DNA from: a virus
IMG/VR virus record: IMGVR_UViG_3300007609_000003
Coordinates: 62,001-126,000 of that record
Length of the DNA stretch: 64,000 bases
Direction: 5' to 3' (one strand)
The notes under the pieces were generated by a model. That model worked only from the letters and a program-made list of their open reading frames with translations, did no database searches and was not told where the DNA came from. The number at the start of each line of letters is the position of its first letter. Positions within the stretch are counted from its first letter, which is position 1. Positions 1 through 64,000 of the stretch are shown here, in pieces. The position numbers and the translations under genes were made by a program.

Positions 1-1
1 G

Positions 2-103
2 TACCTCTTTGACGGCGAAGCATGGTTCTTCACAGATACTTCTACGAAACCACGGATGCGACGTTTTGAAGAAGTTGAAATGAATCTTGAAAGTGCAAAT
101 TAA
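2..103 (+). CDS. C-terminal end of an unidentified phage protein (5' truncated)
   Basis: An open frame enters from the left edge and stops at TAA 101-103, giving the last 33 residues of a protein. The visible part is hydrophilic with an aromatic stretch (GEAWFFTD) and an acidic end (EEVEMNLESAN). There is too little to identify a family. The next promoter starts four bases after the stop, so this is the last gene of its unit. Confidence 0.6.
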   Translation, partial: YLFDGEAWFFTDTSTKPRMRRFEEVEMNLESAN

Positions 104-106
104 CTA

Positions 107-135
107 TTGACATTCTCTTTAGAATCAGATAGATT
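107..135 (+). promoter_or_regulatory. sigma70-like early/middle promoter (TTGACA-17-TAGATT)
   Basis: TTGACA at 107-112 and TAGATT at 130-135 are separated by exactly 17 bases. The spacer contains TTTAGAATCAG and the downstream part TATATCAAATGAAA, both shared with the promoters at 11685, 13124 and 13380. It should drive the gene at 164. Confidence 0.75.
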
Positions 136-163
136 GTATATATCAAATGAAAAGGACTACGTG

Positions 164-445
164 ATGAAAAAGCTGAACCAAACAACTCTGAAGACAATCC
201 GTACCGCTGACCAAGAAACTCTCAATACTATCATCGCAGAGATCAAAGCTCGTCAACGTTCTATGCAAAAAGAAATTGCTACGAACTTTACGATCGGCGA
301 TAAGGTTACCTTTAACGCAAAACGCCGTGGGATCGTCGAGGGTTTGATTACGAAAGTAAATCAAAAGACCATCAAGGTAAAGCAAACAAATGGACTTCAC
401 ACTACATGGTCCGTATCTCCATCACTCTTAAAGAAAGTATCTTAA
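164..445 (+). CDS. small basic phage protein, possible H-NS/StpA-like or SH3-type fold
   Basis: This 93-residue protein begins with a helical, charged N-terminal half (residues 1-45). The second half has a short beta-rich domain containing FTIGDKVTFNAKRRGIVEG and KVNQKTIKVKQ, which reads like a small SH3/KOW-type barrel. That arrangement suggests a nucleic-acid-binding or RNA-polymerase-associated early protein, but this is inference. I chose ATG 164 because AAAGG lies about 10 bases upstream and the perfect promoter ends just before it; the upstream in-frame ATG at 107 overlaps the -35 box. One base separates it from the HAD gene, so the two are likely cotranscribed. Confidence 0.75.
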   Translation: MKKLNQTTLKTIRTADQETLNTIIAEIKARQRSMQKEIATNFTIGDKVTFNAKRRGIVEGLITKVNQKTIKVKQTNGLHTTWSVSPSLLKKVS

Positions 446-446
446 T

Positions 447-1025
447 ATGAAACTAAACGAAAAACTAATCCTTGTAGATTGCGATGGTGTATTGCTCGAT
501 TGGCAGTACTCCTTCTATAAATGGATGGCCGCTCGTGGTTATCACCCAATCCTTGAAAATGAATATGATATGGGTAAGACCTTTGACATAACATCCTTTG
601 AAGCAAAGCAGATGTGTGAATACTTCAACTGCTCTGCTGCAATTGGTTGGTTAACTCCATTCCGAGACGCCGTTAAGTACGTTCGTAAGTTACACGAAGA
701 TCATGGATATGTATTTCATTGCATTACGTCTCTGTCTACTGATAAGTATGCAGGTAAACTGCGTAAAAAGAACCTTGAAGCCATCTTCGGCAAGAAGGTC
801 TTTGAAGAAGTTATCTGCCTTGAATGTGGTGGGGACAAGGATGAAGCCCTTGAGCCTTATCGTGATACCGGCTGCGTCTGGGTAGAAGATAAGGAAAGTA
901 ATGCTGACCTAGGAATTAAACTTGGTCTAAACTCAATGCTTATCGAACATTCACACAATAAAAATTATGTAGGTCCAGCACAAAAAGTTGCGAACTGGAA
1001 GGAAATCTACGAAATGATTGTATAA
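447..1025 (+). CDS. HAD-superfamily phosphatase, 5'(3')-deoxyribonucleotidase-like
   Basis: The protein has 192 residues. HAD motif I is seen as DCDGV (11-15), with the nucleophile D11 and acid D13. A motif II-like CITSLST lies at 92-98 and the motif IV acidic pair in VEDKESNADLG at 146-156. The size and the helical cap between motifs I and II fit the small deoxyribonucleotidase-type phosphatases common in T4-like phages, which would act on nucleotides during host DNA breakdown. The substrate cannot be told from sequence alone. It follows the gene at 164 by one base and ends over a late-promoter octamer. Confidence 0.8.
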   Translation: MKLNEKLILVDCDGVLLDWQYSFYKWMAARGYHPILENEYDMGKTFDITSFEAKQMCEYFNCSAAIGWLTPFRDAVKYVRKLHEDHGYVFHCITSLSTDKYAGKLRKKNLEAIFGKKVFEEVICLECGGDKDEALEPYRDTGCVWVEDKESNADLGIKLGLNSMLIEHSHNKNYVGPAQKVANWKEIYEMIV

Positions 1026-1028
1026 ATA
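1021..1028 (+). promoter_or_regulatory. T4-type late promoter octamer TATAAATA
   Basis: TATAAATA overlaps the end of the HAD gene and lies about 76 bases upstream of the gene at 1105. It matches the T4 late promoter consensus exactly. Confidence 0.6.
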
Positions 1029-1061
1029 GACTTGAGAATAGGTCATATTATATTATGAGAT

Positions 1062-1089
1062 GGCGGCCTATAGGGTCGCCTTTATTATT
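1062..1089 (+). terminator. possible rho-independent terminator
   Basis: GGCG at 1062-1065 pairs with CGCC at 1077-1080. The stem extends inward through a G-T pair and two C-G pairs, and TTTATTATT follows. The T run is imperfect, so termination may be partial. Confidence 0.5.
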
Positions 1090-1104
1090 AAACAGGAGAC
1101 TTAA

Positions 1105-1338
1105 TTGCCTACTTATAGTTTCAAGAACATCGAAACCAATGAAGAATTTGAACGGATTTTAAGTATGTCTGAGCGTGAGACATATCTCGAAGAAAACCCT
1201 CATGTAAAACAAACTATCAAAAGGGCCCCTTCATTGGGTGACTCAGTTCGCCTTGGTGTAAGAAAACCAGACCAAGGGTTTCGTGAGGTATTGCAAAAAG
1301 CAAAAGTTCATAAACATAACACAATCAACGATTTTTAG
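1105..1338 (+). CDS. FmdB-like N-terminal small protein conserved in T4-like marine phages
   Basis: This 77-residue protein starts at TTG 1105 (MPTYSFKN when initiated with Met), with a good AGGAG ribosome site at 1094-1098. The opening and the later ENPHVKQ and GDSVRLGVRKPDQGFREVL segments resemble small phage proteins annotated as FmdB-type regulators. The cysteine pairs of a zinc ribbon are absent, so metal binding is not expected. It sits just before phoH, about 40 bases apart. Function unknown. Confidence 0.7.
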   Translation: MPTYSFKNIETNEEFERILSMSERETYLEENPHVKQTIKRAPSLGDSVRLGVRKPDQGFREVLQKAKVHKHNTINDF

Positions 1339-1378
1339 GAGCAACATATATTCTCCTAAACAATCGCAAGGAGGTTTC

Positions 1379-2131
1379 ATGGCAGCAAAACAGCGTAGAC
1401 TATCCAAAAGAGAAAAACGTAGACAAGAAAGAGATATGGAGTATATGGCTAGTATTCTAAACACAAAGTTTGGAATGCGAAAAATAAAACCATTAACGCC
1501 AACCCAAGGCGATCTATTTCAATCTTATCAAGAAGGATACAATCTAGCGGCCATCGGAACAGCAGGTACAGGTAAGACAATGTGTGCTACATATCTAGCA
1601 CTCAAAGATGTACTAGAGAAAGGAGAGTATGAGAAGGTCGTCATTATTAGATCTGCAGTTCAGACGCGCGAGCAGGGGTTCGTCCCAGGAACACTAGAAC
1701 AAAAAGAAGCAATGTTTGAAGCACCATACGTTGATATTGTCAACGATCTATTTGGTCGCGGAGATGCTTATCAAGTCTTAAAACAAAAAGGAATGATTAA
1801 GTTCACAACATCTTCAAATATCAGGGGTCTTACATTTGATAACTCTGTTATTATTGTAGATGAATGCCAATCAATGAACTATCACGAACTCGATACGATC
1901 ATTACACGTGTTGGTGAATCTTCAAAGATTATTTTCTGTGGTGACACAAAGCAAGACGACCTTGCGACTACTAAGAATAGAGCCGACGTTTCCGGCCTAT
2001 ACGACTTTTTAAAGGTATTGAATGCGATACCGTCATTTGACGTTGTTCGGTTTGGAGTAGACGATATCGTTCGCTCTGGGCTCGTAAAAGAATACATAAT
2101 TGCAAAAGAGAAATTGTTAGAAGTTGCCTGA
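1379..2131 (+). CDS. phoH: PhoH-like P-loop ATPase
   Basis: The 250-residue protein has a lysine/arginine-rich N-terminus, then Walker A GTAGTGKT at 60-67 and Walker B VIIVDECQ at 157-164. The GDTKQDD stretch near 188-194 is also typical of PhoH. The family has an RNA-helicase-like fold; its cellular role is unsettled, although it is a common marine phage gene and is induced by phosphate starvation in some hosts. ATG 1379 is preceded by AAGGAGG (1368-1374), so I prefer it to the longer in-frame start at 1283. The gene ends just before a stem-loop that carries a late promoter. Confidence 0.93.
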   Translation: MAAKQRRLSKREKRRQERDMEYMASILNTKFGMRKIKPLTPTQGDLFQSYQEGYNLAAIGTAGTGKTMCATYLALKDVLEKGEYEKVVIIRSAVQTREQGFVPGTLEQKEAMFEAPYVDIVNDLFGRGDAYQVLKQKGMIKFTTSSNIRGLTFDNSVIIVDECQSMNYHELDTIITRVGESSKIIFCGDTKQDDLATTKNRADVSGLYDFLKVLNAIPSFDVVRFGVDDIVRSGLVKEYIIAKEKLLEVA

Positions 2132-2140
2132 ATGTAGGGT

Positions 2141-2175
2141 GGTGCCTCTTTATAAATATAAGTAAAAGAGGCACC
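2141..2175 (+). promoter_or_regulatory. stem-loop with late promoter in the loop and SD in the 3' arm
   Basis: GGTGCCTCTTT (2141-2151) pairs perfectly with AAAGAGGCACC (2165-2175). TATAAATA lies at 2151-2158, essentially in the loop. The 3' arm holds AGAGG, the only Shine-Dalgarno for ATG 2182. Read-through RNA would hide the SD in the stem, while RNA started at the late promoter would lack the 5' arm and leave it free. This is the arrangement known for T4 genes e, soc and 49. Confidence 0.8.
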
Positions 2176-2181
2176 ATTATT

Positions 2182-2490
2182 ATGAGCGAAGGCAAAGGAA
2201 TTGTAAGAGATAGAGTAGACCGCCATTATGGTCACGCGTCTCCTACGCCAAACCCATTTCACCAAACTCCATATAACTCATCAAAACAAGAAAAGGTTTT
2301 TGTTGAGACTCGCAAGGCTATTGTCAAGGGTGATAAGACCGCTTGCGGAGATCCTGCCGTAGGCGCATCAACGAAAGTTTTTGCGCAAGGATTTGGCGTG
2401 CATAGAAGACTCGACACTACAGGTGGTCATGGGTCTTGGCCCGGAAACGCTGCTCAGGCTGGCTCTGGTAAAGTATTCGCTGGAGGATAG
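2182..2490 (+). CDS. PAAR-motif spike tip protein (T4 gp5.4-like)
   Basis: The 102-residue protein is rich in Gly, His and short beta turns. The C-terminal KVFAQGFGVHRRLDT, GGHGSW and GSGKVFAGG segments match PAAR proteins, which form the sharpened cone at the tip of the membrane-piercing spike. A late promoter at 2151 and a stem that would hide the ribosome site point to strictly late expression, as expected for a virion part. Three bases separate it from the next gene. Confidence 0.8.
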   Translation: MSEGKGIVRDRVDRHYGHASPTPNPFHQTPYNSSKQEKVFVETRKAIVKGDKTACGDPAVGASTKVFAQGFGVHRRLDTTGGHGSWPGNAAQAGSGKVFAGG

Positions 2491-2492
2491 AG

Positions 2493-2753
2493 TTGAGTAC
2501 GAAACCAAATTATGAAGATCTGCTCGTACAAATTGCAGCTGAACAGGATCCTGTTGAGAAACAGCGTCTAATTGAACTCTGCTTTCAATTCGTATTTGAC
2601 GATATCACCGGCGATGAAAAGATATTATTCTCGTACTTGGAAGATGATTATGTTGTACCTAACCCAGGTTATCAGCCGTATGGTCCAGAAACATTAGGAC
2701 TCTATGCAGCCTACGTTGGTCTATATTATAGTGACGAAGGGGAAACTACGTAA
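2493..2753 (+). CDS. small acidic protein in the tail spike/fibre operon
   Basis: This 86-residue acidic protein starts at TTG 2493, six bases after GGAGG (2482-2486). No ATG alternative keeps the N-terminal half. It has a helical first half and an aromatic second half with NPGYQPYGPETLGLYAAYVGLYY. The stop overlaps the start of the next gene by one base, so translation is probably coupled. I do not recognise a family. A baseplate or fibre assembly role is suggested only by position between the PAAR tip and the fibre genes. Confidence 0.75.
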   Translation: MSTKPNYEDLLVQIAAEQDPVEKQRLIELCFQFVFDDITGDEKILFSYLEDDYVVPNPGYQPYGPETLGLYAAYVGLYYSDEGETT

Positions 2754-3910
2754 TGGCTTTAACACTAAGAAGAAATAAGGGTTTTGCTCTCACCTTTGAT
2801 GAGATGGATGATAACTTCCTTCATCTCTCCGGCTTTGCAGGACTGACGATTGCTAACACTGCCCCTCTTGAACCAGTGAACGGCCAAATGTGGTTGGACA
2901 CCGGCATCACTCAAAGAACGTTTGCTTGGTATGAAGAAGAGGATGCGTGGGTTGACGTCTCTCCTAGTAACAAAACGACTGTATCTACAACACAACCCGA
3001 AGTAAGGCTTATAGGGGATGGTTGGTTTGATACTTCGCCCGGCGCATCAGGTTCTCTATTAATATGGAATGGAAACGCGTGGGTCGAAGTAATTGGAGCC
3101 GGAGGTGGAGGAACAACTACCGTGATAGGAGACGGGTCAGGCGGCGCTCCTACGTTACGAACAGAGGATAGTAATTCGATCACTGGTACTGGGACCCTGA
3201 TGTCTTACACGTTTACGCCCACTGCAACTCAAGAGGTCCTTGTCATACTCAAAGGTGCAGTTCTACATGACTCCTCTTCAGACAATTCGTCGGCTACATT
3301 TAGAATAGAGAAAGACGGCGCTCCATTACAGACGGTAGTTTCGAGCAAGCAAGATGGAAACAGTCCTGGCGTTCTTCCAATATCTTACACTTATGCGATG
3401 GACTTAGTACAAGGCACTCCTATTACCCTAAGGATTCAAGTCACGCAGTCCAGTGGCGGTGGCGGTGGAAATAACTCGCTTACTGAAGGTATGTTTGCTA
3501 TCTTTGACGGTGGTGGGTCGGCTGCCGGTGCAATTAATGTGGACGCGAACGAAACTACTGATTTTGTTACACTAGCAAACGCAGCCACTGAATGGCGAGA
3601 CATTGCGTCTGTAACTCTTAACACAAATAACGAGAGACTAGTATTAAACGCCGCTGGCGAATTTTCGTTTGGAAACGCTGGCGAAGGACAAAGTTATGCT
3701 GGTACCTGGAGGTTTCTTGTTGGCGATACTGTGGTCAACGGCGGAGTATTTCAGGGAATTGATGGGTCCACGATGTCATTTTCTGATTTAAAATTGAGTG
3801 CAGCTGGGCAAGGATCTACCCCAATTAAACTGCAGGCCGCTTTAACTGGCAGTGGAAATAATACTGTTCGCGCAAAGGCTAGATTTGTTGTTACGAAATT
3901 GGAAAATTGA
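2753..3910 (+). CDS. virion structural protein, probable fibre or fibre-associated protein
   Basis: The 385-residue protein opens with LRRNKGFALTFDEMDDNFLHL, an N-terminal motif common in marine phage fibre proteins. Residues about 35-115 hold two beta units with the pattern GQMWLDT...TFAWYEEEDAWVDVS and GDGWFDTS...LLIWNGNAWVEV, like the W-x-W knob units in the larger fibre downstream. Gly-rich linkers join two C-terminal beta domains (about 140-250 and 255-385). It is translated directly after the gene at 2493. The domain layout suggests a short trimeric fibre or connector. Confidence 0.75.
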   Translation: MALTLRRNKGFALTFDEMDDNFLHLSGFAGLTIANTAPLEPVNGQMWLDTGITQRTFAWYEEEDAWVDVSPSNKTTVSTTQPEVRLIGDGWFDTSPGASGSLLIWNGNAWVEVIGAGGGGTTTVIGDGSGGAPTLRTEDSNSITGTGTLMSYTFTPTATQEVLVILKGAVLHDSSSDNSSATFRIEKDGAPLQTVVSSKQDGNSPGVLPISYTYAMDLVQGTPITLRIQVTQSSGGGGGNNSLTEGMFAIFDGGGSAAGAINVDANETTDFVTLANAATEWRDIASVTLNTNNERLVLNAAGEFSFGNAGEGQSYAGTWRFLVGDTVVNGGVFQGIDGSTMSFSDLKLSAAGQGSTPIKLQAALTGSGNNTVRAKARFVVTKLEN

Positions 3911-3946
3911 TATGAATTTAAGAATTAATTTAAGAGGAACTCCTTA

Positions 3947-6900
3947 ATGGCATTTCCAACAAATCCAGCAGACGGTGACATATATGTCATTGGATCCGTC
4001 GTGTTCACGTATGACGCAACGACTAACGTTTGGGTAAGGTCGTCCGCAGGCGATGGTGGACAGGGCCTTCAAGGTATTCAAGGTATTCAAGGTCCGGCGC
4101 AGGGCGTACAAGGTATTCAGGGTATTCAGGGCTTCCAAGGAAACCAAGGTCTTCAAGGTGAACAGGGTCTTCAGGGTACTCAAGGTACTCAAGGTACAAA
4201 GGGCAATCAAGGTACGCAAGGTATCCAAGGTATTGAAGGACGTGGCGAAACTGGTTTCCAAGGTCTTCAAGGTATAACTGGTGAGCAAGGTCTTCAGGGT
4301 ACTCAAGGCGTGCAAGGTATTCAAGGCTGGCAAGGCGTTCAGGGTACTCAAGGTACTATCGGTGAATTTGGTCTACAGGGTCTACAGGGTCGACGTGGTA
4401 TCCAAGGTGTTCAGGGATTCCAAGGTATTCAAGGGGTACAAGGTGTTCAGGGTACTCAAGGCATGCAAGGTGTGCAAGGAATACAGGGAAACCAAGGCGT
4501 TCAGGGTATGCAAGGTATCCAAGGTGTTCAGGGTGTTCAAGGACTTCAAGGGGACCAGGGTATTCAAGGTACCGGCGGTTTAGGAGAACAGGGTACACAA
4601 GGTATTACCGGAGAACAAGGTGTACAAGGTACTGCCGGATTTGGTAACCAAGGTCTACAAGGTATTCAAGGAACATTCGGTATCCAAGGTTTTCAGGGTA
4701 TACAAGGAGTGCAAGGTACTCAAGGTCTACAGGGTCTACAGGGTGTCCAAGGCATCCAAGGCGAGCAAGGCATTCAGGGTAACCAAGGATTTCAGGGTAT
4801 CACCGGCGCAGGTTTCCAAGGTCTTACCGGAGAGCAAGGCATTCAAGGCGTTCAGGGTACTCAAGGTATTCAAGGGAACCAAGGTGTTCAGGGCGTTCAA
4901 GGTATTATGGGAGAGCAAGGACTTCAAGGTTCTCAAGGCCTCCAAGGTAACTTTGGCCCAGCTCTAAAAATCATTGGGGCGGTAGCCGATGTTAATACAG
5001 ATCCACCTAACAATCCACAAACGTTATTAAACGGTCAGTTCCCATCGGTTAACGTTGGTGAGACTGTTATTGACGAAGCAACAAACGAGCTTTGGGCTTA
5101 TACCGGCGGCGGTACCTGGGTAAACGTTGGAGAGTTAAGAGGCGTCCAGGGTATCCAAGGTTTCCAGGGTATTCAAGGCATTCGTGGCTTCCAGGGTATC
5201 CAAGGAATTTCTGGCCAGCAAGGTATCCAAGGCGAGCAGGGCGTTCAGGGTCTACAGGGTCGTCAGGGTATTCAAGGCGTCCAAGGGATCCAAGGTATTC
5301 AGGGTACTCAGGGTATCCAAGGCGAGCAAGGGGTTCAAGGTCTGCAAGGATCTCCTATCCAGGGTATGCAGGGTCGTCAAGGGATCCAAGGTTTTGATGG
5401 TATTCAAGGTATTCAAGGGAACCAAGGTGTACAAGGTATCCAAGGCGAGCAGGGTGTACAAGGCGTACAGGGTATACAAGGATCGCAAGGCGTCCAAGGT
5501 ATTCAAGGTGGACAGGGTGTTCAAGGCCTGCAGGGTAGCCAAGGTCTTCAAGGTCTGCAAGGCGTTCAAGGTAAAACTGGAGATCCGTTCCGAATAATAG
5601 GATCTATTGAAGATGTAAACGTCAACTTTCCAGCGCGTACCCCTGAAGAAATAATAAGAGAAGCATTTGGTCCAACACTCGATGGGCAGCCACCAACTGA
5701 AAGACCTAGTATTGCTAGCCCAGACATATCCGACGGCGTAATCGACGAAGAGCTGAATGAACTTTGGCTATGGAACGGTAACGAATGGATAAACGTTGGA
5801 GATATCGTCGGACCGCAGGGTATCCAAGGTATTCAAGGAATGCAAGGAGTCCAAGGTACACAGGGTATTCAAGGTATTCAAGGTATCACTGGAGAGCAGG
5901 GTGTTCAAGGTATTCAAGGTGCTGCAATACAAGGCATACAGGGTATCCAAGGTGTTCAGGGTATCATCGGCAATCGAGGATTCCAAGGTTTCCAAGGCAT
6001 CCAAGGTGTTCAAGGTACCGCAATTCAGGGTACACAGGGTATTACTGGAGAGCAGGGTGTTCAAGGTATACAGGGTAAAGTAGGTAATCCATTTAGGATT
6101 CTTGGATCTGTACAAGACGTTAACCAAGCTCCGACATTCGACCCACAGGTTATTCTTGAAACATCGTTTCCAGATCCTTCTCCTGGTGATGCTGTAATCG
6201 ATGAGGCAACGAATAATTTATGGACATATACACCAGACGCGGGCGGTGAATGGATAAACGTCGGTAATATCGTTGGACCTCAGGGTATTCAGGGTGTTCA
6301 GGGTCTACAGGGTACGCAAGGTAACCAGGGCATACAAGGTGAACAAGGTACTCAAGGTGCTACTGGGCAACAGGGTACATACGGTCGCCAAGGCGTGCAA
6401 GGTACTGGAAACACCGGATCTCAGGGTCTTCAAGGTATTCAGGGTAACCAAGGATTAAGAGGACCGGGGCAAGGTGTTCAAGGTACTCAAGGTAACCAAG
6501 GTATACAGGGTATTCAGGGTACTCGCGGCGTACAAGGGCGCCAAGGTATCCAAGGTCGTCAAGGTCTACAGGGTATGCAAGGTATACGCGGGCAACAAGG
6601 TCTGCAGGGTAGCCAAGGCGTCCAAGGCGTTCAAGGTTTACAGGGTACTCAGGGACGCCAAGGTATCCAGGGTATCCAGGGTATTCAAGGTATTCAGGGT
6701 ATACAAGGTATTCAGGGTCTACAGGGTATTCAGGGTATTCAAGGCCGACAAGGTATCCAGGGTATCCAAGGCCGACAGGGTATTCAAGGACGTCAGGGTC
6801 GTCAAGGTATCCAAGGATCGCAAGGTGTTCAGGGTATTCAGGGTACTCAGGGCCAACAGGGTCGTCAAGGTAGACAAGGTCGCCAAGGTACTCAAGGTCA

Positions 6901-9163
6901 AAGAGGACCACAGGGATATCAGGGTCTACAAGGAAGCGTAGGTTTCCAAGGTCGCCAGGGTACAAAGGGCGCACAAGGTGTACAAGGGCGTCAAGGTTTC
7001 CAAGGTATTCGTGGATTCCAAGGAACCCAAGGTACGACCGGCGAGCAAGGTATTCAGGGTATTCAAGGCATCCAAGGAAACCAAGGTTTCCAGGGTATTC
7101 AAGGTATTGCACAAGCAGGGCCCCAAGGTCTTCAAGGCCAAGCGGGTTCGGTTCAGGGTATTCAGGGTTCCAAAGGCGCCGACGGCGAGGGCGGTGGGGA
7201 TCCGTTGCCGATAGGCCAAGAAGGTGAAGTATTATATAACACTCAAGATGATACAAACAATGCTCAGTTTGACGATCTAGTTAACATAGAACCAATTATC
7301 GTTTCTTCCGAAGGTGAGGTGCCAGATTACTTTACCGAGCCCGGACCACCTGCTCCAACTACGCAGGAGATTTTTGAAGACTGGTATAGGTTCTCACACA
7401 ACACGACAACTAATTACCCAGCACGCGAGGCCGATGTTAGCGAATCGCAATGGCAGTATGATTCTGTTGCCGACGAAATCGTTGGGTTAAATAACACTGG
7501 CACTGCAGTTGGATTTGTTTCAGATCTTAAGTACTCATTCTATACCCATACAGCTACTTTAAGAAGTGGGCAGTTTGATAACGATACCGTTGGGGTTGTT
7601 CTTGCATTCACGGCGGAAGGGACTCTTGGGCAACCGGATTACAGAGAATACACGCTAACAGCATTTAGAACTGCTGGCGGTACTATGGGCGGCCGCACAT
7701 GGGGTGTTTCATATAACATCCAACAGGCGGATGGGCAAATTATTGCTGATGGCAGTGCGGCAGTACCTGAGACCGGCGGATGGGCCGCGCTTGGATCTAC
7801 TATCGTCGACGTGGATAGACAAGGCGATACAATAATTGTAAAGACTTCTCCGTTTGGCAGCGCAGCATTGAGCGAAGCTTCAACTCTCACCATTGATTTA
7901 ACGGATCAAACGTTCGTTGACGATAGCGGTGATCCAGTCTTAGAAAAGTTTAGAGGCTTTAAATCTTACGGGTATATGGCTTATAGCCAAGGTGATGCAA
8001 GATTTAGTGGAGTTTTTAGCGGCATCTCACTTGGGGCGAATGTTGTGTATGATGTTGTGTCGGGTAAGGTATACGGCCCATCTGAAAATCTTCCATATTA
8101 CCAAGAGATCGTAGGAGCTGCAACATTTAATGACATTGCAGAACCGGGTCGTTTCTATAACAACCCGACATCTCACTTTACTACTTGGAGATCATCCTTT
8201 GATGAAAACAACTATATAATAGGCCGCGAAAACGGTGGTGGTAGTGGATCACAAGGTATTCAAGGTATTCAAGGTATTCAAGGAACGGATGGTGGCGGTA
8301 GCTCAATCGATTGCGTAGACTGCGACTATGACGAGCCAACAGATACGAATAACAGTGTAGCAATACACTCGAAGCAGTCAATGTATCTATTTATTGACGA
8401 TAATAACAGCGCAGGAGAAGATTCAAACTACTTTGGGTTCTATAACAATCTAGATCCATATTCGGACACAGTAAATAGAGATAATACCATCTTTAGGGTC
8501 GATGAGGACGGTTCAGTTCGAACAACAAATACGATATATGCAACAACAAGTGGAATACGTTTCCCTGATGATGCATACGGCGGTAGCGGTGACACTGCAA
8601 GGATCTACCTAGGAACTGGCGGAGGAGAGGCAACTCAGCTTACTCTTGAAATGACCAACGATATAAATGATGAGATACATCTAAAAGTCCCAGATGATAA
8701 CGGTGTAAAGATCAACGGATACACTGTTTACCACGAAGGGAACCATGTATGTGGTAACACAGGCGGTGGCGATGGTGGTGGTCTTTCTTCAAGAACCAAC
8801 CTGATCGTAGCTACATCTTCTTTGGCAGATGACGCAAGCGAAGATGTAAATCTAACCGGATTTAAAGGTTACGCGGTCTACGCAATCACAACTGATGAAG
8901 CCGCTTGGGTTAGATTATATATTAATGCTGCGGCAAGAACTGCCGATGCGAGTAGAAACGAATTTACGGACCCGGACCCAGACGCAGGAGTGATCCTGGA
9001 AGTTATAACGAACGGCGCTGAAACCGTTGTTATTTCACCTGCTGTCTTTGGTTTTAATGGCGAAGTTCCGCCAACTACAAATATACCAATGACCATTACG
9101 AACAAGTCAGGTTCGACCACTGCCATTCAAGTAACTGTTACTGCTCTTCAATTAGAGGTATAA
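3947..9163 (+). CDS. giant collagen-like tail fibre with lectin-like domain
   Basis: This protein has 1738 residues. A short N-terminal domain (1-40, with DGDIYVIGSVVFTYD) leads into long Gly-X-Gln-Gly collagen-like tracts such as QGIQGIQG. These are broken by three globular knobs at about nt 4957-5135, 5572-5810 and 6076-6280, each ending in VIDE...ELW.Y/WxG..WxNVG. After the last tract (about residue 1085) comes a jelly-roll/LamG-like domain (about 1140-1365) and a fibre tip with VYHEGN (near 1600), a motif seen in T4 long-fibre proteins. The tracts have few prolines, unlike animal collagen. The protein probably forms a long trimeric adsorption fibre. Confidence 0.88.
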   Translation: MAFPTNPADGDIYVIGSVVFTYDATTNVWVRSSAGDGGQGLQGIQGIQGPAQGVQGIQGIQGFQGNQGLQGEQGLQGTQGTQGTKGNQGTQGIQGIEGRGETGFQGLQGITGEQGLQGTQGVQGIQGWQGVQGTQGTIGEFGLQGLQGRRGIQGVQGFQGIQGVQGVQGTQGMQGVQGIQGNQGVQGMQGIQGVQGVQGLQGDQGIQGTGGLGEQGTQGITGEQGVQGTAGFGNQGLQGIQGTFGIQGFQGIQGVQGTQGLQGLQGVQGIQGEQGIQGNQGFQGITGAGFQGLTGEQGIQGVQGTQGIQGNQGVQGVQGIMGEQGLQGSQGLQGNFGPALKIIGAVADVNTDPPNNPQTLLNGQFPSVNVGETVIDEATNELWAYTGGGTWVNVGELRGVQGIQGFQGIQGIRGFQGIQGISGQQGIQGEQGVQGLQGRQGIQGVQGIQGIQGTQGIQGEQGVQGLQGSPIQGMQGRQGIQGFDGIQGIQGNQGVQGIQGEQGVQGVQGIQGSQGVQGIQGGQGVQGLQGSQGLQGLQGVQGKTGDPFRIIGSIEDVNVNFPARTPEEIIREAFGPTLDGQPPTERPSIASPDISDGVIDEELNELWLWNGNEWINVGDIVGPQGIQGIQGMQGVQGTQGIQGIQGITGEQGVQGIQGAAIQGIQGIQGVQGIIGNRGFQGFQGIQGVQGTAIQGTQGITGEQGVQGIQGKVGNPFRILGSVQDVNQAPTFDPQVILETSFPDPSPGDAVIDEATNNLWTYTPDAGGEWINVGNIVGPQGIQGVQGLQGTQGNQGIQGEQGTQGATGQQGTYGRQGVQGTGNTGSQGLQGIQGNQGLRGPGQGVQGTQGNQGIQGIQGTRGVQGRQGIQGRQGLQGMQGIRGQQGLQGSQGVQGVQGLQGTQGRQGIQGIQGIQGIQGIQGIQGLQGIQGIQGRQGIQGIQGRQGIQGRQGRQGIQGSQGVQGIQGTQGQQGRQGRQGRQGTQGQRGPQGYQGLQGSVGFQGRQGTKGAQGVQGRQGFQGIRGFQGTQGTTGEQGIQGIQGIQGNQGFQGIQGIAQAGPQGLQGQAGSVQGIQGSKGADGEGGGDPLPIGQEGEVLYNTQDDTNNAQFDDLVNIEPIIVSSEGEVPDYFTEPGPPAPTTQEIFEDWYRFSHNTTTNYPAREADVSESQWQYDSVADEIVGLNNTGTAVGFVSDLKYSFYTHTATLRSGQFDNDTVGVVLAFTAEGTLGQPDYREYTLTAFRTAGGTMGGRTWGVSYNIQQADGQIIADGSAAVPETGGWAALGSTIVDVDRQGDTIIVKTSPFGSAALSEASTLTIDLTDQTFVDDSGDPVLEKFRGFKSYGYMAYSQGDARFSGVFSGISLGANVVYDVVSGKVYGPSENLPYYQEIVGAATFNDIAEPGRFYNNPTSHFTTWRSSFDENNYIIGRENGGGSGSQGIQGIQGIQGTDGGGSSIDCVDCDYDEPTDTNNSVAIHSKQSMYLFIDDNNSAGEDSNYFGFYNNLDPYSDTVNRDNTIFRVDEDGSVRTTNTIYATTSGIRFPDDAYGGSGDTARIYLGTGGGEATQLTLEMTNDINDEIHLKVPDDNGVKINGYTVYHEGNHVCGNTGGGDGGGLSSRTNLIVATSSLADDASEDVNLTGFKGYAVYAITTDEAAWVRLYINAAARTADASRNEFTDPDPDAGVILEVITNGAETVVISPAVFGFNGEVPPTTNIPMTITNKSGSTTAIQVTVTALQLEV

Positions 9164-9166
9164 TAA

Positions 9167-10954
9167 ATGTTAAGAGAATGGATAGTTACTCTCTATGATC
9201 GCAACCAACTAGATGATTTCTATGATGATATGCAAACCCCTGGTGGAGCTTTGTATATACCGGATAGAGCCGTTGATGTTTCGGCGCAAAGGCCTACGAG
9301 TAGAAATACTCATTACATGCTTACTTACGAAGAAGCAATGTTAGTAAAAAACGATGAAAGAGTTTGGGGCGTAGAACTTTATGACATAGTAGTAAATTCG
9401 TTACGGCCGTTAGGATATAAAATAGATGAGGGTGTTTTTTCTAAAAACGTATTCACGTCCGGGCCAGCGCTTTCTCAGGTTGACGTGAACTGGGGTCTTT
9501 TACGCCAAAACAGAAATACTCCGCCGGCAAATTGGGGATTTGATAACTTTTTACCACAAGACCCAAATAATGCAAATGCAGCCGAATCTGAACTGTTGGC
9601 GGCAGATAATAATGTAATCGTAACAGCATCCGGAAGAAACGTTGACGTTTTAATTGTAGACGAGCATTTGGACCAGACGCACCCAGAGTTTGCAGCAAAT
9701 CGTGACGGAAGCGGTGGGACTAGATGTGTTGCGTACAATTGGTTTCAGAATGATGTAGGATTTGGGACTGGTACGTACCAATATGGTTTGGCTAACCAAA
9801 GTAATCACGGGACACACGTTGGAGGGATCGCGGCAGGCAATAACCAAGGTTGGGCCAGAGATGCAAATGTATATAGCTTAGGCGCCTTTCCGAGTACTGC
9901 AAACTGGGGAGTGTGCGGGTATGACGATACCACGATGTGGGATTACGTAAGAGCTTGGCATAATTCAAAGCCAATTAATCCAGTGACTGGTAGAAAAAAT
10001 CCTACTGTATCAAATCATAGCTACGGTGCGTTTCTTTCAGTTGGGCAAGGTAATTTTAGCCAAATCTATGCCGCCACCTATCGTGGGGTCAGGTATGCAC
10101 CTGGGCGCGCTCTTACTGTTGCTGAACTTCAGGCAAGAGGGTTTAAAACTAGCAGCCAGAGCTTTGGTTTTCAAAATTACTCGATCTCGCAGCAGGCAGA
10201 TTTGCAAGATGCAATGGCCGATGGGATAATCGTTTGTACCGCTGCTGGTAACGAGGGATGGAAGCAAGTCCAAGAGGGCCACGTGGATTATAACAACGAG
10301 TTCGAGGTAACCTATCTTCCAACTGGTCAAACCTATAAAAACTATTATCAAAGAGGTGGCGGAGGCCGCTCGGGCCAAGCATATGCACCGGTTCTAGTAG
10401 TAGGATCCGTTGGGACATGGAAAGAAGAATACAAGAGTGATTTCAGTAATTGCGGAAACGGCGTTGACGTGTTTGCCGTTGGCTCTACAGTGCAAAGTAG
10501 TGTACATGCAGGTGGATATTTTGGGACTATACAAGACCCTCGTTCTGGTGGGGCACACTACCTTGCGAAAACGCAAGGAACGAGCATGGCTACTCCTCAA
10601 GTAGCTGGAATGCTAGCATGCCTCGCTGAAACATGGCCTAACATGACCCAAGCTCAAGCGCACCAATGGATTATCGATTTTTCGACTAAAGATGCGCTAA
10701 GTGATACTGGAACAGACGATGCAATGGATGAGCAAAGCTTACAAGGTGCTCCTAACAGATTCGCGAAATGGATCAATCAAAGACCTATTGGGCGTACTAT
10801 GTTTCCTCCAAGAAATTTTAGGCCGCGAACCCTCAACGGAGATCCCATACCTTCGAATTGGAGCGCGAATGCCCTCCTTGCAGGAGATGATCCACCGCCT
10901 GCTACAGTCGGCAGGAGAGTTTATCCAAGGCCTCGTATACGACGAAGAGGGTAA
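9167..10954 (+). CDS. subtilisin-like serine protease (S8), probably virion-associated
   Basis: The 595-residue protein has a complete S8 catalytic set: Asp165 in VLIVDEHLD, His214 in NHGTHVGG, the oxyanion Asn362 in TAAGNEG and Ser473 in GTSMATPQVAG. Residues 1-130 look like a pro-region or virion anchor; there is no signal peptide. The C-terminus (about 540-595) is Pro/Arg-rich. It starts three bases after the giant fibre gene and is the last gene of that unit. It could mature fibres or digest host surface protein; the sequence does not decide between these. A T4-like phage subtilase within a fibre operon is unusual. Confidence 0.9.
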   Translation: MLREWIVTLYDRNQLDDFYDDMQTPGGALYIPDRAVDVSAQRPTSRNTHYMLTYEEAMLVKNDERVWGVELYDIVVNSLRPLGYKIDEGVFSKNVFTSGPALSQVDVNWGLLRQNRNTPPANWGFDNFLPQDPNNANAAESELLAADNNVIVTASGRNVDVLIVDEHLDQTHPEFAANRDGSGGTRCVAYNWFQNDVGFGTGTYQYGLANQSNHGTHVGGIAAGNNQGWARDANVYSLGAFPSTANWGVCGYDDTTMWDYVRAWHNSKPINPVTGRKNPTVSNHSYGAFLSVGQGNFSQIYAATYRGVRYAPGRALTVAELQARGFKTSSQSFGFQNYSISQQADLQDAMADGIIVCTAAGNEGWKQVQEGHVDYNNEFEVTYLPTGQTYKNYYQRGGGGRSGQAYAPVLVVGSVGTWKEEYKSDFSNCGNGVDVFAVGSTVQSSVHAGGYFGTIQDPRSGGAHYLAKTQGTSMATPQVAGMLACLAETWPNMTQAQAHQWIIDFSTKDALSDTGTDDAMDEQSLQGAPNRFAKWINQRPIGRTMFPPRNFRPRTLNGDPIPSNWSANALLAGDDPPPATVGRRVYPRPRIRRRG

Positions 10955-10960
10955 TAACGG

Positions 10961-10989
10961 TTGACATTTCTTTCATATTAGTATACTAT
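10961..10989 (+). promoter_or_regulatory. sigma70-like promoter (TTGACA-17-TACTAT)
   Basis: TTGACA at 10961-10966 and TACTAT at 10984-10989 with 17-base spacing. It lies 28 bases upstream of the exonuclease gene. Its spacer differs from the TTTAGAATCAG promoters. Confidence 0.75.
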
Positions 10990-11016
10990 AGAAAAGATTA
11001 CTAAAGGAATATAGAT

Positions 11017-11688
11017 ATGTTTACTCACAAAGACCACGGAATAACTCTTCCAGAGATTACTCGAAAGACTACAGAAACTGGGAGAAAGTATTACACTCCT
11101 GAAGGAAACGCGTACCCTTCTATCACAACGGTACTGTCTATCCTTGGCAAAGATTCAATTCAGGCATGGCGTAAACGCGTAGGCGAGGAAGAGGCAAATA
11201 GGATCTCTACTCAGGCCGCAACACGTGGTACTGCTGTTCACAAACTCGCCGAAGATTATTTAAACAACGAGAGCGATTGGCAAAAAGGTCATATGCCGGC
11301 CAACCTATTTTCGTTCGGCCAGTTAAAAGACGTTCTTGACGAAAAGGTAGATAACATATGGATGCAGGAGACCTTTCTGTATAGTGACCGTCTTAAATGC
11401 GCTGGTCAGGTAGACTGTATCGCAGAGTTCGAGGGTGAACTGTCTATCATTGACTTTAAGACTTCTCGTAAACCAAAGAAGAAGGAATGGATTACGAACT
11501 ACTTCATCCAAGCGGCCTTCTATGCTGCAGCCTTCTACGAAAGAACCGGTGTAGCGATCAAACAGGGTGTTATTCTAATTACCGTAGACGGTTCTGAACC
11601 ACAGATATTTAAAGTAAACACATATGATTACCTGCAGCATTTCCTTTCAGTAAGAAAAAAATACAAAGAGATGTATGAATACGGTTGA
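11017..11688 (+). CDS. PD-(D/E)XK exonuclease, MGME1-like
   Basis: The 223-residue protein has RGTAVHKLAEDYL (70-82, metal-site His75), GQVDCIAEF with Asp133, IIDFKTS with Asp146 and Lys148, and the supporting Gln165 in YFIQAAFYAAAF. This is the RecB/Cas4-like nuclease layout and most resembles the mitochondrial MGME1 family found in many phages, which degrades single-stranded DNA ends. The likely role is in DNA replication, recombination or host DNA degradation. It has its own promoter at 10961 and the next promoter overlaps its stop codon. Confidence 0.87.
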   Translation: MFTHKDHGITLPEITRKTTETGRKYYTPEGNAYPSITTVLSILGKDSIQAWRKRVGEEEANRISTQAATRGTAVHKLAEDYLNNESDWQKGHMPANLFSFGQLKDVLDEKVDNIWMQETFLYSDRLKCAGQVDCIAEFEGELSIIDFKTSRKPKKKEWITNYFIQAAFYAAAFYERTGVAIKQGVILITVDGSEPQIFKVNTYDYLQHFLSVRKKYKEMYEYG

Positions 11689-11713
11689 CATTTCATTTAG
11701 AATCAGTTATATT
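11685..11713 (+). promoter_or_regulatory. sigma70-like promoter of the shared-spacer family (TTGACA-17-TATATT)
   Basis: TTGACA at 11685-11690 overlaps the stop codon of the upstream gene, and TATATT lies at 11708-11713. The spacer carries TTTAGAATCAG and the leader TATATCAAATGAAAGGA, so this copy matches those at 107, 13124 and 13380. It drives the gene at 11741. Confidence 0.8.
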
Positions 11714-11740
11714 GATTATATCAAATGAAAGGAAACTAAC

Positions 11741-12046
11741 ATGACAAAGTTTGACAAAACAAAATTCTCGTACCACGGTGGATACCTCACATATACTGGT
11801 GACTACGAAGGTCGCCCTGTTTATGAAGACAAACCAGGTGTTCACCCAAGTCGTGTTGGTACCGGCATCGATCTTTTCATTGCGCGCTTTAAGCATAAAG
11901 GTCCTATCACAAAGGCTAAGTTTCTCAAAGAGCTGATTGCAAACCATACGGTCGAAGATTATGCAAATGCTTACATGTTCGGAATGGCTCCAGTAGCTAT
12001 CCTCAAAGATAAGAACCCGGATTGGTACGAAAAGGTAATGGCATAA
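11741..12046 (+). CDS. small conserved phage protein of unknown function
   Basis: The 101-residue protein starts 13 bases after GAAAGGA in the promoter leader. It has a beta-rich Tyr/Gly N-terminal half (YHGGYLTYTGDYEGRPVYED) and a helical second half (KAKFLKELIANHTVEDYANAYMFGMAPVA). I do not recognise the family. It is the first gene of a short unit with 12048 and 12233, a typical early-gene position. Confidence 0.7.
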   Translation: MTKFDKTKFSYHGGYLTYTGDYEGRPVYEDKPGVHPSRVGTGIDLFIARFKHKGPITKAKFLKELIANHTVEDYANAYMFGMAPVAILKDKNPDWYEKVMA

Positions 12047-12047
12047 G

Positions 12048-12233
12048 ATGAAGTATTTTGAATCTAAATACATTAACACCGTAAATCATATTTTTAATGG
12101 AGTATCATGGCCCTTTCGTAACTGCGAGGTAACGATGAGTGACGACGGTTTTTCGTGTACCTGTATGAAGAGAATGATATATAAATGTAATCATATCAAA
12201 TCGGTTGAGCTAGGAATTCTTGGTGTAAAGTAA
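12048..12233 (+). CDS. small cysteine-containing protein, unknown function
   Basis: This 61-residue protein has Cys-x-Cys-Met-Lys-Arg and a later CNHIK, so a small metal site (CSCTC..C.H-like) is possible: FSCTCMKRMIYKCNH. This may be a SWIM-like short zinc motif (CxC...CxH), but the protein is too short to be sure. One base separates it from the preceding gene and its stop overlaps the next start by one base, which indicates translational coupling. Confidence 0.65.
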   Translation: MKYFESKYINTVNHIFNGVSWPFRNCEVTMSDDGFSCTCMKRMIYKCNHIKSVELGILGVK

Positions 12234-12790
12234 TGAACATATTCATATTAGATAAGGACCCGGTGATATCTGCGCAACTGCAGTGCAATACTCATATCGT
12301 GAAAATGATCGTAGAATCAGCACAGATGTTATCAACGGCTCACCGTATGCTAGACGGAGATCTAGAGCGAAGGCCGTCAAAGTCCGGTAAGACCATCGTT
12401 AAATACTGGCGGATGCCAGACTGGCGCGAGAACACTTTATACAAGGCTGTTCATATGTACCATCCATGTAGTGTATGGACTATGAAATCAAACAACAACT
12501 ACAACTGGCATTGGATCCACTTTGCTGCACTTTGCGACGAATATAAATACCGATATGAAAGGGTCCATGCAACCGATACGCAACTGCGCGATGTTCTCAA
12601 AGCTTTGCCTGAGAATATTCCAGTCGGTCCTATGACTCCTCAACCTCTTGCCATGACGTCAAACCCAGAATGCATGGATCCAAATAATATAGTCGAGTCC
12701 TACAGAAAATTTTATCAAACAAAGCAACATCGTTTTAAAATGGCTTGGACAAAAAGAGAAGTACCGGAATGGTTTGAAGTTGCTGCTTAA
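12233..12790 (+). CDS. conserved T4-like phage protein, unknown function
   Basis: The 185-residue protein begins MNIFILDKDPVISAQLQCNTHIVKMIVESAQML, an opening seen in many phage proteins of unknown function. It continues with HIVKM and TAHRM helices and a Trp/His-rich centre (HPCSVWTMKSNNNYNWHWIH). The conserved His and Trp residues hint at an enzyme or a nucleic-acid-binding fold. No catalytic motif is certain. The start overlaps the previous stop by one base. Confidence 0.75.
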   Translation: MNIFILDKDPVISAQLQCNTHIVKMIVESAQMLSTAHRMLDGDLERRPSKSGKTIVKYWRMPDWRENTLYKAVHMYHPCSVWTMKSNNNYNWHWIHFAALCDEYKYRYERVHATDTQLRDVLKALPENIPVGPMTPQPLAMTSNPECMDPNNIVESYRKFYQTKQHRFKMAWTKREVPEWFEVAA

Positions 12791-12815
12791 GATTAACTAC
12801 TGAAAGGTAAATTGG

Positions 12816-13115
12816 ATGCGGTATACGATAGCTGAAGAAGATCTTGGTTTCTTCCTGGGCGCGTTTAAGAATCATGGAGTATTCGCAAAGAATGACGTCT
12901 TTGGTCTGTCAAAGGCGTTTAGTTTTGAGACGAAGAGAGACGCACAAGAGTTCATAGACGAATATATGAATGGCGACGAAAAGAACTTCTTTGTTATAGA
13001 GATAGCTACAAACGACAAGTATATAGACGTTACTGAGCTATTGAAGAACGGATACGCAAAGTATACTCATGCCATGATAGATTCCATTCAAATGATTTCT
13101 ACTGAGATCCACTAA
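12816..13115 (+). CDS. small hypothetical phage protein
   Basis: A 99-residue acidic protein with alternating strand and helix segments (MRYTIAEEDLGFFLGAF, SFETKRDAQEFIDEYM, NFFVIEIATNDKYIDVTEL). GAAAGG lies 10 bases upstream of ATG 12816. No family is recognised. It ends nine bases before the next promoter. Confidence 0.65.
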   Translation: MRYTIAEEDLGFFLGAFKNHGVFAKNDVFGLSKAFSFETKRDAQEFIDEYMNGDEKNFFVIEIATNDKYIDVTELLKNGYAKYTHAMIDSIQMISTEIH

Positions 13116-13123
13116 CTTTTTCC

Positions 13124-13155
13124 TTTACATTCGTTTAGAATCAGTGTAGTATAAT
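13124..13155 (+). promoter_or_regulatory. sigma70-like promoter of the shared-spacer family
   Basis: TTTACA at 13124-13129 is followed 17 bases later by TAGTAT (147-152); a better TATAAT overlaps at 150-155. TTTAGAATCAG in the spacer and TATATCAAATGAAAGGA downstream match the sister copies. Confidence 0.7.
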
Positions 13156-13178
13156 TATATCAAATGAAAGGATACATT

Positions 13179-13361
13179 ATGATTGAATACTATGAAATGG
13201 TGAAAAAACTACGTGAACTAATTCGTAGCACTGATGGGCCTAACTCAAAGATACCTGCGTTCAAAATCATGGACCTCGCAGATGAACTGCAAGAAAAAGC
13301 AGAGAATGCCGAACTACAAATGATCGTTCAGATGCAACGTGATCGAGTTGAAAATTCTTAA
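13179..13361 (+). CDS. small helical early protein, unknown function
   Basis: A 60-residue charged helical protein (MIEYYEMVKKLRELIRS to a C-terminal coiled-coil-like segment). I chose ATG 13179 rather than the in-frame ATG 13164, because the latter lies inside the conserved leader whose GAAAGGA serves as the ribosome site for 13179. Function unknown. Confidence 0.65.
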   Translation: MIEYYEMVKKLRELIRSTDGPNSKIPAFKIMDLADELQEKAENAELQMIVQMQRDRVENS

Positions 13362-13379
13362 TCTAAACGAAAAAAGTTG

Positions 13380-13408
13380 TTGACATTTCGTTTAGAATCA
13401 GTTATATT
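13380..13408 (+). promoter_or_regulatory. sigma70-like promoter of the shared-spacer family (TTGACA-17-TATATT)
   Basis: TTGACA at 13380-13385 and TATATT at 13403-13408, with the TTTAGAATCAG spacer. It is nearly identical to the copy at 11685 from the -35 box through TATATCA. It drives the DUF932 gene at 13447. Confidence 0.8.
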
Positions 13409-13446
13409 GTTTATATCAGATGAAAACAAACTGAAGGAAATATAAA

Positions 13447-14397
13447 ATGCACGAACTTGAGATCGTTAACGGTGAAGCACAGATGGCATACCGTGAAAGC
13501 AAAGGACTTCCTTGGCATGGTCTTGGTACTCCAGTTGGAGACGACATGACTCCTCAACAAATGATGGAGGCAGCAGGCCTCGATTGGGGAGTGGAAAAGG
13601 TAGATACCTTTATTCGCTACAAAGGCGATAACGTTGCGACCGGACAACAAGCGTTGGTTCGTTCTACTGACGGAAAGATCCTTACGCAAGTAGGACCAGG
13701 TTGGAACCCAGTTCAAAATGAAGAAGCTTTTGAGTTCTTTAATGAATTTGTATCCGGTGGCGACATGATCATGGATACTGCAGGTTCTCTTAAGGATGGC
13801 CGGTTAGTCTGGGCTCTTGCAGATGTTAAGGATGGATTTTCTCTGTTCAATGGTGATGAAGTAAAAGGTTACCTCCTGTTCTCCAACCCACATATCTATG
13901 GTAAGTCTATTGACATCAAGTTCGTCATGGAACGCGTAGTCTGTAACAACACACTCGCAGTTGCTCTTAACGAAGCAGGTCAACCTTCTGTTCGCGTCAA
14001 CCACCGCTCGGTATTCGATGCGGGTCGCGTCAAGGAAATCCTTGGCCTCGGTCACAACAAGGTCGAGAAGTTCAAAGAAGCCGCAGAGTTCCTTGGATCA
14101 AAGCGTTACACCGATGAGCAACTGACTCAGTTCTTTGGCGTTGTATTCGGCAAATCTTCAAAAGAAAAAGAAGAACTTGCTCGTAACGCAAAAGAAGCAA
14201 TGTCAATCGTTGAGGACCAACCAGGCGATCACTTTGCTCCAGGAACATGGTGGAACGCATACAACGCGGTTACATATATGACTGACCATAAACTGGGTCG
14301 TTCTGCCGATACTCGTATGGCTTCTGCCTGGTTCGGTGGAAACGCAAAGCGCAAGGTTGACGCCTTGGATCTTGCACTGGAGATGGCCGATGCCTAA
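13447..14397 (+). CDS. DUF932 phage/plasmid-like protein
   Basis: The 316-residue protein matches the DUF932 (phage/plasmid-like, LGT_TIGR03299-type) family through ESKGLPWHGLGTPV, DWGVEKVDTFIRYKG, FNEFVSGGDMIMDTAGSLKDGRLVWALA and RVVCNNTLAVAL. Family members are common on phages and plasmids, and their biochemical role is unknown. It has its own strong promoter at 13380 and a GAAGGA ribosome site. The stop overlaps a tiny membrane-protein gene that begins at 14390. Confidence 0.88.
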   Translation: MHELEIVNGEAQMAYRESKGLPWHGLGTPVGDDMTPQQMMEAAGLDWGVEKVDTFIRYKGDNVATGQQALVRSTDGKILTQVGPGWNPVQNEEAFEFFNEFVSGGDMIMDTAGSLKDGRLVWALADVKDGFSLFNGDEVKGYLLFSNPHIYGKSIDIKFVMERVVCNNTLAVALNEAGQPSVRVNHRSVFDAGRVKEILGLGHNKVEKFKEAAEFLGSKRYTDEQLTQFFGVVFGKSSKEKEELARNAKEAMSIVEDQPGDHFAPGTWWNAYNAVTYMTDHKLGRSADTRMASAWFGGNAKRKVDALDLALEMADA

Positions 14398-14488
14398 TAT
14401 TACGGACACAACTTTTGCTATAGTCATTGGATTGGCTATAGCGTCCATCCTTATCTTTGTCGATCCATTGGGTATCGTTCATATCTAA
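14390..14488 (+). CDS. tiny single-pass membrane protein
   Basis: A 32-residue ORF starts inside the end of the DUF932 gene (8-base overlap). It contains one hydrophobic segment, AIVIGLAIASILIFV. The overlap suggests coupled translation. It is short, so it could be a chance ORF, but the clear transmembrane pattern supports it. The hemA stem-loop begins six bases after the stop. Confidence 0.5.
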   Translation: MPNITDTTFAIVIGLAIASILIFVDPLGIVHI

Positions 14489-14493
14489 AGAAA

Positions 14494-14549
14494 GCCTTCG
14501 CAAATAAATATATGTTTATACAAGCTATTTAACATTTGTTTGCGAAGGC
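14494..14549 (+). promoter_or_regulatory. stem-loop with late-promoter-like octamer; hides the hemA SD
   Basis: GCCTTCGCAAA (14494-14504) pairs perfectly with TTTGCGAAGGC (14539-14549) across a 34-base loop. AATAAATA at 14503-14510 is one base from the T4 late octamer, and the same variant precedes the tail tube gene at 27116. GAAGG in the 3' arm is the ribosome site for ATG 14556, seven bases away. The design equals that at 2141-2175: read-through RNA is blocked and late-initiated RNA is open. Confidence 0.72.
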
Positions 14550-14555
14550 ACAGCT

Positions 14556-15755
14556 ATGAAATACTCAGAATACTTCAATCAGACCATAAAGGACTTTAAA
14601 GACGACGGGCGTTACCGAGTCTTCAACGATATACTGAGAGAACGTGGTAACTTTCCTCGATCTATATGGTATGGTAAGTATGCGCCAAAGAACATAATTA
14701 ACTGGTGCTCAAACGATTACCTAGGAATGGGACAGAACCGGTTCGTGATCGACTCTATGCATACAGCTCTTGACCAAACCGGCGCAGGATCCGGTGGAAC
14801 GAGAAACATAGGTGGTACTTCTCACTATCATGTAACTCTTGAGCGTGAGTTGGCCTCACTACACAGTAGAAGCGGAGCGTTGCTATTCACAAGCGCGTAT
14901 GTTGCAAACGAATGGTCGCTAGTTGCACTATCACGCATCATACCAGACATTTGTTTCATTTCAGATAATAAAAACCATGCTTCTTTAATTATGGGAATGA
15001 AACATTCTCGAGCAGAGAAGAAAGTATTTCAACATAACGATATGGAAGATCTGGAGACTCAGTTAAAGAATGCCGTAAAAGAAAAACTAAATCCTGTTAT
15101 CGTTTTTGAGTCCGTCTATAGTATGGATGGGGATGTAAGTCCAATTAAAGATATCGTTGCGTTGGCAAAGAAGTATGATGCTCTAACTTACATTGACGAA
15201 GTTCATGCGGTTGGATTATACGGTAAACATGGTGGAGGAATGTGTGAAGAACTCAACCTATGGGCCGATGATATAGACATAATTAACGGAACTCTAGGAA
15301 AAGCATTTGGAGTTCAAGGAGGTTACATTGCGGCAAATAAAGAAATTGTTGATGCTATTCGATCTGTTGCAAGTGGATTTATCTTTACCACTAGTATGTC
15401 ACCGGTATTATGCGCAGGGGCTCTCGCCTCTATAAATTACCTCAAGGATCATTCATCTTTAAGAGACGAACATCAATCGAAAGCCAAGAAACTCAAACAA
15501 ATGTTGCAAGAGTACGATATACCAGTACACCCAAACGCATGTACTCATATTGTCCCAGTCATGGTTAACGACGCATTTAAGGCAAAGGAAGCAAGCGATA
15601 GACTACTCAATGAGTATGGAATATACATACAAGCAATCAATAGCCCAACTGTAGAAGTTGGAACAGAAAGACTTCGGATAGCACCTACACCGTATCATAC
15701 AGATGTAATGATGATGGAACTGGTAACTGCACTAAAAGAAGTTTTAACCAAATAA
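14556..15755 (+). CDS. hemA: 5-aminolevulinate synthase
   Basis: The 399-residue protein is a complete PLP enzyme of the alpha-oxoamine synthase group, condensing glycine and succinyl-CoA to 5-aminolevulinate, the first step of the C4 haem pathway. Diagnostic ALAS segments are [13 protein letters not shown] (77-89), [12 protein letters not shown] (140-151), [10 protein letters not shown] (184-193), [10 protein letters not shown] (214-223) and [12 protein letters not shown] with the PLP lysine K249. The C-terminal [19 protein letters not shown] is typical of ALAS and not of KBL or BioF. The C4 pathway is the alphaproteobacterial route. A stem-loop with a late-promoter-like element precedes it, so late expression is likely. 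Nothing suggests decay. Confidence 0.94.
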
Positions 15756-15767
15756 AGGTAATATATA

Positions 15768-16124
15768 ATGTTTTCAAACACTGCGCCGTCTGCCGTCATA
15801 AATGCGCTAATACAATGCGCTGCTTTATATGCTTCTTCCTACGGAATAGATTGGGCAATGTATCCTGTGATGGGAATGATTGGCTACATCGCGTTTATGC
15901 AATCAATCGCGGCATCGAGTTTATTTTCTGGCCTAGTTGGTTCTGAACCGGATGAAGAAACTGGCAACTATTCGCTTTCAGTGCTCATTGCCATTCTATA
16001 CTTAGCATCATCTTACCACGTGTATACGTTAGGATATACGGTTTTTTCTGGATTTATGTTTGCACACTCCGCGATTTTTTTATTGACAAATGTTTTTGGA
16101 ATTATAAAACTAGTAAAAGATTAA
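15768..16124 (+). CDS. four-helix integral membrane protein, unknown function
   Basis: This 118-residue hydrophobic protein has about four transmembrane segments, including VINALIQCAALYASS, YPVMGMIGYIAFMQSIAAS, LSVLIAILYLASSYHVYTLGY and FMFAHSAIFLLTNVFGI. A short charged loop, EPDEETGN, sits in the middle. It follows hemA by 12 bases and precedes the APS-kinase-like gene by 14 bases, so all are in one operon. I do not recognise a family. Confidence 0.75.
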   Translation: MFSNTAPSAVINALIQCAALYASSYGIDWAMYPVMGMIGYIAFMQSIAASSLFSGLVGSEPDEETGNYSLSVLIAILYLASSYHVYTLGYTVFSGFMFAHSAIFLLTNVFGIIKLVKD

Positions 16125-16138
16125 TCTGAGGTTATATA

Positions 16139-16567
16139 ATGAAGATTCTAATTATGGGACTCCCCGGTTCCGGTAAAACTTGGTTAGCTGAACGACTCCA
16201 GGCTCGTCTTAATTGTGCCTGGTTTAACGCAGACACAGTTAGACACATGGCCAACGATTGGGAGTTTAGTGAAGCTGCTAGACTTCGCCAAGCGTATCGT
16301 ATGAAATCATTAGCAGATTTTGAATTAGAAATGAAACGCACTGTCATATGCGACTTCGTATGCCCACTTGAAGAAACACGTGATATCTTCAACGCTGACT
16401 ACACCGTTTGGATGGATACTATCGAAAAAGGTCGTTTTAGTGATACGAATAGCATGTTTCAAAAACCAAATAAAGTAGATTATCATGTAACTAAGTGGTT
16501 TGATAACACAGACGAAACTTTAGCAAATGCTGTTGAGCGTCATATTAGGATACATAACGATGTTTGA
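16139..16567 (+). CDS. adenylylsulfate-kinase-like P-loop kinase
   Basis: The 142-residue protein has a P-loop GLPGSGKT at 7-14, then NADTVRHMAND (30-40), FSEAARLRQ (43-51), VICDFVCPLEETR (69-81) and VWMDTIEKGRFSDTN (90-104). These line up with the APS-kinase pattern DGDNVR, FSEADR, ISPY.xxR and the ADP-side lid, so it probably phosphorylates adenylylsulfate to give PAPS. It is shorter than cellular CysC (about 200 residues) because the C-terminal helices are missing. A related small kinase activity is possible. It overlaps the nucleotidyltransferase gene by 8 bases, suggesting joint action. Confidence 0.72.
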   Translation: MKILIMGLPGSGKTWLAERLQARLNCAWFNADTVRHMANDWEFSEAARLRQAYRMKSLADFELEMKRTVICDFVCPLEETRDIFNADYTVWMDTIEKGRFSDTNSMFQKPNKVDYHVTKWFDNTDETLANAVERHIRIHNDV

Positions 16568-16970
16568 TTATCAAAAACCAACAGTTCAAATGCTTGGTAG
16601 ATGGCAACCTTGGCACGACGGTCATACAGAACTATTTAAAAAAGCACTTGCAGAAACAGGTCAAGTTTGTATTATGGTTCGTGATGTAGGCGGTATCGTT
16701 GGCGAAGACGCAGGTGCCGGACGCACAACACCGCAAGACGATAATCCATTTGATTGCCATACTGTATCTATGAATATTGAAAAAGGATTAGCAAGCGCGG
16801 GCTTTACGCTCCGTGAAGAATATATTATAATGTTTGTACCTAATATTGTAGATATTAGTTACGGCCGCGGTGTAGGATATACCTTGACAGAACACGATCT
16901 TGGTGATACAATACATAGTATAAGCGCAACTAAAATAAGAAAACGAATGAGAGAAGAAGGAACATTATGA
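16560..16970 (+). CDS. HxGH nucleotidyltransferase, candidate partner of the APS-kinase-like protein
   Basis: The 136-residue protein has the nucleotidyltransferase signature GRWQPWHDGHTELF, with HDGH at 19-22, and a second motif ISATKIRKRMR at 121-131. These are shared by cytidylyltransferases, NMN adenylyltransferases and ATP sulfurylases. Because it overlaps the APS-kinase-like gene, a role in making adenylylsulfate is a reasonable guess, but substrate residues cannot be assigned. ATG 16560 gives the natural N-terminus and overlaps the previous stop. The next gene overlaps its end by four bases. Confidence 0.72.
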   Translation: MFDYQKPTVQMLGRWQPWHDGHTELFKKALAETGQVCIMVRDVGGIVGEDAGAGRTTPQDDNPFDCHTVSMNIEKGLASAGFTLREEYIIMFVPNIVDISYGRGVGYTLTEHDLGDTIHSISATKIRKRMREEGTL

Positions 16971-17275
16971 ATACCCAAACACCGCAGTCACTCCCTTCAA
17001 CGGTTACAGACCACGATCGAAAAATCATCCAGGACGCTCTACGAGAAATGTCTGACTCAATGACTCGTATCTCTGCAGAAAAGGATCTACAAAAAGAAAT
17101 TGCTGAAACTATTCTCGAAAAGGTAAACGTACCAAAGAAAGATTTTAACAAACTGGCGCGCATCTTTCATGCTTCGAATTTAATGGAAGAAGCTGCTCGC
17201 AACGAAGAATTTATGGGATTTGCAGAAGCTGTAATGGTTCCTGTCTCAAATCAAATTGAAAATAAGGAAGCATAA
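16967..17275 (+). CDS. dsbA: DsbA-like late-promoter accessory protein
   Basis: The 102-residue helical protein contains KEIAETILEKVNVPKKDFNKLARIFHASN (about 48-76). This matches the core of the T4 DsbA protein, a double-stranded DNA-binding RNA-polymerase accessory factor that binds late promoters. The remainder is charged with an acidic tail. ATGA overlaps tie it to the genes on both sides. A late-transcription helper fits the many TATAAATA elements in this genome. The match is on a short protein and should be tested by profile search. Confidence 0.65.
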   Translation: MNTQTPQSLPSTVTDHDRKIIQDALREMSDSMTRISAEKDLQKEIAETILEKVNVPKKDFNKLARIFHASNLMEEAARNEEFMGFAEAVMVPVSNQIENKEA

Positions 17276-17682
17276 TGGAATATAAATATAAGTCTATTGG
17301 ACTGATGAATACCATTTCAGAACTTAGCGCAATGCCGAGGGAAATGTGGAATACTGTCATGACGATCGAAAATTCCCCTCTTAAGAACTTTGATCCTATG
17401 GTAGCTCATATGATATTTCAAGTTCTTGCCTTTATCTGGAGTGGAATTTTTGCCGCAATGCTCGGAAGCTATATTGCATTTGGAGTAAGTGCATTTCTAC
17501 ACGCGATGTTTATCAGTGGCGTCGTGATTACGGCGGTAACGTTTCGCCAAGCCGAGAAGGCAAAACCAAATTTTAACTTGCGCCCAGGATATCACTCGGT
17601 AAGTCGCACTCGCCAAACTATGTGGATCAACGGAGAGCTAATTGAATTGAGTTCTAAAGATCCTGGAGGAGAACATGAGTAA
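17275..17682 (+). CDS. integral membrane protein, unknown function
   Basis: The 135-residue protein has a soluble N-terminal part (about 1-40) and two or three hydrophobic segments: MIFQVLAFIWSGIFAAMLGSYIAFGVSAFL and MFISGVVITAVTF. A hydrophilic C-terminus of about 40 residues follows. The start codon overlaps the stop of the DsbA-like gene by one base. TATAAATA occurs at 17281-17288 inside the first codons, followed by a second in-frame ATG at 17305; this may be coincidence. Confidence 0.72.
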   Translation: MEYKYKSIGLMNTISELSAMPREMWNTVMTIENSPLKNFDPMVAHMIFQVLAFIWSGIFAAMLGSYIAFGVSAFLHAMFISGVVITAVTFRQAEKAKPNFNLRPGYHSVSRTRQTMWINGELIELSSKDPGGEHE

Positions 17683-17746
17683 AAAATTAATGGAATTCAA
17701 ACCTTTCCCCTGGGCTAAAGATTTGCCAGAAGTAACTGGTAGATAA
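17675..17746 (+). CDS. possible 23-residue peptide
   Basis: A short ORF (MSKKLMEFKPFPWAKDLPEV...) overlaps the end of the membrane-protein gene by 8 bases and has GGAGGA just upstream of its ATG. The strong ribosome site is the main support. It may also serve to couple translation to the lipoprotein gene downstream. Confidence 0.4.
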   Translation: MSKKLMEFKPFPWAKDLPEVTGR

Positions 17747-17776
17747 TAAAGTATTACAAAATGGAGAACATGACTA

Positions 17777-17947
17777 ATGAATAAATATCTTACATATATC
17801 TGCGTTGCATCTTTTTTGCTTGTCGGTGCTTCTTGTTCAACTACTACCAGCAGCGTTAACAGCAGAATCAACAATTTAGAAACTGCACTGTGGCATAATG
17901 CGATAGACGAGGCAGGCCGGAGTGCAAGTAGGAGTTTTAGGCAATGA
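17777..17947 (+). CDS. small lipoprotein-like secreted protein
   Basis: A 56-residue protein with a Lys-containing N-terminus, hydrophobic core YICVASFLLVGAS and Cys20, a lipoprotein-type signal peptide. The -3 residue is Gly rather than Leu/Val/Ile, so lipidation is likely but not certain. The mature part is Ser/Thr-rich and then charged (NSRINNLETALWHN). The size would also suit an outer-membrane spanin (Rz1-like), though the mature part is not proline-rich. ATGA overlap with the DoxX-like gene. Confidence 0.6.
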   Translation: MNKYLTYICVASFLLVGASCSTTTSSVNSRINNLETALWHNAIDEAGRSASRSFRQ

Positions 17948-18354
17948 TTAAGAAATTTGTAAACAAGATACCAGAGTTTTGCATGAGTCATTGGCTTATT
18001 CGCATTCCTTTGATTGTCGTATTCTTGCAACAGGGCTTTGACAAATGGCCGATCGATGCTGGTATGGCAGAAGCGTTTGGGCTTACTCTTTTAGTATGGA
18101 CATTTGTTGTACTAGGAGAAATCGGTGGAGCAGTTGGCCTTGTTGTCGGTGGTCTCTTGGACTATACTAAACGATTTAAAGAGTTGGGTGATCTCATTAC
18201 ACGTTTCTCTGGAATCGTTATTACTGGTATCATGACTGGTGTTATCTGGGTAGGCGAGCCTGAGAGTTTTACATACGTATTGCTGTATGATAACTTTCAC
18301 GTCTTACTCTGGGTAGGCGGCATGTACTTTGCTCTACGAGGCAATAGGACATGA
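17944..18354 (+). CDS. DoxX-like four-helix membrane protein
   Basis: The 136-residue membrane protein shows the DoxX pattern: RIPLIVVFLQQGFDKWP near 20-36, GEIGGAVGLVVGGLLDY near 59-75 and RFSGIVITGIMTGVIW near 88-103. The final segment DNFHVLLWVGGMYFALRG follows. DoxX-type proteins are small membrane subunits linked in some bacteria to terminal oxidases or thiol/redox balance. The overlap with the lipoprotein gene and the nearby pseudoazurin suggest a membrane redox function, which is inference. Confidence 0.65.
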   Translation: MIKKFVNKIPEFCMSHWLIRIPLIVVFLQQGFDKWPIDAGMAEAFGLTLLVWTFVVLGEIGGAVGLVVGGLLDYTKRFKELGDLITRFSGIVITGIMTGVIWVGEPESFTYVLLYDNFHVLLWVGGMYFALRGNRT

Positions 18355-18464
18355 TCGCCACTGCCTTATACTTTGTAATGGTGTATGGCTTTATGGCAGG
18401 TATGATCGCGTATGCTTGGGTGAAAGAACCTAAAGACTCAGACAACACGGGCATGAGACTATGA
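18351..18464 (+). CDS. small single-pass membrane protein
   Basis: A 37-residue ORF with one hydrophobic segment (TALYFVMVYGFMAGMIAYAWV) and a short charged tail. It overlaps both neighbours by four bases (ATGA), which supports it as a translated, coupled gene. The shape resembles the tiny subunits of respiratory complexes such as CcoQ/CydX-type peptides; this is only an analogy. Confidence 0.55.
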   Translation: MIATALYFVMVYGFMAGMIAYAWVKEPKDSDNTGMRL

Positions 18465-18652
18465 AACCAAATACGCAGTTTGAGCTTAATGTTAATGACA
18501 TTAACTTAATAGAAGAAGGCCTTACACTACTACAGCATCATAGAATGGGTGCTGTAGGGTTTGAGGTTCAAGAAATCGAGGATCTGAAAGCTAGGATCTT
18601 TCACCAGAAAAACTGGTACAGGCCAAAGAACGAAATCTATATTGGAGGGTAA
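18461..18652 (+). CDS. small hypothetical protein
   Basis: A 63-residue protein with a helical centre (DINLIEEGLTLLQHHRM and EIEDLKARIFHQ). This resembles small conserved phage proteins of unknown function. It overlaps the preceding gene by four bases, and three bases separate it from the pseudoazurin gene. A GGAGG motif in its last codons is the ribosome site for the next gene. Confidence 0.65.
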   Translation: MKPNTQFELNVNDINLIEEGLTLLQHHRMGAVGFEVQEIEDLKARIFHQKNWYRPKNEIYIGG

Positions 18653-18655
18653 ACG

Positions 18656-19108
18656 ATGAGACTATTAACAGTACTAACAGCACTAACACTGGGCTTTTGC
18701 ACACCAGCCTTTGCTGAAACAGAGTTGCCTGCAGAATACACTTTAGAAATGTGGAACAGAGATCCGGATGACCGTAAGCGTAAGATGGTATTCTCTGAAG
18801 ATGTAATCACCGTGGCACCGGGTGCAGAAGTTACTTGGTTAGCAACAGATCGTGGTCATAATGTAGAGTTTATTGATGGCCCTGATGGCGTTGAGTTGGC
18901 AGACAAGTCAAAACTCAATAAAGACGTAACTATCACAATGACGGAGCCAGGCGTATATGTGTATGTATGTACACCGCACGCAACTATGGGCATGATTGGC
19001 GTAGTAGTCGTAGGTGTTGCAACACCAGAAGCAATCGCGCAAGCAGCGGATGCCAAGGTACGCGGCAAGTCAAAAAAGAAACTAAAAGATCTACTATCAG
19101 ACCTGTAA
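18656..19108 (+). CDS. pseudoazurin (blue copper protein) with signal peptide
   Basis: The 150-residue precursor has a signal peptide ending at AFA20, so the protein goes to the periplasm. The mature part has the type 1 copper ligands His68 (GHNVEF), Cys105, His108 and Met113 in YVCTPHATMGMIGVV. Cys-to-His and Cys-to-Met distances (3 and 8) equal those of pseudoazurin. The C-terminal helical extension (ATPEAIAQAADAK...KKLKDLL) is also pseudoazurin-like. It would carry electrons between cytochromes and reductases or oxidases. GGAGG precedes the start. It is the last gene before a strong terminator. Confidence 0.9.
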   Translation: MRLLTVLTALTLGFCTPAFAETELPAEYTLEMWNRDPDDRKRKMVFSEDVITVAPGAEVTWLATDRGHNVEFIDGPDGVELADKSKLNKDVTITMTEPGVYVYVCTPHATMGMIGVVVVGVATPEAIAQAADAKVRGKSKKKLKDLLSDL

Positions 19109-19130
19109 GTTTATAAACAAGACTTTGAGA

Positions 19131-19163
19131 AAACAGAGGTACACTGCCTCTGTTTTTTTTTTT
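19131..19163 (+). terminator. rho-independent terminator after the pseudoazurin gene
   Basis: AAACAGAGG (19131-19139) pairs with CCTCTGTTT (19147-19155) around a 7-base loop, followed by an unbroken T run to 19163. It closes the hemA-pseudoazurin operon. Confidence 0.9.
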
Positions 19164-19173
19164 CTTAAAATGG

Positions 19174-19202
19174 TTGACATCACTCAACTTTTATGGTATT
19201 GT
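19174..19202 (+). promoter_or_regulatory. sigma70-like promoter (TTGACA-17-TATTGT)
   Basis: TTGACA at 19174-19179 and TATTGT at 19197-19202 with 17 bases between, right after the terminator. AGGAG follows at 19214-19218 for the gene at 19226. Confidence 0.7.
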
Positions 19203-19225
19203 ATTATATGTAAAGGAGAATCAAT

Positions 19226-19393
19226 ATGGGTAAACACCTTAAGACACAAATTGACTACGATATGATTGAACAGCTCGGACAAGAGGTATTTCGATTAGAT
19301 CCAACAAACTCGGTGCTTCAAAAGTTTATGCAGATGGATAACTTTGAAGGTAGTGAACTGCGCAAAAGCGTAAGCAGTAAAAAACAAACCTAA
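19226..19393 (+). CDS. small hypothetical protein
   Basis: A 55-residue charged helical protein (YDMIEQLGQEVFRLDPTNSVLQKFMQM) with AAGGAG 8 bases upstream of ATG 19226. It is the first gene behind the promoter at 19174. Function unknown. Confidence 0.65.
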   Translation: MGKHLKTQIDYDMIEQLGQEVFRLDPTNSVLQKFMQMDNFEGSELRKSVSSKKQT

Positions 19394-19400
19394 TTGTAAA

Positions 19401-19535
19401 ATGTATCTGAATAAAATTTTATTAAGTTTTATATTTGCAGTTATGGTATTATGGCAAATTTCAATTTGGCCGTTCACACGAATTGCAGAAGAGATCCGTT
19501 ATAGAAAACAGCATAAAAGGAAAGATCGTGAATAA
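19401..19535 (+). CDS. small single-pass membrane protein
   Basis: A 44-residue protein with one transmembrane segment (ILLSFIFAVMVLWQISIW) and a basic C-terminus (RYRKQHKRKDRE). The TAA stop overlaps the GTG start of the following gene. The basic tail should face the cytoplasm. Function unknown. Confidence 0.6.
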   Translation: MYLNKILLSFIFAVMVLWQISIWPFTRIAEEIRYRKQHKRKDRE

Positions 19536-19707
19536 TGATGATATTCTTGAACAAGTAAGATCTCTTAGAGAAGAGATGAAGCAGCTTAAGTATCTTCTCT
19601 TGGGCGAAAAAGAGGATACAGACTTTGATATCGAAAGTTTAGATCCAGATAAACGTAGTTGGTACTATGATGATACCGGGGTGAAAAGGAAAAAAGATGA
19701 GCGATAA
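19528..19707 (+). CDS. small coiled-coil protein, GTG start
   Basis: A 59-residue protein: a helix (NNDDILEQVRSLREEMKQL) then an acidic segment (ESLDPDKRSWYYDDTG). The longer in-frame start at 19435 would overlap the whole membrane-protein gene. GTG 19528 has AAAGGAAAG just upstream and the usual 8-base overlap, so I chose it. Function unknown. Confidence 0.6.
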   Translation: MNNDDILEQVRSLREEMKQLKYLLLGEKEDTDFDIESLDPDKRSWYYDDTGVKRKKDER

Positions 19708-19876
19708 AACATACTATTGTACACTAAAAGGTCTTGGCTGGGCTTTCTTGCTAATTACGTTCTTTATGCTTGGCGTGCCTTTACTTATGAACCTTGCTAT
19801 CATGGGACCAGAACAGTACGGTAACTACTGCGTACGAGCCATTCACATGCCATGTTTTGGATTAGGTAATGACTAA
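19697..19876 (+). CDS. small membrane protein, unknown function
   Basis: A 59-residue protein with one long hydrophobic segment (LGWAFLLITFFMLGVPLLMNLAI) followed by a loop with two cysteines (NYCVRAIHMPCFG). The loop may be periplasmic and disulfide-bonded. It overlaps both neighbours (11 and 8 bases), so translation is coupled. Confidence 0.6.
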   Translation: MSDKTYYCTLKGLGWAFLLITFFMLGVPLLMNLAIMGPEQYGNYCVRAIHMPCFGLGND

Positions 19877-20315
19877 TAACTTGGAGTTCAATCCAACCTT
19901 TACTCCGTATGAAATGTTGGAACTCGGGATCTTTGATGGTAAGTACTATCTGCCAACGAACAAAGATTTCAACAGAACTCCTATTATTAGACAAAAGAAC
20001 CTTTTTATGGAAGGAGCATCTCAACCTCTTTCTGTATGGAAAGAGAACGGCTGGATCACTCCTGAGGATCCTATGGGTTGGTTCCAATGGTATCTACGTT
20101 ACTACCAGGGACGCCGGATAGATGATCTAGACACACATCAGATTAAAAGGTGGAAATCGTTTGTTGCTCGCCACTCTGCGCAGGTTCGTAAAAATGGAAA
20201 TGGAGATCTAAATAAACGTTTAAAGCAGCGCCAAGCTCTTTTACATTGGGCTGCGGATCCTATTCCTGATATGGACATACAGAACAAGTATGAGTTCTTA
20301 AAGCAATACAAATAA
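19869..20315 (+). CDS. conserved phage protein, unknown function
   Basis: The 148-residue protein is aromatic and basic, with FTPYEMLELGIFDGKYYLP near 11-29 and EDPMGWFQWYLRYYQGRR near 66-83. These are followed by IKRWKSFVARHSAQVRKNG and RLKQRQALLHWA. This pattern is familiar from proteins shared by large DNA viruses and T4-like phages, without known function. The WFQWYxRYY...RRxD run and paired basic helices suggest nucleic-acid contact. It is the last plus-strand gene before the convergent terminators. Confidence 0.75.
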   Translation: MTNNLEFNPTFTPYEMLELGIFDGKYYLPTNKDFNRTPIIRQKNLFMEGASQPLSVWKENGWITPEDPMGWFQWYLRYYQGRRIDDLDTHQIKRWKSFVARHSAQVRKNGNGDLNKRLKQRQALLHWAADPIPDMDIQNKYEFLKQYK

Positions 20316-20339
20316 AAAAGGGAGATCCGAAGATCTCCC
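20314..20339 (-). terminator. terminator for the minus-strand late unit (UUCG loop)
   Basis: Read on the minus strand, GGGAGATC pairs with GATCTCCC around a TTCG tetraloop, followed by a T run (20319-20314). This stable hairpin ends transcription coming from the capsid gene. Confidence 0.85.
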
Positions 20340-20365
20340 AGGTACTCATTAATAACGAGTGATAG

Positions 20366-20396
20366 AGGAGGGGTTTTATCCCCTCTTCTTTTTTTA
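20366..20396 (+). terminator. terminator for the plus-strand unit
   Basis: GAGGGG (20368-20373) pairs with CCCCTC (20380-20385) around TTTTAT and is followed by a T-rich run to 20396. It ends plus-strand transcription directly before the convergent capsid gene. Confidence 0.85.
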
Positions 20397-21707
20397 TTAG
20401 AACAAGTTGCTGACGCGAACTCTTCTGTAGTATACGTTGCTGTTCGCTGTGAGAGCGCCTTCGCTGCGGGCTGAGCCGAATGCGAATGGGTTTGCAACCA
20501 TACCGTAACGAGTTTTGAACCCGATTTTTGGCTGGAAGCTGTTCTCACCAACTGCACGGTACATCTGTAGTGGAACATATGGGCAGTAGAAGAGGCCTGC
20601 GTCAAACGCGCTGGAACCTTTATAACCTACGACCATGTAGTTCGAACCTGCATATGGATCGATGTATACTCTGTAACGACCGTTTAGGATACCTGCGAAT
20701 GTGTTGCCTGTATCGTCAACGTTTAGCGCGTTGCTGTTAAGAGCTGGCGTATAATCGAGAACACCTGACATCTGAAGTGCTGATGCAACATCGGAAGAAC
20801 AGATAACGATGTTACCTTTACCTCTACGAGTTGCTTTTGCAATCGCGTTGGCTTCGATTTCAACTTGGAACATCAATCCTTTGAACTTCTCAACTGACCA
20901 ACGACCGTTTGCGTCAACGTCAAGATCGAATACACCGGCCGATGCAGTTGCCGCAGCACCTGTTACAGCTGTGTTATAGATCGTACGAACAACTTCGCGG
21001 TTGATTTCCGCAAGGATCTCAGACTGAAGAATGTTCGCGAGTTCTGTTTCTGCATCGAGACCGTGGACTGCGCGAAGATCCTGAGCGAGCTCAGTTGTGT
21101 ATTCCGCTTTCAACGCGCGGCTTTTCGCAGCTACAGTAACTTTTTCGATAGCAAGAGCCATCTCTGCAAAGTTTGTACCGTCGCCATCACCGAGTGCTTC
21201 AGCTGCAGCAGTATCCATACCTGTACCAGTATTAGCAGTTGCTGCACCACCGGTTGTACCAGCCATTGTGCCTGTACCAGAGAAGTCTGTATCAGCTTCG
21301 TTATAGAATGCTTCAGCAGCTGTGTTACCGGACATTGCGTTGTAGTTGGAACGCATTGCGAAGATCAAGCCTGTTGGGCCTGTCATTGGCTGAACGCCTG
21401 CAATGTCGTATGCCATTAGGTTTGGCATTGAGCGACGAACCAAGCTGATTAGAACTGGGTCATAACCTGCTGTTGGCGTTGCAGAAGCTGAACCAAAACC
21501 GCCTGTACCGGCAGCGTTAGTTGGAGCTTCTTGTAGAAGTGAAGTCATGTTGATTGACTGGTCACCGCTTTCTACGAGCGCCTTTTCTGTGTTCTCAAGG
21601 AGAGTAGCAGTAACTGCTTTTCTGTGCTCGTCCTTGATTTCTGCGAAAGAAGAATGCTCAAGAAGAGGACCCCACTTTTCGACTAAAGTTCTGCTAGATT
21701 GACTCAT
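20397..21707 (-). CDS. 23: major capsid protein precursor (T4 gp23)
   Basis: The 436-residue protein matches T4-type gp23, seen in PVLISLVRRSMPNLMAYDIAGVQPMTGPTGLIFAMR and the KSRALKAEYTTELAQDLRAVHGLDAE region. An N-terminal propeptide of about 60 residues ends at LQE60-A, which fits the prohead protease rule (Leu/Ile-x-Glu). It forms the hexamers of the head. A TATAAATA octamer lies 40 bases upstream, and GGAGA precedes the ATG. It is the last gene of the minus-strand head operon and runs into the UUCG terminator. Confidence 0.96.
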   Translation of the reverse strand: MSQSSRTLVEKWGPLLEHSSFAEIKDEHRKAVTATLLENTEKALVESGDQSINMTSLLQEAPTNAAGTGGFGSASATPTAGYDPVLISLVRRSMPNLMAYDIAGVQPMTGPTGLIFAMRSNYNAMSGNTAAEAFYNEADTDFSGTGTMAGTTGGAATANTGTGMDTAAAEALGDGDGTNFAEMALAIEKVTVAAKSRALKAEYTTELAQDLRAVHGLDAETELANILQSEILAEINREVVRTIYNTAVTGAAATASAGVFDLDVDANGRWSVEKFKGLMFQVEIEANAIAKATRRGKGNIVICSSDVASALQMSGVLDYTPALNSNALNVDDTGNTFAGILNGRYRVYIDPYAGSNYMVVGYKGSSAFDAGLFYCPYVPLQMYRAVGENSFQPKIGFKTRYGMVANPFAFGSARSEGALTANSNVYYRRVRVSNLF

Positions 21708-21746
21708 TTTTGTCTCTCCTATTCTTGTTGTTTTTAATTATAGTTG

Positions 21747-21754
21747 TATTTATA
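21747..21754 (-). promoter_or_regulatory. late promoter octamer upstream of gene 23
   Basis: TATAAATA on the minus strand, about 40 bases before the major capsid start at 21707. An exact consensus match in the expected position. Confidence 0.8.
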
Positions 21755-21766
21755 ATTTTTTTATTT

Positions 21767-22741
21767 TCACTTGGATTTGCTGTTAATCGCTTCAACGATC
21801 GCAGAAACCGAAGCATACTGGGAAACTGGTTTTCTTGTTTCAGTTTCTTCTGTAAGAACTTCTTCTTCTGTTTCTTCGCTTATTACCTGTGTCTTCTTAG
21901 TTTTAAAGAACGATTCCTTGAGAGTACCAAGGTCTGACTCGTAAGCTTCTAAGTCTTCGTTGTCAAGCTTTTCTGACAAAGATTTCAATCTTTCTTTCTG
22001 AGAGACAGTAAGTCCTTCTGAAATTGTATCAAAAACCTTTTCAGCTTTGAGTGCAGCTATTTCCTTTGCAAGGGAAATATTTTCGTTGATTGCTTCATTC
22101 GTTTGTTCCTGAAGCTCACCAACTTGTTCTTCCAAACCAGCGACAACATCAACCGTTTCTTCGTCGATATCGATGTTATGCGAAGAGAAGATATCTCTTA
22201 GGCCGTCCATTAGAGATTCTGCCATTTCTACTTTAACGCCAGATTCTACAGCAACCTTGTTTTCTTCCATCCACTGCTCAACGACATAGTCGAGATATGA
22301 GTCTAGGTTTTCGGTAATTTCTTCAATAGCTTCGTTAACAGTCTCAACCAAGCGATTATCAAATTCTTCTTCAAGAGTTGCAACTGCTTCGTTGACTCTT
22401 GTGTCTGTTGCTTCTCTAACAGCAGTTTCAAATACCAAGGATACCTTTGATTTGAACTCTTCAGAAAGGTCAGCACCTTCGAACATAGAAGCGATTGATT
22501 CCTCAACGGAAATAACTTCCTCTACTTCTTCAGCTTCTTCTGCAACTTCAACAACTTCGTCTGCGTCAACTTCATCAGTTTCTTCAGCCATTGGTGGTGT
22601 TTCTACAGTATCAGCTTTAGGATCTACTTTCTTTTTAAGATCAGCCTTTTTCTTTTTCGCTTCACCGCCCTCTGGCGCCGTTGGTTCAGGAACCTCGGAA
22701 ACACCGTCGTCAGCAACGAATTTTTCTTCTAATTCTGACAT
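21767..22741 (-). CDS. 22: prohead core scaffold protein (T4 gp22)
   Basis: The 324-residue protein is extremely acidic and helical, with a Glu/Asp/Val-rich N-terminal third (EETDEVDADEVVEVAEEAEE), coiled-coil segments and a polar C-terminus. It sits between the protease and the major capsid gene, the place of the gp22 scaffold in T4, and has the same composition. The scaffold organises the prohead and is then degraded by gp21; short Leu-x-Glu sites suit that. Sequence identity within this family is low, so position carries much of the call. Confidence 0.88.
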   Translation of the reverse strand: MSELEEKFVADDGVSEVPEPTAPEGGEAKKKKADLKKKVDPKADTVETPPMAEETDEVDADEVVEVAEEAEEVEEVISVEESIASMFEGADLSEEFKSKVSLVFETAVREATDTRVNEAVATLEEEFDNRLVETVNEAIEEITENLDSYLDYVVEQWMEENKVAVESGVKVEMAESLMDGLRDIFSSHNIDIDEETVDVVAGLEEQVGELQEQTNEAINENISLAKEIAALKAEKVFDTISEGLTVSQKERLKSLSEKLDNEDLEAYESDLGTLKESFFKTKKTQVISEETEEEVLTEETETRKPVSQYASVSAIVEAINSKSK

Positions 22742-22781
22742 ATTTACTCTCCTCTTATTTGGATTCGTGTTATCATATCCA

Positions 22782-22789
22782 TATTTATA
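22782..22789 (-). promoter_or_regulatory. late promoter octamer upstream of gene 22
   Basis: TATAAATA on the minus strand, 41 bases before the scaffold start at 22741. Confidence 0.75.
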
Positions 22790-22793
22790 ATAT

Positions 22794-23480
22794 TTAATTT
22801 TTCAGAGAAGTAAGGAATTTTTCAAAGAGTTTTGCTGCGTGAGACTCACCAATCACTCTAGTTGTTGTTTTATATTCCCTTTTCACTTCTTGAACTATTT
22901 CTTCAACAACCTGCTCAACGGCGTGTTGTCTCCAAGTTCCTGCCGCGATATCATAGTAGTATTCAGTATTTTCCATAATACCGTTTACAAAACAATCGGG
23001 TCCAGAAGGATCCGTTACAATATCTACAGTTGCCAAATGAAAGTCGTCTTGAACTTCCATAATACCATCCTTAGTAGGTTTCACCGAACCAAGACCGCGT
23101 GTCGAAACACCAACTCTCACCCCTTCGTCTACAAAGGTTTTAACGATCTCACCCATTGGAGTAGAAAGAATCTTTGCTTTTCCAATAAAGTTTGTACCAT
23201 CTCTTCTCATTTCAGTGATAAGATGAGAAACTCTATCACCATTGATCTGTGGGCCGTCTGGGTGGCCTAGTTCGCCAAGAGCTCTATTCGTATCGATAAA
23301 GGTCTTTTGGTACCTGCCCATTTCCTTTTCAAGAATTTGCGAAGGGTATACACGGCCGTTGCGATTTTTAATGTCGCCTTGCATGAAGATACCCTCGATG
23401 AAGTAATTCTTCTTGCCGTTCTCAGCCGATTCTGTTACAACCGCGCAATCTTCGTTGAATACTTCGGTAATTAACTTCAT
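22794..23480 (-). CDS. 21: prohead protease (T4 gp21)
   Basis: The 228-residue protein has the herpesvirus/T4-type prohead protease core: NRNGRVYP (39-46), GELGHPDG with catalytic His73, VGVSTRGLG with Ser126 and the VDIVTDPSGPDC segment (152-163). It cleaves gp23, gp22 and other head proteins during maturation. Gene order 20-core-21-22-23 is the T4 order. ATG 23480 is preceded by AGGAG. Confidence 0.94.
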   Translation of the reverse strand: MKLITEVFNEDCAVVTESAENGKKNYFIEGIFMQGDIKNRNGRVYPSQILEKEMGRYQKTFIDTNRALGELGHPDGPQINGDRVSHLITEMRRDGTNFIGKAKILSTPMGEIVKTFVDEGVRVGVSTRGLGSVKPTKDGIMEVQDDFHLATVDIVTDPSGPDCFVNGIMENTEYYYDIAAGTWRQHAVEQVVEEIVQEVKREYKTTTRVIGESHAAKLFEKFLTSLKN

Positions 23481-23514
23481 GTATATACTCCTCGTTTATA
23501 TTTGTAATACATTA

Positions 23515-23522
23515 TATTTATA
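23515..23522 (-). promoter_or_regulatory. late promoter octamer upstream of gene 21
   Basis: TATAAATA on the minus strand, 35 bases before the protease start and overlapping the end of the preceding small gene. Confidence 0.75.
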
Positions 23523-23742
23523 CTCTGGCGTCGTAGTAGTTTTTTGACAGCTCACCGCGTTCCTGAGTCTCACCTGTTTTTCTACATTTGACGTAGGTAT
23601 ACTGTGTATTTCCACCAGGCGGAGTAAAAGATCTTATCCCACCAGATGTAGTCCCATTTGCATCCGAATATGTGTCAGCCGCTGTTGCGGCATTATCATA
23701 TTGCCAAATGTTATTTGACCCCGGAACAGTAACCCAAGCCAT
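23518..23742 (-). CDS. small conserved head-region protein
   Basis: A 74-residue beta-rich protein (MAWVTVPGSNNIWQYDNAA, then GIRSFTPPGGNTQYTYVKC and ERGELSKNYYDA). Similar small proteins lie at this place in marine T4-like phages, and their function is unknown. Two bases separate it from the core-protein gene upstream. Confidence 0.75.
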   Translation of the reverse strand: MAWVTVPGSNNIWQYDNAATAADTYSDANGTTSGGIRSFTPPGGNTQYTYVKCRKTGETQERGELSKNYYDARV

Positions 23743-23744
23743 CT

Positions 23745-24893
23745 TTATAGAGCTTCTCTTGCAAAACCAAGGATCTCTTCAAACCCAGCTTTGTCTTCCA
23801 TCGCAACCTTTTCCATCTTCTTGCGGTTAGCTGGAGAAAGATCTTTAAACATTTGCGTTAGAAGATCGGCATCTTGCTTTTTAATAATCATAGAAGAACC
23901 GTCTTTTAACTTTATCATACCAGCTTTAAATTTAACAGCTTCATCAATTTGGTCGGCTTCTTCTTTTTTATCCCAAGGGGCTTTCTTTACAGAAACCTTG
24001 TCTTTAGGTTGGACCTTCATTCCCTGCAATGCCCTATTTATTGTTTTTCTGGAAATCGGCTTCTTTGCTTCCTCAAGATCCGTTTCTTCACCCATTGACA
24101 TTACCTCTGCGGTTGCATAAGAATACAGCGTCTGCAATTCTTTGGCAACGCCGGCAAGTTTATTCTGGAACCATTCTTCAGGATCCTGAGTTGTTTGAAG
24201 ATAACGCGAGATGCCGGATATATTGTGAGACATAGAACGCAAAGAGTTCATCATCATCGGAATTTCTTCCCATGCGTCTTCATTCATTCTTTTAATCTCG
24301 CCCGGCAATCCACTGTTGCCATCTTTCTTTGCAAGCATTTTTGCTTTTCTGTCTGCTTCTGCGGTATTACGAGCAATTACAGTATAATGTTTCTTGCCAA
24401 TCGCAACCTTCCACTTAGGCTGTGGAGCTTCTGCTATGTTTCCTTCGTCGTCATAATCTTCGCAGTTATACGTCTTTCCTGCCACAATGAAAGTTTTGTC
24501 ACCTGCTTCACGAGCAGCAAATAGAGCTTTCGTAAACGCATTACCTTCTTTTTTCATTGCTTTAGAAATAGCTTTACGACGCTTGTGAAGATATTCATCA
24601 GAACTATCTACATCGCCATCGTTGTCGATGTCTTTATCTTTACGGTCGTCAAATTTCTTTTTAACAGCTTTTGGATTGACAGGATCCATCGCTTCGTATA
24701 CCTTTTCATCTTCGCCTGCTTCAAGATCCGCTCTACGCTTGGACTTAGAAGTTCCTGGAATTTCGCCAGTGAATTGATGGTCCAAAGCAACAGGATGACC
24801 TACTTTAGTTACAATGTGTTTATCTTTAAATGCCTTTTCGTCGCCTGCCTTTGGCTCGGCAACTTCAGATACTAAAGTTTTAAAGGTTTTCAT
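23745..24893 (-). CDS. probable prohead core protein with an EF-hand-like loop
   Basis: The 382-residue charged protein lies between portal and protease, where T4 has the small core proteins gp67/gp68. It is rich in Lys and Glu. Residues about 88-102 read DIDNDGDVDSSDEYL, an EF-hand/dockerin-type calcium loop (D-x-D-x-D-G-x-x-D-x-x-E). A central KWKVAIGKKHYTVIA segment looks like a small folded domain. The C-terminal part is helical with a DLLTQMFKDLSPANRKKMEKV motif. Core identity rests on position; the calcium loop is seen directly. Confidence 0.7.
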   Translation of the reverse strand: MKTFKTLVSEVAEPKAGDEKAFKDKHIVTKVGHPVALDHQFTGEIPGTSKSKRRADLEAGEDEKVYEAMDPVNPKAVKKKFDDRKDKDIDNDGDVDSSDEYLHKRRKAISKAMKKEGNAFTKALFAAREAGDKTFIVAGKTYNCEDYDDEGNIAEAPQPKWKVAIGKKHYTVIARNTAEADRKAKMLAKKDGNSGLPGEIKRMNEDAWEEIPMMMNSLRSMSHNISGISRYLQTTQDPEEWFQNKLAGVAKELQTLYSYATAEVMSMGEETDLEEAKKPISRKTINRALQGMKVQPKDKVSVKKAPWDKKEEADQIDEAVKFKAGMIKLKDGSSMIIKKQDADLLTQMFKDLSPANRKKMEKVAMEDKAGFEEILGFAREAL

Positions 24894-26563
24894 TTTTGAT
24901 TCCCTCTTTTAAATGATTTTGTTTTATTTATAACTTTCAGTGATTCTTCAGCATCGATTTCAGTTTCATCATCGTTATTGCTATCTGGAGTCTCTTGATC
25001 TTGATCGTCCTCGGAACCCATATCCATATCCATTGGCACGCCGTCATCGTATAGTCCGGCTGCTCTTTCTTGTTTGATCTGCTTATCCATTTCGCGCATT
25101 TCGTCGTCGGTCATAAACAGAACGTTCTTGGTAATCCACTGTCTTGAATAGTACTTACCAACCTGTTCTTCCATATCTCTTAGAGTAGTTACTTTTTCTC
25201 TTAGGATCTCGGACTGTTTCAGTTCTTCAAAATAGTTATCCTTCATAAAGTCATAACGTATCTTGTTTTTAATGTCGGCCCATTCTTCTGGATCAACCAC
25301 GCCCTTTAGTATGAGTTGCTTTTCAAGAAGAGTATCGAATATGCCCGAGAAACGATTTCTCATTCTACGAATAAACTTACTAAACTTCAATTCGTCACGA
25401 GTCATTTCTGAAACTCGGCCAAAGGAATACATGTTTTCTGGTTCGAGTCTTGAGATCGGAACCTTTAGAGATTTATACAGTTTTCTTTGGAAGTACGTTA
25501 GGTTCTCGTCTCCACTCAAAGCTGCAGCATTACCACCAGCGAGAATGTCAACTTCTGTCGAACGTTCTCCGCCTCTACGTGGGAACCAAAAATCTTCAGT
25601 CATGGTCATGAACTTGCGACCGTCTGTAATATCACCGCTGTCGGAGTCGTACTGTAGTTTGTTCTTATGGCGAGTCATCATATCGTGTAGATACTGCTCG
25701 GCCTTTGCCTTAGGAAGCTGTCCTACATCGATATAGAATATTCTTCTTTCCGGAGCTCTCGTGATCGTATAGATAACCGTAGCATCTTCCAACATACGAA
25801 GCTGGTTGAGTGGCTTAATGGCGGGATGCAGGTATGAAAGGACTAGGGAATTGTTCTCATTCATATAACCAGACGTAATCCTGGCTACTGAGTCCTTTGC
25901 TATCCGAAAACCTTGTACCGCTTGGCCCGTCGCTGTGCTCGTATTGTTTATAGACTTTGATCCAAACCCAGAGTCGGAGTAAAGGTAGTATTCCTTCTTT
26001 ACTTTCTTGAGAGGAATGCCTGAGTGTGGATCCTTTTGCTTTTCATCCATCTCTTTAATAAGACGAAGTTTGCGCGGATCGATATAACGAACTTCTTGTA
26101 TTCCTTCCCTCAAATTTTCGTTATCAATAATGATGTGATAGTTCAATCGACCATCAACATAGAATTTTTGAAATATATCGTAACCAAAGTTAGAAAAATC
26201 AAGAAGACGAAGAACTTCTTCGAACTCTTCTGATATCCTGTCCTTTACTTTATCGGGTAGATCTGTATCGTCAAGAACAACTTCTACCGCGTTTTCATGA
26301 GAGTCAATGTTTATGGCTTCGTTAATCACTTCGTCTACAGCCTGAGAAATTTCTGGCTGTAACATCATTCCACGATAGCGAGTTACCAATTCCCCTTCGG
26401 ACTTGGCATCACCATCCATATTAATAGAAATACCATAGGATCCCCCAAGAGAGTTTCCTATGGTAATTGCGCCTTCTTCATTATTTGGTGCTACAAAAGA
26501 AACTGCGGTTTCTTCTTCAGCGCCATCAACGTCTCTTTTTACCTCGAAGCCAAAAATTCGCAT
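24890..26563 (-). CDS. 20: portal vertex protein (T4 gp20)
   Basis: The 557-residue protein has gp20 hallmarks: LVTRYRGMMLQPEISQAVDEVINEAI (about 60-85), ERRIFYIDVGQLPKAKAEQYLHDMM and WFPRRGGERSTEVDILAGG. The LEPENMYSFGRVSEMTRDELKFSKFIRRMR stretch follows. It forms the dodecameric ring for DNA entry and exit and starts head assembly. Its acidic tail resembles those of other marine gp20 proteins. The stop overlaps the core-protein start by four bases. Confidence 0.95.
   Translation of the reverse strand: MRIFGFEVKRDVDGAEEETAVSFVAPNNEEGAITIGNSLGGSYGISINMDGDAKSEGELVTRYRGMMLQPEISQAVDEVINEAINIDSHENAVEVVLDDTDLPDKVKDRISEEFEEVLRLLDFSNFGYDIFQKFYVDGRLNYHIIIDNENLREGIQEVRYIDPRKLRLIKEMDEKQKDPHSGIPLKKVKKEYYLYSDSGFGSKSINNTSTATGQAVQGFRIAKDSVARITSGYMNENNSLVLSYLHPAIKPLNQLRMLEDATVIYTITRAPERRIFYIDVGQLPKAKAEQYLHDMMTRHKNKLQYDSDSGDITDGRKFMTMTEDFWFPRRGGERSTEVDILAGGNAAALSGDENLTYFQRKLYKSLKVPISRLEPENMYSFGRVSEMTRDELKFSKFIRRMRNRFSGIFDTLLEKQLILKGVVDPEEWADIKNKIRYDFMKDNYFEELKQSEILREKVTTLRDMEEQVGKYYSRQWITKNVLFMTDDEMREMDKQIKQERAAGLYDDGVPMDMDMGSEDDQDQETPDSNNDDETEIDAEESLKVINKTKSFKRGNQK
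24925..24932 (-). promoter_or_regulatory. late promoter octamer upstream of the core-protein gene
   Basis: TATAAATA on the minus strand inside the last codons of gene 20, about 32 bases before the start at 24893. Confidence 0.7.
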
Positions 26564-26582
26564 TAATTAATCATCCTATAAA

Positions 26583-27116
26583 TTAAGTAGTAGAAGTGCC
26601 GGTAGTTCCTTCAACTCTCCATAGATCGTATTGGAATGTAACTCCAAATTCTTCGATAACATCTGTGGATTCCCATGAAAGAGGTATAGCGTCGACACTG
26701 ACTGGATATATACCTTCAAATACGTATGTTCTTAGAAGACTACCGTCTTTACCAAACTGTGTTACAATCGCGTTTGATTTATAATCCTGCGGTAAAGATC
26801 TTGCGTTAGAATCATGAGTATTTATTGCATTTGACCATGTTTCCATCGCGTTGCGAACTAGGAAGTCTTCGTCATTGATGATTGTAACCGGCCAATCTTC
26901 AAATGTTCTGTCTCCTGCATATTTAACCTGTCGACCGAAGTATGGAACTACGTATGAGCCGAGAGTTGAAGCAGGAAGTGCAGCTGTTTTAACCATGAAT
27001 GGCACTTTTAGATCAGCTACACCCGTTACTGGGTTTGTAATTTGTACTTGGAAGAGGGTGGGTCTTGCACCACCCCCTACTAATTGTGACTTAAATTCGT
27101 TGATATTGAACGCCAT
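26583..27116 (-). CDS. 19: tail tube protein (T4 gp19)
   Basis: The 177-residue protein matches gp19: MAFNINEFKSQLVGGGARPTLFQVQITNP at the N-terminus and VPYFGRQVKYAGDRTFEDWPVTIINDEDF. The C-terminal YVFEGIYPVSVDAIPLSW segment completes the match. It stacks in hexameric rings to form the inner tube. A late promoter variant AATAAATA (27135-27142) and AAGGAG precede it. The order 18-19-20 is as in T4. Confidence 0.95.
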   Translation of the reverse strand: MAFNINEFKSQLVGGGARPTLFQVQITNPVTGVADLKVPFMVKTAALPASTLGSYVVPYFGRQVKYAGDRTFEDWPVTIINDEDFLVRNAMETWSNAINTHDSNARSLPQDYKSNAIVTQFGKDGSLLRTYVFEGIYPVSVDAIPLSWESTDVIEEFGVTFQYDLWRVEGTTGTSTT

Positions 27117-27134
27117 GATTATCTCCTTTTCTTT

Positions 27135-27142
27135 TATTTATT
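27135..27142 (-). promoter_or_regulatory. late promoter variant AATAAATA upstream of gene 19
   Basis: AATAAATA on the minus strand, 20 bases before the tail tube start and overlapping the stop of gene 18. The same variant precedes hemA, which supports it as functional. Confidence 0.5.
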
Positions 27143-28970
27143 AGAGTGGCTGACCAACGATTTCATCGAATTCAACGCCGGTTCTTGTAGCAACGAACGT
27201 TAGCTCGATGATGTTGATTGAACGCGCAGGCTTAATAAAGATATTGCCTCTGAACAAGTTTCTATCAACAACGTCTGGAGTATTTACGGTAGAGTCAGAT
27301 ACAACTCTAAAGTCGATAATACCACGCTTTCCTTGGATATCACGAAGGAATGGTTCCACCAAGTTTTTAAACTGGGTTTGTGTAAACTCGTCGTTAAAGT
27401 CGAAGAGGAACGAGGCCGACACTGTAGAGATTGCTTTCTCAACCGTGATGAAGAGACGACGAACGTTGATGCGAGTAAACGCGCTTCCTGTTGCCGTACC
27501 TAGACCGGTTTTATCACCGAAGAGCAATACACCTTGTCCAACCTGCGAGATAACCGGGTTGACATCAGCGCCGTATAGTTGATCTCGCTGAGCTTTATTT
27601 GGGTTAAACGCGAGTTTAACAACGTTCTTAATGATACCTCTTTTGAAACCAGCTGGCGATACCCACGGCTCAACTCTTGCAGAAAGACCTGCGATATCAC
27701 CGTTAAGTGGTACCCAACGATATACGTCGTTATACTTATCGTAGCGATATTTATAACCGGTATCCATGAACCAGTACGAGGACGATTGTACTTGGTTTCT
27801 AAACGCAATGATGTCAGTCGTTTTAGTTGCTGGATTTGCCGGTGTAACCGCCGCAGCAAGTGGTGGAGAGAAGTAAACGACGCAGTCTTTTCTGTCTTCT
27901 GCAATATTCGCTACCACGTAGTTTGGAAGGTTAGCACTTGAAGATTTACCGCAAATGATAGCGGAAATATCAACTTCGTTAGAATCTTTATACAGATCGT
28001 AACCAGCCGCGATCTTTCCAAACGCGATACCAGCCTCACCGTCGCCGTCTGCACCGTCTGCCATACGATCGTATACAGGGATTGTAATCGCCGTGTTAAT
28101 CGTAGTACCAGTGATCTGTTCGATCCAAGCAGAAGAATTTTCCAAAACAGTACCATAGTAGTTGTTCGTACCATCAGGAAGCTTAGCCGCTGGGTTGATT
28201 GATAGATTTTCATATAGTTCAAGAACAGTACCAGCAGTACCTGTAATTTCACCACCTTTATCAATCACGGCAATGTGAATATTGTTTGCCGTTGAAGGGG
28301 CAGCCTGCGCAATGTTTGCGTATCCCCATTTTCTTTCTATGCTCAGTTCAGAAAGATCTGTTTCAGCAAGAGTAAATCTGTTCTTTGTAGTTATTGTGTA
28401 ATCAAATGGAGCTGTGTTTGATGCGTCATCTGTGAATGTATCAACAATAAGTTCCTGATAACCGCCAGAGTCGTTTCCGATTCTAATGATATCGTTTTCC
28501 TGAAGATCGCCGATATCTGAAGCTAAACCAGAAATCGCTAGTGTAGTTGAATTAAACGTTACGGTACCTGTTAGATCGCCAACGGCAGCGATTGTTTCTT
28601 CGTATGAGGAAGAAGACGTGATTGCAACCTCAATGCTGTTTCCTAATTCGCCTGGATATTTTGCTTGAAAATATGTACCATCAGCAGCGGCTGCAGTATC
28701 ACCGACAACTCGTGTTACATACAACGCATTTGAATACGACAAAAAGTCTGCAGCGCTAAAGAATGTTTCATAGTTCTGCCAAGTCGTATTTGCATACGGC
28801 CTACCAAAACGGCTTGCTAGCTCTTCTTCTGAAGAAACTAGAATACGCTCGTTAGTTGGACCCCAACGAAAAACACCAGCAATCGCAGCAGGTGGAGTTC
28901 CGATGGCTGGAATTACTGCCGATGCATCGACTTCCCTAACGATTACGGATGGACTTACAGAAAAAGTCAT
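27141..28970 (-). CDS. 18: contractile tail sheath protein (T4 gp18)
   Basis: The 609-residue protein matches T4-type sheath: SPSVIVREVDASAVIPAIGTPPAAIAGVFRWGP at the N-terminus, and GVLLFGDKTGLG, FTRINVRRLFITVEKAIS and FLFDFNDEFTQTQFKNLVEPFLRDIQGKRGI in the conserved C-terminal domain. The variable central part (about 150-330) is the exposed domain. The sheath contracts around the tube during infection. A late promoter lies 55 bases upstream. Confidence 0.96.
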   Translation of the reverse strand: MTFSVSPSVIVREVDASAVIPAIGTPPAAIAGVFRWGPTNERILVSSEEELASRFGRPYANTTWQNYETFFSAADFLSYSNALYVTRVVGDTAAAADGTYFQAKYPGELGNSIEVAITSSSSYEETIAAVGDLTGTVTFNSTTLAISGLASDIGDLQENDIIRIGNDSGGYQELIVDTFTDDASNTAPFDYTITTKNRFTLAETDLSELSIERKWGYANIAQAAPSTANNIHIAVIDKGGEITGTAGTVLELYENLSINPAAKLPDGTNNYYGTVLENSSAWIEQITGTTINTAITIPVYDRMADGADGDGEAGIAFGKIAAGYDLYKDSNEVDISAIICGKSSSANLPNYVVANIAEDRKDCVVYFSPPLAAAVTPANPATKTTDIIAFRNQVQSSSYWFMDTGYKYRYDKYNDVYRWVPLNGDIAGLSARVEPWVSPAGFKRGIIKNVVKLAFNPNKAQRDQLYGADVNPVISQVGQGVLLFGDKTGLGTATGSAFTRINVRRLFITVEKAISTVSASFLFDFNDEFTQTQFKNLVEPFLRDIQGKRGIIDFRVVSDSTVNTPDVVDRNLFRGNIFIKPARSINIIELTFVATRTGVEFDEIVGQPL

Positions 28971-29024
28971 ATTTTTCTCCTTTGTGTAAGATTATTTGAC
29001 ACTTGTTTTCACTTTATTCCTGTC

Positions 29025-29032
29025 TATTTATA
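29025..29032 (-). promoter_or_regulatory. late promoter octamer upstream of gene 18
   Basis: TATAAATA on the minus strand, 55 bases before the sheath start and 12 bases after the end of gene 17. Confidence 0.8.
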
Positions 29033-29043
29033 AAAACCTGATT

Positions 29044-30666
29044 TTACATCATCCATCCTTGACTCTCCGATATAGGCCTCCATCCTCCTTGCTGTTCCAT
29101 ATCTTCTCCGGAATCAATAAATCCAAAGGGCAATAAGTCATCTTGTATCTGCTCTTCGGATCTTTCTCTCAATCTGTGCAGTGTATTTATGTCTGTTATT
29201 TCTTTAAAAAAGTTTTGGTCCGTCAACCAAGCAAAAAGTACGAGGTTCATGACGAGATCGTCATGGTGACCGGACTCAGCTTCGTATGAGCTACCTTTCT
29301 TCGAGAACCTTGAGATCTCTTGTATCGTATTAAAATCAACAAGGATAAGTTGATCTTGTTCTATAAGCATCTTTAGCATAGAGCAACCAATAGACTTAAC
29401 TGATTTTGTCGTTCTTATGCCGTTATCGGATATCTTACCGAAACCATTTGAGATTCTTTTACCACTTCTACCTGCGCTTTCAGTATATAATACGTTTTCG
29501 TAACCAAAGTCCATAACAAGAGTATCAGAAACCTGTTCGCCGATATCGTTGATTTCAATAAGAGCAAAAGCTTCATTATATGCTTTACCTGCTCTAAATA
29601 TAATTGAAGCAAAATCTACTGGTCCTATGTAATTATCTCGGAATGTACACACCTGACGGTACGGCATTTCTGTTATATCAATTATGTTAAAGGTCGAGTA
29701 GTCAAGGCCTTTTCCCCTTGACACGTCGACGATCATTGTATATATTCTATCCTGCTGCGGCTTTTCGTACTGGCACATCCCATCCTTTTCATACATCGGT
29801 TTATCATAGGCAAGCTGTTTGAGCTTTGCACTACTTATGAGAGTACCGGAACTACCAAGGAACTGACAACAGAATTCTTGGTTGAACTTTTCTTCGTCGT
29901 GATCCAATGCCTCGAGAGTTTCTTGCTTCCACTTTTCATCCCGGCCTGGTACGTCATCCCACATAACCTCAACGTATTCATATCCGTTCGTACCTTCCTT
30001 GGCACCCTTACACGTCTTCCAAAAATGGTTTAATCCATTTGGTGTAGAGGTCATGAGAAGCTTTGTAGACTCACCGGACGAAATCGTAGGATATACCGAT
30101 GCAAAGAATTCGTCGAAGCCTTCGATGAACGCGACCTCGTCGAGGTATAGAAAGTTAATAGACTTACCACGAATTGCGCTCGATGATGTCGTGCCAGCGA
30201 GAATCTTACATCCGTTTTCGAGTTCGATATTACCCTTATTCCATTCTGTAATACCCTGCTGCAGCCACTTAGGTAGAGCCTCGTACGCAAGTTTAACTCT
30301 TGATAGAACCTCCCTTGCAGCGTCACCTTTGTTCGCAAGGATAGCAACAGTTTTATGTTCACTGAAGAGTATATAATGTAAAATGACAGCAACCGCAGTC
30401 GTGGTCTTACCGGACTGTCTTGCAGTAAGAACCGCGAGCCTTCTATGGTCGGTAATTTTTTCTACGATCTCTTTTTGGTAATCATACATTTCAAATGGGA
30501 CGAGGCCCTTATCGACGTGAACGATCTTAATGTAGGTCCTCGAAAAATATACAGGATCCTCTGCACACTTGAGGTATTCTTTAATAAGATCCGGAGTCCA
30601 TTCTATCTGTTCGCCGGTCTTTTTAAGATGAGAGTTTCCTAGGTAACCATCAGCCACTGTCGCCAT
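29044..30666 (-). CDS. 17: terminase large subunit (T4 gp17)
   Basis: The 540-residue packaging motor has Walker A TARQSGKT (81-88), Walker B FLYLDEVA (172-179) and the coupling motif LLMTSTPNG. The C-terminal RNase H-like nuclease is seen in IVDVSRGKGLDYSTFNIID and later ESGHHDDLVMNLVLFAW. It cuts concatemers and drives DNA into the prohead with ATP. It overlaps gene 16 by 17 bases. Confidence 0.97.
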   Translation of the reverse strand: MATVADGYLGNSHLKKTGEQIEWTPDLIKEYLKCAEDPVYFSRTYIKIVHVDKGLVPFEMYDYQKEIVEKITDHRRLAVLTARQSGKTTTAVAVILHYILFSEHKTVAILANKGDAAREVLSRVKLAYEALPKWLQQGITEWNKGNIELENGCKILAGTTSSSAIRGKSINFLYLDEVAFIEGFDEFFASVYPTISSGESTKLLMTSTPNGLNHFWKTCKGAKEGTNGYEYVEVMWDDVPGRDEKWKQETLEALDHDEEKFNQEFCCQFLGSSGTLISSAKLKQLAYDKPMYEKDGMCQYEKPQQDRIYTMIVDVSRGKGLDYSTFNIIDITEMPYRQVCTFRDNYIGPVDFASIIFRAGKAYNEAFALIEINDIGEQVSDTLVMDFGYENVLYTESAGRSGKRISNGFGKISDNGIRTTKSVKSIGCSMLKMLIEQDQLILVDFNTIQEISRFSKKGSSYEAESGHHDDLVMNLVLFAWLTDQNFFKEITDINTLHRLRERSEEQIQDDLLPFGFIDSGEDMEQQGGWRPISESQGWMM

Positions 30667-31093
30667 CCTTGATCATTTTTAATAGATCGGCAGTCGACAA
30701 TATAAGGTTGTTGTTCGTTACGTTAGTCTGAGCGGCTTCCTTCGGACCATTTGCCTCTTCCTTCGCGTACTTCTTTTTCGTTGACATCTCAACAAAGTCT
30801 TTGTTTGCATCAAGAAGAGTCTTCATAAGAGTAGATGCAACCTCAAATGCACGAGGGGACTCCGACTGTTTAGCCAGTTCTATCATTTCGCTAAGGGCAT
30901 CGTCTCCCTGCTCTATAATATTTTTAATATTACCACGAGCCTGCTCGATATCGTTTATCGTATCGTCTTCTTCGGTAGAGGCCACAACAACTTCATGTGA
31001 CTCTTCCTCGACTATCTCTGGTAAGTTTTCTGATTTTGCTTCTGCCAATGGTCTTACACCTAATACTTTTGCAATTTTATCATCATCACTCAT
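30650..31093 (-). CDS. 16: terminase small subunit (T4 gp16)
   Basis: The 147-residue acidic helical protein lies directly upstream of and overlapping gp17. It has a central helical pair with QARGNIKNIIEQGDDALSEMIELAKQSESPRAFEVASTLMKTLLDANKDF, typical of T4-type gp16, which recognises viral DNA and regulates gp17. The C-terminal TNVTNNNLILSTADLLKMI fits too. Confidence 0.9.
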   Translation of the reverse strand: MSDDDKIAKVLGVRPLAEAKSENLPEIVEEESHEVVVASTEEDDTINDIEQARGNIKNIIEQGDDALSEMIELAKQSESPRAFEVASTLMKTLLDANKDFVEMSTKKKYAKEEANGPKEAAQTNVTNNNLILSTADLLKMIKDGDSG

Positions 31094-31098
31094 TATAT

Positions 31099-31923
31099 CT
31101 AATCCTCTGGATTTTCAGTAACAACCCCAATCGGCGACCAGTCATCGTCATACTCAACGTCGCTAAAGGGAATGGACTCGTCTGGATCGGTAGTTGGAGT
31201 TCCATTGGCGGTTAGACCTGGGAATGTATTAATGCCTCTTATAGGATCCACAGGGTCGCCAGGAGTATCGTTTGTGGTATCAAACACGTCGGTATCAACG
31301 AACTTAATTACCTTGTTATCCTTCTCAGGCCCGAAGTACCAACACTTCATCGTAAAGTTAAGAGTCCACAGAACTGCTCTTCTTTCTGTGAATGCTCCTT
31401 CGTATAACTCTTCGTTCGTAATACCGTTGAGTATAAGAGGAATATCGATTGGTTCGAGATCGTCGATAAGTTTAACTGTCGATGTCCATTCGGGTTTAAA
31501 GAACGGAATGATCTGTTCGAATATCTTTGTTGCGTCCTCGGAATACTTGGTCATAATATATAGAGAAAAGTCCACGTTATATGGAGCTCCGGACCAAGTA
31601 TAGAATCTCTTGTCCTCTCCTTCTGGACTCGTCTTAAACATTCTCTGTTTTGACGCAATCTTTCTCGTTCCATCGTATGCCATCGAAGTCATTTCAAAAG
31701 ACATTCTTGGTAGAGTGATCGCGGAAGGATTACTTAAGTTTGGATCCTGTGTAATCTTAGCAAGAAACTTTTGAAACGGGCCGTAGGCAATAGGTACTAT
31801 CATACTCTGAGCTTCAGCACCATTACTCTCATTACGAGTGATTCGAATCTTATTAAAGAGAGTACCGAATAGAGCAACGTATTTTCTTGTGCTCGAATTA
31901 TAAAAGTGATTTACAAATGCCAT
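31099..31923 (-). CDS. 15: proximal tail sheath stabiliser / tail completion (T4 gp15)
   Basis: The 274-residue protein matches gp15: HFYNSSTRKYVALFGTLFNKIRITR at the start, MIVPIAYGPFQKFLAKI, LPRMSFEMTSMAYDGTRKI and the PYNVDFSLYIMTKYSEDATKIFEQIIPFFKPEW region. It caps the finished tail and joins it to the neck. The C-terminal tail of about 60 residues is acidic and probably disordered. In T4 it neighbours gene 14; here a kelch-like gene is inserted between them. Confidence 0.94.
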   Translation of the reverse strand: MAFVNHFYNSSTRKYVALFGTLFNKIRITRNESNGAEAQSMIVPIAYGPFQKFLAKITQDPNLSNPSAITLPRMSFEMTSMAYDGTRKIASKQRMFKTSPEGEDKRFYTWSGAPYNVDFSLYIMTKYSEDATKIFEQIIPFFKPEWTSTVKLIDDLEPIDIPLILNGITNEELYEGAFTERRAVLWTLNFTMKCWYFGPEKDNKVIKFVDTDVFDTTNDTPGDPVDPIRGINTFPGLTANGTPTTDPDESIPFSDVEYDDDWSPIGVVTENPED

Positions 31924-31924
31924 G

Positions 31925-32893
31925 TTATACCTGCTGGCCGGCTGGCGCGCCGCGTGCCTGGGTTAAGTCACCGACATCAGTTGCATTCACATCAGACGCA
32001 AAAGGAAATTTTTCAATAACATTGGATCGCGGTGGAGTTGAGCCACCCGAGGTGTATCCACTCGCAGTACTAGACTGCCCTGCAACATCTTCTTTAGTTT
32101 CAGTTAAGTCACCGACATCCGTTGCATTTGCGTCAGAAGCAAAAGGAAATTTATCGATTGTATTTACAAGGGGTGGTGCGTTACCGCCTGAAGTATATCC
32201 AGATACGGTGCTTGATTGGCCGGCTGGCCCATCCCTCGCTTGAGTTAAGTCACCGACATCAGTTGCATTTGCATCAGACGCGAATGGAAACTTATCAATT
32301 GTATTCCTAGAGGGCGGTGTGAAACCGCCTGAAGTATAACCGCTTTCGGTGCTCGATTGCCCGGTGGCAGAATTCCTGGACTGGGTTAGATCACCAACAT
32401 CAGTGGCATTAGCATCCGCTGCAAAAGGAAACTTGTCAATTATAGTTGACGTTGGGGTGTCACCGCCGGTGGTGTAACCGCTTTCGGTACTTGATTGGCC
32501 TGAGACCCTTGCTCTGGGGTCGGTTAGGTCACCAACATCAGTGGCATTGCCATCGGAAGCAAAAGGAAACTTGTCAATAGTATCCTTATTTGATGGGGCC
32601 CCACCTGATGTATAACCGTTCTCAGTACTCGATTGACCAGCAGGGTGATCCCTTGCTTGAGTTAAGTCACCCACGTTAGTTGCATTCGCATCAGAAGCAA
32701 AAGGAAACTTATCGATTGCTGTTGAGTCTGGCGGTGCGTCTCCGCCTGAAGTGTATCCACTAGTCGATCCTTGGCCATTTTCTGGGCCTGTGGTTATGTT
32801 TAAACTTTGGTTTATAACAAATTTAGTCTTGTCTCCCGGTACAATATTACCAGATGAGTCTACAACTTCTGTACCTTGAATTTTATATACCAT
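31925..32893 (-). CDS. six-repeat kelch-like protein inserted between gp15 and gp14
   Basis: The 322-residue protein has an N-terminal anchor (1-40, with KIQGTEVVDSSG and DKTKFVINQSL) and six repeats of about 46 residues. Each repeat runs from SGYTSGG through NTIDKFPFA and NATDVGDLTQAR to AGQSS. The double glycine and spacing resemble kelch blades, so a six-bladed beta-propeller is likely. The closing sequence is PAGQQV. The anchor resembles that of the paralogue at 48467. One base separates it from gp15 and five from gp14, so it rides in the neck/tail operon. A host-binding or virion-decorating role is inferred. Confidence 0.75.
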   Translation of the reverse strand: MVYKIQGTEVVDSSGNIVPGDKTKFVINQSLNITTGPENGQGSTSGYTSGGDAPPDSTAIDKFPFASDANATNVGDLTQARDHPAGQSSTENGYTSGGAPSNKDTIDKFPFASDGNATDVGDLTDPRARVSGQSSTESGYTTGGDTPTSTIIDKFPFAADANATDVGDLTQSRNSATGQSSTESGYTSGGFTPPSRNTIDKFPFASDANATDVGDLTQARDGPAGQSSTVSGYTSGGNAPPLVNTIDKFPFASDANATDVGDLTETKEDVAGQSSTASGYTSGGSTPPRSNVIEKFPFASDVNATDVGDLTQARGAPAGQQV

Positions 32894-32898
32894 ATCTC

Positions 32899-33579
32899 TT
32901 ATCCAGTATTTGTTGGGTTTGTAATTGCTTCGCTGAACGGATCTATCTCGGTGAAGTCTATTATATCATCACCCTCTTCTTCAAAATCGATATTGTTCGC
33001 AATAGGATCTTTTGTCTTGAGAGTCTCGAGGGAAGTAACCGAAGTAGTGTTGATATCGTCAAAGAACTCATCGATATCGACGATCCCCGTCTGGAACCTT
33101 TCGTTAGAGTATTCAAACAGTTCACACTGAAGATCAAATACTTGAAGGGCACCACTCTGATAGAATACACTCTCGTGTTCAACGTGAGTAACTTTAAAAA
33201 ACTTGTTTACCATTGGGAAGTATACGAGCTCGCCTTCCTTGGGTCTTAGTATACTTGGATCTATGTTCGTTACGTTCTTTTCAAACGTTCTTATAGCAAC
33301 GGTAAATGTAACTTGATCTCGAATCTGTAGACCAAACCTGCTCAGGAAGTCGCCTTCTCCTTGGAAACCATCAACACTCTTAACGTACATTTCCATCTCA
33401 TACGCAGTGTCAAAGATAGAGAGATCGTCCTCGTTAAGAATGTTATCGACGGCCTGGAGGCTACGTGTAAGGTAGTATGTGTCTATCCCATACATGCGAA
33501 TGGACTCAATCACCAGGTCATCGATGAGAGTCTGTTCGTTAGAATAATTATAATTATTAAAGAATACGTTCGTTGCCAT
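32899..33579 (-). CDS. 14: neck protein (T4 gp14)
   Basis: The 226-residue protein matches gp14: MATNVFFNNYNYSNEQTLIDDLVIESIRMYGID, then FDTAYEMEMYVKSVDGFQGEGDFLSRFGL and PKEGELVYFPMVNKFFKVTHVEHE. It forms part of the neck that joins head and tail after packaging. It is followed by the kelch-like gene in place of gp15 and starts one base after gp13 ends. Confidence 0.94.
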   Translation of the reverse strand: MATNVFFNNYNYSNEQTLIDDLVIESIRMYGIDTYYLTRSLQAVDNILNEDDLSIFDTAYEMEMYVKSVDGFQGEGDFLSRFGLQIRDQVTFTVAIRTFEKNVTNIDPSILRPKEGELVYFPMVNKFFKVTHVEHESVFYQSGALQVFDLQCELFEYSNERFQTGIVDIDEFFDDINTTSVTSLETLKTKDPIANNIDFEEEGDDIIDFTEIDPFSEAITNPTNTG

Positions 33580-33580
33580 A

Positions 33581-34324
33581 TTAACCCACGAAGTTATAGG
33601 TCAAGGGTTGCAGCGAGTTGATGGCATTTTCTTCCATCTCTTTTCGATCCGTCTTCGCTTCGCTGAGGATCTGTTCTCCATTGAACTGAACTCCACCTAC
33701 GAGTTGCATATTCGTAAACTTAGTTAGGTTTAGTCCCCACTGTTCTCTTATAAGAGCGGACGCATAGTTCTGAAGGAAACGGTCCTGCCAAACATCTGAG
33801 TATGTTTCACCACTTATGATATCATATCCTTCAACGATGATAAAGGATCCTGGCGTCATCACAGTCCTCTTGCCGTCGATATACAAACGATTTACGTGGC
33901 GGTTATAGCGAACGAGTTGTTTGCCTACAAGGATCTCCTGAAGAAACTGTAGGTGAGACATTGACATGTAGTAGTGCTGTATGTTATATCCGGTGATATC
34001 GTCAATATTATTCAAAACGAATTGATACTGAACGTTGAAGAAACCGGTACCTGTAGATATCGATGAACTGAGATCAAATATGCGAGTAACACCTAGCATA
34101 TTCTCAGGGATCTCAATATAACCCTGATCTATCTCTTCTTGAGTTAGCTCGTGCTTGAGATACACCATCTGACTACCATCGTAGTGGTAGTCTCTCCAAA
34201 AGGAGATAGCCTCGTCAATTCTATCCTCGACTTGTTCGTCAGAGACATTGATTTCAATGACTGGCGCACCTATTTTACGAAGAATGTAATCTTTGAACTC
34301 TGATCTCGATGCTGGTAATGCCAT
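33581..34324 (-). CDS. 13: neck protein (T4 gp13)
   Basis: The 247-residue protein matches gp13: SRSEFKDYILRKIGAPVIEINVSDEQVEDRIDEAISFWRDYHYDGS, YMSMSHLQFLQEIL and REQWGLNLTKFTNMQLVGGVQFNG. It makes the neck ring on the portal. A late promoter lies about 25 bases upstream at 34349. It is the first gene of the neck-tail-head series. Confidence 0.94.
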   Translation of the reverse strand: MALPASRSEFKDYILRKIGAPVIEINVSDEQVEDRIDEAISFWRDYHYDGSQMVYLKHELTQEEIDQGYIEIPENMLGVTRIFDLSSSISTGTGFFNVQYQFVLNNIDDITGYNIQHYYMSMSHLQFLQEILVGKQLVRYNRHVNRLYIDGKRTVMTPGSFIIVEGYDIISGETYSDVWQDRFLQNYASALIREQWGLNLTKFTNMQLVGGVQFNGEQILSEAKTDRKEMEENAINSLQPLTYNFVG

Positions 34325-34348
34325 GTAAGTTTACCCTATTTTTGTTTC

Positions 34349-34356
34349 TATTTATA
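34349..34356 (-). promoter_or_regulatory. late promoter octamer upstream of gene 13
   Basis: TATAAATA on the minus strand, 25 bases before the gp13 start. Confidence 0.78.
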
Positions 34357-34383
34357 AAAAGAGAGCTATTGTGATTTTTTCTA

Positions 34384-34426
34384 TTGACATTATGTAATTT
34401 GTAGATATAATAGAATTATTAATTCT
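34384..34426 (+). promoter_or_regulatory. plus-strand promoter with stem-loop cassette, copy 1
   Basis: TTGACA (34384-34389), 16-base spacer, TATAAT (34406-34411), then a perfect hairpin AGAATT-ATT-AATTCT (34412-34426) and GGGAG. It points away from every nearby gene's direction. This and copy 2 fill the 210-base gap between gp13 and the cupin gene; no ORF or tRNA fits behind it. Confidence 0.75.
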
Positions 34427-34477
34427 GGGAGTTGTGGTATTAGAATAAACTAAATTCAAGACTGCACTACTTTTCCA

Positions 34478-34520
34478 TTGACATTTCTTCAACAATGAGT
34501 ATAATAGAATTATCAATTCT
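34478..34520 (+). promoter_or_regulatory. plus-strand promoter with stem-loop cassette, copy 2
   Basis: TTGACA (34478-34483), 16-base spacer, TATAAT (34500-34505), hairpin AGAATT-ATC-AATTCT (34506-34520) and GGGAG. It lies exactly 94 bases after copy 1. Transcription would run antisense into the 3' end of the convergent gene at 34535. Confidence 0.75.
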
Positions 34521-34534
34521 GGGAGCTATGGTAT

Positions 34535-35293
34535 CTAGACGCGCTCGATATCCTCTTCAATACAATTTGTTCCGTACTGGATCTCTACGATCCGTACTTC
34601 ATCATCTGTATTATTTATAAGCTGGTGCCAAGTACCTACAGGAATATCAATCTCATCGTGCTTTTCAAGTATTGAAGTTTGAATATTATCAAGATCATTT
34701 CCATGATTAACTGTCGCAACTCCGTAACTTACGAGCCAATATTCACTACGTGACTCGTGTCTCTGAAGACTCAAAGACTTACCTGGAGAAACAACGAGTT
34801 CCTTTGCTTTTGTGGAAGGACCGTCTGAATGAAGTACACGATAGTATCCCCATTTCCTTTCTGTTTTTGGAGTTTTCCATTCGGTAAGTATCTTACTGCT
34901 GGAGTTCATCTTGTGAACTCCGCCTACTCCAAATACAAAAGATAATCTTGGATCGTCGATCTTCATCTCTGGAATATTATCATCTGTTCTGTCTCCACCG
35001 TTTGCAAAGATGATCTCAGAGTCCGGATACATAACTAAACAGTTACGAATTGCCTGACTTGCGCCACCGTCACTATCGTCAAAAACCATAACCGTATCGA
35101 CTACCGAAAGGTTCTTTACGATCTCAACCCTTTCGTTTATATCCATGAACGGCTGACCCTTCTTGCGAGTCAACCATTCGTTACTGTTTACACCTACGAC
35201 TAGGATATCACCCAGCTTCTTTGCCTCGTTAAAGTATGCAATATGACCAGAATGAATTGGGTCAAATCCGCCAGAAACTAAAACAACTTTCAT
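34535..35293 (-). CDS. nucleotidyltransferase-cupin fusion (sugar nucleotide enzyme)
   Basis: The 252-residue protein joins two domains. Residues 1-140 are a cytidylyltransferase-fold enzyme of the RfaE/TagD type, with GGFDPIHSGHIAYF (HSGH at 14-17). Residues about 150-252 are a cupin like the C-terminal part of mannose-6-phosphate isomerase type II, with SLQRHESRSEYWLVSYGVATV and EIDIPVGTWHQLINN. Together they suggest activation of a sugar or polyol phosphate for glycan synthesis. I chose ATG 35293 after AGGAG; the longer frame to 35350 overlaps the upstream gene. Confidence 0.82.
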   Translation of the reverse strand: MKVVLVSGGFDPIHSGHIAYFNEAKKLGDILVVGVNSNEWLTRKKGQPFMDINERVEIVKNLSVVDTVMVFDDSDGGASQAIRNCLVMYPDSEIIFANGGDRTDDNIPEMKIDDPRLSFVFGVGGVHKMNSSSKILTEWKTPKTERKWGYYRVLHSDGPSTKAKELVVSPGKSLSLQRHESRSEYWLVSYGVATVNHGNDLDNIQTSILEKHDEIDIPVGTWHQLINNTDDEVRIVEIQYGTNCIEEDIERV

Positions 35294-35295
35294 TA

Positions 35296-36024
35296 TCAAT
35301 CTCCTAAATGTATTCTTGATTCTTCCCCATCGAAAAAGAACATTTGCCATAATCTACAGTCGTGTATATCGCTACCAAAGTACTCTGAAGCAGCGTGAAT
35401 TGATCCACCTTCGAATATAACCAAACGATTAAAGATATTCCCAAATGAGTCAACAGTATCAAATGGAGTCTTATCAAGGAACGTTTTTCCAGGAAATACC
35501 TTTGCGCCTGTGCCGTCTTCCCAATTGATCTGAGAGTTATGGTGTACTTTTGTTTCTCGGTGCACATAAGTACTCGTACCAGTCTGAGGTGGAGCATCTG
35601 GTGTTAGATATATCATAGCTGCCCACTTCTGTTGGTCACAGTGATATACTAACTTTTCGCCAGCAAAGTTGTGTTGAAACCTACCGTTCATTCCATAGGT
35701 TTCCCACTCGCTAATCCTTTCGCCGATGATGCTCTCGAAAGTTTCTTTAAGACCAGGAAACAGGTGCTGCGTTCTCGTTCTTCTTCCGATATAACCAGGA
35801 TCATCAAAGTATTCCTGCTGCAATGCATAGTCACGCATTGCATAAGGATCCGCGTAAAAGTTATCAACTACAAACGCTCTTTTGTTTGCCTGAAGATCCG
35901 GGTTTATCATATATACCGGATTCTGTTCTTCCTCGTGAACAATCTCATCTTCTTGCGGCTGAACGGCTTCTTCAACCACCTCTTCATGAAAATGTTCTTC
36001 TTCTTGTATAATCCAATTTTTCAT
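35296..36024 (-). CDS. DUF6445-like / 2OG-oxygenase-fold protein
   Basis: The 242-residue protein has an unusual Glu/His-rich N-terminus (EEEHFHEEVVEEAVQ), then a domain of about 190 residues. Its VYHCDQQKWAAMIYLTPDAPPQTGTSTYVH and GGSIHAASEYFGSD carry an H-x-D pair and a distal His, the metal set of Fe(II)/2-oxoglutarate oxygenases. Phage proteins of this kind are annotated DUF6445. A target in glycan or fibre modification is inferred from neighbours. Two bases separate it from both adjacent genes. Confidence 0.72.
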   Translation of the reverse strand: MKNWIIQEEEHFHEEVVEEAVQPQEDEIVHEEEQNPVYMINPDLQANKRAFVVDNFYADPYAMRDYALQQEYFDDPGYIGRRTRTQHLFPGLKETFESIIGERISEWETYGMNGRFQHNFAGEKLVYHCDQQKWAAMIYLTPDAPPQTGTSTYVHRETKVHHNSQINWEDGTGAKVFPGKTFLDKTPFDTVDSFGNIFNRLVIFEGGSIHAASEYFGSDIHDCRLWQMFFFDGEESRIHLGD

Positions 36025-36025
36025 A

Positions 36026-37591
36026 TTAGAAACCTAAATGTTTTTGTCTAACAAAATCTAAATCGTACGTAGTAGTTGAGATAGGAGTTTCTTCTCCTTC
36101 AAATACTTCTTTATTCGGAGATAACTTTCTCCAACCTACGCCCCACTTGCGTGTAAGATACTCGATATTTAAATTATTCGAATGATCCAGTTTTTCTTTA
36201 AGACCTTCTTCATTCTTTTCTGTCTGGCTACCGGTCTCATAGTACATTGTACTATCACCATGTCCATGCATATATTTATTCTCTAGACCAACGATCTTTC
36301 GAATAGGACGGTGTGACATTCTCATAATGTAGTCGGCATCTTCACAGTATGCAGGATATGTATTCTCATCGAACAATCCAAATACCTTGACAACGTTCTC
36401 ACGAATAAGGAATAGATCCCATGCGCCAACTCCAAAGTCTCCTGCGTTCGGATGTATCATACCTACGACCGGGTCACCGTTTACTCTCTCAACCATCTCA
36501 GCCAACAACCCAGGACCGAATGCAACGTCATCGTTTGCGATAATCCAATACGGCGCCAACATGTAACATTTAATAATAAGGTTCCAAGCTCCTGCGCAGC
36601 CAACGTTAGCCGGCATATGTACTACCTTGATGTTATCAATGAACTTGTGATCTATCTTAACTAAGCGATCGAGCTCCTCATCGAGTTCCCCACGACCGTT
36701 GTTGTTAATGATCACGAAGTTTTCAACCGGATAATCAACGCTCATAATAAGTCTTGAGATCCAATATGTACTATTTACAACCGGCGCTCCTATGACTGGA
36801 ATTTTATCTACCATATTCACCAACTCCTTTATATTAATATCTTTTCCATTTTCTTGCCACCAATCAGTTATAAACTTGCTGCTCTGGTCCTGAATGGTAT
36901 CTATGCTGTCTTTATTGTCTTGTCTAATTAATGTCGAGTCGTGTACTCTGTTCTCTGTAAAGAACGGAAACACATAACATCTTTTATAGTTATAAGGATA
37001 GATTACGTTCTCAGGCAAAGGAAAATGTTTTGTTTCCTTGATCTTGAGGTTATATGTATTCGTTTCCTCGTCGTAAAAATCGTCGAGTATTTCCTTTGCA
37101 TATTCTCGGCGCATCATATACGCGCAACAGGACCAATCGTTCCATCGCTTTCTTCTTATTCTCATGTCACTGTAATTAACAGGATCTTCCTTAATAAGTG
37201 ACATCTGCATAACTTGCCAGTCGTTTGGCAAACGCTCTACAAATTCATCAATGTCAAAGTTCCAATGATCTACAAGAGAAAAATTAATATCGTCCTCACA
37301 AAAGAAACCAATCTCTTCATCGGTCTCTGTATACCAACGATATATCATATGTAAATGTGAAACGGCAACCGAGAGTACTTCCGATGAAATACCTTCTGGG
37401 TTTAGGTGTGGACCGGTTATGTTCAATTGGTCTCGAATATCAACGGTTCTTCCATCATATCCTTCCACCATCTGATAGGATACTCCTCTCGAGGACAGCT
37501 GCGACTCGAGGTCACGCTGCCGCTCTAAGGAATCTTTTAAAGAAAGATAGTATACTGTTGGAAAGTTTTTAAGCTGCTTTTGCTTTGTCAC
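36026..37591 (-). CDS. two-domain glycosyltransferase (GT25-like + GT2-like)
   Basis: The 521-residue protein begins with a GT25-like LPS glycosyltransferase domain (about 1-235): VYYLSLKDSLERQRDLESQL, the AVSHLHMIYRW helix and the acidic FFCEDDINF. A GT2-type domain (about 260-480) follows, with VIINNNGRGELDEEL, the ANVGCAGAWNLII motif, IIANDDVAFGPG (D-D metal site) and YPAYCEDADYIMRM. It probably adds two sugars in sequence. The start is GTG 37591, overlapping the methyltransferase gene by 23 bases; no ATG gives a complete GT25 domain. Confidence 0.83.
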   Translation of the reverse strand: MTKQKQLKNFPTVYYLSLKDSLERQRDLESQLSSRGVSYQMVEGYDGRTVDIRDQLNITGPHLNPEGISSEVLSVAVSHLHMIYRWYTETDEEIGFFCEDDINFSLVDHWNFDIDEFVERLPNDWQVMQMSLIKEDPVNYSDMRIRRKRWNDWSCCAYMMRREYAKEILDDFYDEETNTYNLKIKETKHFPLPENVIYPYNYKRCYVFPFFTENRVHDSTLIRQDNKDSIDTIQDQSSKFITDWWQENGKDINIKELVNMVDKIPVIGAPVVNSTYWISRLIMSVDYPVENFVIINNNGRGELDEELDRLVKIDHKFIDNIKVVHMPANVGCAGAWNLIIKCYMLAPYWIIANDDVAFGPGLLAEMVERVNGDPVVGMIHPNAGDFGVGAWDLFLIRENVVKVFGLFDENTYPAYCEDADYIMRMSHRPIRKIVGLENKYMHGHGDSTMYYETGSQTEKNEEGLKEKLDHSNNLNIEYLTRKWGVGWRKLSPNKEVFEGEETPISTTTYDLDFVRQKHLGF

Positions 37592-39431
37592 GTGTAGTTC
37601 TGCCCATCATATAATCTTCAGCCATTTTTGTAGAATCACCAGTATTCTTTAAGGCTCCAAACATATCGATATTTATAATGTCGGGGTGTACGTACCAGTC
37701 TTCGTATGGTCTATCTTTATCCGGTGATATGTTACCTGCGACCAACTGATAACCGTAGGCTGCAAGGTACTTACGAGCCTTTTCACGATAACCACCGTTT
37801 GGATCTGCATAATGGTCGTGCTCAAATGTAATTACACCAAATCGTCTTGTATCAAATGGAATTGAAAGTAGAACCTTATAACTTATTTCAGGTGGATCGC
37901 AGTCGATCTGAAGGTAGTCGATATCCTTGCCAAAACCAAGACCACTGAGGAACGGCTCATAATTCACCGTAGTTGCATCTTTGAGAAGACAGGTATGTTT
38001 TCTTTCTTGATTATGCTGAGCAACGAACTGTTCACTAATATCAAGGGATACTCCATTCCATCCGTAGTCTTTTTCCAAGAGGTACGTGTTGTTTCCATAC
38101 GTCGGATGTCCAGATCCAATTTCAACATAACTGCCATTCTTTTTACCACCGAATAGAGTAAGGACAAACATATCTTGATACGCTTCCGAATAGTTCTGTT
38201 CGATGTTTTCAGAACCACCAAATTGGTTTGCAAGCTCGTTATGTTTGTCTTTTGTATATAGTGTAAGGCTCTTTGATTGGAATGCACCTAATCTTGACAA
38301 GTTTTCATATACGGCATTGCGATACTCTTCTTTCAGATCATAGTTTGTGTAAAGATCCATTAGTATACTTCTGCAATCTTCACCAAGTCCACACCACCAG
38401 GCAGTATGAGCTTTTTGGAACAGCAGCGCGTGTTTACCAGGATAATCCACTTCTGTCCTGAGAGGCTCTAGAACGTCGTCTGCAAAGGAGTAGCCAATCG
38501 ATGCGGTGGTATACGAGTCAAACCATTTACCGTCTCCAGGGTCATTCTCGTAGAACCGGCTGAGTAGATAGTATCCTTCTGGGCGATGAGGCTGAGTTGC
38601 GATCGCGTGTTGTATGATACCCTTTACTGTAAATCTGCGCGTACCTTGTTTCTCAAAACACATCGCAGCACGAATAAGACATTCATATTTAAGTAGATCG
38701 TCATCAGTTCTTTCAGCCGTTCGGATGTAAAATGAAACAGCAGACGCAAGTTGACCTAAACCATCATATCGTAGAGCCAATGCCCAGTTATTCTCTGGGT
38801 TGTTTGGATCCATGATATATGTTTTAACTAGAGTTTTTAGATCATTAAGACCAAACATTTTTCTAAACTTTTCAGGATTAATAAGATTTAACCATTCAGC
38901 TCTATTTTCGTTAAAGTCTTCAAACTCTAATTTATCCATTGGATATTGAATGTCAATGGTTTTTTGTGTACCTCTACGAATAACACCACAGCCATGATCT
39001 GTATCCACTGTGTACATTTCAAGATCTTCACGATCCTTTCTCAATTCAACAAACGCTTTCCAACAGTCGCCGTTCCAGGTGCCACCGTTAAAAGGTATAA
39101 CCTGATGTTCTTTCTTTAAAGGGTTCATATCGTGACATACGATGTAACCACCTTCGTTTAAAACATCGAGAGCATTTGTGATGTCGCGATATACTTGGTC
39201 TGCGTGGTGAAGACCATCTACGAATATAACATCAAACGTTTCTTTATTTTGTTTAAAGAATTCGTCTGATGTTAAAACAATATCTGCCTTCGCAAGTGGT
39301 TCTGGATCAACACTTACTTTGTTTTCGCAACGTATTTTTTCCCAATTATCACCGGCTGATATTCCTATCTCAAGATAGCTTTTTGCCTTTACATGGTTTA
39401 TGAGAGTTTGTATAATGTCAGTTCTATTCAT
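37569..39431 (-). CDS. bifunctional methyltransferase (Methyltransf_24-like + FkbM-like)
   Basis: The protein has 620 residues. The N-terminal class I SAM domain (about 1-160) has SYLEIGISAGDNW and VIFVDGLHHADQVYRDI. A helical middle (about 200-390) is TPR-like, with ALRYDGLGQLASAVSFY. The C-terminal FkbM-like domain (about 420-590) shows GSYVEIGSGHPTYGNNTYLLEKDYGWNGVSLD and DYLQIDCDPPEISYKVL. FkbM enzymes methylate sugar hydroxyls. I chose ATG 39431 with GAGAGGA upstream rather than the TTG at 39449. It overlaps the glycosyltransferase gene, so modified sugars are the likely product. Confidence 0.82.
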   Translation of the reverse strand: MNRTDIIQTLINHVKAKSYLEIGISAGDNWEKIRCENKVSVDPEPLAKADIVLTSDEFFKQNKETFDVIFVDGLHHADQVYRDITNALDVLNEGGYIVCHDMNPLKKEHQVIPFNGGTWNGDCWKAFVELRKDREDLEMYTVDTDHGCGVIRRGTQKTIDIQYPMDKLEFEDFNENRAEWLNLINPEKFRKMFGLNDLKTLVKTYIMDPNNPENNWALALRYDGLGQLASAVSFYIRTAERTDDDLLKYECLIRAAMCFEKQGTRRFTVKGIIQHAIATQPHRPEGYYLLSRFYENDPGDGKWFDSYTTASIGYSFADDVLEPLRTEVDYPGKHALLFQKAHTAWWCGLGEDCRSILMDLYTNYDLKEEYRNAVYENLSRLGAFQSKSLTLYTKDKHNELANQFGGSENIEQNYSEAYQDMFVLTLFGGKKNGSYVEIGSGHPTYGNNTYLLEKDYGWNGVSLDISEQFVAQHNQERKHTCLLKDATTVNYEPFLSGLGFGKDIDYLQIDCDPPEISYKVLLSIPFDTRRFGVITFEHDHYADPNGGYREKARKYLAAYGYQLVAGNISPDKDRPYEDWYVHPDIINIDMFGALKNTGDSTKMAEDYMMGRTTRDKAKAA

Positions 39432-39445
39432 GATATTGTTTCCTC

Positions 39446-40516
39446 TCAACCTAACATCTTTTCAATTGTTTTTGGATTTACTTCTAATACAAAAGCAGCA
39501 TTATCTTGGAAACCAAATGTAATAAGTATCTTATCTTTATAATGACACATACCAGCTGCAAACTCGGTATGGCCGTTCATAAGTGAGAAGTCTTTTGAAT
39601 ACTTAATGATATTCCAATCCTTATCGAATAGAATAAAGCGGTGACGATATACACCGTCCTTTCGACCAACCTCGCTCTTAAATAGATCAACATCGTGAGT
39701 AAGTGTTAGGTAGTTGTCTCCTACCGGTATTACCTGCGATCCACCGCGAGGATCCTTACTTAAAAAGTTACCAGATGCCTGTAAGTGTACCGTTTCAGAC
39801 TCAACCCAATTTGACTCGAATACTTTATCGTCGGTTGGTGTTTCCGCAACTTTTACAACCTCGACTGGGTTACACCACTTTACATATTCAAACGGACGAT
39901 CCGCAACTGGCATCCAGTTCTTTTCACAATATGAGTTCTTATCTTTTGGCGGATGAATTCTCCATCTTGAAACCTCAACTACGCTATCATCACGTACTTC
40001 AATTTCACAGAGTTCCATCCTTCCTTGACCGTTTGTAGTTGTATCACGTCGAACACCGGATGTAAATAGTTTTCCGTTCCATTCAATTAGACGAGCATCC
40101 TCAAGGCCAACGAAATCCCACATAGGTTCATATGTATCGAACTTACTCGTGTCGATCTTATTAAATCGAGATATCTCAAAGGAATCATTTAGCTCACAGT
40201 AATAGTTTTCTGTTCGCAAGTGCATATCGTTCTCAGGATGAAGATACGTAAGCGGGCCCCATGGATGCTGAAACAGTTTTCTTTCTGAATGGTAAAACGT
40301 ATAGTTTACATGTCTTATATTTACAACAAGTTTACCGTCTATATTTAATATAGACGGGTTCATTAAACCTGTACCGTTTGTAAGATTAGAAGGGATAATG
40401 AGGGGGTGTATGTCACCCCCATCATTTAAAACGTTTCTTGCTAAGCTATCATTATTACCGTATTGGTATGTACTTTCAACCTGTTGTCCGTCTTTAGTGT
40501 TTTCGAAAAAACTCAT
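39446..40516 (-). CDS. GH130-like beta-propeller glycosidase/phosphorylase
   Basis: The 356-residue protein has features of five-bladed GH130/GH43-type enzymes: GLMNPSILNIDGKLVVNIR near 50, WDFVGLEDARLIEWNGKLFTSGVRRD near 135-160, and later KWCNPVEVV and NGHTEFAAGMCHYKDKILITFG. The E-D-A-R motif corresponds to E-D-P-R of GH130. The substrate is probably a mannoside-like sugar; activity is not certain. ATG 40516 follows GGAG by 11 bases, preferred over GTG 40528. Confidence 0.7.
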   Translation of the reverse strand: MSFFENTKDGQQVESTYQYGNNDSLARNVLNDGGDIHPLIIPSNLTNGTGLMNPSILNIDGKLVVNIRHVNYTFYHSERKLFQHPWGPLTYLHPENDMHLRTENYYCELNDSFEISRFNKIDTSKFDTYEPMWDFVGLEDARLIEWNGKLFTSGVRRDTTTNGQGRMELCEIEVRDDSVVEVSRWRIHPPKDKNSYCEKNWMPVADRPFEYVKWCNPVEVVKVAETPTDDKVFESNWVESETVHLQASGNFLSKDPRGGSQVIPVGDNYLTLTHDVDLFKSEVGRKDGVYRHRFILFDKDWNIIKYSKDFSLMNGHTEFAAGMCHYKDKILITFGFQDNAAFVLEVNPKTIEKMLG

Positions 40517-40551
40517 AATATATTTCACTCCATCATAAAACTAGAAGTGAC

Positions 40552-42516
40552 TTATTTTTTGTCAACTTCTTCCTTTAGTTTATTTATCGCGTCGATCATG
40601 ATTGCGATTAACGGAATATAAGAAACTGTTCTTTGTCCTTTTCCGTTCTTTCTTACCAATTCTGGCATTACTTTTTCAAGTTCTTGAGCCATAACACCGT
40701 AGCTTAGTTCTTTTGTGTCTTTCCAATTAAACTTATATGTATCAATCTTGTCAAGCATTGAGAAGCTATCCTCGATCGATTGAACATTTTCTTTAACTGT
40801 AGCATCTGATAGTGAATTGAAGCTCGTTGCTGATAGCTCTCCAGATGATGGGTTAAAGTATAGTTTAGAGGCGGTTGATGTTACCGTTTGAACCGATCCA
40901 GTTGCAGCTACGAACACTGGGTAGAAATCGGCATCAGTTGTAGTGTCGTTTGTTGCTTGTAGTTCAGTTGCTGAAGCACTTGCCGACTCAGGTCCTTGAA
41001 TACCCTGGATACCTTGGCCACCGTTGATACCCTGTACACCCTGCTCTCCAGTAATACCTTGTATACCTTGAGCACCAGTTATACCTTGAATGCCCTGTTC
41101 TCCGGTAATACCTTGGATACCCTGAACACCTTGTACACCTTGAGCGCCAGTCGTACCCTGAATACCTTGGGCACCAGTTCCACCGTTTGCACCATCAGCA
41201 CCAGTAATACCTTGGATACCTTGCGGCCCAACTGTACCTTGAACACCTTGGGCACCAGTTCCACCATCAACACCATCGGCGCCCGTAATACCTTGAGGAC
41301 CCTGAGGTCCTTGAATACCCTGGTTACCAGTTCCGTCGGTACCCTGAATACCTTGTTCACCAGTTATACCCTGCGTACCTTGAGGTCCTTGAATACCCTG
41401 GTTACCAGTTCCATCAGTACCTTGAATACCTTGTTCACCAGTAATGCCTTGAGCACCAGTGATACCTTGGATACCTTGAATACCCTGGTTACCAGTTCCG
41501 TCAGTACCCTGAATACCCTGTTCACCAGTTATACCTTGGATACCTTGCTCACCCGTTGTACCTTGGATAGCAGTACCTTGAATACCCTGAACACCCTGCT
41601 CTCCAGTAATACCTTGTATACCTTGAATACCTTGGATACCTTGATTACCAGTTCCGTCAGTACCCTGAATACCCTGTTCGCCAGTAATACCCTGAATACC
41701 CTGTTCTCCGGCACCAGTAATACCTTGAACGCCTTGTTCTCCAGTAATACCCTGAATACCTTGTTCGCCAGTCGTACCTTGAATAGCAGTACCTTGAACA
41801 CCTTGCTCACCAGTGATACCTTGAATACCCTGTTCTCCAGTGATACCTTGGACACCTTGAATACCCTGATTACCAGTTCCGTCAGTACCTTGGATACCTT
41901 GAGCACCAGTTCCAGTGATACCTTGAATACCCTGGCTACCTTGAGCACCCTGTGCGCCGTCAATACCTTGTATCCCTTGGACGCCTTGCTCACCGGTAAT
42001 ACCCTGTGTACCTTGTATAGATATACCTTGAATACCTTGGATACCTTGAGGGCCAACGATGTCTCCGGTGTTAATCCAATCAGTTCCATTCCAAACCCAG
42101 AGATCTGTGGTTGCTTCGTCAATTACACCGTCTGCGAGAGAAGGAGTAGGAAACGCAGCCGTGAGTGTGGCCTGAGGATCGTTCGGTGGATCTACATTAA
42201 CATCAGGAACGGATCCTAAAACTTTAAATGGATCGCCCTTTGTACCTTGGAGACCTTGTGCACCCTGAACACCAAGAAGACCCTGAATACCTTGGATACC
42301 CTGGATACCTTGAGGTCCAAAGATAGTACTTCCGTCTATCCAATTACGTGTACCATCTTCATCAGATGTAAGTATGTAACCATTCGCATTAGGTACACCG
42401 AGATCTGGTTCTGTTTCAGATAAAGTAATAAACTCATATCTTTCTTCAGATACCTCATCGGACGGAGTTTTTGTTATTCTACCCGATACGGTAGAATCGG
42501 ATATAAATCTAACCAT
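40552..42516 (-). CDS. collagen-like tail fibre with peptidase S74 chaperone (module B)
   Basis: The 654-residue fibre has an N-terminal virion-binding part (1-65), a short Gly-x-Gln-Gly tract, one W-x-W knob (about 95-155) and a long collagen-like tract (about 155-510) with ITGEQG/TDGTGNQG units. The C-terminal intramolecular chaperone carries the self-cleavage dyad Ser570/Lys575 in SLSDATVKEN and YGVMAQELEKVMPELV. S74 domains trimerise fibres and then cut themselves off. It is paralogous to the fibre at 59372, and the two genes upstream of each are paralogous too. Confidence 0.9.
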   Translation of the reverse strand: MVRFISDSTVSGRITKTPSDEVSEERYEFITLSETEPDLGVPNANGYILTSDEDGTRNWIDGSTIFGPQGIQGIQGIQGLLGVQGAQGLQGTKGDPFKVLGSVPDVNVDPPNDPQATLTAAFPTPSLADGVIDEATTDLWVWNGTDWINTGDIVGPQGIQGIQGISIQGTQGITGEQGVQGIQGIDGAQGAQGSQGIQGITGTGAQGIQGTDGTGNQGIQGVQGITGEQGIQGITGEQGVQGTAIQGTTGEQGIQGITGEQGVQGITGAGEQGIQGITGEQGIQGTDGTGNQGIQGIQGIQGITGEQGVQGIQGTAIQGTTGEQGIQGITGEQGIQGTDGTGNQGIQGIQGITGAQGITGEQGIQGTDGTGNQGIQGPQGTQGITGEQGIQGTDGTGNQGIQGPQGPQGITGADGVDGGTGAQGVQGTVGPQGIQGITGADGANGGTGAQGIQGTTGAQGVQGVQGIQGITGEQGIQGITGAQGIQGITGEQGVQGINGGQGIQGIQGPESASASATELQATNDTTTDADFYPVFVAATGSVQTVTSTASKLYFNPSSGELSATSFNSLSDATVKENVQSIEDSFSMLDKIDTYKFNWKDTKELSYGVMAQELEKVMPELVRKNGKGQRTVSYIPLIAIMIDAINKLKEEVDKK

Positions 42517-42518
42517 TT

Positions 42519-42983
42519 TTATTCAACTCCAACGTGTTCGTTCGATGTTTTCTCTTCAGCTGAAACCCAAATATCAATAACGTTTTCTACTTCTGCTTTT
42601 ATCTGTAGAGTATCACCGGAGACGGTATTTGCCGTTCTCTTTAGTAGACTTCTACCTTGCAATGGAACTAGCGCCGTATCACCGGCAGGTATATCAACCT
42701 TTGCAACTTCTATCGTCTCGTCGTTTTCAGTTACATAGATTATTTCTATAAATCTTGTTACCGTATCCTTATTCTTTGCTGCAATCGGAGTAAGAAAGAA
42801 TATCTCTCCTGGTCTGATTGCGCGCGTGTCATCCGTTGGATCGCGATCCGGAAACTTGTTTGATGCATCAGGAACTGAAAAGTCCGGTGCTTCTGCAACT
42901 GTCACAAAGGTGTTTGCAACATCTGCTTGTATAATTCTTAATGGTTTACCCGTTGATGGGGTTCTACATGTAATGCGTGCCAT
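42519..42983 (-). CDS. small beta-rich fibre-associated protein (module B)
   Basis: A 154-residue beta-rich protein with EIFFLTPIAAKNKDTVTRFIEIIYVTENDETIEVAKVDIPAGDTALVPLQG and a QIKAEVENVIDIWVSAEEK end. The same layout (TPL.IANRD..TVYVSVRI, DRLEVKATSNSTVDATISYT) is seen in the protein at 61707, so the two are paralogues. Each lies between a large structural protein and an S74 fibre. It is probably a connector or tail decoration; the family is not recognised. Confidence 0.78.
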   Translation of the reverse strand: MARITCRTPSTGKPLRIIQADVANTFVTVAEAPDFSVPDASNKFPDRDPTDDTRAIRPGEIFFLTPIAAKNKDTVTRFIEIIYVTENDETIEVAKVDIPAGDTALVPLQGRSLLKRTANTVSGDTLQIKAEVENVIDIWVSAEEKTSNEHVGVE

Positions 42984-42986
42984 TAT

Positions 42987-44609
42987 TTAAAAACTCCTTG
43001 CGATTGCTGCTCTTGTGGCAATTCTATTTACTGCTTGATCGAATGGTGGTCCGGATAGTTCCCCTGTGTCAGCGTCAATCTTCATGCCGCCAACGAATAG
43101 CGCAGAACCTTGATCGTCTTGTCCAGAAGCAATAACTACTCCGTTATTTAATTCCAAAATACTTTCTTCTATCGTCGTCTTATTTCTTGCTGGCGGAATG
43201 CGAGTAAGAGCAACACCGGTCATAATTGAGTTCCAGGTATGACCGATAGCCGTGATAGTCGAAGGTTCTGAAACCTTTGTTGGATTGTTTATTGTATTAA
43301 TTAACGCGGCCGTGAGCGCTGTAATGATCGTATCCGCTGCAGCATTTACTCCAGGAAGAGCTATCATTGCGTCTCTCATAAACTCAAAGGACCGAATAAA
43401 TGCTGCTTCCTTATCGAGTGAGTATGCCTTATCACCTTCGAGATCAAAAAGGCCTCGACCAAAGTCAAGCATTGGTTTTTCGTTTGCTGTTTGAAGAACC
43501 CATTCCATTGACTGTAGGAAATTTCTACCGTCGCGACGAGTAAATTCCTCGTCCTGCGCGTCCCAAGTAGAAGTAAATCCGTTATCCTCGAGATCGCTCC
43601 ACATATCATCAATGATCGTGTTTGCTGCAGCATCGATCGCCTGGTATGCCGCGGTCTGAATTGTAAGTGTACCTTCAGCAACTTCGGTTGGAGAAACGAT
43701 ATCACGAGTACCGCTTGCGACCATCGTAAAGTCGCCAAACTGAGTCGAACATGCCGAGAGAAGGATCTGACCGCCCGAGAGTGCAAGGAAGTGTTTGTGA
43801 GCCCAAAGGCTAATCGCGTTTACCGCGTTGATCATTGCGCCGTTCTTTGCGCAGTAGCCGATACCGTTATGAGAAACAGGAGTAGCACCCCATGCCATAA
43901 TGTTTGGATAGATACTATATGGAGAACAGACTGCGCCATCAGCAATAATCACACCGGCGCCTCTACCTATGAGAGGGTTTGCATTGTCTCTATCGAGCGG
44001 TGGAGCAATCGTATCCCAGAAAGGAGTAGTTCTTACAACGCATTTGTGAACGTATGGAGTTCTACGAATAACCGCGCCTGGTCTGAACGATACCGCGAAA
44101 CCTTCGGTAGGGTTGTCCAGACTGTCGAGTCTCCAACCTTCAAAGACGAATCCTTCTACGAAACAACCGGATCCAAGTCTAAGAACGTTCTTTTCTTCAT
44201 AGCCTGCTTCTGGTTTCAGGATAGTAGATCTGTGGCAGGTACGAAGAAGGCAGTTATCCGGAACGTCGATATGACCCTGTGTTTCAAACTCACCAGGTCC
44301 TACGTCGATAAGAGTAAGCTCGCCGTCTCTTGTATTTGCTTCTTCAACCGCTCTTTCGATAGTTAGGAAGGCGTCGTCCCATGTAGTCCCTAATACGTTG
44401 TTTGCATCGCTGCCGTTCTTTTGAACGTAATAAACGTTCTTAACAGGATTCGTACCAGTGAACTTAATTATTTCTTCAGTACCCTCACGATCTACTTTCG
44501 TAAAGATATTACCATCATATGTATTGACGGCCAATTCGCCTAAAACGAGCTGGTCTGTAGTTGGTACCTTGCCAACTACATTAGATAATCTATGTTTGAT
44601 TATAGCCAC
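42987..44609 (-). CDS. large virion structural protein, fibre module B
   Basis: The 540-residue protein starts with RLSNVVGKVPTTDQLVLGELAVNTYDGNIFTKVD, a common N-terminal motif of marine phage tail fibre proteins. A right-handed beta-helix-like part follows (LTIERAVEEANTRDGELTLIDVGPGEFETQGHIDVPDNCLLRT), as in pectate-lyase-fold proteins. The stretch GGQILLSACSTQFGDFTMVASG also occurs in the edge gene at 62123, which is thus a paralogue. It begins 31 bases after a late octamer. Probably a baseplate-proximal fibre or tail-spike-like protein. Confidence 0.8.
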   Translation of the reverse strand: MAIIKHRLSNVVGKVPTTDQLVLGELAVNTYDGNIFTKVDREGTEEIIKFTGTNPVKNVYYVQKNGSDANNVLGTTWDDAFLTIERAVEEANTRDGELTLIDVGPGEFETQGHIDVPDNCLLRTCHRSTILKPEAGYEEKNVLRLGSGCFVEGFVFEGWRLDSLDNPTEGFAVSFRPGAVIRRTPYVHKCVVRTTPFWDTIAPPLDRDNANPLIGRGAGVIIADGAVCSPYSIYPNIMAWGATPVSHNGIGYCAKNGAMINAVNAISLWAHKHFLALSGGQILLSACSTQFGDFTMVASGTRDIVSPTEVAEGTLTIQTAAYQAIDAAANTIIDDMWSDLEDNGFTSTWDAQDEEFTRRDGRNFLQSMEWVLQTANEKPMLDFGRGLFDLEGDKAYSLDKEAAFIRSFEFMRDAMIALPGVNAAADTIITALTAALINTINNPTKVSEPSTITAIGHTWNSIMTGVALTRIPPARNKTTIEESILELNNGVVIASGQDDQGSALFVGGMKIDADTGELSGPPFDQAVNRIATRAAIARSF

Positions 44610-44640
44610 TTTTACACCCTAAACTTATTCTGTTTTCTTT

Positions 44641-44648
44641 TATTTATA
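44641..44648 (-). promoter_or_regulatory. late promoter octamer for fibre module B
   Basis: TATAAATA on the minus strand, 31 bases before the start at 44609. Confidence 0.78.
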
Positions 44649-44650
44649 AT

Positions 44651-44869
44651 TTAATAACTGCCGCCGTCGATCACGTTATCGTCTCCACTAATCGAAAGAA
44701 TAGTGGACGCGTCCGTTGGGACTATCGTATTCGTTGCTGCGTCGTAAGTTAAAATTTCATTATTTGCTGCGTCAGCAAGATCAACATCGGCTAGGTCAAA
44801 GATGGATCGAGTGACCACTCCAGAGTGTTGATTTACAAAAACTTTTATCTTTTCTCTATTTGAAATCAT
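44651..44869 (-). CDS. small virion-type protein, unknown function
   Basis: A 72-residue protein with the repeated LADVDLADAANNEILTYDAATNTIVPTD pattern, familiar from fibre and adaptor proteins of marine phages. Two bases separate it from the gene at 44872. It is probably a small adaptor. Confidence 0.68.
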   Translation of the reverse strand: MISNREKIKVFVNQHSGVVTRSIFDLADVDLADAANNEILTYDAATNTIVPTDASTILSISGDDNVIDGGSY

Positions 44870-44871
44870 GC

Positions 44872-45213
44872 TTATGTTACCGTTACAGTTGGTACTATTT
44901 TTAAAACCCCTTCGAGGATCTTTGTTTTATCGCCCGAAGGGTTGACCATTATAATATCATAAACATAGTTTCCAGAATCGATGTTTTCAGTACTCTCAGC
45001 AGGTATAGCAAACTCTAAAATGTTATTTGCCGTCGATAGGACAGTAACTTCGGCATTTGCTACAGGATCTGAAGAATAATGTTTGCGAAAACTCGAATGA
45101 AAAGTTCGATTGTCTAGAGTAAAAACTTCACCGGCATTCAATTCATAGGTTATCTCAAGGTCTATTGAAAAATCAGTACCTTTATTTACATATAAATTAG
45201 CCTGAGTCGTCAT
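44872..45213 (-). CDS. small beta-rich virion protein
   Basis: A 113-residue beta-sandwich-like protein (ANLYVNKGTDFSIDLEITYE, SGNYVYDIIMVNPSGDKTKILEGVLKIVPTVTV). The closing NYVYDI...GDKTKILEGVL pattern resembles N-terminal BppU-like baseplate-binding domains, and proteins of this shape occur beside fibre genes. A late octamer precedes it. Confidence 0.68.
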   Translation of the reverse strand: MTTQANLYVNKGTDFSIDLEITYELNAGEVFTLDNRTFHSSFRKHYSSDPVANAEVTVLSTANNILEFAIPAESTENIDSGNYVYDIIMVNPSGDKTKILEGVLKIVPTVTVT

Positions 45214-45240
45214 TTGAAAAACCTATTAATCCTTTACCTT

Positions 45241-45248
45241 TATTTATA
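45241..45248 (-). promoter_or_regulatory. late promoter octamer upstream of 44872-45213
   Basis: TATAAATA on the minus strand, 27 bases before the start at 45213. Confidence 0.75.
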
Positions 45249-45256
45249 AAAAAGTT

Positions 45257-46282
45257 TTACTCTGAAACGAGCCATCTATCATTTTTAAGAGTCCAATCAA
45301 CAACTTCTGAGATTCTTTCACGCACTGTTTTCGATGGAACCCATCCCATCTCTGCCATCTTACTACCGTCCAACGCATAACGAAGATCGTGACCTGGTCG
45401 ACTCGAGTGGAAATCAACGAATTCGTAGTTCAATTCTTTACCCTGTGCCTCTGCAATGATCTTTGCGAGTTCGTAGTTATCAATCTCTTCAGCGCCAACG
45501 ATATTAAACTTAGGACACTTTGCTCCACCCCATTCTAATTCTGTTACGTCTTTGTCAAGGAGAAAATGAACTGCATCGGCCACGTCTTCGGCGTGAATGT
45601 AATGTCTCGATCCGGCAACGGTCTTTGTGTGGTCACTATGGATAGTAATCTTTTCACCGTCTCTTGCTCTCTTAATACACATAGGAATGTATTTCTCAGG
45701 ATGCTGTCTCTCACCGAATACGTTCATAGTATGAGTAATGTAGATTGGAAGACCGTATGTGTTTTCATATGCAACCGCGAGTTCTTCTCCACCTGCCTTT
45801 GATGCGCTGTATGGATTCGTTGAATTGTATCTATCGTTCTCTTTATACTTAATGCCATCCGGTGCAGGACCAAAGACTTCGTCTGTACTGAAGTAGATAA
45901 ATCTTTCGAGGTTGTCCTTCTGAGCCTTTGCGAACTCCAATATATTACAGGTTCCTACGACGTTGTCAAGGACAAATTCCATCGGGTACTCGATCGAACG
46001 GTCAACATGGGATCCTGCCGCAAGGTGAGCAATGTAATCTACCTTTCCTATTTCGGCGCGAATAAGTGGATTGAGCTCTGCTTTCAGATCGTGGAATACA
46101 ACCTTTACTCGCTTTTTCGTTTCGTCATCAAACTCTTGTAGAGCATCATTTAAGCGATTTAGATTTCCACTGTAATCCAATCTATCGAGTGTAACTACTT
46201 CCCAGTCTGTCTCTTTTAACACTTTATTTACGAGGTGGTGAGCAATAAATCCAGCTCCGCCAGTAATCAAAATTCTTTTCAT
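45257..46282 (-). CDS. rmlB: dTDP-glucose 4,6-dehydratase-like SDR enzyme
   Basis: The 341-residue extended SDR has the NAD-binding ITGGAGFIA (6-14), HLAAGSHVDRS (86-96), the FSTDEVFG loop with catalytic Asp/Glu (131-138) and the YSASK pair Tyr158/Lys162. SHVDRS and TDEVFG are typical of RmlB, which makes dTDP-4-keto-6-deoxyglucose, the entry to rhamnose and other deoxysugars. None of the later rhamnose genes is in the window, so it may feed the host pathway or act on another nucleotide sugar. A GATAAATA late-like octamer lies at 46310-46317. Confidence 0.85.
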   Translation of the reverse strand: MKRILITGGAGFIAHHLVNKVLKETDWEVVTLDRLDYSGNLNRLNDALQEFDDETKKRVKVVFHDLKAELNPLIRAEIGKVDYIAHLAAGSHVDRSIEYPMEFVLDNVVGTCNILEFAKAQKDNLERFIYFSTDEVFGPAPDGIKYKENDRYNSTNPYSASKAGGEELAVAYENTYGLPIYITHTMNVFGERQHPEKYIPMCIKRARDGEKITIHSDHTKTVAGSRHYIHAEDVADAVHFLLDKDVTELEWGGAKCPKFNIVGAEEIDNYELAKIIAEAQGKELNYEFVDFHSSRPGHDLRYALDGSKMAEMGWVPSKTVRERISEVVDWTLKNDRWLVSE

Positions 46283-46309
46283 AGTATAGACTCCTTGTTC
46301 AATATAGTT

Positions 46310-46317
46310 TATTTATC
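46310..46317 (-). promoter_or_regulatory. late promoter variant GATAAATA upstream of rmlB
   Basis: GATAAATA on the minus strand, 28 bases before the rmlB start, at the end of the sulfotransferase gene. One mismatch to the octamer. Confidence 0.4.
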
Positions 46318-47143
46318 CTACGACATCTGGATAAAAAGAGCGGTAGAACCACGGGTTTTCTTCGACGACTCTCTTATGAAAACCTTCTGATAGCTTTCTT
46401 GTTGGTTCTTTCCATGGCATAAGTGTAGGTTTCGTATGATGATCTGTCTTTTCTCGGAAGTACGCATTATCGTGTTCAAACATATGTGACTGTTGGATAT
46501 TATTTAAATCGTGATCGAACGGTTGTAGACCAAGGAAATCATATATACGCTTTAACATATAGTTTGGATCTCGAAGAAGGTCCTCATAACGAATAAACTT
46601 TACTCTTGACGGATCCTGTTGAAATAGATCGACATACTTTGGTATCTCGTGTCTTAGCGTAGCCGAGAAAGAGTTTGTTTCCTGGAAGTGATACGCGTAC
46701 TTCTCTGTTTCAGACATAGAACCGTATAGAGTATGGTCGTCGCCAAAGGTATGTAGAGCCTTTATCTTATCGTTGACTCGATCAAAACTTTCTACGATAT
46801 CTCTAAGATCTCGAACAGTAACGAGGATCTTTGCGTTCGGAAATAAATGATGCAGACCCGACCAGTGTCTTGATTTTGATATCACGGTTGGTTTATCTGT
46901 GATACCTTCGTACCAACCGCGAGTAGCTCCAATTGCCATACCATAGACGGCATCATCGGCCTGTTCACAGCTCATCGCTTGAAAGGATTCAGAGTATCTC
47001 GATTTAATAAGGATCTGTTCGCTGAGTATCTGTGGAAAGACGTCGGTCGCTGTCGTAAATACTTCAGGGTTCTGCTGTAATAGATTCATTAGGACGGTCG
47101 ACCCTGTTCGAGGTAGACCGCCACAAAAGTTTAATCGTTTCAT
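46313..47143 (-). CDS. sulfotransferase
   Basis: The 276-residue protein has the PAPS-binding loop GLPRTGSTVLMNLL (9-22) and the 3'-phosphate motif KILVTVRDLRDIVESF (105-120; Arg111 and Ser119). The C-terminal FIRYEDLLRDPNYMLKRIYDFLGL segment is also typical of sulfotransferases. It should transfer sulfate from PAPS to a sugar or tyrosine. An APS-kinase-like gene at 16139 could supply PAPS. A late octamer lies about 28 bases upstream. Confidence 0.88.
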   Translation of the reverse strand: MKRLNFCGGLPRTGSTVLMNLLQQNPEVFTTATDVFPQILSEQILIKSRYSESFQAMSCEQADDAVYGMAIGATRGWYEGITDKPTVISKSRHWSGLHHLFPNAKILVTVRDLRDIVESFDRVNDKIKALHTFGDDHTLYGSMSETEKYAYHFQETNSFSATLRHEIPKYVDLFQQDPSRVKFIRYEDLLRDPNYMLKRIYDFLGLQPFDHDLNNIQQSHMFEHDNAYFREKTDHHTKPTLMPWKEPTRKLSEGFHKRVVEENPWFYRSFYPDVVG

Positions 47144-47170
47144 AATATAGCTTTCGTTGTTTCACAAGAT

Positions 47171-47178
47171 TATTTATA
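47171..47178 (-). promoter_or_regulatory. late promoter octamer upstream of the sulfotransferase
   Basis: TATAAATA on the minus strand, 28 bases before the start at 47143; it overlaps the last codon of the preceding gene. Confidence 0.75.
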
Positions 47179-47419
47179 CCTGATGTCCTGCCCTGGTTGT
47201 CGTGGCCTGTAGGAGATTACCAACGCTGGTTGCGTTTCCGTCAGAAGCAAATGAGAACTTTTGAATCGTATTGGGTGAACTAACATAACCTGATGTTACT
47301 CCGTAAGAGTTTGGAACTGGAGTTGGCGCATTAAACGCATCCGCGGTCGCCTTACCGTTAAAGTAGACTCCGTCGGAATACTCTGTAAAGAAGAAGTTTT
47401 CTGTTATATCGACTGGCAT
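47174..47419 (-). CDS. remnant kelch-like protein with one repeat
   Basis: This 81-residue ORF keeps the full N-terminal anchor of the paralogue at 47447 (MPVDITENFFFTEYSDGV...) and then a single degenerate repeat (GYVSSPNTIQKFSFASDGNATSVGNLLQA), lacking the double glycine. It ends RAGHQV like the others. A 103-base near-identical repeat marks its origin by duplication, followed by loss of five repeats. It still has an intact frame and its own late promoter, so it may be expressed as an anchor without a propeller. Confidence 0.65.
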   Translation of the reverse strand: MPVDITENFFFTEYSDGVYFNGKATADAFNAPTPVPNSYGVTSGYVSSPNTIQKFSFASDGNATSVGNLLQATTTRAGHQV

Positions 47420-47452
47420 GAATAAATCCTACTTTGTTTAGTCTATTTATAC
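47350..47452. repeat. 103-bp direct repeat, copy 1
   Basis: It matches 48370-48472 with a single mismatch at 47408. It spans a late promoter, leader and the first codons of a kelch-like gene. Confidence 0.9.
47444..47451 (-). promoter_or_regulatory. late promoter octamer upstream of the remnant kelch-like gene
   Basis: TATAAATA on the minus strand, 25 bases before the start at 47419, within the 103-bp repeat. Confidence 0.72.
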
Positions 47453-48439
47453 CTGAGCGCCAGAACCAGATGTCGTGTTTCCTACTATTAGATCGCCAAC
47501 ATCAGTTGCGTTTGCATCAGAAGCAAAAGGGTACTTATCTATTGCATTTGCTCTTGTTGACACAGGTTCAAATCCGCCTGCAACGTACCCAGACGCATTA
47601 CTTGATACACCTGCCGCCAGGTTTCTGGCCTGTGTCAAATCACCAACATCCGTTGCATTTGCATCAGACGCAAATGGAAACTTGTCAATCGTATTAACAA
47701 CGCCGGTTGGTATAAATCCGCCTGCGCTATAGCCAGATACATCACTTGAATTTCCAGTTGGGCCTATGTTTGCCTGTGTTAAATCGCCGACGTCCGTCGC
47801 ATTAACATCGGCAGCAAAAGGAAACTTTTGAATTACATTAACCTCGGGGTTGCCGCCAGAAACGTACCCATCTGAGGTGCTTGATTGTCCAGCTGCACGA
47901 TTTTTTATTTCCAACAGATCACCTACGTCTGTTGCATTTGTATCGGTCGCAAATGGAAACTTATCAATAGTATTCACTTGAGGTGGAGAAAAACCACCTG
48001 AAACATAGCCCGACGTCGTACTAATTTGGCCCGAGGCCTCCTGCCTTGCTACTGTTAAATCTCCTACATCAGATGCGTTACCGTCAGAAGCAAATGGGTA
48101 TTTTTCAATTATATTAAAATATTGAACAGGTGGAAAAAACGAGCCTCCATTCGCATAACCGGATACATCACTTGAATTTCCAGTAACACCTGACCGAGTA
48201 CCGGTCAGATCACCAACGTCGGTTGCGTTGCCGTCAGACGATAAAGAAAACTTTTGAATCGTATTTACTCTACCTGATGGACCAGCCCCCCCGGCAGTGT
48301 ACCCACTCGTAGTACCCTGTGCTTGTGTAGGATCTGGCGGTGCTGGTAAATTAAATGCAGTTGCGGTTGCCTTACCGTTAAAGTAGACTCCGTCGGAATA
48401 CTCTGTAAAGAAGAAGTTTTCTGTTATGTCGACTGGCAT
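47447..48439 (-). CDS. six-repeat kelch-like protein, MPVDITENF anchor
   Basis: The 330-residue protein has an anchor (1-40) with ENFFFTEYSDGVYFNGKA and a Pro-rich linker (PAPPDPTQAQ), then six repeats. Several blades vary: AGG replaces SGG in three, and one has NGGSFFPPVQYFN. The end is GSGAQV rather than AGQQV. The anchor is shared only with the remnant at 47174. A late octamer lies in the 103-bp repeat upstream. Confidence 0.76.
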   Translation of the reverse strand: MPVDITENFFFTEYSDGVYFNGKATATAFNLPAPPDPTQAQGTTSGYTAGGAGPSGRVNTIQKFSLSSDGNATDVGDLTGTRSGVTGNSSDVSGYANGGSFFPPVQYFNIIEKYPFASDGNASDVGDLTVARQEASGQISTTSGYVSGGFSPPQVNTIDKFPFATDTNATDVGDLLEIKNRAAGQSSTSDGYVSGGNPEVNVIQKFPFAADVNATDVGDLTQANIGPTGNSSDVSGYSAGGFIPTGVVNTIDKFPFASDANATDVGDLTQARNLAAGVSSNASGYVAGGFEPVSTRANAIDKYPFASDANATDVGDLIVGNTTSGSGAQV

Positions 48440-48472
48440 GAATAAATCCTACTTTGTTTAGTCTATTTATAC
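48370..48472. repeat. 103-bp direct repeat, copy 2
   Basis: Partner of 47350-47452, spaced 1020 bases apart, with one mismatch. Recombination between the two copies would delete one kelch-like gene. Confidence 0.9.
48464..48471 (-). promoter_or_regulatory. late promoter octamer upstream of 47447-48439
   Basis: TATAAATA on the minus strand, 25 bases before the start at 48439, within copy 2 of the repeat. Confidence 0.75.
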
Positions 48473-49456
48473 TTGTTGACCCGTTGGACCGTAGATACTT
48501 TGTAATAGGTCCCCGACGTCAGTTGCATTTGCATCGGCCGCAAAAGGAAACTTATCTATCGTATTCGTAATGGTAGAAAATCCAGCTGCTGTATATCCAG
48601 AACTCGTGCTCGATTGACCTGCCGAGTATCCTCTCGCATCGGTTAGATCGCCAACGTCCGTTGCGTTTGTATCAGTTGCGAATGGAAACTTATCTATCGT
48701 ATCTACATATGGTGGAGCGTTACCGCCCGATGTGTAACCAGATTCATTACTGTTCTGTCCAGACGCGATATATCTCGCTTGAGTTAGATCTCCAACATCC
48801 GTTGCACTCGCATCAGTAGCAAAAGGAAACTTATCTATCGTATTAAAATAGTTTGGTGGATTAAAACCACCGGACGTATATCCAAAATCTACACTCGACT
48901 GCCCTGCGACGCCTTGTCTTGCCTGAGTTAGATCACCAATGTTTGTTCCACCGTCTCCATCAGACGCAAACAAAAACTTATCAATAACAGTTTTTCCAGT
49001 AGGAGCCTCAGTGTCAAAACCACCCGACGCATATCCTGCTGTCGTGCTTGTATGACCAGCTAAGAGAGACCTTGAGTCAGACAAACCACCTACGAGAGAA
49101 GCGTTACCGTCAGAAGCAAAAGGAAACTTATCAATTCGAGACTGGTGAGGAGGGGCAAGACCGCCCGATGTATAACCGTGCGTTGAAGATGACTGGCCCG
49201 ACGCATATGTTCTTGCCTGAGATAAATCACCAACGTCAGTTGAGTTTGCATCAGAAGCAAAAGGAAACTTTTGAACCGTGTTGAGCGTGGATCCTGGAAC
49301 ATATCCACCGGAAGTATAACCAGACACGGATCCCTGTGCTTGAGACGGAGGTACTTCAAACACTTTTAGGTGATCGTTCATTACGAACTTAGTCTTGTCT
49401 GTAGAGATGATAGCGGCATCGTCTACGACTTCTACACCTTTAACGAACCATGCCAT
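48467..49456 (-). CDS. six-repeat kelch-like protein, VKGVEVVDD anchor
   Basis: The 329-residue protein has an anchor (about 1-42) with VKGVEVVDDAA and DKTKFVMNDHLKVFEV, like that of the copy at 31925. Six repeats follow; the third carries an insertion (FDTEAPTGKTVIDKFLFASDGDGGTN) and the last has AAG in place of SGG. The closing sequence is GPTGQQV. Its start lies directly next to the stop of the upstream paralogue, so these genes are cotranscribed. Confidence 0.75.
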   Translation of the reverse strand: MAWFVKGVEVVDDAAIISTDKTKFVMNDHLKVFEVPPSQAQGSVSGYTSGGYVPGSTLNTVQKFPFASDANSTDVGDLSQARTYASGQSSSTHGYTSGGLAPPHQSRIDKFPFASDGNASLVGGLSDSRSLLAGHTSTTAGYASGGFDTEAPTGKTVIDKFLFASDGDGGTNIGDLTQARQGVAGQSSVDFGYTSGGFNPPNYFNTIDKFPFATDASATDVGDLTQARYIASGQNSNESGYTSGGNAPPYVDTIDKFPFATDTNATDVGDLTDARGYSAGQSSTSSGYTAAGFSTITNTIDKFPFAADANATDVGDLLQSIYGPTGQQV

Positions 49457-50371
49457 TTAATGTTGATTACCGGTAGGACCATACACACCCTGCGTCATGT
49501 CACCGACGTCGGTTGCATTTGCATCAGAGGCAAAAGGAAACTTATCTATTACGTTAGATAGGCCCGGCTGCCATCCACCAGTTGTGTATCCAGATTCTGT
49601 GCTAGACTGGCCCGTGGTAAAACCTCTACCCTGTGTTAGGTTGCCAACATCCGTTGCATTTGCATCCGTTGCGAATGGAAACTTATCAATAGTGTTTATG
49701 CCGGCAGGAGTCCCGCCCGTGGAATAACCGTTCTCAGATGATGATTGCCCTCCTAGAGACCCTCTTGCCTGTGTTAAATCTCCAACATCAGTCGCATTTG
49801 CATCAGAAGCAAATGGAAATTTTTGAATTACATTTTGAACGGGGCCATTATATCCACCTGATGAATAACCAGATTCTGTGGAAGATTGACCGGAATTAAA
49901 TCTTACTGGCGCCACTAGATCGCCGACATCGGTAGCATTCGTGTCAGTAGCAAATGGAAACTTATCAATCGTGTTGAGCGACCCTGGCCCGGTTCCACCT
50001 GAGCTATACCCAGATGCACCAGACATTTGCCCAGATGCTTGATTCCTTGCCTGCGATAAATCCCCAACATCTGTTCCATTACCATCAACCGCAAATGGAA
50101 ATTTTTGGATTGTACTTGACATTAAAGGAGGCCCATTACCGCCTGACATATAACCAGATACCGAGCTCGATTGCCCTGCTGCATATCTTCCACCTAATAC
50201 GAGATCGCCAACGTCAGTCGCATTGCCGTCAGAAGAAAAAGAAAACTTTTCAATTGTGTTAACGTTTCCAGGATTGCCTCCCGAAGAGTAACCGCTTATA
50301 CTTCCCTGTACTGAAGGCGGTGGAGTAACCGTTACACTTGATATCTTATCCTGAGTAATTCTTATTGCCAT
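49457..50371 (-). CDS. six-repeat kelch-like protein, short anchor
   Basis: The 304-residue protein has the shortest anchor of the family: MAIRITQDKISSVTV and a PPPSVQ linker (about 22 residues in all). Six regular repeats follow. Blade loops differ most in the segment after SGG (NPGNVN, NGPPLMSS, TGPGSLN, YNGPVQN, TPAGIN, WQPGLSN), the place expected for exposed loops. The end is GPTGNQH. Confidence 0.75.
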   Translation of the reverse strand: MAIRITQDKISSVTVTPPPSVQGSISGYSSGGNPGNVNTIEKFSFSSDGNATDVGDLVLGGRYAAGQSSSVSGYMSGGNGPPLMSSTIQKFPFAVDGNGTDVGDLSQARNQASGQMSGASGYSSGGTGPGSLNTIDKFPFATDTNATDVGDLVAPVRFNSGQSSTESGYSSGGYNGPVQNVIQKFPFASDANATDVGDLTQARGSLGGQSSSENGYSTGGTPAGINTIDKFPFATDANATDVGNLTQGRGFTTGQSSTESGYTTGGWQPGLSNVIDKFPFASDANATDVGDMTQGVYGPTGNQH

Positions 50372-50414
50372 CTATCTATACTTTCTTGTGTGATATCTTG
50401 AAAACATTCATTGG

Positions 50415-51401
50415 TTATACCTGATGACCTGCTCCATATTCCCTTGCTTGTGTTAAATCACCAACATCCGTTGCGTTTCCATCAGACGCAAAAGGAAACT
50501 TATCAATTACATTCGAACTAGGTGGCGCATTACCCCCGGAAACATAGCCAGATGTAGTACTTGATTGGCCTGCTGCGCTCGATCGGGCTTGTGTTAGGTC
50601 GCCGACGTCGGTTGCATTAGCATCAGTTGCAAATGGAAACTTGTCAATTGTATTCCTAAAAGGTGGAGTCCAACCACCTGAAGTATATCCAGACGCATCA
50701 CTTTGTTGACCATTTCCGGCCAAAGCTTTTCTTGCTTGAGTTAAATTACCCACGTCAGTAGCATTTCCATCAGATGCAAAAGGAAATTTATCAATCGTGT
50801 CAAAAGCAGGGCCTAACCCTCCACCGGAAGTATAACCATTTTCTGAGCTGGACTGGCCGGTAGTATTGTACCTTCCTTGCGTTAGATCCCCGACGTCCGT
50901 TGCATTTGCGTCTGTTGCAAAAGGAAATTTGTCAATAATGTTTGAAGTTGGGTACCCTCCACCAGAAGTATAACCATTTTCTGAGCTAGATTGGCCAGCC
51001 AAACCATATCTTCCCTGCGTCAAATCGCCAACATCAGTTGCATTTGCGTCGGCAGCAAAAGGAAACTTGTCAATTATATTAACCGCAGGCCTAGCGCCAC
51101 CGGACGTGTATCCTGATGTTGAGCTAGATTGACCTGTTGGCCGCTCTCTTGCCTGAGTCAAATCGCCGACGTCCGTTGCATTGGCATCAGCAGCGAAAGG
51201 AAACTTATCGATGGTATTTACATCACCAGGCGCATCACCACCTGAAGTATAACCACTCGTTGAACCTTGGGTCGAGTATCTCTGCTCATACTCAGTCGCT
51301 AGAATAGCCCCGTCGAACTCAAACCCTTCGTCAGTAAAGGTAAGAGTGTAGTCACCGAAGTTAATTGTACCATCAGCGTTAAATTTAATCTCAGTTGCCA
51401 T
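50415..51401 (-). CDS. six-repeat kelch-like protein, INFGDYTLTF anchor
   Basis: The 328-residue protein has an anchor (about 1-45) with IKFNADGTINFGDYTLTFTDEGFEFDG, clearly related to that of the copy at 56177. The six repeats are very regular. One junction has an inserted NGQQSDASGYTSGG, showing that repeat borders can slip. It closes with GAGHQV. A run of AAAAAGGATAACCCTTC precedes the start, with AAGGATAA as a modest ribosome site. Confidence 0.75.
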   Translation of the reverse strand: MATEIKFNADGTINFGDYTLTFTDEGFEFDGAILATEYEQRYSTQGSTSGYTSGGDAPGDVNTIDKFPFAADANATDVGDLTQARERPTGQSSSTSGYTSGGARPAVNIIDKFPFAADANATDVGDLTQGRYGLAGQSSSENGYTSGGGYPTSNIIDKFPFATDANATDVGDLTQGRYNTTGQSSSENGYTSGGGLGPAFDTIDKFPFASDGNATDVGNLTQARKALAGNGQQSDASGYTSGGWTPPFRNTIDKFPFATDANATDVGDLTQARSSAAGQSSTTSGYVSGGNAPPSSNVIDKFPFASDGNATDVGDLTQAREYGAGHQV

Positions 51402-51419
51402 GAAGGGTTATCCTTTTTA

Positions 51420-51548
51420 TTAAACGTCTTCAACTAACTCTTGTAAAAGATTAAACGCATCACGGTCTTCCATCTCAAATTTTCGTAGGACCTCGAGTAA
51501 CTCATCGAAGTCAAGGTCCTCAATCTTTTTTGCAAGAATTAATTCCAT
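51420..51548 (-). CDS. small acidic helical protein
   Basis: A 42-residue acidic protein (MELILAKKIEDLDFDELLEV..., then FEMEDRDAFNLLQELVEDV). It begins two bases after the stop of the gene at 51551 and ends 18 bases before the next kelch-like gene. The tight fit in the operon supports it. Function unknown. Confidence 0.55.
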   Translation of the reverse strand: MELILAKKIEDLDFDELLEVLRKFEMEDRDAFNLLQELVEDV

Positions 51549-51550
51549 GA

Positions 51551-51886
51551 TTAGCTACCGTTCTTAGCTACAAAATCGTCGTACCAGGTTTCAGCCATCG
51601 TAGTCACTTCAGCATCAGTCATATTCGTTGGAGCCACATCAGGATCCTCGTTGTTCATATTCTGAAACGGTGTTGTTCCATGCATTGTAAGTAGACGCGT
51701 TACGAACTCAGCTTTTGTGAAAGATGTAACCGTGTCGGGTACGTAGTAATCACGAACGTCGTCTACCCAACCAATGTATGTGTTGTCCGCTGGGTTGAAC
51801 CAGTGACCACGATCGCCGACCCAACCTGGTATTTCAGCGCGTGCACTTCCATTAATTCTGTGAAGCATATATTCTATTACAGCCAT
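51551..51886 (-). CDS. small hypothetical protein in the fibre region
   Basis: A 111-residue protein with an aromatic N-terminal half (IPGWVGDRGHWFNPADNTYIGWVDDVRDYYVP) and a helical C-terminal half (FTKAEFVTRLL, MTDAEVTTMAETWYDDFV). No family is recognised. A late octamer precedes it, so it is expressed with the virion genes. Confidence 0.68.
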   Translation of the reverse strand: MAVIEYMLHRINGSARAEIPGWVGDRGHWFNPADNTYIGWVDDVRDYYVPDTVTSFTKAEFVTRLLTMHGTTPFQNMNNEDPDVAPTNMTDAEVTTMAETWYDDFVAKNGS

Positions 51887-51929
51887 TTTTTCCTCCGGGT
51901 GTTATAGTTTGAATAAGAGTTTCTCAAGG

Positions 51930-51937
51930 TATTTATA
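51930..51937 (-). promoter_or_regulatory. late promoter octamer upstream of 51551-51886
   Basis: TATAAATA on the minus strand, 44 bases before the start at 51886. Confidence 0.75.
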
Positions 51938-51938
51938 A

Positions 51939-52709
51939 TTATAATGATCTTATATTCTTCCTTGGATAGGGAAAAATATCAATTGGTGTAAGAGTAATAC
52001 AACATGTACTGTTTTGGTCTCTGTCTTTATTTTCGACCATATGTTCTACACTAAACGTTGTATTCTCGACTTTTTGTTTTAAATTTTCAATATTGTATTC
52101 TTTTTGTAAATTATTTTTGCTTTCAAATACTTCGTAAAACGTTCTAGGTATTCTTCCACTGTTTAATATATCGACTATACGATTAATTGCCATGTAAGAA
52201 GAATAATGAGTACTTGCGCTATCAATATATATTTTAGAATGGTCGTTCATCTTTGGAATATAATCAACTAATAATTTTGTTACGTCAAAGACTCCGTGAG
52301 CAAAATCAGAAAAGAGTATATCGATGTTCTTTAGATCCAATACATCGATCCTTTGGTTTAAAAAGTGTACTCGATCCTGTACCTCGTACTTCTGAATTAA
52401 ATCCGTTATGAAATCATTATAATCATCACGATAATGATCACCCATTGCATTCTTTGCAGTCTTAAGGCGATACCATTCACTACCGTCATCTACCGTATGT
52501 ATCGTACCAAACTTATTCTCCTCGAGAGCAAGGCCTGACCATAACATAGCAGAACCGAGGCCTGTTCCTAGTTCAACAACGATCTCGGGTTTCATCATTT
52601 TAATCATAGAATAGAGGTATACCGAAAAGTCTTCTGTTCCGTATATGGATCCAACTCTATCGGTATACCTCTTTAGTTCTACAAACCTATCGTAGAAGTT
52701 ATTCTTCAT
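51939..52709 (-). CDS. class I SAM-dependent methyltransferase-like protein
   Basis: The 256-residue protein has PEIVVELGTGLGSAMLWSGLAL (about 42-63, the SAM-binding motif I), GTIHTVDDGSEWYRL (acidic motif II) and IDILFSDFAHGVFDVTKLLVDYIP. This is a methyltransferase of the cephalosporin-hydroxylase/O-methyltransferase-like shape. I chose ATG 52709; the longer frame to 52793 lies wholly inside the upstream gene. The target is unknown, but glycan genes and oxygenases surround it. Confidence 0.72.
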   Translation of the reverse strand: MKNNFYDRFVELKRYTDRVGSIYGTEDFSVYLYSMIKMMKPEIVVELGTGLGSAMLWSGLALEENKFGTIHTVDDGSEWYRLKTAKNAMGDHYRDDYNDFITDLIQKYEVQDRVHFLNQRIDVLDLKNIDILFSDFAHGVFDVTKLLVDYIPKMNDHSKIYIDSASTHYSSYMAINRIVDILNSGRIPRTFYEVFESKNNLQKEYNIENLKQKVENTTFSVEHMVENKDRDQNSTCCITLTPIDIFPYPRKNIRSL

Positions 52710-53649
52710 CGTTCTCTTCTGCTGTAAAGTTGTCGAGCAACGCAACCTTATTTGAGAAAGAGATAGCTTCGTTTGGATTTGGATCATATCCAAGAAGTTC
52801 CATACGAGTAATGTCTACCTTATGTTTCTCGATGAGTTCACGAGAAAGGCCATCAACAAATTCAAACAGTCCTTCGCTACCCCAAGAATCCTGCTCGACT
52901 TCTTTCTTTACGTACTCTTGAATAATACGTTGCATCTTGCTCGGGTTAACACCGATCTGCTCCATATATTCCTGTTCACCTTTTGTAATCCGACCGGATT
53001 GGCGAACGTCTCGAATACACTGAACGATACTTCTTTTTAGGTGAGTAATCGACTCTTCTTTTTCAATATCGTGCTCAGAGAAACCACTTGCCTTTTCCTT
53101 GAGGTCCTCGTAGATCTCTTGAAGCGCAAGGACGTCCTTCATAGCACCCTCGATATAGGTCATACCCTCGATAGCACCTTCTTGAAGTTCCGCGAGTTTA
53201 ATTTTGAGATCCACCTCTCTCCAATAATCAAGGTTCACCGCTTCCTGAAGTTCTTCCTGCAGCTTACGGATCTTAGCTTCCTTCTTAATATGACGCCACT
53301 TAGCCTCGTTAAGAGCCGACTTCTTTTTTGACAGTTCAGCCGAGATCTGACGCATATTCTTATGTGGGCTATGATAGCTAAAGTTAATATGCTTCCACAT
53401 CCATTGTGTATGGCTGTGGTTCCAGATGTTTCCTAACTCGCCAACGTTCTTAAGAGCAGCATCAACTAACTCAGAGTTCTCGTTGAGAGTCTTGTTACCG
53501 AAGCTAGGAAGGTTACCAGTGGTTCCATGGCCAAAGACCATAGCCATCGGTACCTTCATTTTTTCGGCGTCCTCTGCCGTTACGATATCACTCTTACGAA
53601 TCTCCTCAAAGACTGCTAGCTCGCGAGTGGTCTTTTTTTCTTCTTCCAT
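52699..53649 (-). CDS. coiled-coil protein conserved in T4-like phages, unknown function
   Basis: The 316-residue protein is mostly helical, with a strongly charged coiled-coil segment (SAELSKKKSALNEAKWRHIKKEAKIRKLQEELQEA) and a C-terminal helical part. An N-terminal segment has VPMAMVFGHGTTGNLPSFGN. I chose ATG 53649, 10 bases after AAGGAGG, over the earlier in-frame ATG at 53673, which precedes that site. It overlaps the methyltransferase gene by 11 bases. A structural or assembly role is likely. Confidence 0.72.
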   Translation of the reverse strand: MEEEKKTTRELAVFEEIRKSDIVTAEDAEKMKVPMAMVFGHGTTGNLPSFGNKTLNENSELVDAALKNVGELGNIWNHSHTQWMWKHINFSYHSPHKNMRQISAELSKKKSALNEAKWRHIKKEAKIRKLQEELQEAVNLDYWREVDLKIKLAELQEGAIEGMTYIEGAMKDVLALQEIYEDLKEKASGFSEHDIEKEESITHLKRSIVQCIRDVRQSGRITKGEQEYMEQIGVNPSKMQRIIQEYVKKEVEQDSWGSEGLFEFVDGLSRELIEKHKVDITRMELLGYDPNPNEAISFSNKVALLDNFTAEENDEE

Positions 53650-53650
53650 A

Positions 53651-55003
53651 TTATCTAAACCTCCTTGGTCCATGGATCCAAATCACAAGAGCATAACGAT
53701 CTCCTGTTTCAATTGGAGTAACTACGTGTGGCATATAGCTCGGGAACATTGAGATAGAACCTCGATCTCGAACTGCCTGAATTTTATTTCCGTGGTCGTC
53801 AACTATTAGATCGCAACCCGTATATGCATTTGAATCTGTGAGCTGAGCTGTAAAGGATATCTTACGAGTCGCGACAGTACCGTTACCCGCGTCGACGTGC
53901 CAGTCATAGTGGCCTGGTACTTCAGCGTCTGATGCGTAGTGAATAAGCTGCAGCGAATACTCGATACCAGTTACATCGTAGTCAAAATGAACGGCATTTG
54001 CGACTGACACAATATCAGCGATCTTTTTAAAGATCCAACGGTTCTCTTCAACGTTTTCAACCGGATAGATCTCAGCTGAACGGATCTGACGAGCAACGCT
54101 ACCCTTACCGCCACCACCTACGCTTGCAGACGCGGAATATGAGTCCTTCGCGATCTGAATAATACGATCGCATTCATCATTCGTAAACATAAGGTTAGGA
54201 AACGTATCCTTATTAATCGGATAGTATCCAGGAAGAGTATTATCACGACCTGGTAGCATAACGCCACCAAAGACTGGATCCGGGATCAACATTTCGTTGT
54301 TTGGAGCCGTTGGCTTTTTAATTACCGGTTGGTTCACGATCGTCTTACCTTCAGCCTTCGCCTGCTGAACCGCATTCTGTTGAACTGGTTTCGGTTCTTC
54401 CTTTGCATTCGTCTGACGAAGAGTCTCTTGGTTCTTATCAACTCCTAGAGAAGTACGACCGTCCATTGCCTGATCTGCATGTGGACCATCTGCATCTACA
54501 TAATGTAGGAATACTTGACAGTGCCAGTTACCTTTAAATGGTTTTCTCCAATGAACCATCTCGGTACCCTTATAGGCAGCCATCTCACCAGGTTCCATTG
54601 CTACTGCGGACTCGATCGTACCATCGTCGTTCGCAAAATGAATTGGCCAGTTAACCTTTGCGTCGTATCCGAGAGTAAGAGTAGTACTAATCTCGCAGGC
54701 TGGTCTATCCTTATGCTTTTTGAGTACGTCACCAGGACGGTAGATGCGAGCATAGGAATAAGTTGGAAGTAGTCTCTTACCAACGGCTTTACCTAGCGGC
54801 TCAGCAATGTTTTGTAGGAGCGTATCAAACTTCTCATCGCCGTATACAGCATCCGACAGTGGACACTGATCGTCCTGAACGAGTTTTCCATCGGCGTGTA
54901 GTTGAAACATATGTTCGACAAGAGAGTCGCACTGTTCCTTTGTTAAAACATTTTGTAATACAACATAACCATTCTGGTCAAAATAATTCGCGGTATTAGT
55001 CAT
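53651..55003 (-). CDS. double 2-oxoglutarate oxygenase with prolyl-4-hydroxylase-like C-domain
   Basis: The 450-residue protein joins two Fe(II)/2OG oxygenase domains. The N-domain (about 1-175) has YSYARIYRPGDVLKKHKDRPACE with H97-x-D99 and MVHWRKP as the distal His region. A Gln/Pro-rich linker follows (about 195-240). The C-domain is of prolyl-4-hydroxylase type: GHYDWHVDAGNG with H369-x-D371, the distal His426 in MPHVVTPI and the 2OG-binding Arg436 in GDRYALV. ATG 55003 follows GGAGA by about 10 bases. It could hydroxylate fibre residues. Three oxygenase genes lie in a row here. Confidence 0.84.
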   Translation of the reverse strand: MTNTANYFDQNGYVVLQNVLTKEQCDSLVEHMFQLHADGKLVQDDQCPLSDAVYGDEKFDTLLQNIAEPLGKAVGKRLLPTYSYARIYRPGDVLKKHKDRPACEISTTLTLGYDAKVNWPIHFANDDGTIESAVAMEPGEMAAYKGTEMVHWRKPFKGNWHCQVFLHYVDADGPHADQAMDGRTSLGVDKNQETLRQTNAKEEPKPVQQNAVQQAKAEGKTIVNQPVIKKPTAPNNEMLIPDPVFGGVMLPGRDNTLPGYYPINKDTFPNLMFTNDECDRIIQIAKDSYSASASVGGGGKGSVARQIRSAEIYPVENVEENRWIFKKIADIVSVANAVHFDYDVTGIEYSLQLIHYASDAEVPGHYDWHVDAGNGTVATRKISFTAQLTDSNAYTGCDLIVDDHGNKIQAVRDRGSISMFPSYMPHVVTPIETGDRYALVIWIHGPRRFR

Positions 55004-55009
55004 AATCAA

Positions 55010-55582
55010 TCATTCTCCATTCGTATATTGAAATTTGCAAGTCACAACGTATCTTTTATCTTGAGCGCCACTAAAGGGCGGGGAACCACAGTGTGGAATC
55101 AATCCATCGAAAACAACCAACCGCCCTGGTTTATATGCCGCAGCATATTCTATATTATCGAGCGTCTCATTAAAGAAGAATGTATGTCCTCCCCAATGAA
55201 TGTTCCAATCCGGATGTGGATAATATAGAACAGTCTTTGGTTTTTCTAGATGGTTATCATCGATATGAATCGTGTCGAAATCGCTCGTTGTTGCAAGATT
55301 TACATACTGACGATGAACGATATAATTCTTAGCGATGTTTTGATCCACGCTATTGAGTCTATTTATAATTCCAAACTCAGTTGCTTCTTCACGTGATCCA
55401 AATGTGTACTTGAGTTTATGCTTTTCTCCGTATATGTGAGAACGAAATCCGTCGCTAAAGTTTGTTGCAGTATACGCGTACTGACGAACCTTAATGAACA
55501 TTCTTGCTACTTCATCAAAGGAAAAGAGATCATCGTATATATCGATATCACGGCCGTTTATCTGTATCTTTTGGTGTTTCAT
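55010..55582 (-). CDS. 2-oxoglutarate/Fe(II) oxygenase
   Basis: The 190-residue protein has TIHIDDNHLEKPKTVLYYPH (H-x-D of the metal site), WGGHTFFFN, LVVFDGLIPHCGSPPF (distal His) and KRYVVTCKF (2OG-binding Arg). The spacing matches small phage 2OG oxygenases. Its ATG overlaps the stop of the upstream oxygenase gene by four bases, and it ends six bases before the next one. The substrate is unknown. Confidence 0.8.
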   Translation of the reverse strand: MKHQKIQINGRDIDIYDDLFSFDEVARMFIKVRQYAYTATNFSDGFRSHIYGEKHKLKYTFGSREEATEFGIINRLNSVDQNIAKNYIVHRQYVNLATTSDFDTIHIDDNHLEKPKTVLYYPHPDWNIHWGGHTFFFNETLDNIEYAAAYKPGRLVVFDGLIPHCGSPPFSGAQDKRYVVTCKFQYTNGE

Positions 55583-56139
55583 AATCTACCTACGTTAAAG
55601 CTAATACTTACTCTTGCTTCGTCTGACATATTCGGTTCCACGTAGTGTTCGAGCCAACTTGGAAAAACAATACATGCGAGTTCTTGTGGAACTACCGGAT
55701 AGTTCTTTTGACGAATAGGATGGGACTCACTGCGAACGGCTGGATTTGTAAATACTAATCTACCGCTGTTCTTCGGAACCTTTAGATAATATACACCCGA
55801 GAGATAACCCTCGTGAGTATGCTGGTAATTAAAAGAATGTTTTTGATTGACATTTGCCCACATACTCTGAATACCAAAATCTTCAATTCCGTATTCTTTC
55901 AGGATTGGTTGTGAGATTGATTTTAAGAGAGTATTGTTTATAAACTCTTTAAAGATAGGTTCTTTGTGAAGATCGTCTCTCGACTGCCAACCACCACCCG
56001 CGTTACTCTTTTCTGCGGATGGTTCGCTGTCGTAGATCTCGAGGACTCGTTCAAGGTAGTCCTCGGTCTGGTACTTTTCATGACTTAACACGTGACCCCA
56101 AATAGGTGTATTAAATACATTAAACTGGTGTTCACTCAT
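55579..56139 (-). CDS. 2-oxoglutarate/Fe(II) oxygenase, TIGR02466-like
   Basis: The 186-residue protein follows the TIGR02466 layout: MWANVNQKHSFNYQHTHEGYLSGVYYLKVPKNSGRLVFTNP, then IVFPSWLEHYVEPNMSDEARVSISFN. These show the first His pair, the distal His and the Arg. It is the first gene of the oxygenase cluster, with a late octamer 35 bases upstream. Confidence 0.82.
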   Translation of the reverse strand: MSEHQFNVFNTPIWGHVLSHEKYQTEDYLERVLEIYDSEPSAEKSNAGGGWQSRDDLHKEPIFKEFINNTLLKSISQPILKEYGIEDFGIQSMWANVNQKHSFNYQHTHEGYLSGVYYLKVPKNSGRLVFTNPAVRSESHPIRQKNYPVVPQELACIVFPSWLEHYVEPNMSDEARVSISFNVGRL

Positions 56140-56173
56140 TTCATTCCCTCATAATATAGTAATAATGTATTGT

Positions 56174-56181
56174 TATTTATA
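56174..56181 (-). promoter_or_regulatory. late promoter octamer upstream of the oxygenase cluster
   Basis: TATAAATA on the minus strand, 35 bases before the start at 56139. Confidence 0.77.
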
Positions 56182-57154
56182 CTTGTTGTCCAGCGACATT
56201 TTTTCTTGCTTGTGTTAAGTCACCGACGTCAGTCGCATTTGCATCGGATGCAAAAGGAAACTTGTCGATTACATTTGTCATGTCATCGCCAGAAGTATAT
56301 CCGCTCACTGTACTCGATTGACCTGCAGCTTCACGGGTCGTTTGTGTTAAGTCACCGACGTCAGTCGCATTTGCATCGGATGCAAAAGGAAACTTATCGA
56401 TGATATTAACAATAGGAGATTCTCCTCCTGAAGTGTATCCATTATCATCGCTGTTCTGCCCGGCTGTATTTCTTCTTGCCTGCGTTAGATCCCCAACGTC
56501 AGTTGCATCTGCGTCTGTTGCGAATGGGAACTTGTCTATCGTAGTAGTATTCGGAGGAGAGCCTCCGCCTGAATTATATCCACTCACCGAACTTGATTGA
56601 CCAGTCACGCTGTTCCTTGCTTGAGTCAAATCACCAACATCAGTTGCATTCGCATCGGTTGCAAATGGAAATTTATCTATCGTGTTTTGAACGCCACCGC
56701 TGTATCCGCCTGAAGTGTAACCAGACTCTGAACTTTCATTACCGGCCGGGCTGTTCCTTCCTTGAGTAAGATCACCGACGTCTGTTGCATTACCATCAGT
56801 TGCGAAAGGAAATTTTTCAATAGTAGTTGTGTTTGGGCTATACCCCCCAGACACATAACCAGAAGATGAACTAGACTGCCCGGCTCTTGCTGAGAATAAT
56901 GTAGCTAGGTTGCCAACATCAGTTGCGTTTGCGTCGCTCGCAAAAGGAAACTTGTCGATTACATTTGAATAACCACCCGATGACCGACCGCCTGAAGTAT
57001 ACCCACTTACTGTACCATATGCAGTGGGAGGTGGCGGGGGTGGAGTCCCATACGACCCGTACTTGAACTTACCGTCGATCTCGATTCCATCAGGATGCAA
57101 CGAGATACTATAGGTACCAAAGTTAATCGAGCTTTTGTTAATTGAAATAGGCAT
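56177..57154 (-). CDS. six-repeat kelch-like protein, INFGTYSISL anchor
   Basis: The 325-residue protein has an anchor (about 1-37) with SSINFGTYSISLHPDGIEIDGKFKYG and a PPPPPP linker, then six repeats. The last repeat is shortened (SGDDMTNVIDKF). It closes with NVAGQQV. The anchor is related to that of the copy at 50415, although other genes lie between them. A late octamer precedes it. Confidence 0.75.
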   Translation of the reverse strand: MPISINKSSINFGTYSISLHPDGIEIDGKFKYGSYGTPPPPPPTAYGTVSGYTSGGRSSGGYSNVIDKFPFASDANATDVGNLATLFSARAGQSSSSSGYVSGGYSPNTTTIEKFPFATDGNATDVGDLTQGRNSPAGNESSESGYTSGGYSGGVQNTIDKFPFATDANATDVGDLTQARNSVTGQSSSVSGYNSGGGSPPNTTTIDKFPFATDADATDVGDLTQARRNTAGQNSDDNGYTSGGESPIVNIIDKFPFASDANATDVGDLTQTTREAAGQSSTVSGYTSGDDMTNVIDKFPFASDANATDVGDLTQARKNVAGQQV

Positions 57155-57181
57155 TCATAAAATCCTTATAAATCTTTAGAC

Positions 57182-57189
57182 TATTTATA
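57182..57189 (-). promoter_or_regulatory. late promoter octamer upstream of 56177-57154
   Basis: TATAAATA on the minus strand, 28 bases before the start at 57154. Confidence 0.75.
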
Positions 57190-58261
57190 CTTGTTGCCCG
57201 GCGGCAGCTGATCTTGCCTGTGCTAGATTACCAACATCGGCGGCAAACCCATCCGAAGCAAATGGAAACTTATCGATCGTATTGGCATGAGGCGGCGTCG
57301 TACCACCTGATGTATAGCCGGACGTATCACTCGATTGCCCAGCGGCATAATATCTTGCTTGAGTTAGATTGCCAACGTCCGTTGCGTTACCGTCTGAAGC
57401 AAATGGGAACTTATCAATAACGTTTGAAAAACTCGGACCAAAACCGCCCGATGCATAACCCGACTCTTCACTCGATTGGCCAGCCGGAGTATTTGATCTT
57501 GCGACTGTTAAATCACCTACGTCGGTTGCGTTAGCGTCTGATGCAAATGGAAACTTGTCAATTGTTGCCAATACATTACCTCCACCTGAGGTATACCCAG
57601 AAACATCACTGGATTGACCTCCGCTTGCTGGCCTTGCTTGAGATAGGTCACCTACGTCTGTCGCGTTTGCATCAGTTGAAAATGGAAACTTGTCGATCAC
57701 GTTAGAATATCCAGGTACATCCCCTCCTGAAACGTAACCTGACTCTTCACTCGATTGACCCGCCGGACTAAACCTTCCTATTGTAAGATCGCCTACGTCC
57801 GTTGCGTTTGCATCAGTTGAAAATGGAAACTTGTCAATTATATCAAATACCGATGGCGATTGCCCGGCTGATGTATAACCTGACTCTTCACTCGACGATC
57901 CGGCAAGTCCATAAGTAGCCCTTGTTAAGTCGCCGACGCCAGTCGCGTTACCGTCTGAAGCAAATGGGAACTTATCAATCGTAACCTCTCCAGGACTCCC
58001 TCCAGAGGTGTATCCACTCACTGTACCTTGAAACTTATAACCTTCTAAAAAACTTATCGAAAACTCTTCTGAATTAAACTGATTAAAGTCAAAACCGTCG
58101 TCTGCGATCGATTTCTCGTCTATGATGGCATAACCATCGCCAGATACCGAGTCGTTGTTTGCAATAAGTATAGAAGCATCGTTCGCAAGAACTGTATTTC
58201 CTTGCGCTGAAAAGTTTTTATTATCATCGAGAAAGATTATTCCATTCGACTGTAAAGCCAT
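57185..58261 (-). CDS. six-repeat kelch-like protein, long FLDDN anchor
   Basis: The 358-residue protein has a longer anchor (about 1-80) with FLDDNKNFSAQGNTVLANDASILIANNDSVSGDGY and ADDGFDFNQFNSEE, nearly the same as in the copy at 58265. Six repeats follow, the second with SAG for SGG. The end is AAGQQV. Three bases separate it from the upstream paralogue. Confidence 0.75.
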   Translation of the reverse strand: MALQSNGIIFLDDNKNFSAQGNTVLANDASILIANNDSVSGDGYAIIDEKSIADDGFDFNQFNSEEFSISFLEGYKFQGTVSGYTSGGSPGEVTIDKFPFASDGNATGVGDLTRATYGLAGSSSEESGYTSAGQSPSVFDIIDKFPFSTDANATDVGDLTIGRFSPAGQSSEESGYVSGGDVPGYSNVIDKFPFSTDANATDVGDLSQARPASGGQSSDVSGYTSGGGNVLATIDKFPFASDANATDVGDLTVARSNTPAGQSSEESGYASGGFGPSFSNVIDKFPFASDGNATDVGNLTQARYYAAGQSSDTSGYTSGGTTPPHANTIDKFPFASDGFAADVGNLAQARSAAAGQQV

Positions 58262-58264
58262 TCA

Positions 58265-59368
58265 TTATACCTGTTGGCCTGCTGGCCCAATCCTACCTAC
58301 GGACGCGGTCAAATCACCTACGGTTGTTGAGTTAGAATCAGTCGCAAAGGGGAACTTTTGTATCGTCCCGGGGTTTTCTCCGGCCAAATAACCCGATGTG
58401 GTACTGTTTGAACCTGCTAATGAGTTAGTTGCGGTTACCAAATCGCCAACGTCAGTCGCGTTTGCATCAGCAGCAAAAGGAAACTTGTCGATTTCTGACC
58501 TGTTGCTAGGACCTATTCCTCCGGACGCATAACCAAAAGTATCGCTTGAGTTTCCGCCAGCATAATATCTTGCTACAGTTAAATCACCAACGTCTGTTCC
58601 ATTTGTATCAGATGCAAAAGGAAATTTATCAATTTTATTAACTTCATTTGGTGAGAAACCACCTGAAGAATAACCGCTCTCTGAGCTCGAAGTACCTGAA
58701 GAATATCCACGGGCGTCTGTTGTATCGCCAACATCAGTTGCATTTGCATCTGTAGCAAAAGGAAACTTGTCAATTGTATTTACAAACCCTGGCAAAGTGC
58801 CGTTAGATGTGTAGCCTGACGCATCGCTCGAGTGTCCTGATACGCCCGATCGTGCTTGTGTCAAATCTCCGACGTCTGTTGCGTTAGCATCAGCAGCAAA
58901 AGGAAACTTATCGATCGTTGTTGTTTGAGGTGGCGCGGACCCACCAGAAGTATAGCCCGATTCGGCACTCGATTGTCCGGCAGGTATACTAGTTCTTGCT
59001 TGTGTTAAATCACCAACAAGAGTCCCATTACCATCCGATGCAAAAGAAAACTTTTCTATCGTAGCCTGAATTGGTGTGTCTGTAGGTGAAGGACTAGATC
59101 CACCGGAAACATATCCACTTATTGATCCGTATGCGTTTGGCGTTGGGGCATCTTTAAAACTAAGCACCTGCTCTTCCGCATTAAACTGATTAAACGCAAA
59201 ACCGTCGTCAGCAATCGCTTTTGTATCGGATATCGAATAACCATCAGAAGAAACACTATCGTTGTTTGCGATTAGGATATATGCATCATTTGCCAGCGCA
59301 GTGTTTGCTGTTGCGCTATAGTTTCGATTATCATCTAGGAAGGTTGATCCGTTTGATTTTAATGCCAT
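58265..59368 (-). CDS. six-repeat kelch-like protein, long FLDDN anchor (copy 2)
   Basis: The 367-residue protein shares its long anchor with the copy at 57185. The six repeats are the most diverged of the family: blade 3 has SNG, blade 6 has AGENPGTIQKF, and blade 1 carries a longer loop (SSPSPTDTPIQATIEKF). It closes with PAGQQV. It lies three bases after the S74 fibre of module A, in the same transcript. Confidence 0.75.
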   Translation of the reverse strand: MALKSNGSTFLDDNRNYSATANTALANDAYILIANNDSVSSDGYSISDTKAIADDGFAFNQFNAEEQVLSFKDAPTPNAYGSISGYVSGGSSPSPTDTPIQATIEKFSFASDGNGTLVGDLTQARTSIPAGQSSAESGYTSGGSAPPQTTTIDKFPFAADANATDVGDLTQARSGVSGHSSDASGYTSNGTLPGFVNTIDKFPFATDANATDVGDTTDARGYSSGTSSSESGYSSGGFSPNEVNKIDKFPFASDTNGTDVGDLTVARYYAGGNSSDTFGYASGGIGPSNRSEIDKFPFAADANATDVGDLVTATNSLAGSNSTTSGYLAGENPGTIQKFPFATDSNSTTVGDLTASVGRIGPAGQQV

Positions 59369-59371
59369 GAG

Positions 59372-61717
59372 TTAAGATTCCTCGATTTTTGAAACGCGTT
59401 CGGCCAACTGTTTGTAACCCTCGATAAGGAATGCAACCAACGGTATATAGTTAACGTACTTCTTGTTATCCATATTCGTAACGAGTTCTGGTAGAACGTT
59501 CTCAAGTTCTTGAGCGATCACACCGTAACTGTTCTTTCCGTTGTCTTTCCATTTGAACTTATATATGTCAATCTGATTTAAGATATCATTCATATTATCG
59601 ATCGGAGTAAAGTCTTTCTTTGCACTTACGTCCGATAACGAGTTGAAGTTCGTTGCAGAAAGAGTACCAGTCGAAGGATTGAAGTACAGTTTAGTACTCG
59701 TGGCTGTTACGGTCTGAACACTTCCTACGTTTTCAACGAATACAGGGAAGAACGATGCGTCGGTAGAAGTATCATTCGTAGCCTGGAGTTCTGTCGCAGA
59801 AGCACTTGCCGACTCCGGCCCTTGGATACCTTGTATACCTTGCTCGCCTGTAATACCTTGTGAACCAGTAGTACCTTGAGTACCAGCGCCAGTAATACCC
59901 TGAACGCCTTGTTCACCTGTAATACCTTGAATACCCTGGATACCTTGAGCACCCTGGGCACCATCGGCGCCAGTAATACCTTGGATGCCTTGGATGCCTT
60001 GAATACCTTGAGAGCCAGATCCACCGTCCGAACCATCGGCGCCAGTAATACCTTGGATACCTTGGATACCTTGATTGCCATCTCCACCGGTACCTTGAAT
60101 ACCTTGGATACCTTGATTGCCATCTCCACCGGTACCTTGAATACCCTGGATACCTTGAGCACCCTGAGCACCAACTTGCCCAAATCCAGCAATACCCTGT
60201 GAACCTTGGATACCTTGCTCGCCCTGCGAACCAGTTGCACCTTGTATTGATATACCCTGTATACCCTGAATACCTTGTGAGCCAGTGTTACCTACGATAC
60301 CTTGAGCACCGGCCTCGCCATCTTCACCCTGAGTACCTTGTATACCATCGCTACCTTGGATACCGAGCCTACCCTGAATACCCTGAATACCTTGAGAACC
60401 GGTTGTACCTTGAGAGCCGACGCCATCGTTACCTTGGATACCCTGAACGCCTTGTTCACCGGTAATACCTTGAACACCCTGCTCGCCAGCACCGGTGATA
60501 CCCTGAACGCCTTGGCTACCTTGTACACCTTGTTCTCCAGAAATACCTTGAACACCCTGCTGCGCAATACCCTGAATACCTTGGATACCTTGGGGACCAA
60601 GATCGCTAATCTGTAACTCGCCACCCATCGCAGAGTGGATAGAACATTGGTAATACAACGTGTTAGGTGCGTTATAAGGAACGGCAAAGGTAACCTCACC
60701 AACTTCAGTTCCGTTGCCATCAACGCCAATATTGTATTGGTCGCCAGTTCCTGTCGTTGGGCTTGACTTGATATAGAACGGATGGCCCGATGCATCTACG
60801 TTAAATCTATATGTCAATCCACGAATAAGTTTGATATCTGCGTTGCTTACAGAAAAGTCAATAAGATATGCAATACTGCCAGAGTTAACGACGGATATAT
60901 CACGTGCACCTTCTTGTCCACGTAGACCTTGAACACCCTGTTCGCCAGTAATACCTTGAACACCTTGCGCACCGATGTTACCATCGATACCCTGAATACC
61001 TTGTTCACCAATAATACCTTGGATACCTTGGATAGAAGTACCTTGAACACCTTGGATACCCTGGACACCCTGAATACCTTGTGCGCCAGTTATACCTTGT
61101 ATACCTTGGATACCCTGTGCCCCTAAGGTTCCATCTATACCCTGGACACCCTGAGTGCCCTGTACGCCTTGGATACCTTGTATACCTTGGCGACCCTGTA
61201 TAGCAGTACCTTGTATACCCTGGCGACCCTGTCTACCCTGGATAGATGTACCTTGGATGCCTTGTTCGCCGGTAAGACCTTGTATACCTTGAGTACCTTG
61301 AGTGCCTCGGAAGCTACCTACGTTTACCCAGTTACTCGAACCAGTGTATGCCCAAAGTTCGTTTTCGGCTTCGTCAATAACAGTATCACCAATCGCCGCA
61401 CTTGGAAAGTTTGCATTGAGCAGCGCATCAGGATCGCCAGTAAAGTTAACATCAGATTCAGATCCGATAATCTTAAGAGCAGGTCCTAGATCACCCTGAA
61501 TACCTTGGAAACCTTGAATACCCTGAATACCTTGAATACCTTGATTGCCGCCCGTTCCAGCGAGCTCCCAATTCAATCCATCGGATGAATATAGGTTTCC
61601 GTCAGATCCATACACCAATGCGTACTTGTGAGCACCAGGATCAAGAGTGATTGGTAGCTCTGCAAAGAGTAGCTTATTCGGTGAAGTTGGAGTGCTACGG
61701 AGTGTTCTAAGCGACAT
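59372..61717 (-). CDS. collagen-like tail fibre with cupredoxin-like domain and S74 chaperone (module A)
   Basis: The protein has about 781 residues. After an N-terminal binding part (1-60) come a short Gly-x-Gln-Gly tract, one W-x-W knob (about 80-135), a collagen-like tract, an inserted domain (about 270-375) and a second long tract. The inserted domain reads like a cupredoxin, with ASGHPFYI and LYYQCSIHSAMGG. The C-terminus is a peptidase S74 chaperone with Ser695/Lys700 in SLSDVSAKKD and YGVIAQELENVLPELV. I chose the second of two tandem ATGs (61717), six bases after GGAGG. It is paralogous to the fibre at 40552. Confidence 0.88.
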   Translation of the reverse strand: MSLRTLRSTPTSPNKLLFAELPITLDPGAHKYALVYGSDGNLYSSDGLNWELAGTGGNQGIQGIQGIQGFQGIQGDLGPALKIIGSESDVNFTGDPDALLNANFPSAAIGDTVIDEAENELWAYTGSSNWVNVGSFRGTQGTQGIQGLTGEQGIQGTSIQGRQGRQGIQGTAIQGRQGIQGIQGVQGTQGVQGIDGTLGAQGIQGIQGITGAQGIQGVQGIQGVQGTSIQGIQGIIGEQGIQGIDGNIGAQGVQGITGEQGVQGLRGQEGARDISVVNSGSIAYLIDFSVSNADIKLIRGLTYRFNVDASGHPFYIKSSPTTGTGDQYNIGVDGNGTEVGEVTFAVPYNAPNTLYYQCSIHSAMGGELQISDLGPQGIQGIQGIAQQGVQGISGEQGVQGSQGVQGITGAGEQGVQGITGEQGVQGIQGNDGVGSQGTTGSQGIQGIQGRLGIQGSDGIQGTQGEDGEAGAQGIVGNTGSQGIQGIQGISIQGATGSQGEQGIQGSQGIAGFGQVGAQGAQGIQGIQGTGGDGNQGIQGIQGTGGDGNQGIQGIQGITGADGSDGGSGSQGIQGIQGIQGITGADGAQGAQGIQGIQGITGEQGVQGITGAGTQGTTGSQGITGEQGIQGIQGPESASASATELQATNDTSTDASFFPVFVENVGSVQTVTATSTKLYFNPSTGTLSATNFNSLSDVSAKKDFTPIDNMNDILNQIDIYKFKWKDNGKNSYGVIAQELENVLPELVTNMDNKKYVNYIPLVAFLIEGYKQLAERVSKIEES

Positions 61718-62126
61718 CATCTTCCTCCGCTTGGCCCAGCGTATATGATATAGTAGCATCTACCGTGCTATTTGAAGTAGCTTTTACCTCTAGCCTATCT
61801 CCAGTGTATATGAATTGCCCGTTCATAGGATATGGGAGAACATCGAACGCTGGTACTGCAACTTCATTTGCTAACCAGAACGTTGTATTCGAACTATCTC
61901 GGTGTATCCTTACACTTACGTAAACAGTTTCTATATCTCGGTTTGCGATGAGTAAAGGAGTAATTACTTCGGCAACACCTGGAACGGTTACGTTTGTACC
62001 GCCGAAAACGAGTTCTGGGACTGAGTAACTTGGAACCTCAATGATTGATTCCCAATCCTCTGTGAGTGTAACACTAAGACCAACCGGCTTGGCGTCTGGT
62101 GCTTGGCTTGTTGTAATGATTGTCAT
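61707..62126 (-). CDS. small beta-rich fibre-associated protein (module A)
   Basis: A 139-residue beta-rich protein with PLLIANRDIETVYVSVRIHRD and GDRLEVKATSNSTVDATISYTLGQ. It is the paralogue of the protein at 42519 in the same relative position. It overlaps the edge gene by four bases and the fibre gene by 11 bases. Probably a connector or decoration of the tail; no family is recognised. Confidence 0.76.
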   Translation of the reverse strand: MTIITTSQAPDAKPVGLSVTLTEDWESIIEVPSYSVPELVFGGTNVTVPGVAEVITPLLIANRDIETVYVSVRIHRDSSNTTFWLANEVAVPAFDVLPYPMNGQFIYTGDRLEVKATSNSTVDATISYTLGQAEEDDVA

Positions 62127-64000
62127 ATTGATGTCCTACTGTTTGCGGCTCTACGAGCTAACTTTCTTACTGAAGATGTGAATGGTCTACCTTCAATCCT
62201 ACCGGTTTTACCGTTAATCCTGAGACCCTTTGCAAAATATTGATTGTTATTTTCATCGGCACCAGACCACCTTACTCTACCACCGTCCTCTTGAAGAACC
62301 GATGCCGCCGCTGATACCGGTTGGCCCAATCTTCTAAAGTTTACAGGAAGAGCATTGACGTTAACACCAGCGCTTGCTAGGTTAAACTGATGAGAGAGAC
62401 TCTCGACCAAGCTTCCGAAGTTGATAACGGTTGGGCTTCGAACGCTCGCTATGAGTACATCGTCGATGAGTCCGTCAAGCATATCCTCTTCGCCAGACGT
62501 AAGAGTAAACTCGCTCTTAATCTTAGTACGTATACGATCCCAAGAACTTGTGAACGCGGTAAGTAGTGATACATCGTTCGCACCGTCTGATGTCCATGCA
62601 GATCCGTCCCAATAGTATACTGTACCATCATATAGGTTTGAAGCACTTGAATAAACAATATATGCATCATTTATTTCTACAGTTGATCCGGCAGGTAGAT
62701 CACCGACCTGGGCAACGCTACCTAGGTATCTGAGCCCAACTGTAGTCGGATTGAATACTGAGAATACGTGTTGCCCCTTATAGTTAAACAGGCCAGCAGT
62801 AAAGATACGCGTTCCTGTCTGCGTACCGCGTCTAAAGTCATTCGTAATCGAACGAAGGAAGTTTAAAGAGTCTCGACGCGTAAGAGTCTCGTCAATGAAG
62901 TCGTACTCAGCGTTTACAAATCCAACGGTCTTTCTTTGAAGGTCCGCTTTGTTCGCGTTGATTACTTCTTTACCGTTTACATAGTTTGCATCAACCCATG
63001 ATAGGTCCGGATCAATTGGGCCTGGGAGATACTTAAGTGACTGATACTTTATAGTATTTTCTATGACGCTCGTAAGTTCTACACATCGGTCAGCTTCAAC
63101 TTGAGATGCGATACCGGATGCATCATCTTGACCTGTATATGTTCCTAACATAATTGAAGAGCATATAGTACCTAGCTGTTCATAAGCAGCCGCAGTTGGA
63201 ATAATTTGGTCAGCAGGCAGAGTGTCGATCGATGTTCCAACAAAGTATGCTTCTGCGTTAAGTATAGTTGCAATATTTGTATCGTAGTTAAGATCGTGTG
63301 ACAAAGCATCAATAATATAACCAGTATCACGAGTACACTTACTTTGGTCATACGTAAGATCTGGGTAGTTCGTATTGATCCAAGCTATTAGGTCTGTTTG
63401 AATGAGAGACTTGTTTGCGACCAAAAGATCCTTTGCTCTTGCGTGATTTTCTACACCCGTATTTGTAAAAGTAAGAGCATCGGCATTACCTAAACCATTT
63501 TCGAGGATATCGATAATCTCGTCGAATGAAGCATCGGTTCTCGTTTCGTTTGCCGAGTTTTGCAAAAGATCCTTGACAGAAGACTTAAGGAACGATATGG
63601 CACCGGATGTTTCGGTTAATTGATCGTCAATTACAACTGTTGATGTTGCTCTACGATATGAATTACCATTCGTTACTGCCCAGTAGTTAGTACCGAGTAC
63701 AAGATCATTTCCAACGCCGTCAAGAATGTATCCAGTATCTCTCTTACACTTTATCGAGTCGTACCCCTCGTACCCGAGAGTGTTCGTCAGATGGTCCCAC
63801 AGATCGTCAATAACAGTGTTTGCGCCATCGATAATTGTATCAGCAAGAGTACTGTTGGCAACTAGAGTTGCTGATGTTTCCGATGGGTTGAATATTGAAG
63901 TAACACCCTTTGCGCGCATCGAAATGTCACCGAACTGCGTACCAGAGTTGTTAAGAGTAATCTGTCCGCCGTCCAACGCGTAGAAGGAACAGCGAGCAAA
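62123..64000 (-). CDS. large virion structural protein, fibre module A (5' end outside window)
   Basis: The frame is open to the right edge (codons continue beyond 63976 with FARCSFYALDGGQI), so the N-terminus is outside. The visible 625 or so residues share GGQI.L..S.TQFGD with the protein at 42987. They contain repeated DTGYI(L/I)D and RRD.LNFL.S units (KCKRDTGYILDGVGNDL, KCTRDTGYIIDALSHDL), a feature of marine phage structural proteins. A W-type unit near 440-460 reads YDGTVYYWDGSAWTSDG. The closing part has GLRINGKTGRIEGRPF, matching GMKIDADTGELSGPPF of the paralogue. Confidence 0.8.
   Translation of the reverse strand, partial: FARCSFYALDGGQITLNNSGTQFGDISMRAKGVTSIFNPSETSATLVANSTLADTIIDGANTVIDDLWDHLTNTLGYEGYDSIKCKRDTGYILDGVGNDLVLGTNYWAVTNGNSYRRATSTVVIDDQLTETSGAISFLKSSVKDLLQNSANETRTDASFDEIIDILENGLGNADALTFTNTGVENHARAKDLLVANKSLIQTDLIAWINTNYPDLTYDQSKCTRDTGYIIDALSHDLNYDTNIATILNAEAYFVGTSIDTLPADQIIPTAAAYEQLGTICSSIMLGTYTGQDDASGIASQVEADRCVELTSVIENTIKYQSLKYLPGPIDPDLSWVDANYVNGKEVINANKADLQRKTVGFVNAEYDFIDETLTRRDSLNFLRSITNDFRRGTQTGTRIFTAGLFNYKGQHVFSVFNPTTVGLRYLGSVAQVGDLPAGSTVEINDAYIVYSSASNLYDGTVYYWDGSAWTSDGANDVSLLTAFTSSWDRIRTKIKSEFTLTSGEEDMLDGLIDDVLIASVRSPTVINFGSLVESLSHQFNLASAGVNVNALPVNFRRLGQPVSAAASVLQEDGGRVRWSGADENNNQYFAKGLRINGKTGRIEGRPFTSSVRKLARRAANSRTSI

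Follow-up and report, generated by a model that had tools for sequence, protein, structure and literature searches.

Two overlapping phage genes, for a P-loop kinase and a nucleotidyltransferase of the HxGH type (NTase), most likely encode a minimal synthase for PAPS, the activated form of sulfate, that includes a new kind of ATP sulfurylase. Two enzyme types unrelated to one another, Sat and CysDN, are known to activate sulfate, and the NTase would be a third, orthologous to neither. In the scheme that we propose, the 136-aa NTase would move AMP from ATP onto sulfate to yield APS and pyrophosphate, and the 142-aa kinase would phosphorylate the 3′-OH of APS to generate PAPS. In the phage, PAPS would probably be spent by a sulfotransferase, either its own or one of the host. 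We infer both reactions and the use of their product from the identity of the two genes, their overlap and fusion, the fold of the kinase, and the genomic context. We found no published description of the pair in the open-access literature; its genes are currently annotated as kinase, cytidylyltransferase, or NMN adenylyltransferase, so that the pathway would have been overlooked.

The gene pair and its fusions

The window is a 64,000-nucleotide stretch of a 201-kb virus record. The initial annotation had described an APS-kinase-like gene that overlaps a gene for an HxGH nucleotidyltransferase, together with a distant, clear sulfotransferase gene, and we confirmed all three at their annotated positions (Table 1). 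The longest ORF of the NTase, 16527–16970, would overlap the kinase gene by 41 bases. NTase relatives mostly begin at MFD, however, so the ATG at 16560 is the likely start, and with this start the two genes overlap by 8 bases (ATGTTTGA). A short overlap at a stop codon is a usual sign of coupled translation.

Table 1. Genes of the window that bear on sulfate activation and sulfate transfer.
Feature	Position	Strand	Size and evidence
APS-kinase-like P-loop kinase	16139–16567	+	142 aa, shortened lid; Pfam APS_kinase, fold, profile search
HxGH nucleotidyltransferase (NTase), proposed minimal ATP sulfurylase	16560–16970	+	136 aa; invariant motifs, fold, operon contexts
dTDP-glucose 4,6-dehydratase-like SDR adjoining the sulfotransferase	45257–46282	−	TIGR01181, GDP_Man_Dehyd
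Sulfotransferase, possible PAPS user	46313–47143	−	276 aa; Sulfotransfer_3 and Sulfotransfer_1

Just upstream of the pair, the phage encodes a 5-aminolevulinate synthase (14556–15755, + strand; TIGR01821, 558.7 bits versus a cut-off of 338.55). A predicted membrane protein of 118 aa without a Pfam match (15768–16124, + strand) lies directly 5′ of the kinase, and in other viral loci a different small hydrophobic protein is found upstream of the kinase. On the other side of the pair are genes for a DoxX-family membrane protein (17944–18354, + strand) and then a pseudoazurin-like copper protein (18656–19108, + strand), which are possibly redox genes carried by the phage.

When viral contigs were searched with one or the other protein, 455 and at least 599 relatives were returned. 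Kinase and NTase were both present in 150 of the 159 fetched loci that matched either, nearly always adjacent and on the same strand, which argues that the pairing is not due to chance. The two are also found as a single chain. PHROG 10255, which is annotated only as "kinase" with no pathway proposed, spans both halves and is a fused form of exactly this pair from Stenotrophomonas and Xanthomonas phages. Further fused ORFs were present in two alphaproteobacteria (L251 and L252; APS_kinase 51–52 bits) and in the marine virus G190, which also carries a relative of the window's sulfotransferase. Among cultured phages the fused form all but escapes notice, since only 5 of 50,697 catalogued phage records contain it. 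The fusion resembles the bifunctional Sat–APS kinase and PAPS synthetase in that both proposed activities can reside in one chain, but here the kinase comes first and is followed by a tiny nucleotidyltransferase that is not Sat. In the Stenotrophomonas phage Bhz60, a NADAR-domain gene lies directly 5′ of the fused gene (L157:15056–16232).

DUF2061 is a neighbour family of the pair in 44 viral loci, and 36 copies lie between the kinase and NTase genes; these small membrane proteins were seen in marine viruses (L109, L054, L136, and others). From its place in the viral loci and in the bacterial cys operons described below, DUF2061 appears to be an orphan family with a link to sulfate activation.

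The phage sulfotransferase and the possible use of PAPS

The sulfotransferase clears the gathering scores of both Sulfotransfer_3 (PF13469, 74.6 bits versus 27) and Sulfotransfer_1 (PF00685, 52.5 versus 22) and has a 5′-phosphosulfate loop, GLPRTGST, so that its initial description as clear holds. Among proteins of solved structure, tyrosylprotein sulfotransferases come closest to it (E = 3e-6). The gene is located in the tail-gene region beside the dehydratase-like gene, whose product reaches 261 bits with TIGR01181, below the cut-off of 365, and 175 bits with GDP_Man_Dehyd (cut-off 27); this SDR may be the source of a sugar acceptor. On the other flank, the sulfotransferase gene is adjoined by a run of paralogous tail-region proteins made of repeats such as FPFASDANATDVGDL (47174–51401, − strand).

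As the kinase is retained in nearly all viral loci, the likely product is PAPS rather than APS. A search of 43 virus records gave no PAPS reductase over the cut-off, so that of the known uses of PAPS sulfation is the main one left. The initial annotation had proposed that the pair feeds the phage's own sulfotransferase, with phage fibres or glycans as the hypothetical targets of sulfation. The genes are compatible with such coupling, but 29 kb separate the two loci. Of 36 virus records with the pair, only three (G000, G150, and G190) have a clear sulfotransferase, a count that stands without a background rate since the control set of capsid relatives had few long contigs. Conversely, 3 of 6 records longer than 80 kb that carry a sulfotransferase of the window's type also have the pair. 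In a motif scan near the pair, only L069 and L100 among the viral loci had plausible sulfotransferase-like ORFs besides the window's own; an ORF upstream of the pair in L228 matched a sulfotransferase model at 18.3 bits, below the Pfam cut-off of 27, and was set aside. On these counts, it is plausible that the pair supplies the phage sulfotransferase with PAPS, and we put this forward as a tentative reading.

The same counts bear on a second possibility, to which we give close to an even chance: that the PAPS made by the pair goes to sulfotransferases of the host or to some other pathway of the host and that the phage sulfotransferase is incidental here. This would fit the rarity of clear sulfotransferases among the pair-bearing records and the absence of the pair from the other three of the six large sulfotransferase-bearing records. 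Most of the virus records are fragments, however, sulfotransferases diverge fast, and weak matches were present in five further records (plus G166); in addition, the lack of PAPS reductase in the records searched points back to sulfation. Retention of the pair without a sulfotransferase, which the initial annotation had named as evidence against coupling, is thus what we see in most records, but these are for the most part fragmentary, and the PAPS could serve sulfotransferases of the host. If PAPS synthesis by the pair is true, many uncultured marine phages would be viruses with their own PAPS supply, and viral sulfation would become directly testable.

Sulfur genes beside the pair in cells

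In bacterial and archaeal contigs we found 405 relatives, mainly from SAR11 and other marine alphaproteobacteria with some from SAR86, and a few of the cellular loci (e.g., L170 and L242) had phage-like neighbours. Five alphaproteobacterial genomes of one order (L253 and L269–L272) have the gene order CbiX-SUMT-CysI-CysH-DUF2061-kinase-NTase; the L271 operon is cut off at its SUMT gene by the end of the contig. Within this order of bacteria, the NTase was present in five of six genomes. The assignments in the L253-type operon are well above their thresholds (CysI 707 bits versus 457, CysH 248 versus 154, DUF2061 77 versus 23), and its SUMT passes the curated cut-off. CysH of this operon has a CC..R and C..C pattern, which is typical of the APS-reducing iron–sulfur forms. 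In all five genomes, the pair sits after CysI-CysH, where CysD, CysN, and CysC would be, yet CysD and CysN are a PP-loop ATPase and a GTPase, a protein type unrelated to the NTase. Judged by the sequences of its genes, the L253-type operon is one for assimilatory sulfate reduction in which the kinase and the NTase are the sole candidates for sulfate activation.

The pair also adjoins other sulfur genes. Among 80 loci from the chromosome collection, the order cysQ-kinase-NTase was seen in 34 (marine alphaproteobacteria), and aprA and aprB adjoin the pair in 35, in three arrangements. When cysQ and aprBA are taken together, 71 of the 80 loci have one or both at a distance of no more than 6.5 kb from the NTase, in several arrangements; as many of these loci are close relatives, the 71 are not independent events, but the arrangements nevertheless differ. 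The neighbours themselves are clear members of their families (AprA 1002 bits versus 642, AprB 190 versus 136, CysQ 289 versus 229). Two SAR11 loci without an adjacent kinase (L385:2684–6638 and L387:6568–10556) have the order NTase-aprM-aprB-aprA-orf116 on one strand with the NTase first. In Allochromatium vinosum, the corresponding place in the sat-aprMBA operon is held by sat (PMC3779200). The orf116 of the L385 and L387 operons is a conserved 116-aa neighbour of aprA. In many SAR11 loci of the L218–L236 region (e.g., L225:3172–6029), the kinase is preceded by genes for an ABC transporter, an HlyD-type adaptor, and a glycine-rich repeat protein.

Canonical enzymes for sulfate activation were rare in the genomes searched. 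Canonical Sat turned up in two of 32 genomes (31 with the NTase), and CysN over the cut-off in none of 27 pair-bearing genomes; CysD was not found in the genomes searched, where the sole strong PAPS_reduct match was the CysH of G046. As these genomes include many that were assembled from single cells or metagenomes, each absence of Sat or CysDN is soft. The NTase was present in 110 of 147 sampled genomes of the SAR11 order and in only 6 of 114 genomes drawn from the class. The dissimilatory and assimilatory sulfate pathways of SAR11 were called incomplete in a 2025 study (PMC12636525), and the NTase is a candidate enzyme for the step that they lack.

The apr-linked loci raise the question of direction. 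The NTase could run mainly towards ATP or ADP, using APS with PPi or Pi, and so finish the sulfite oxidation begun by the host APS reductase, with the phage copy boosting flux. Its position beside aprMBA in 35 of the 80 loci, its occupation of the sat position without a kinase in L385 and L387, and the reported gaps in SAR11 sulfur metabolism (PMC12636525) are all consistent with this, but it leaves unexplained why the kinase is kept in nearly all viral loci and why the NTase has a place in assimilatory cys operons. There was also no apr gene among the common viral neighbours, and we consider this direction unlikely as the main one.

Synthesis of PAPS by the pair, with the NTase as a substitute for ATP sulfurylase, had been offered as a speculation in the initial annotation; the operon context in cells and the fusions now argue strongly for this predicted activity, as do structure and profile searches for the kinase. 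There is good reason to think that the NTase is a third class of ATP sulfurylase, of ~130 aa. In SAR11 it would complete the pathway from its place beside aprMBA, in streamlined assimilatory operons it would stand in for CysDN, and in marine phages it would move about with an APS kinase as a mobile PAPS synthase. A third and far smaller ATP sulfurylase in most sampled SAR11 genomes would, if true, close a gap that has been pointed out for SAR11 (PMC12636525) and alter the prediction of sulfite oxidation and sulfation capacity in the most abundant ocean heterotrophs.

The pair itself is real and old. In a tree of 54 sequences, the fused and cys-operon forms branch outside, and one branch contains most marine viral forms together with the apr- and cysQ-linked forms of the SAR11/AEGEAN type. 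The latter group is nested among viral sequences at weakly resolved forks. The pair has likely been exchanged between phages and hosts, in one direction or the other.

The kinase and nucleotidyltransferase families

The kinase shares with APS kinase (CysC) a P-loop (GLPGSGKT) and a score above gathering with Pfam APS_kinase (PF01583, 30.8 bits versus 21.1). Several generic AAA models of Pfam, including AAA_28, are also passed with about equal support, so the assignment draws on structure, profile search, and context. The 142-aa protein falls below the equivalog TIGR00455 (21.6 bits, cut-off 138.7) and, on these scores, is a divergent relative rather than a member of that curated family. Its AlphaFold2 model has a pLDDT of 90.6 (the alignments used for structure prediction left out two rows from the phage collection), and APS kinases came first when the model was searched with Foldseek. 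In VIA, the top 26 rows were all APS kinases (Z 18.2 to 16.1), the best with an rmsd of 1.9 over 139 residues, whereas gluconate kinase had a Z of 16.1 and adenylate or shikimate kinases were near 13. A family profile run against PDB sequences likewise had an APS kinase as its best match (E = 2e-14), and 24 of the first 26 rows were APS kinases. As modelled, the kinase is structurally an APS kinase.

Four residues, D32, R35, F43, and R48, do not vary among 20 diverse members and correspond in a profile alignment to D63, R66, F75, and R80 of the Penicillium APS kinase. D32 falls on the catalytic Asp, and the other three on the Arg, Phe, and Arg of the APS pocket, so that the D-x2-R, F, and R of CysC are retained. 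Unlike in CysC, the pocket Asn is replaced by an invariant Gln (Q51), and the lid is shortened and missing its usual sequence FTG..PYE.P. The Gln and the short lid mark the protein as a divergent relative of APS kinase, and its substrate is presumably APS.

The NTase of the window has the motifs GRWQPWHDGH and ISATKIR, and across 19 diverse members the invariant elements are GR.QP.H.GH, R41, N62-P63, P94-N95, GR.VG, and ISA..R. Four arginines, R14, R41, R103, and R127, are predicted to bind sulfate and phosphate. Its model (pLDDT 83, with a weak loop at 105–110) has the fold of an HxGH nucleotidylyltransferase, with a Z of 10.7 to both PPAT and NMNAT. The window protein itself scores 16.7 bits with PF01467, below the gathering score of 21, but its homologues in L253 (31.9) and L252 (27.2) pass, and homologue scores and fold together place the NTase in this superfamily.

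By sequence, the nearest relatives of the NTase are NMN adenylyltransferases (PRK01153, 1.6e-6; 1f9a in the PDB profile search, E = 7e-11), and it is probably derived from that branch of the HxGH superfamily. It nevertheless falls far below the NadM equivalog TIGR01527 (20.2 bits, cut-off 181.2), and its stretch from the PN to the GY element is ~19 residues shorter than that of NadM. The missing part is presumably much of the segment with which NadM holds nicotinamide, and its loss would fit a small acceptor.

The likeness to Sat is more limited. The NTase shares with Sat its HxGH-type nucleotidyltransferase character, an IS.T..R-like element, and the operon place beside aprMBA, but it has ~136 aa as compared with ~350 aa for Sat ORFs and is missed by PF01747 (14.8 bits, cut-off 24.3). 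ATP sulfurylase was not among its PDB profile matches at E values up to 0.1, nor among the structural rows shown, a result with which kinship remains compatible. When the NTase was checked for the Sat loops, defined as QxRN, HxxH, and GRD (PMC3779200), HxGH and GR(G/D) were present and QxRN was absent. On these comparisons, the NTase belongs neither to Sat nor to CysDN, a point of family membership that we keep distinct from function.

The proximity to NadM made us take seriously a NadR-like NAD salvage, in which the kinase would act on nicotinamide riboside and the NTase would be an NMN adenylyltransferase. Besides the sequence matches and the structural tie, the kinase passes AAA_28 and the fused gene of phage Bhz60 follows a NADAR gene. 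The partner is APS-kinase-like in both profile and fold matches, however, the cellular neighbours are sulfur genes and not NAD genes, the equivalog cut-offs are failed, and the PN-to-GY segment is shortened. We rejected NAD salvage, now very improbable, because the identity of the kinase, the genomic context, and the loss of the segment all speak against it.

Activation of a non-sulfur compound, for instance a sugar or a modified nucleotide, for which a kinase with an HxGH nucleotidyltransferase is common logic in sugar activation (HldE is an example) and KdsA-like and KdsB-like genes adjoin the pair in some viral loci, is equally improbable, since such neighbours occur in only 18–19 viral loci, sulfur genes dominate the cellular context, and the kinase fold is closer to APS kinases (Z 18.2) than to gluconate kinase (Z 16.1).

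Follow-up and report, generated by a model that had tools for sequence, protein, structure and literature searches.

What is a pseudoazurin gene, flanked by genes for a DoxX-family membrane protein and several small proteins, doing in the genome of a T4-like phage? The question arises from a stretch of 64,000 nucleotides (the window; positions 62,001 to 126,000 of IMG/VR record IMGVR_UViG_3300007609_000003), which belongs to the 201-kb record of a large T4-like virus with a bacterial host. The virus is probably of marine origin, and its genome carries a tmRNA of the alphaproteobacterial type. An initial annotation had suggested that these genes prop up or reroute host electron transfer late in infection. 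We consider, with a probability of roughly 65%, that T4-like phages infecting marine alphaproteobacteria would use them as a respiratory module expressed early, the entire mechanism proposed below included.

Organization of the locus

The cassette spans positions 17275-19876 and comprises, all on the plus strand, m135 (17275-17682), a possible lipoprotein (17777-17947), a DoxX-family membrane protein (17944-18354), a 37-aa membrane peptide (18351-18464), o63 (18461-18652), the pseudoazurin (18656-19108) and o59 (19697-19876). The gene list of the initial annotation, which covered positions 17777-19108, did not include o63, located between the membrane peptide and the pseudoazurin; m135 and o59 are recurring members beyond that range. 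The annotated genes are present at their coordinates, and three of the ATGA-type junctions were recovered as 4-bp overlaps (lipoprotein/DoxX, DoxX/peptide and peptide/o63). The pseudoazurin, however, starts 3 bp past the stop codon of o63, so that this junction is a gap and not an overlap. A 23-aa micropeptide ending FPWAKDLPEVTGR is encoded at 17675-17746 on the plus strand, and four further viruses that carry cassette genes share a similar ending.

Upstream on the same strand lie genes for a DUF932 protein (13447-14397; PF06067, 133.8 bits; phrog_1221), 5-aminolevulinate synthase (ALAS; 14556-15755), m118, which has no Pfam or PHROG family and is conserved in the related loci L338-L344 (15768-16124), a kinase-like protein matching the first half of phrog_10255 (16139-16567), a nucleotidyltransferase-like protein matching its second half, with a weak NMN adenylyltransferase match (16527-16970), and o102 (16967-17275; conserved in L338-L343), with which the conserved backbone ends ahead of the island. 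The nearest relatives, L338 and L339, are homologous at the DNA level up to 17275 and again from 20307, and the intervening segment (17276-20306) thus constitutes a 3-kb cargo island that is missing from these phages. It is followed on the minus strand by a gene for a gp23-like major head protein (20397-21707; phrog_138, 531.7 bits), with TATAAATA upstream at 21754. Throughout, the names NrdA, gp43, gp44, gp45, ThyX, NDH-2, nitroreductase, Dps and SdhB were assigned by eye from the sequence, and those of head proteins, portal, sheath, IMPDH/GMP reductase domain, Hsp20, glutaredoxin, COX1, COX2, Cox11, subunit IV, HemO, bilin reductase, Bmp, DUF2244 and the ferritin and iron-sulfur domains are based on Pfam or PHROG.

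The pseudoazurin and its small neighbours

The type-1 copper protein matched Pfam Copper-bind with 58.4 bits (cut-off 21.2), and a PDB search with the phage protein returned pseudoazurins as top matches (E 4e-23). The NCBI equivalog TIGR02375 was the best NCBI model; its score of 98.2 bits is below the cut-off of 109.85, identifying the phage protein as a divergent pseudoazurin. Residues H68, C105, H108 and M113, which by comparison with known pseudoazurins we take to be the copper-binding residues, are invariant among 24 aligned phage sequences, in agreement with the full ligand set described initially. The N-terminus displays a hydrophobic stretch and an AFA-E site, read by eye as a putative signal peptide. 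In a tree built by a quick method (141 columns, 83 rows), in which many forks are not resolved, the phage pseudoazurins do not form a single clade, and at least two label changes are forced. The phylogenetic comparison with host proteins advised by the initial annotation thus yielded no common phage clade, and the only starred group was the window's own, with nine members. The neighbours of cellular pseudoazurin genes appear by eye to be non-respiratory.

DoxX exceeded the cut-off of PF07681 (25.7 versus 23.6 bits), and all 16 aligned members of its family matched this model at E values up to 10, the best being 3.2e-9. Its relatives in IMG/VR number 456, and no similar DoxX was found on plasmids at E 1e-3. 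In two of four cellular neighbourhoods, which are near-identical to each other, a DoxX of the same type directly precedes a gene that looks by eye like NDH-2. The novel protein m135, with a conserved C-terminal GEH, has at least 572 relatives in IMG/VR and a Ka/Ks of 0.10; no convincing family was found for it in Pfam, and its predicted model consists of three helices, two of which by eye are of membrane-spanning length. Neither this model (pLDDT 76.6) nor that of DoxX (pLDDT 86.5) matched a PDB structure below E 1, and profiles of DoxX, m135, o59 and the 37-aa peptide hit no PDB entry below E 0.01. The tiny membrane peptide reported before is real, as relatives of it come after DoxX on the contig of L148/L248, in L154 and in L005. 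We also considered a resemblance to CcoQ of cbb3 oxidase, for which the PDB profile search gave no support. Often located immediately 5' of the pseudoazurin gene, o63 belongs to a family present in 11 pseudoazurin loci including that of the window; its relatives also occur in related phages that have no cassette. The recurring member o59 has conserved cysteines and a Ka/Ks of 0.09. Together with m135 it represents a new family, and both proteins may bind to cytochrome oxidase. The lipoprotein is present as an open reading frame with a lipobox by eye, and its identity is weak: it is not conserved, and phmmer revealed no relative in the viral loci searched. With a median Ka/Ks of about 0.1 over five families, the cassette genes are, as judged from sequence comparison, under purifying selection.

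Recurrence of the cassette

A search for the same gene set in other phage genomes demonstrated that the cassette recurs in many viral contigs. Among the matches listed, a pseudoazurin gene lies within 3 kb and on the same strand in 34 of 37 DoxX-seeded viral loci, corresponding to 21 of 23 distinct DoxX proteins. Loci were counted where 3 kb were available on both sides (37 of the 80 DoxX-seeded and 35 of the 80 m135-seeded loci listed, with at most 80 per viral scan), ORFs outside set length ranges having been left out beforehand. The junctions are similarly tight elsewhere, with 32 COX4-like/pseudoazurin overlaps of 4 bp and 32 pseudoazurin/DoxX overlaps of 1 bp; these locus and junction counts include near-copies of single viruses from several assemblies. 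For alignments and trees, near-identical sequences (string ratio above approximately 0.8-0.9) were removed. Neither the DoxX nor the pseudoazurin of the cassette was found among 50,697 isolate-phage records.

Oxidase genes in related phages

The strongest indication of function comes from related viruses. On contig L005, the genes run COX2-Cox11-COX1-m135-COX4-like-DoxX-o63-pseudoazurin, the only contig with the complete run from COX to pseudoazurin. L433, from a second assembly, carries COX2-Cox11-COX1-m135-COX4-like and the start of DoxX before the contig ends, and L438, from a third, COX2 and the start of Cox11. Two assemblies thus share the COX1-m135-COX4-like-DoxX junctions, and their DNA there is 97% identical. 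A second COX1 lineage is found on four viral contigs (L434-L437), and L434 also harbours ALAS and COX2. COX1 of both L005 and L434 exhibits six of six motif patterns for haem, CuB and the K- and D-channels, residues that presumably constitute the catalytic sites. In L435 the heme-a histidine is present but followed by alanine, which is why the heme-a pattern missed it; in L436 and L437 the gene is truncated where the contig stops, and the catalytic motif residues are present wherever the contigs cover them. When 2.9 million viral contigs were scanned with patterns on two occasions, the same six COX1 contigs emerged, indicating that, within reach of the patterns, stray host COX1 is uncommon there. 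None of the six had a head or portal PHROG match, a silence that does not show absence.

The COX4-like family resembles subunit IV of aa3 oxidases (PF07835): 24 of 28 members match at E values up to 10, and among six scanned singly five exceeded the 22-bit cut-off (best 27.9), L154 being without a match. The L046 member scored 19.7 bits, under the cut-off. The match is short (about 28 residues), and the five top PDB hits of the family profile are all aa3 subunit IV, yet only at E 0.03-0.08. In the window's own phage, a COX4-like gene is unconvincing (best E 0.43 in the window and 0.03-0.06 in the remainder of the genome) and COX1 matches are zero; COX1 was found in one of 14 long phage records. 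A c-type cytochrome above the PF13442 cut-off was found in none of the 14, with one match below the cut-off (G402), a result that is neutral for the respiratory reading. The presence of the same cassette beside oxidase genes in related viruses suggests that host respiration is kept or rewired during infection, and the linkage of COX4-like genes and COX1/COX2/Cox11 to cassette genes in relatives makes a respiratory role appear well supported.

Signals for expression

A sigma70-like promoter, TTGACA-17-TATATT (13380-13408, plus strand; 11 of 12 consensus positions), is inferred to be the start of the operon. It is a copy of an element that repeats at 88-95% identity elsewhere in the same genome and also occurs in relatives; promoter-like sites in the region (22) do not exceed those in shuffled sequences (20.0). 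Directly 3' of the pseudoazurin gene, a hairpin of 15 pairs followed by a T run (19127-19159, plus strand) resembles an intrinsic terminator, one of nine such sites in the region versus 5.9 (sd 2.5) in shuffles. TATAAATA occurs within 150 bp upstream of none of 167 phage pseudoazurin genes, compared to eight of ten gp23 genes. The promoter is of an early type, and these signals lend no support to the late expression that had been assumed. The proposed role in electron transfer is supported by the COX4-like genes and the L005 run. One plus-strand TATAAATA is located within m135, at 17281, and some late reading is therefore possible. A further hairpin, upstream of ALAS (z -4.5), is not kept in relatives.

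Proposed mechanism and alternative explanations

According to the mechanism that we propose, the phage pseudoazurin would be exported and then loaded with copper, would take electrons at the level of the host bc1 complex or cytochrome c and would deliver them to the aa3 oxidase of the host. The proteins m135 and o59 and the 37-aa peptide, and in other phages the COX4-like protein as well, would associate with this oxidase as subunits specific to the virus, while DoxX would work with the quinone/dehydrogenase end. Since neither haem nor cytochrome c maturation is required for a copper carrier, respiration and ATP supply might be sustained while host expression is shut off. ALAS might keep haem available, or might equally feed the heme oxygenase (HemO) and the bilin reductase of the same genome. 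The sequence is compatible both with a flow of electrons to the oxidase and with their diversion from it. In its boldest form, which we put forward tentatively and at somewhat less than even odds, the hypothesis is that uncultured T4-like phages rebuild the terminal oxidase of marine alphaproteobacteria with a copper carrier and small subunits (COX4-like, m135, o59 and the 37-aa peptide), and some of them with the catalytic core and a copper-insertion factor, into a virus-specific respiratory complex that would fuel replication early in infection.

DoxX belongs to mycobacterial complexes for oxidant defence. The cassette could accordingly guard against oxidative or copper stress or stabilise the envelope, with pseudoazurin as a copper sink that has no role in energy metabolism. 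Glutaredoxin genes recurring near the cassette (a family in 27 loci, PF00462 for one member) and a ferritin-domain protein, by eye a Dps, in the window's phage genome would fit such a function, which we nevertheless regard as unlikely, since the COX4-like/pseudoazurin overlaps in many loci and the COX1/COX2/Cox11 run in L005 would be unexpected for a stress module. Pseudoazurin is also a known electron donor in denitrifiers. This role, together with nirK and norB reported on a viral contig (PMC8115048), might suggest that the phage boosts denitrification by supplying electrons to nitrite or nitrous oxide reductase. NirK was found in none of 14 phage records, and inspection by eye of the families listed next to the cassette revealed no gene of denitrification, which renders this improbable and leaves the link to nitrite reduction raised in the initial annotation unsupported.

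Still less probable is that the copper protein serves as the electron source of a phage pathway from haem to bilin involving ALAS, HemO and bilin reductase. The genome does encode HemO together with a bilin reductase of the ferredoxin-dependent type, and ten HemO and seven reductase genes occur in the viral loci searched. Both enzymes are cytoplasmic and use ferredoxin, whereas pseudoazurin has an apparent export signal, and neither gene lies within the fetched flanks of most cassette loci. That the locus is a chimera of the assembly, contamination from a host or cargo in decay is a reading to which we give hardly any credence. The virus records all derive from metagenomes and no isolate phage with the cassette was found, but the cassette occurs in many contigs with a clean boundary at 17275/20307, so that the suspected contamination or assembly junction was not borne out. 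The pairing of DoxX with pseudoazurin and the low Ka/Ks likewise argue against an artefact, as do the oxidase junctions shared by two assemblies and the rarity of stray host COX1 in both scans.

Relation to known systems

Phage control over photosynthetic electron flow is established, and cyanophages carry plastocyanin (PetE, phrog_515) and other genes of photosynthetic electron transport. Similar to this plastocyanin, the respiratory module proposed here would provide a type-1 copper electron carrier encoded by T4-like phages. The window's pseudoazurin matches phrog_515 weakly (29.2 bits), and P-RSM6 plastocyanin is 27.9% identical to a related phage pseudoazurin. In contrast to the cyanophage protein, it belongs to another cupredoxin family, the host signal is alphaproteobacterial, and the gene is linked to DoxX and, in relatives, to genes for aa3 oxidase, not to photosystems. 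With regard to alphaproteobacterial aa3 oxidases (Paracoccus 1ar1, Rhodobacter 1m56), L005 COX1 aligns near full-length to Paracoccus COX1 (residues 10-552) and the subunit IV-like family PF07835 occurs in related phages, whereas the window's phage is devoid of a core subunit and no counterpart of m135 or o59 was found in the PDB. Genes for oxidative phosphorylation (cbb3 coxI; coxA, petB, cydA) have been described from virome reads (PMC3474794, PMC3877843); these reports, as far as their available text extends, remain at the read level with contamination as an open issue and contain neither a pseudoazurin cassette nor genome context. Among the open-access PMC papers listed in literature searches, none showed a genome-resolved phage gene set of aerobic respiration that comprises a copper carrier, a subunit IV-like protein and sometimes COX1/COX2/Cox11. 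As hundreds of viral stretches encode DoxX and m135 of the same kind, the cassette may affect the oxygen use of common aquatic alphaproteobacteria.

The combination of genes had been regarded as not standard; of its parts, phage ALAS (valaS) with hemO and pcyA/X has already been published (PMC11480375), resembling the ALAS, HemO and bilin reductase genes here. That paper proposes support for haem enzymes, cytochrome c oxidase among them, and its main text does not contain the words copper, plastocyanin, azurin or DoxX; the cassette marks the difference and would allow the published proposal of a benefit of phage ALAS to respiratory haem enzymes to be tested directly. The enzyme is present upstream in the operon, as initially annotated, and passes the equivalog cut-off of TIGR01821 (558.7 versus 338.55 bits). 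As it has been described before, is part of the older backbone of the phage lineage and is accompanied in the genome by HemO and bilin reductase as possible alternative users of its product, a respiratory role is not required to explain it. Among the matches listed from isolate phages, identity to this ALAS does not exceed 35%, and those that are labelled are other acyltransferases.

Gene run and pseudoazurin

The window covers positions 62001-126000 of the 201,055-base record G000, the genome of a T4-like phage. Its minus-strand genes from 20397 onward are T4-type head and tail genes (PHROG families phrog_138, head; 237, scaffold; 207, protease; 213, portal; 23, sheath). The plus-strand run at 13447-19108 encodes, in its first half, a DUF932 protein, 5-aminolevulinate synthase (ALAS), an unknown protein, kinase-like and nucleotidyltransferase-like proteins and o102, and, in its second half, m135, a possible lipoprotein, DoxX, a 37-aa membrane peptide, o63 and pseudoazurin. 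ALAS thus lies upstream in the same run as pseudoazurin, as the initial annotation had it. The proposed coupling by gene overlaps holds for lipoprotein/DoxX, DoxX/peptide and peptide/o63 (4 bp each), but pseudoazurin starts 3 bp past o63. A 23-aa ORF (17675-17746) with the C-terminus FPWAKDLPEVTGR overlaps the end of m135; similar endings occur in four further viruses that carry cassette genes, in one of which (L154) the sequence is joined to another small protein. A possible additional small membrane ORF of about 31 aa is located 3' of DUF932 (14394-14488), and a strong hairpin (14494-14545, z -4.5), not conserved in near relatives, immediately precedes the ALAS start.

The window pseudoazurin scored 58.4 bits to Pfam Copper-bind and 98.2 bits to the NCBI equivalog, below the cut-off of 109.85; of the top 22 PDB rows, 21 were pseudoazurins and the other was a blue copper protein. 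All four type 1 copper ligands, previously noted as complete, are invariant across 24 phage sequences. A quick tree of 83 rows placed the protein in a starred all-phage group of nine, and its highest identity to any of these rows (68%) was to a phage sequence. Among 80 of 363 cellular relatives, identity reached about 50%, and nearly all came from records titled Alphaproteobacteria. By eye, two of these 80 (L076 and L080) are apparent phage contigs within Muricauda and Neomarinimicrobiota genome bins.

A recurrent cassette under selection

Viral scans seeded with the window pseudoazurin, a phage DoxX and m135 yielded 65 loci, 456 confirmed stretches and at least 572 stretches, respectively, and 80 loci were kept from each of the latter two. 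Across the 216 viral loci (L001-L065, L147-L297), pseudoazurin was present in 166, m135 in 147, DoxX in 136, COX4-like proteins in 110 and o59 in 104. Since these loci were chosen through three of the genes themselves, the fair test is a conditional count. Among the 37 of 80 DoxX-seeded loci with 3 kb on either side, 34 carry pseudoazurin on the same strand within 3 kb of DoxX, which corresponds to 21 of 23 distinct DoxX proteins. The linkage of m135 is looser: 35 m135-seeded loci with full flanks contained pseudoazurin in 18, o59 in 20, COX4-like genes in 19 and DoxX in 10 cases. Gene order varies among phages, but tight junctions come back. Median Ka/Ks values were 0.100 for pseudoazurin (467 pairs), 0.098 for DoxX (335), 0.102 for m135 (342), 0.087 for o59 (61) and 0.113 for COX4-like proteins (53 pairs, 94% below 0.5, maximum 1.29). 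This is a real, selected and mobile phage cassette.

Searches of 50,697 phage records gave nothing for the window pseudoazurin at E 0.1 and nothing for a related DoxX of phage origin at E 0.01; a related phage pseudoazurin matched only P-RSM6 plastocyanin (27.9%, two entries), and a related m135 matched four Melnitz records (30.7% over half the query). Titles in the open-access literature yielded no report of a phage pseudoazurin gene and no relevant one of DoxX in marine phage, and nothing was found there on a viral cupredoxin as an auxiliary metabolic gene. Virome reports describe cbb3 coxI and coxA, petB and cydA (PMC3474794, PMC3877843), and another mentions viral nirK/norB (PMC8115048).

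In cells, DoxX of the cassette type occurs in 14 of 385 alphaproteobacterial genomes, four strongly; in two of four neighbourhoods, a near-identical pair, it directly precedes a putative type II NADH dehydrogenase gene (read by eye). m135 was present in 29 of the 385, with no constant neighbour among the few neighbourhoods read, and has no convincing match to any known family. Genes next to cellular pseudoazurin did not look respiratory by eye.

Cargo island, host and timing

Two related loci, L338 and L339, match the window's DNA as far as 17275 and then once more from 20307 on, and their ALAS is 90% identical to that of the window; between these junctions they hold about 490 bases, the window 3.0 kb. 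The 3.0-kb stretch is a cargo island. L338-L343 retain DUF932-ALAS-m118-kinase-nucleotidyltransferase-o102 plus the major head protein gp23, with no m135, DoxX or pseudoazurin seen, so that ALAS is the older of the two in the lineage and the cassette was added. Pseudoazurin and DoxX also lie near ALAS in four of 80 ALAS-seeded loci (L410-L413, the first three alike) and in L018 and L213.

G000 encodes 24 tRNAs, and its permuted tmRNA agrees with the alphaproteobacterial family RF01849 (102.9 bits). Together with the kinship of pseudoazurin and COX1, this points to an alphaproteobacterial host, which is presumably marine.

The initial annotation had the operon acting late in infection, a view that the promoter sites do not support. 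The motif TATAAATA, the T4 late-promoter consensus, lies within 100 bp upstream of 14 of 40 minus-strand and 1 of 19 plus-strand ORFs (at least 100 aa). Within 150 bp upstream of phage genes, it was found for 8 of 10 gp23 genes, compared to 0 of 167 pseudoazurin, 10 of 137 DoxX, 3 of 148 m135 and 0 of 110 COX4-like genes. As only bases adjoining the genes were scanned and one plus-strand TATAAATA lies at 17281, within m135, a late promoter might be located farther upstream. A TTGACA-17-TATATT element precedes the operon and is repeated in G000 and relatives (early-type element TTGACATTTCGTTTAGAATCAGTTATATTG, window 13380-13426 and 11684-11730, copies in L424, L428 and L429), and a hairpin with a T run (19127-19159) closes the operon. 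Promoter-like sites taken together show no excess over shuffled sequence (22 observed, 20.0 in shuffles), so that what carries the timing argument is the repeated element together with the missing late sites; we read operon transcription as probably early or middle.

Link to aa3 oxidase and the respiratory reading

One member of the COX4-like family (c4) initially gave no Pfam match at E up to 5. The family profile found aa3 oxidase subunit IV in its top five PDB rows (E 0.026-0.076), and with an E limit of 10, 24 of 28 members matched PF07835 (COX4_pro_2), the best at 2.7e-6. Scanned singly, five of six exceeded the 22-bit cut-off, the member of L154 giving no match; that of L046 reached 19.7 bits. 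COX4-like and pseudoazurin genes overlap by 4 bp at 32 junctions.

The locus L005 (contig G390) reads COX2, Cox11, COX1, m135, c12, COX4-like, DoxX, o63, pseudoazurin, with the COX2, Cox11, COX1 operon at L005:4823-7726. Pfam scores were 154.7, 191 and 529.4 bits for COX2, Cox11 and COX1 and 55.0 for pseudoazurin; m135, COX4-like, DoxX and o63 were assigned by profiles or phmmer. In a second assembly (L433), COX2, Cox11 and COX1 have identical protein sequences and are followed by m135, COX4-like and a DoxX that breaks off with the contig after 115 residues, and a third (L438) holds COX2 and the start of Cox11. Main-block DNA identities of 97.2% and 96.5% mark the three as variants, not copies. 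Among 190 alphaproteobacterial genomes, the nearest cellular COX1 is 80-82% identical (G027, G159), and G159 has m135-like genes as well.

COX1 of L434-L437 forms a second, distant clade (support 100/100). L434 carries an ALAS fragment, COX2 and COX1 inside 6 kb, and an iron-sulfur protein read as SdhB. The stretches noted for this second lineage are L434:3584-5930 and 13233-13952 and L435:9536-11560, and DUF2244 accompanies COX1 in L435. Head and portal families gave no match in the COX1 contigs, in searches that cannot show absence, so that the evidence for their being phage comes from shared genes: ORFs matching G000 proteins (E <1e-15) number 26 in G390, 18 in G407, 15 in G408, 7 in G406, 2 in G409 and 1 in G410, where one gene may count twice at stretch overlaps (at least one case in G407) and G408-G410 were covered in part. 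ALAS is present in G390 and G406. COX1 occurred in one of 14 long phage records searched (G390), G000 being among the other 13, and a further scan returned the same six contigs with COX1 and no more, so that, as far as the search patterns extend, phages seem rarely to carry oxidase cores.

The favoured reading of the cassette is a respiratory role, with a probability of roughly 0.65, inferred from the genes that accompany it in other phages. The proposal of respiratory cargo draws its support from the oxidase genes beside the cassette in relatives; the window's phage itself lacks oxidase genes, no COX4-like gene was found in it, and the full COX2-to-pseudoazurin run was seen in one contig. The suggested connection to nitrite reduction was not supported. 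According to PMC11480375, phage ALAS possibly sustains cytochrome c oxidase and other haem enzymes, an idea with which the present cassettes are consistent. G000 also encodes heme oxygenase (HemO) and a ferredoxin-dependent bilin reductase (L422:6975-8211, about 70 kb from ALAS), corresponding to the phage set hemO-pcyA/X-valaS of that paper, and in this genome ALAS may equally feed HemO.

G000 additionally encodes ferritin-domain and phosphate-binding-type PBP proteins, one of each, along with an outer-membrane-like protein that has no match in Pfam. A phage Bmp/PnrA-type periplasmic binding protein (L161:1993-3048, L005:1446-2546) lies near the cassette in 25 loci, and a DUF1127 family and another small family (L010:4782-4955, L043:4034-4291) recur next to Hsp20 and DoxX. 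A porin-like outer-membrane family that matches nothing in Pfam and numbers 41 related ORFs (e.g. L008:9131-9925 and, in the window's genome, L422:757-1548) recurs just downstream of phage pseudoazurin.
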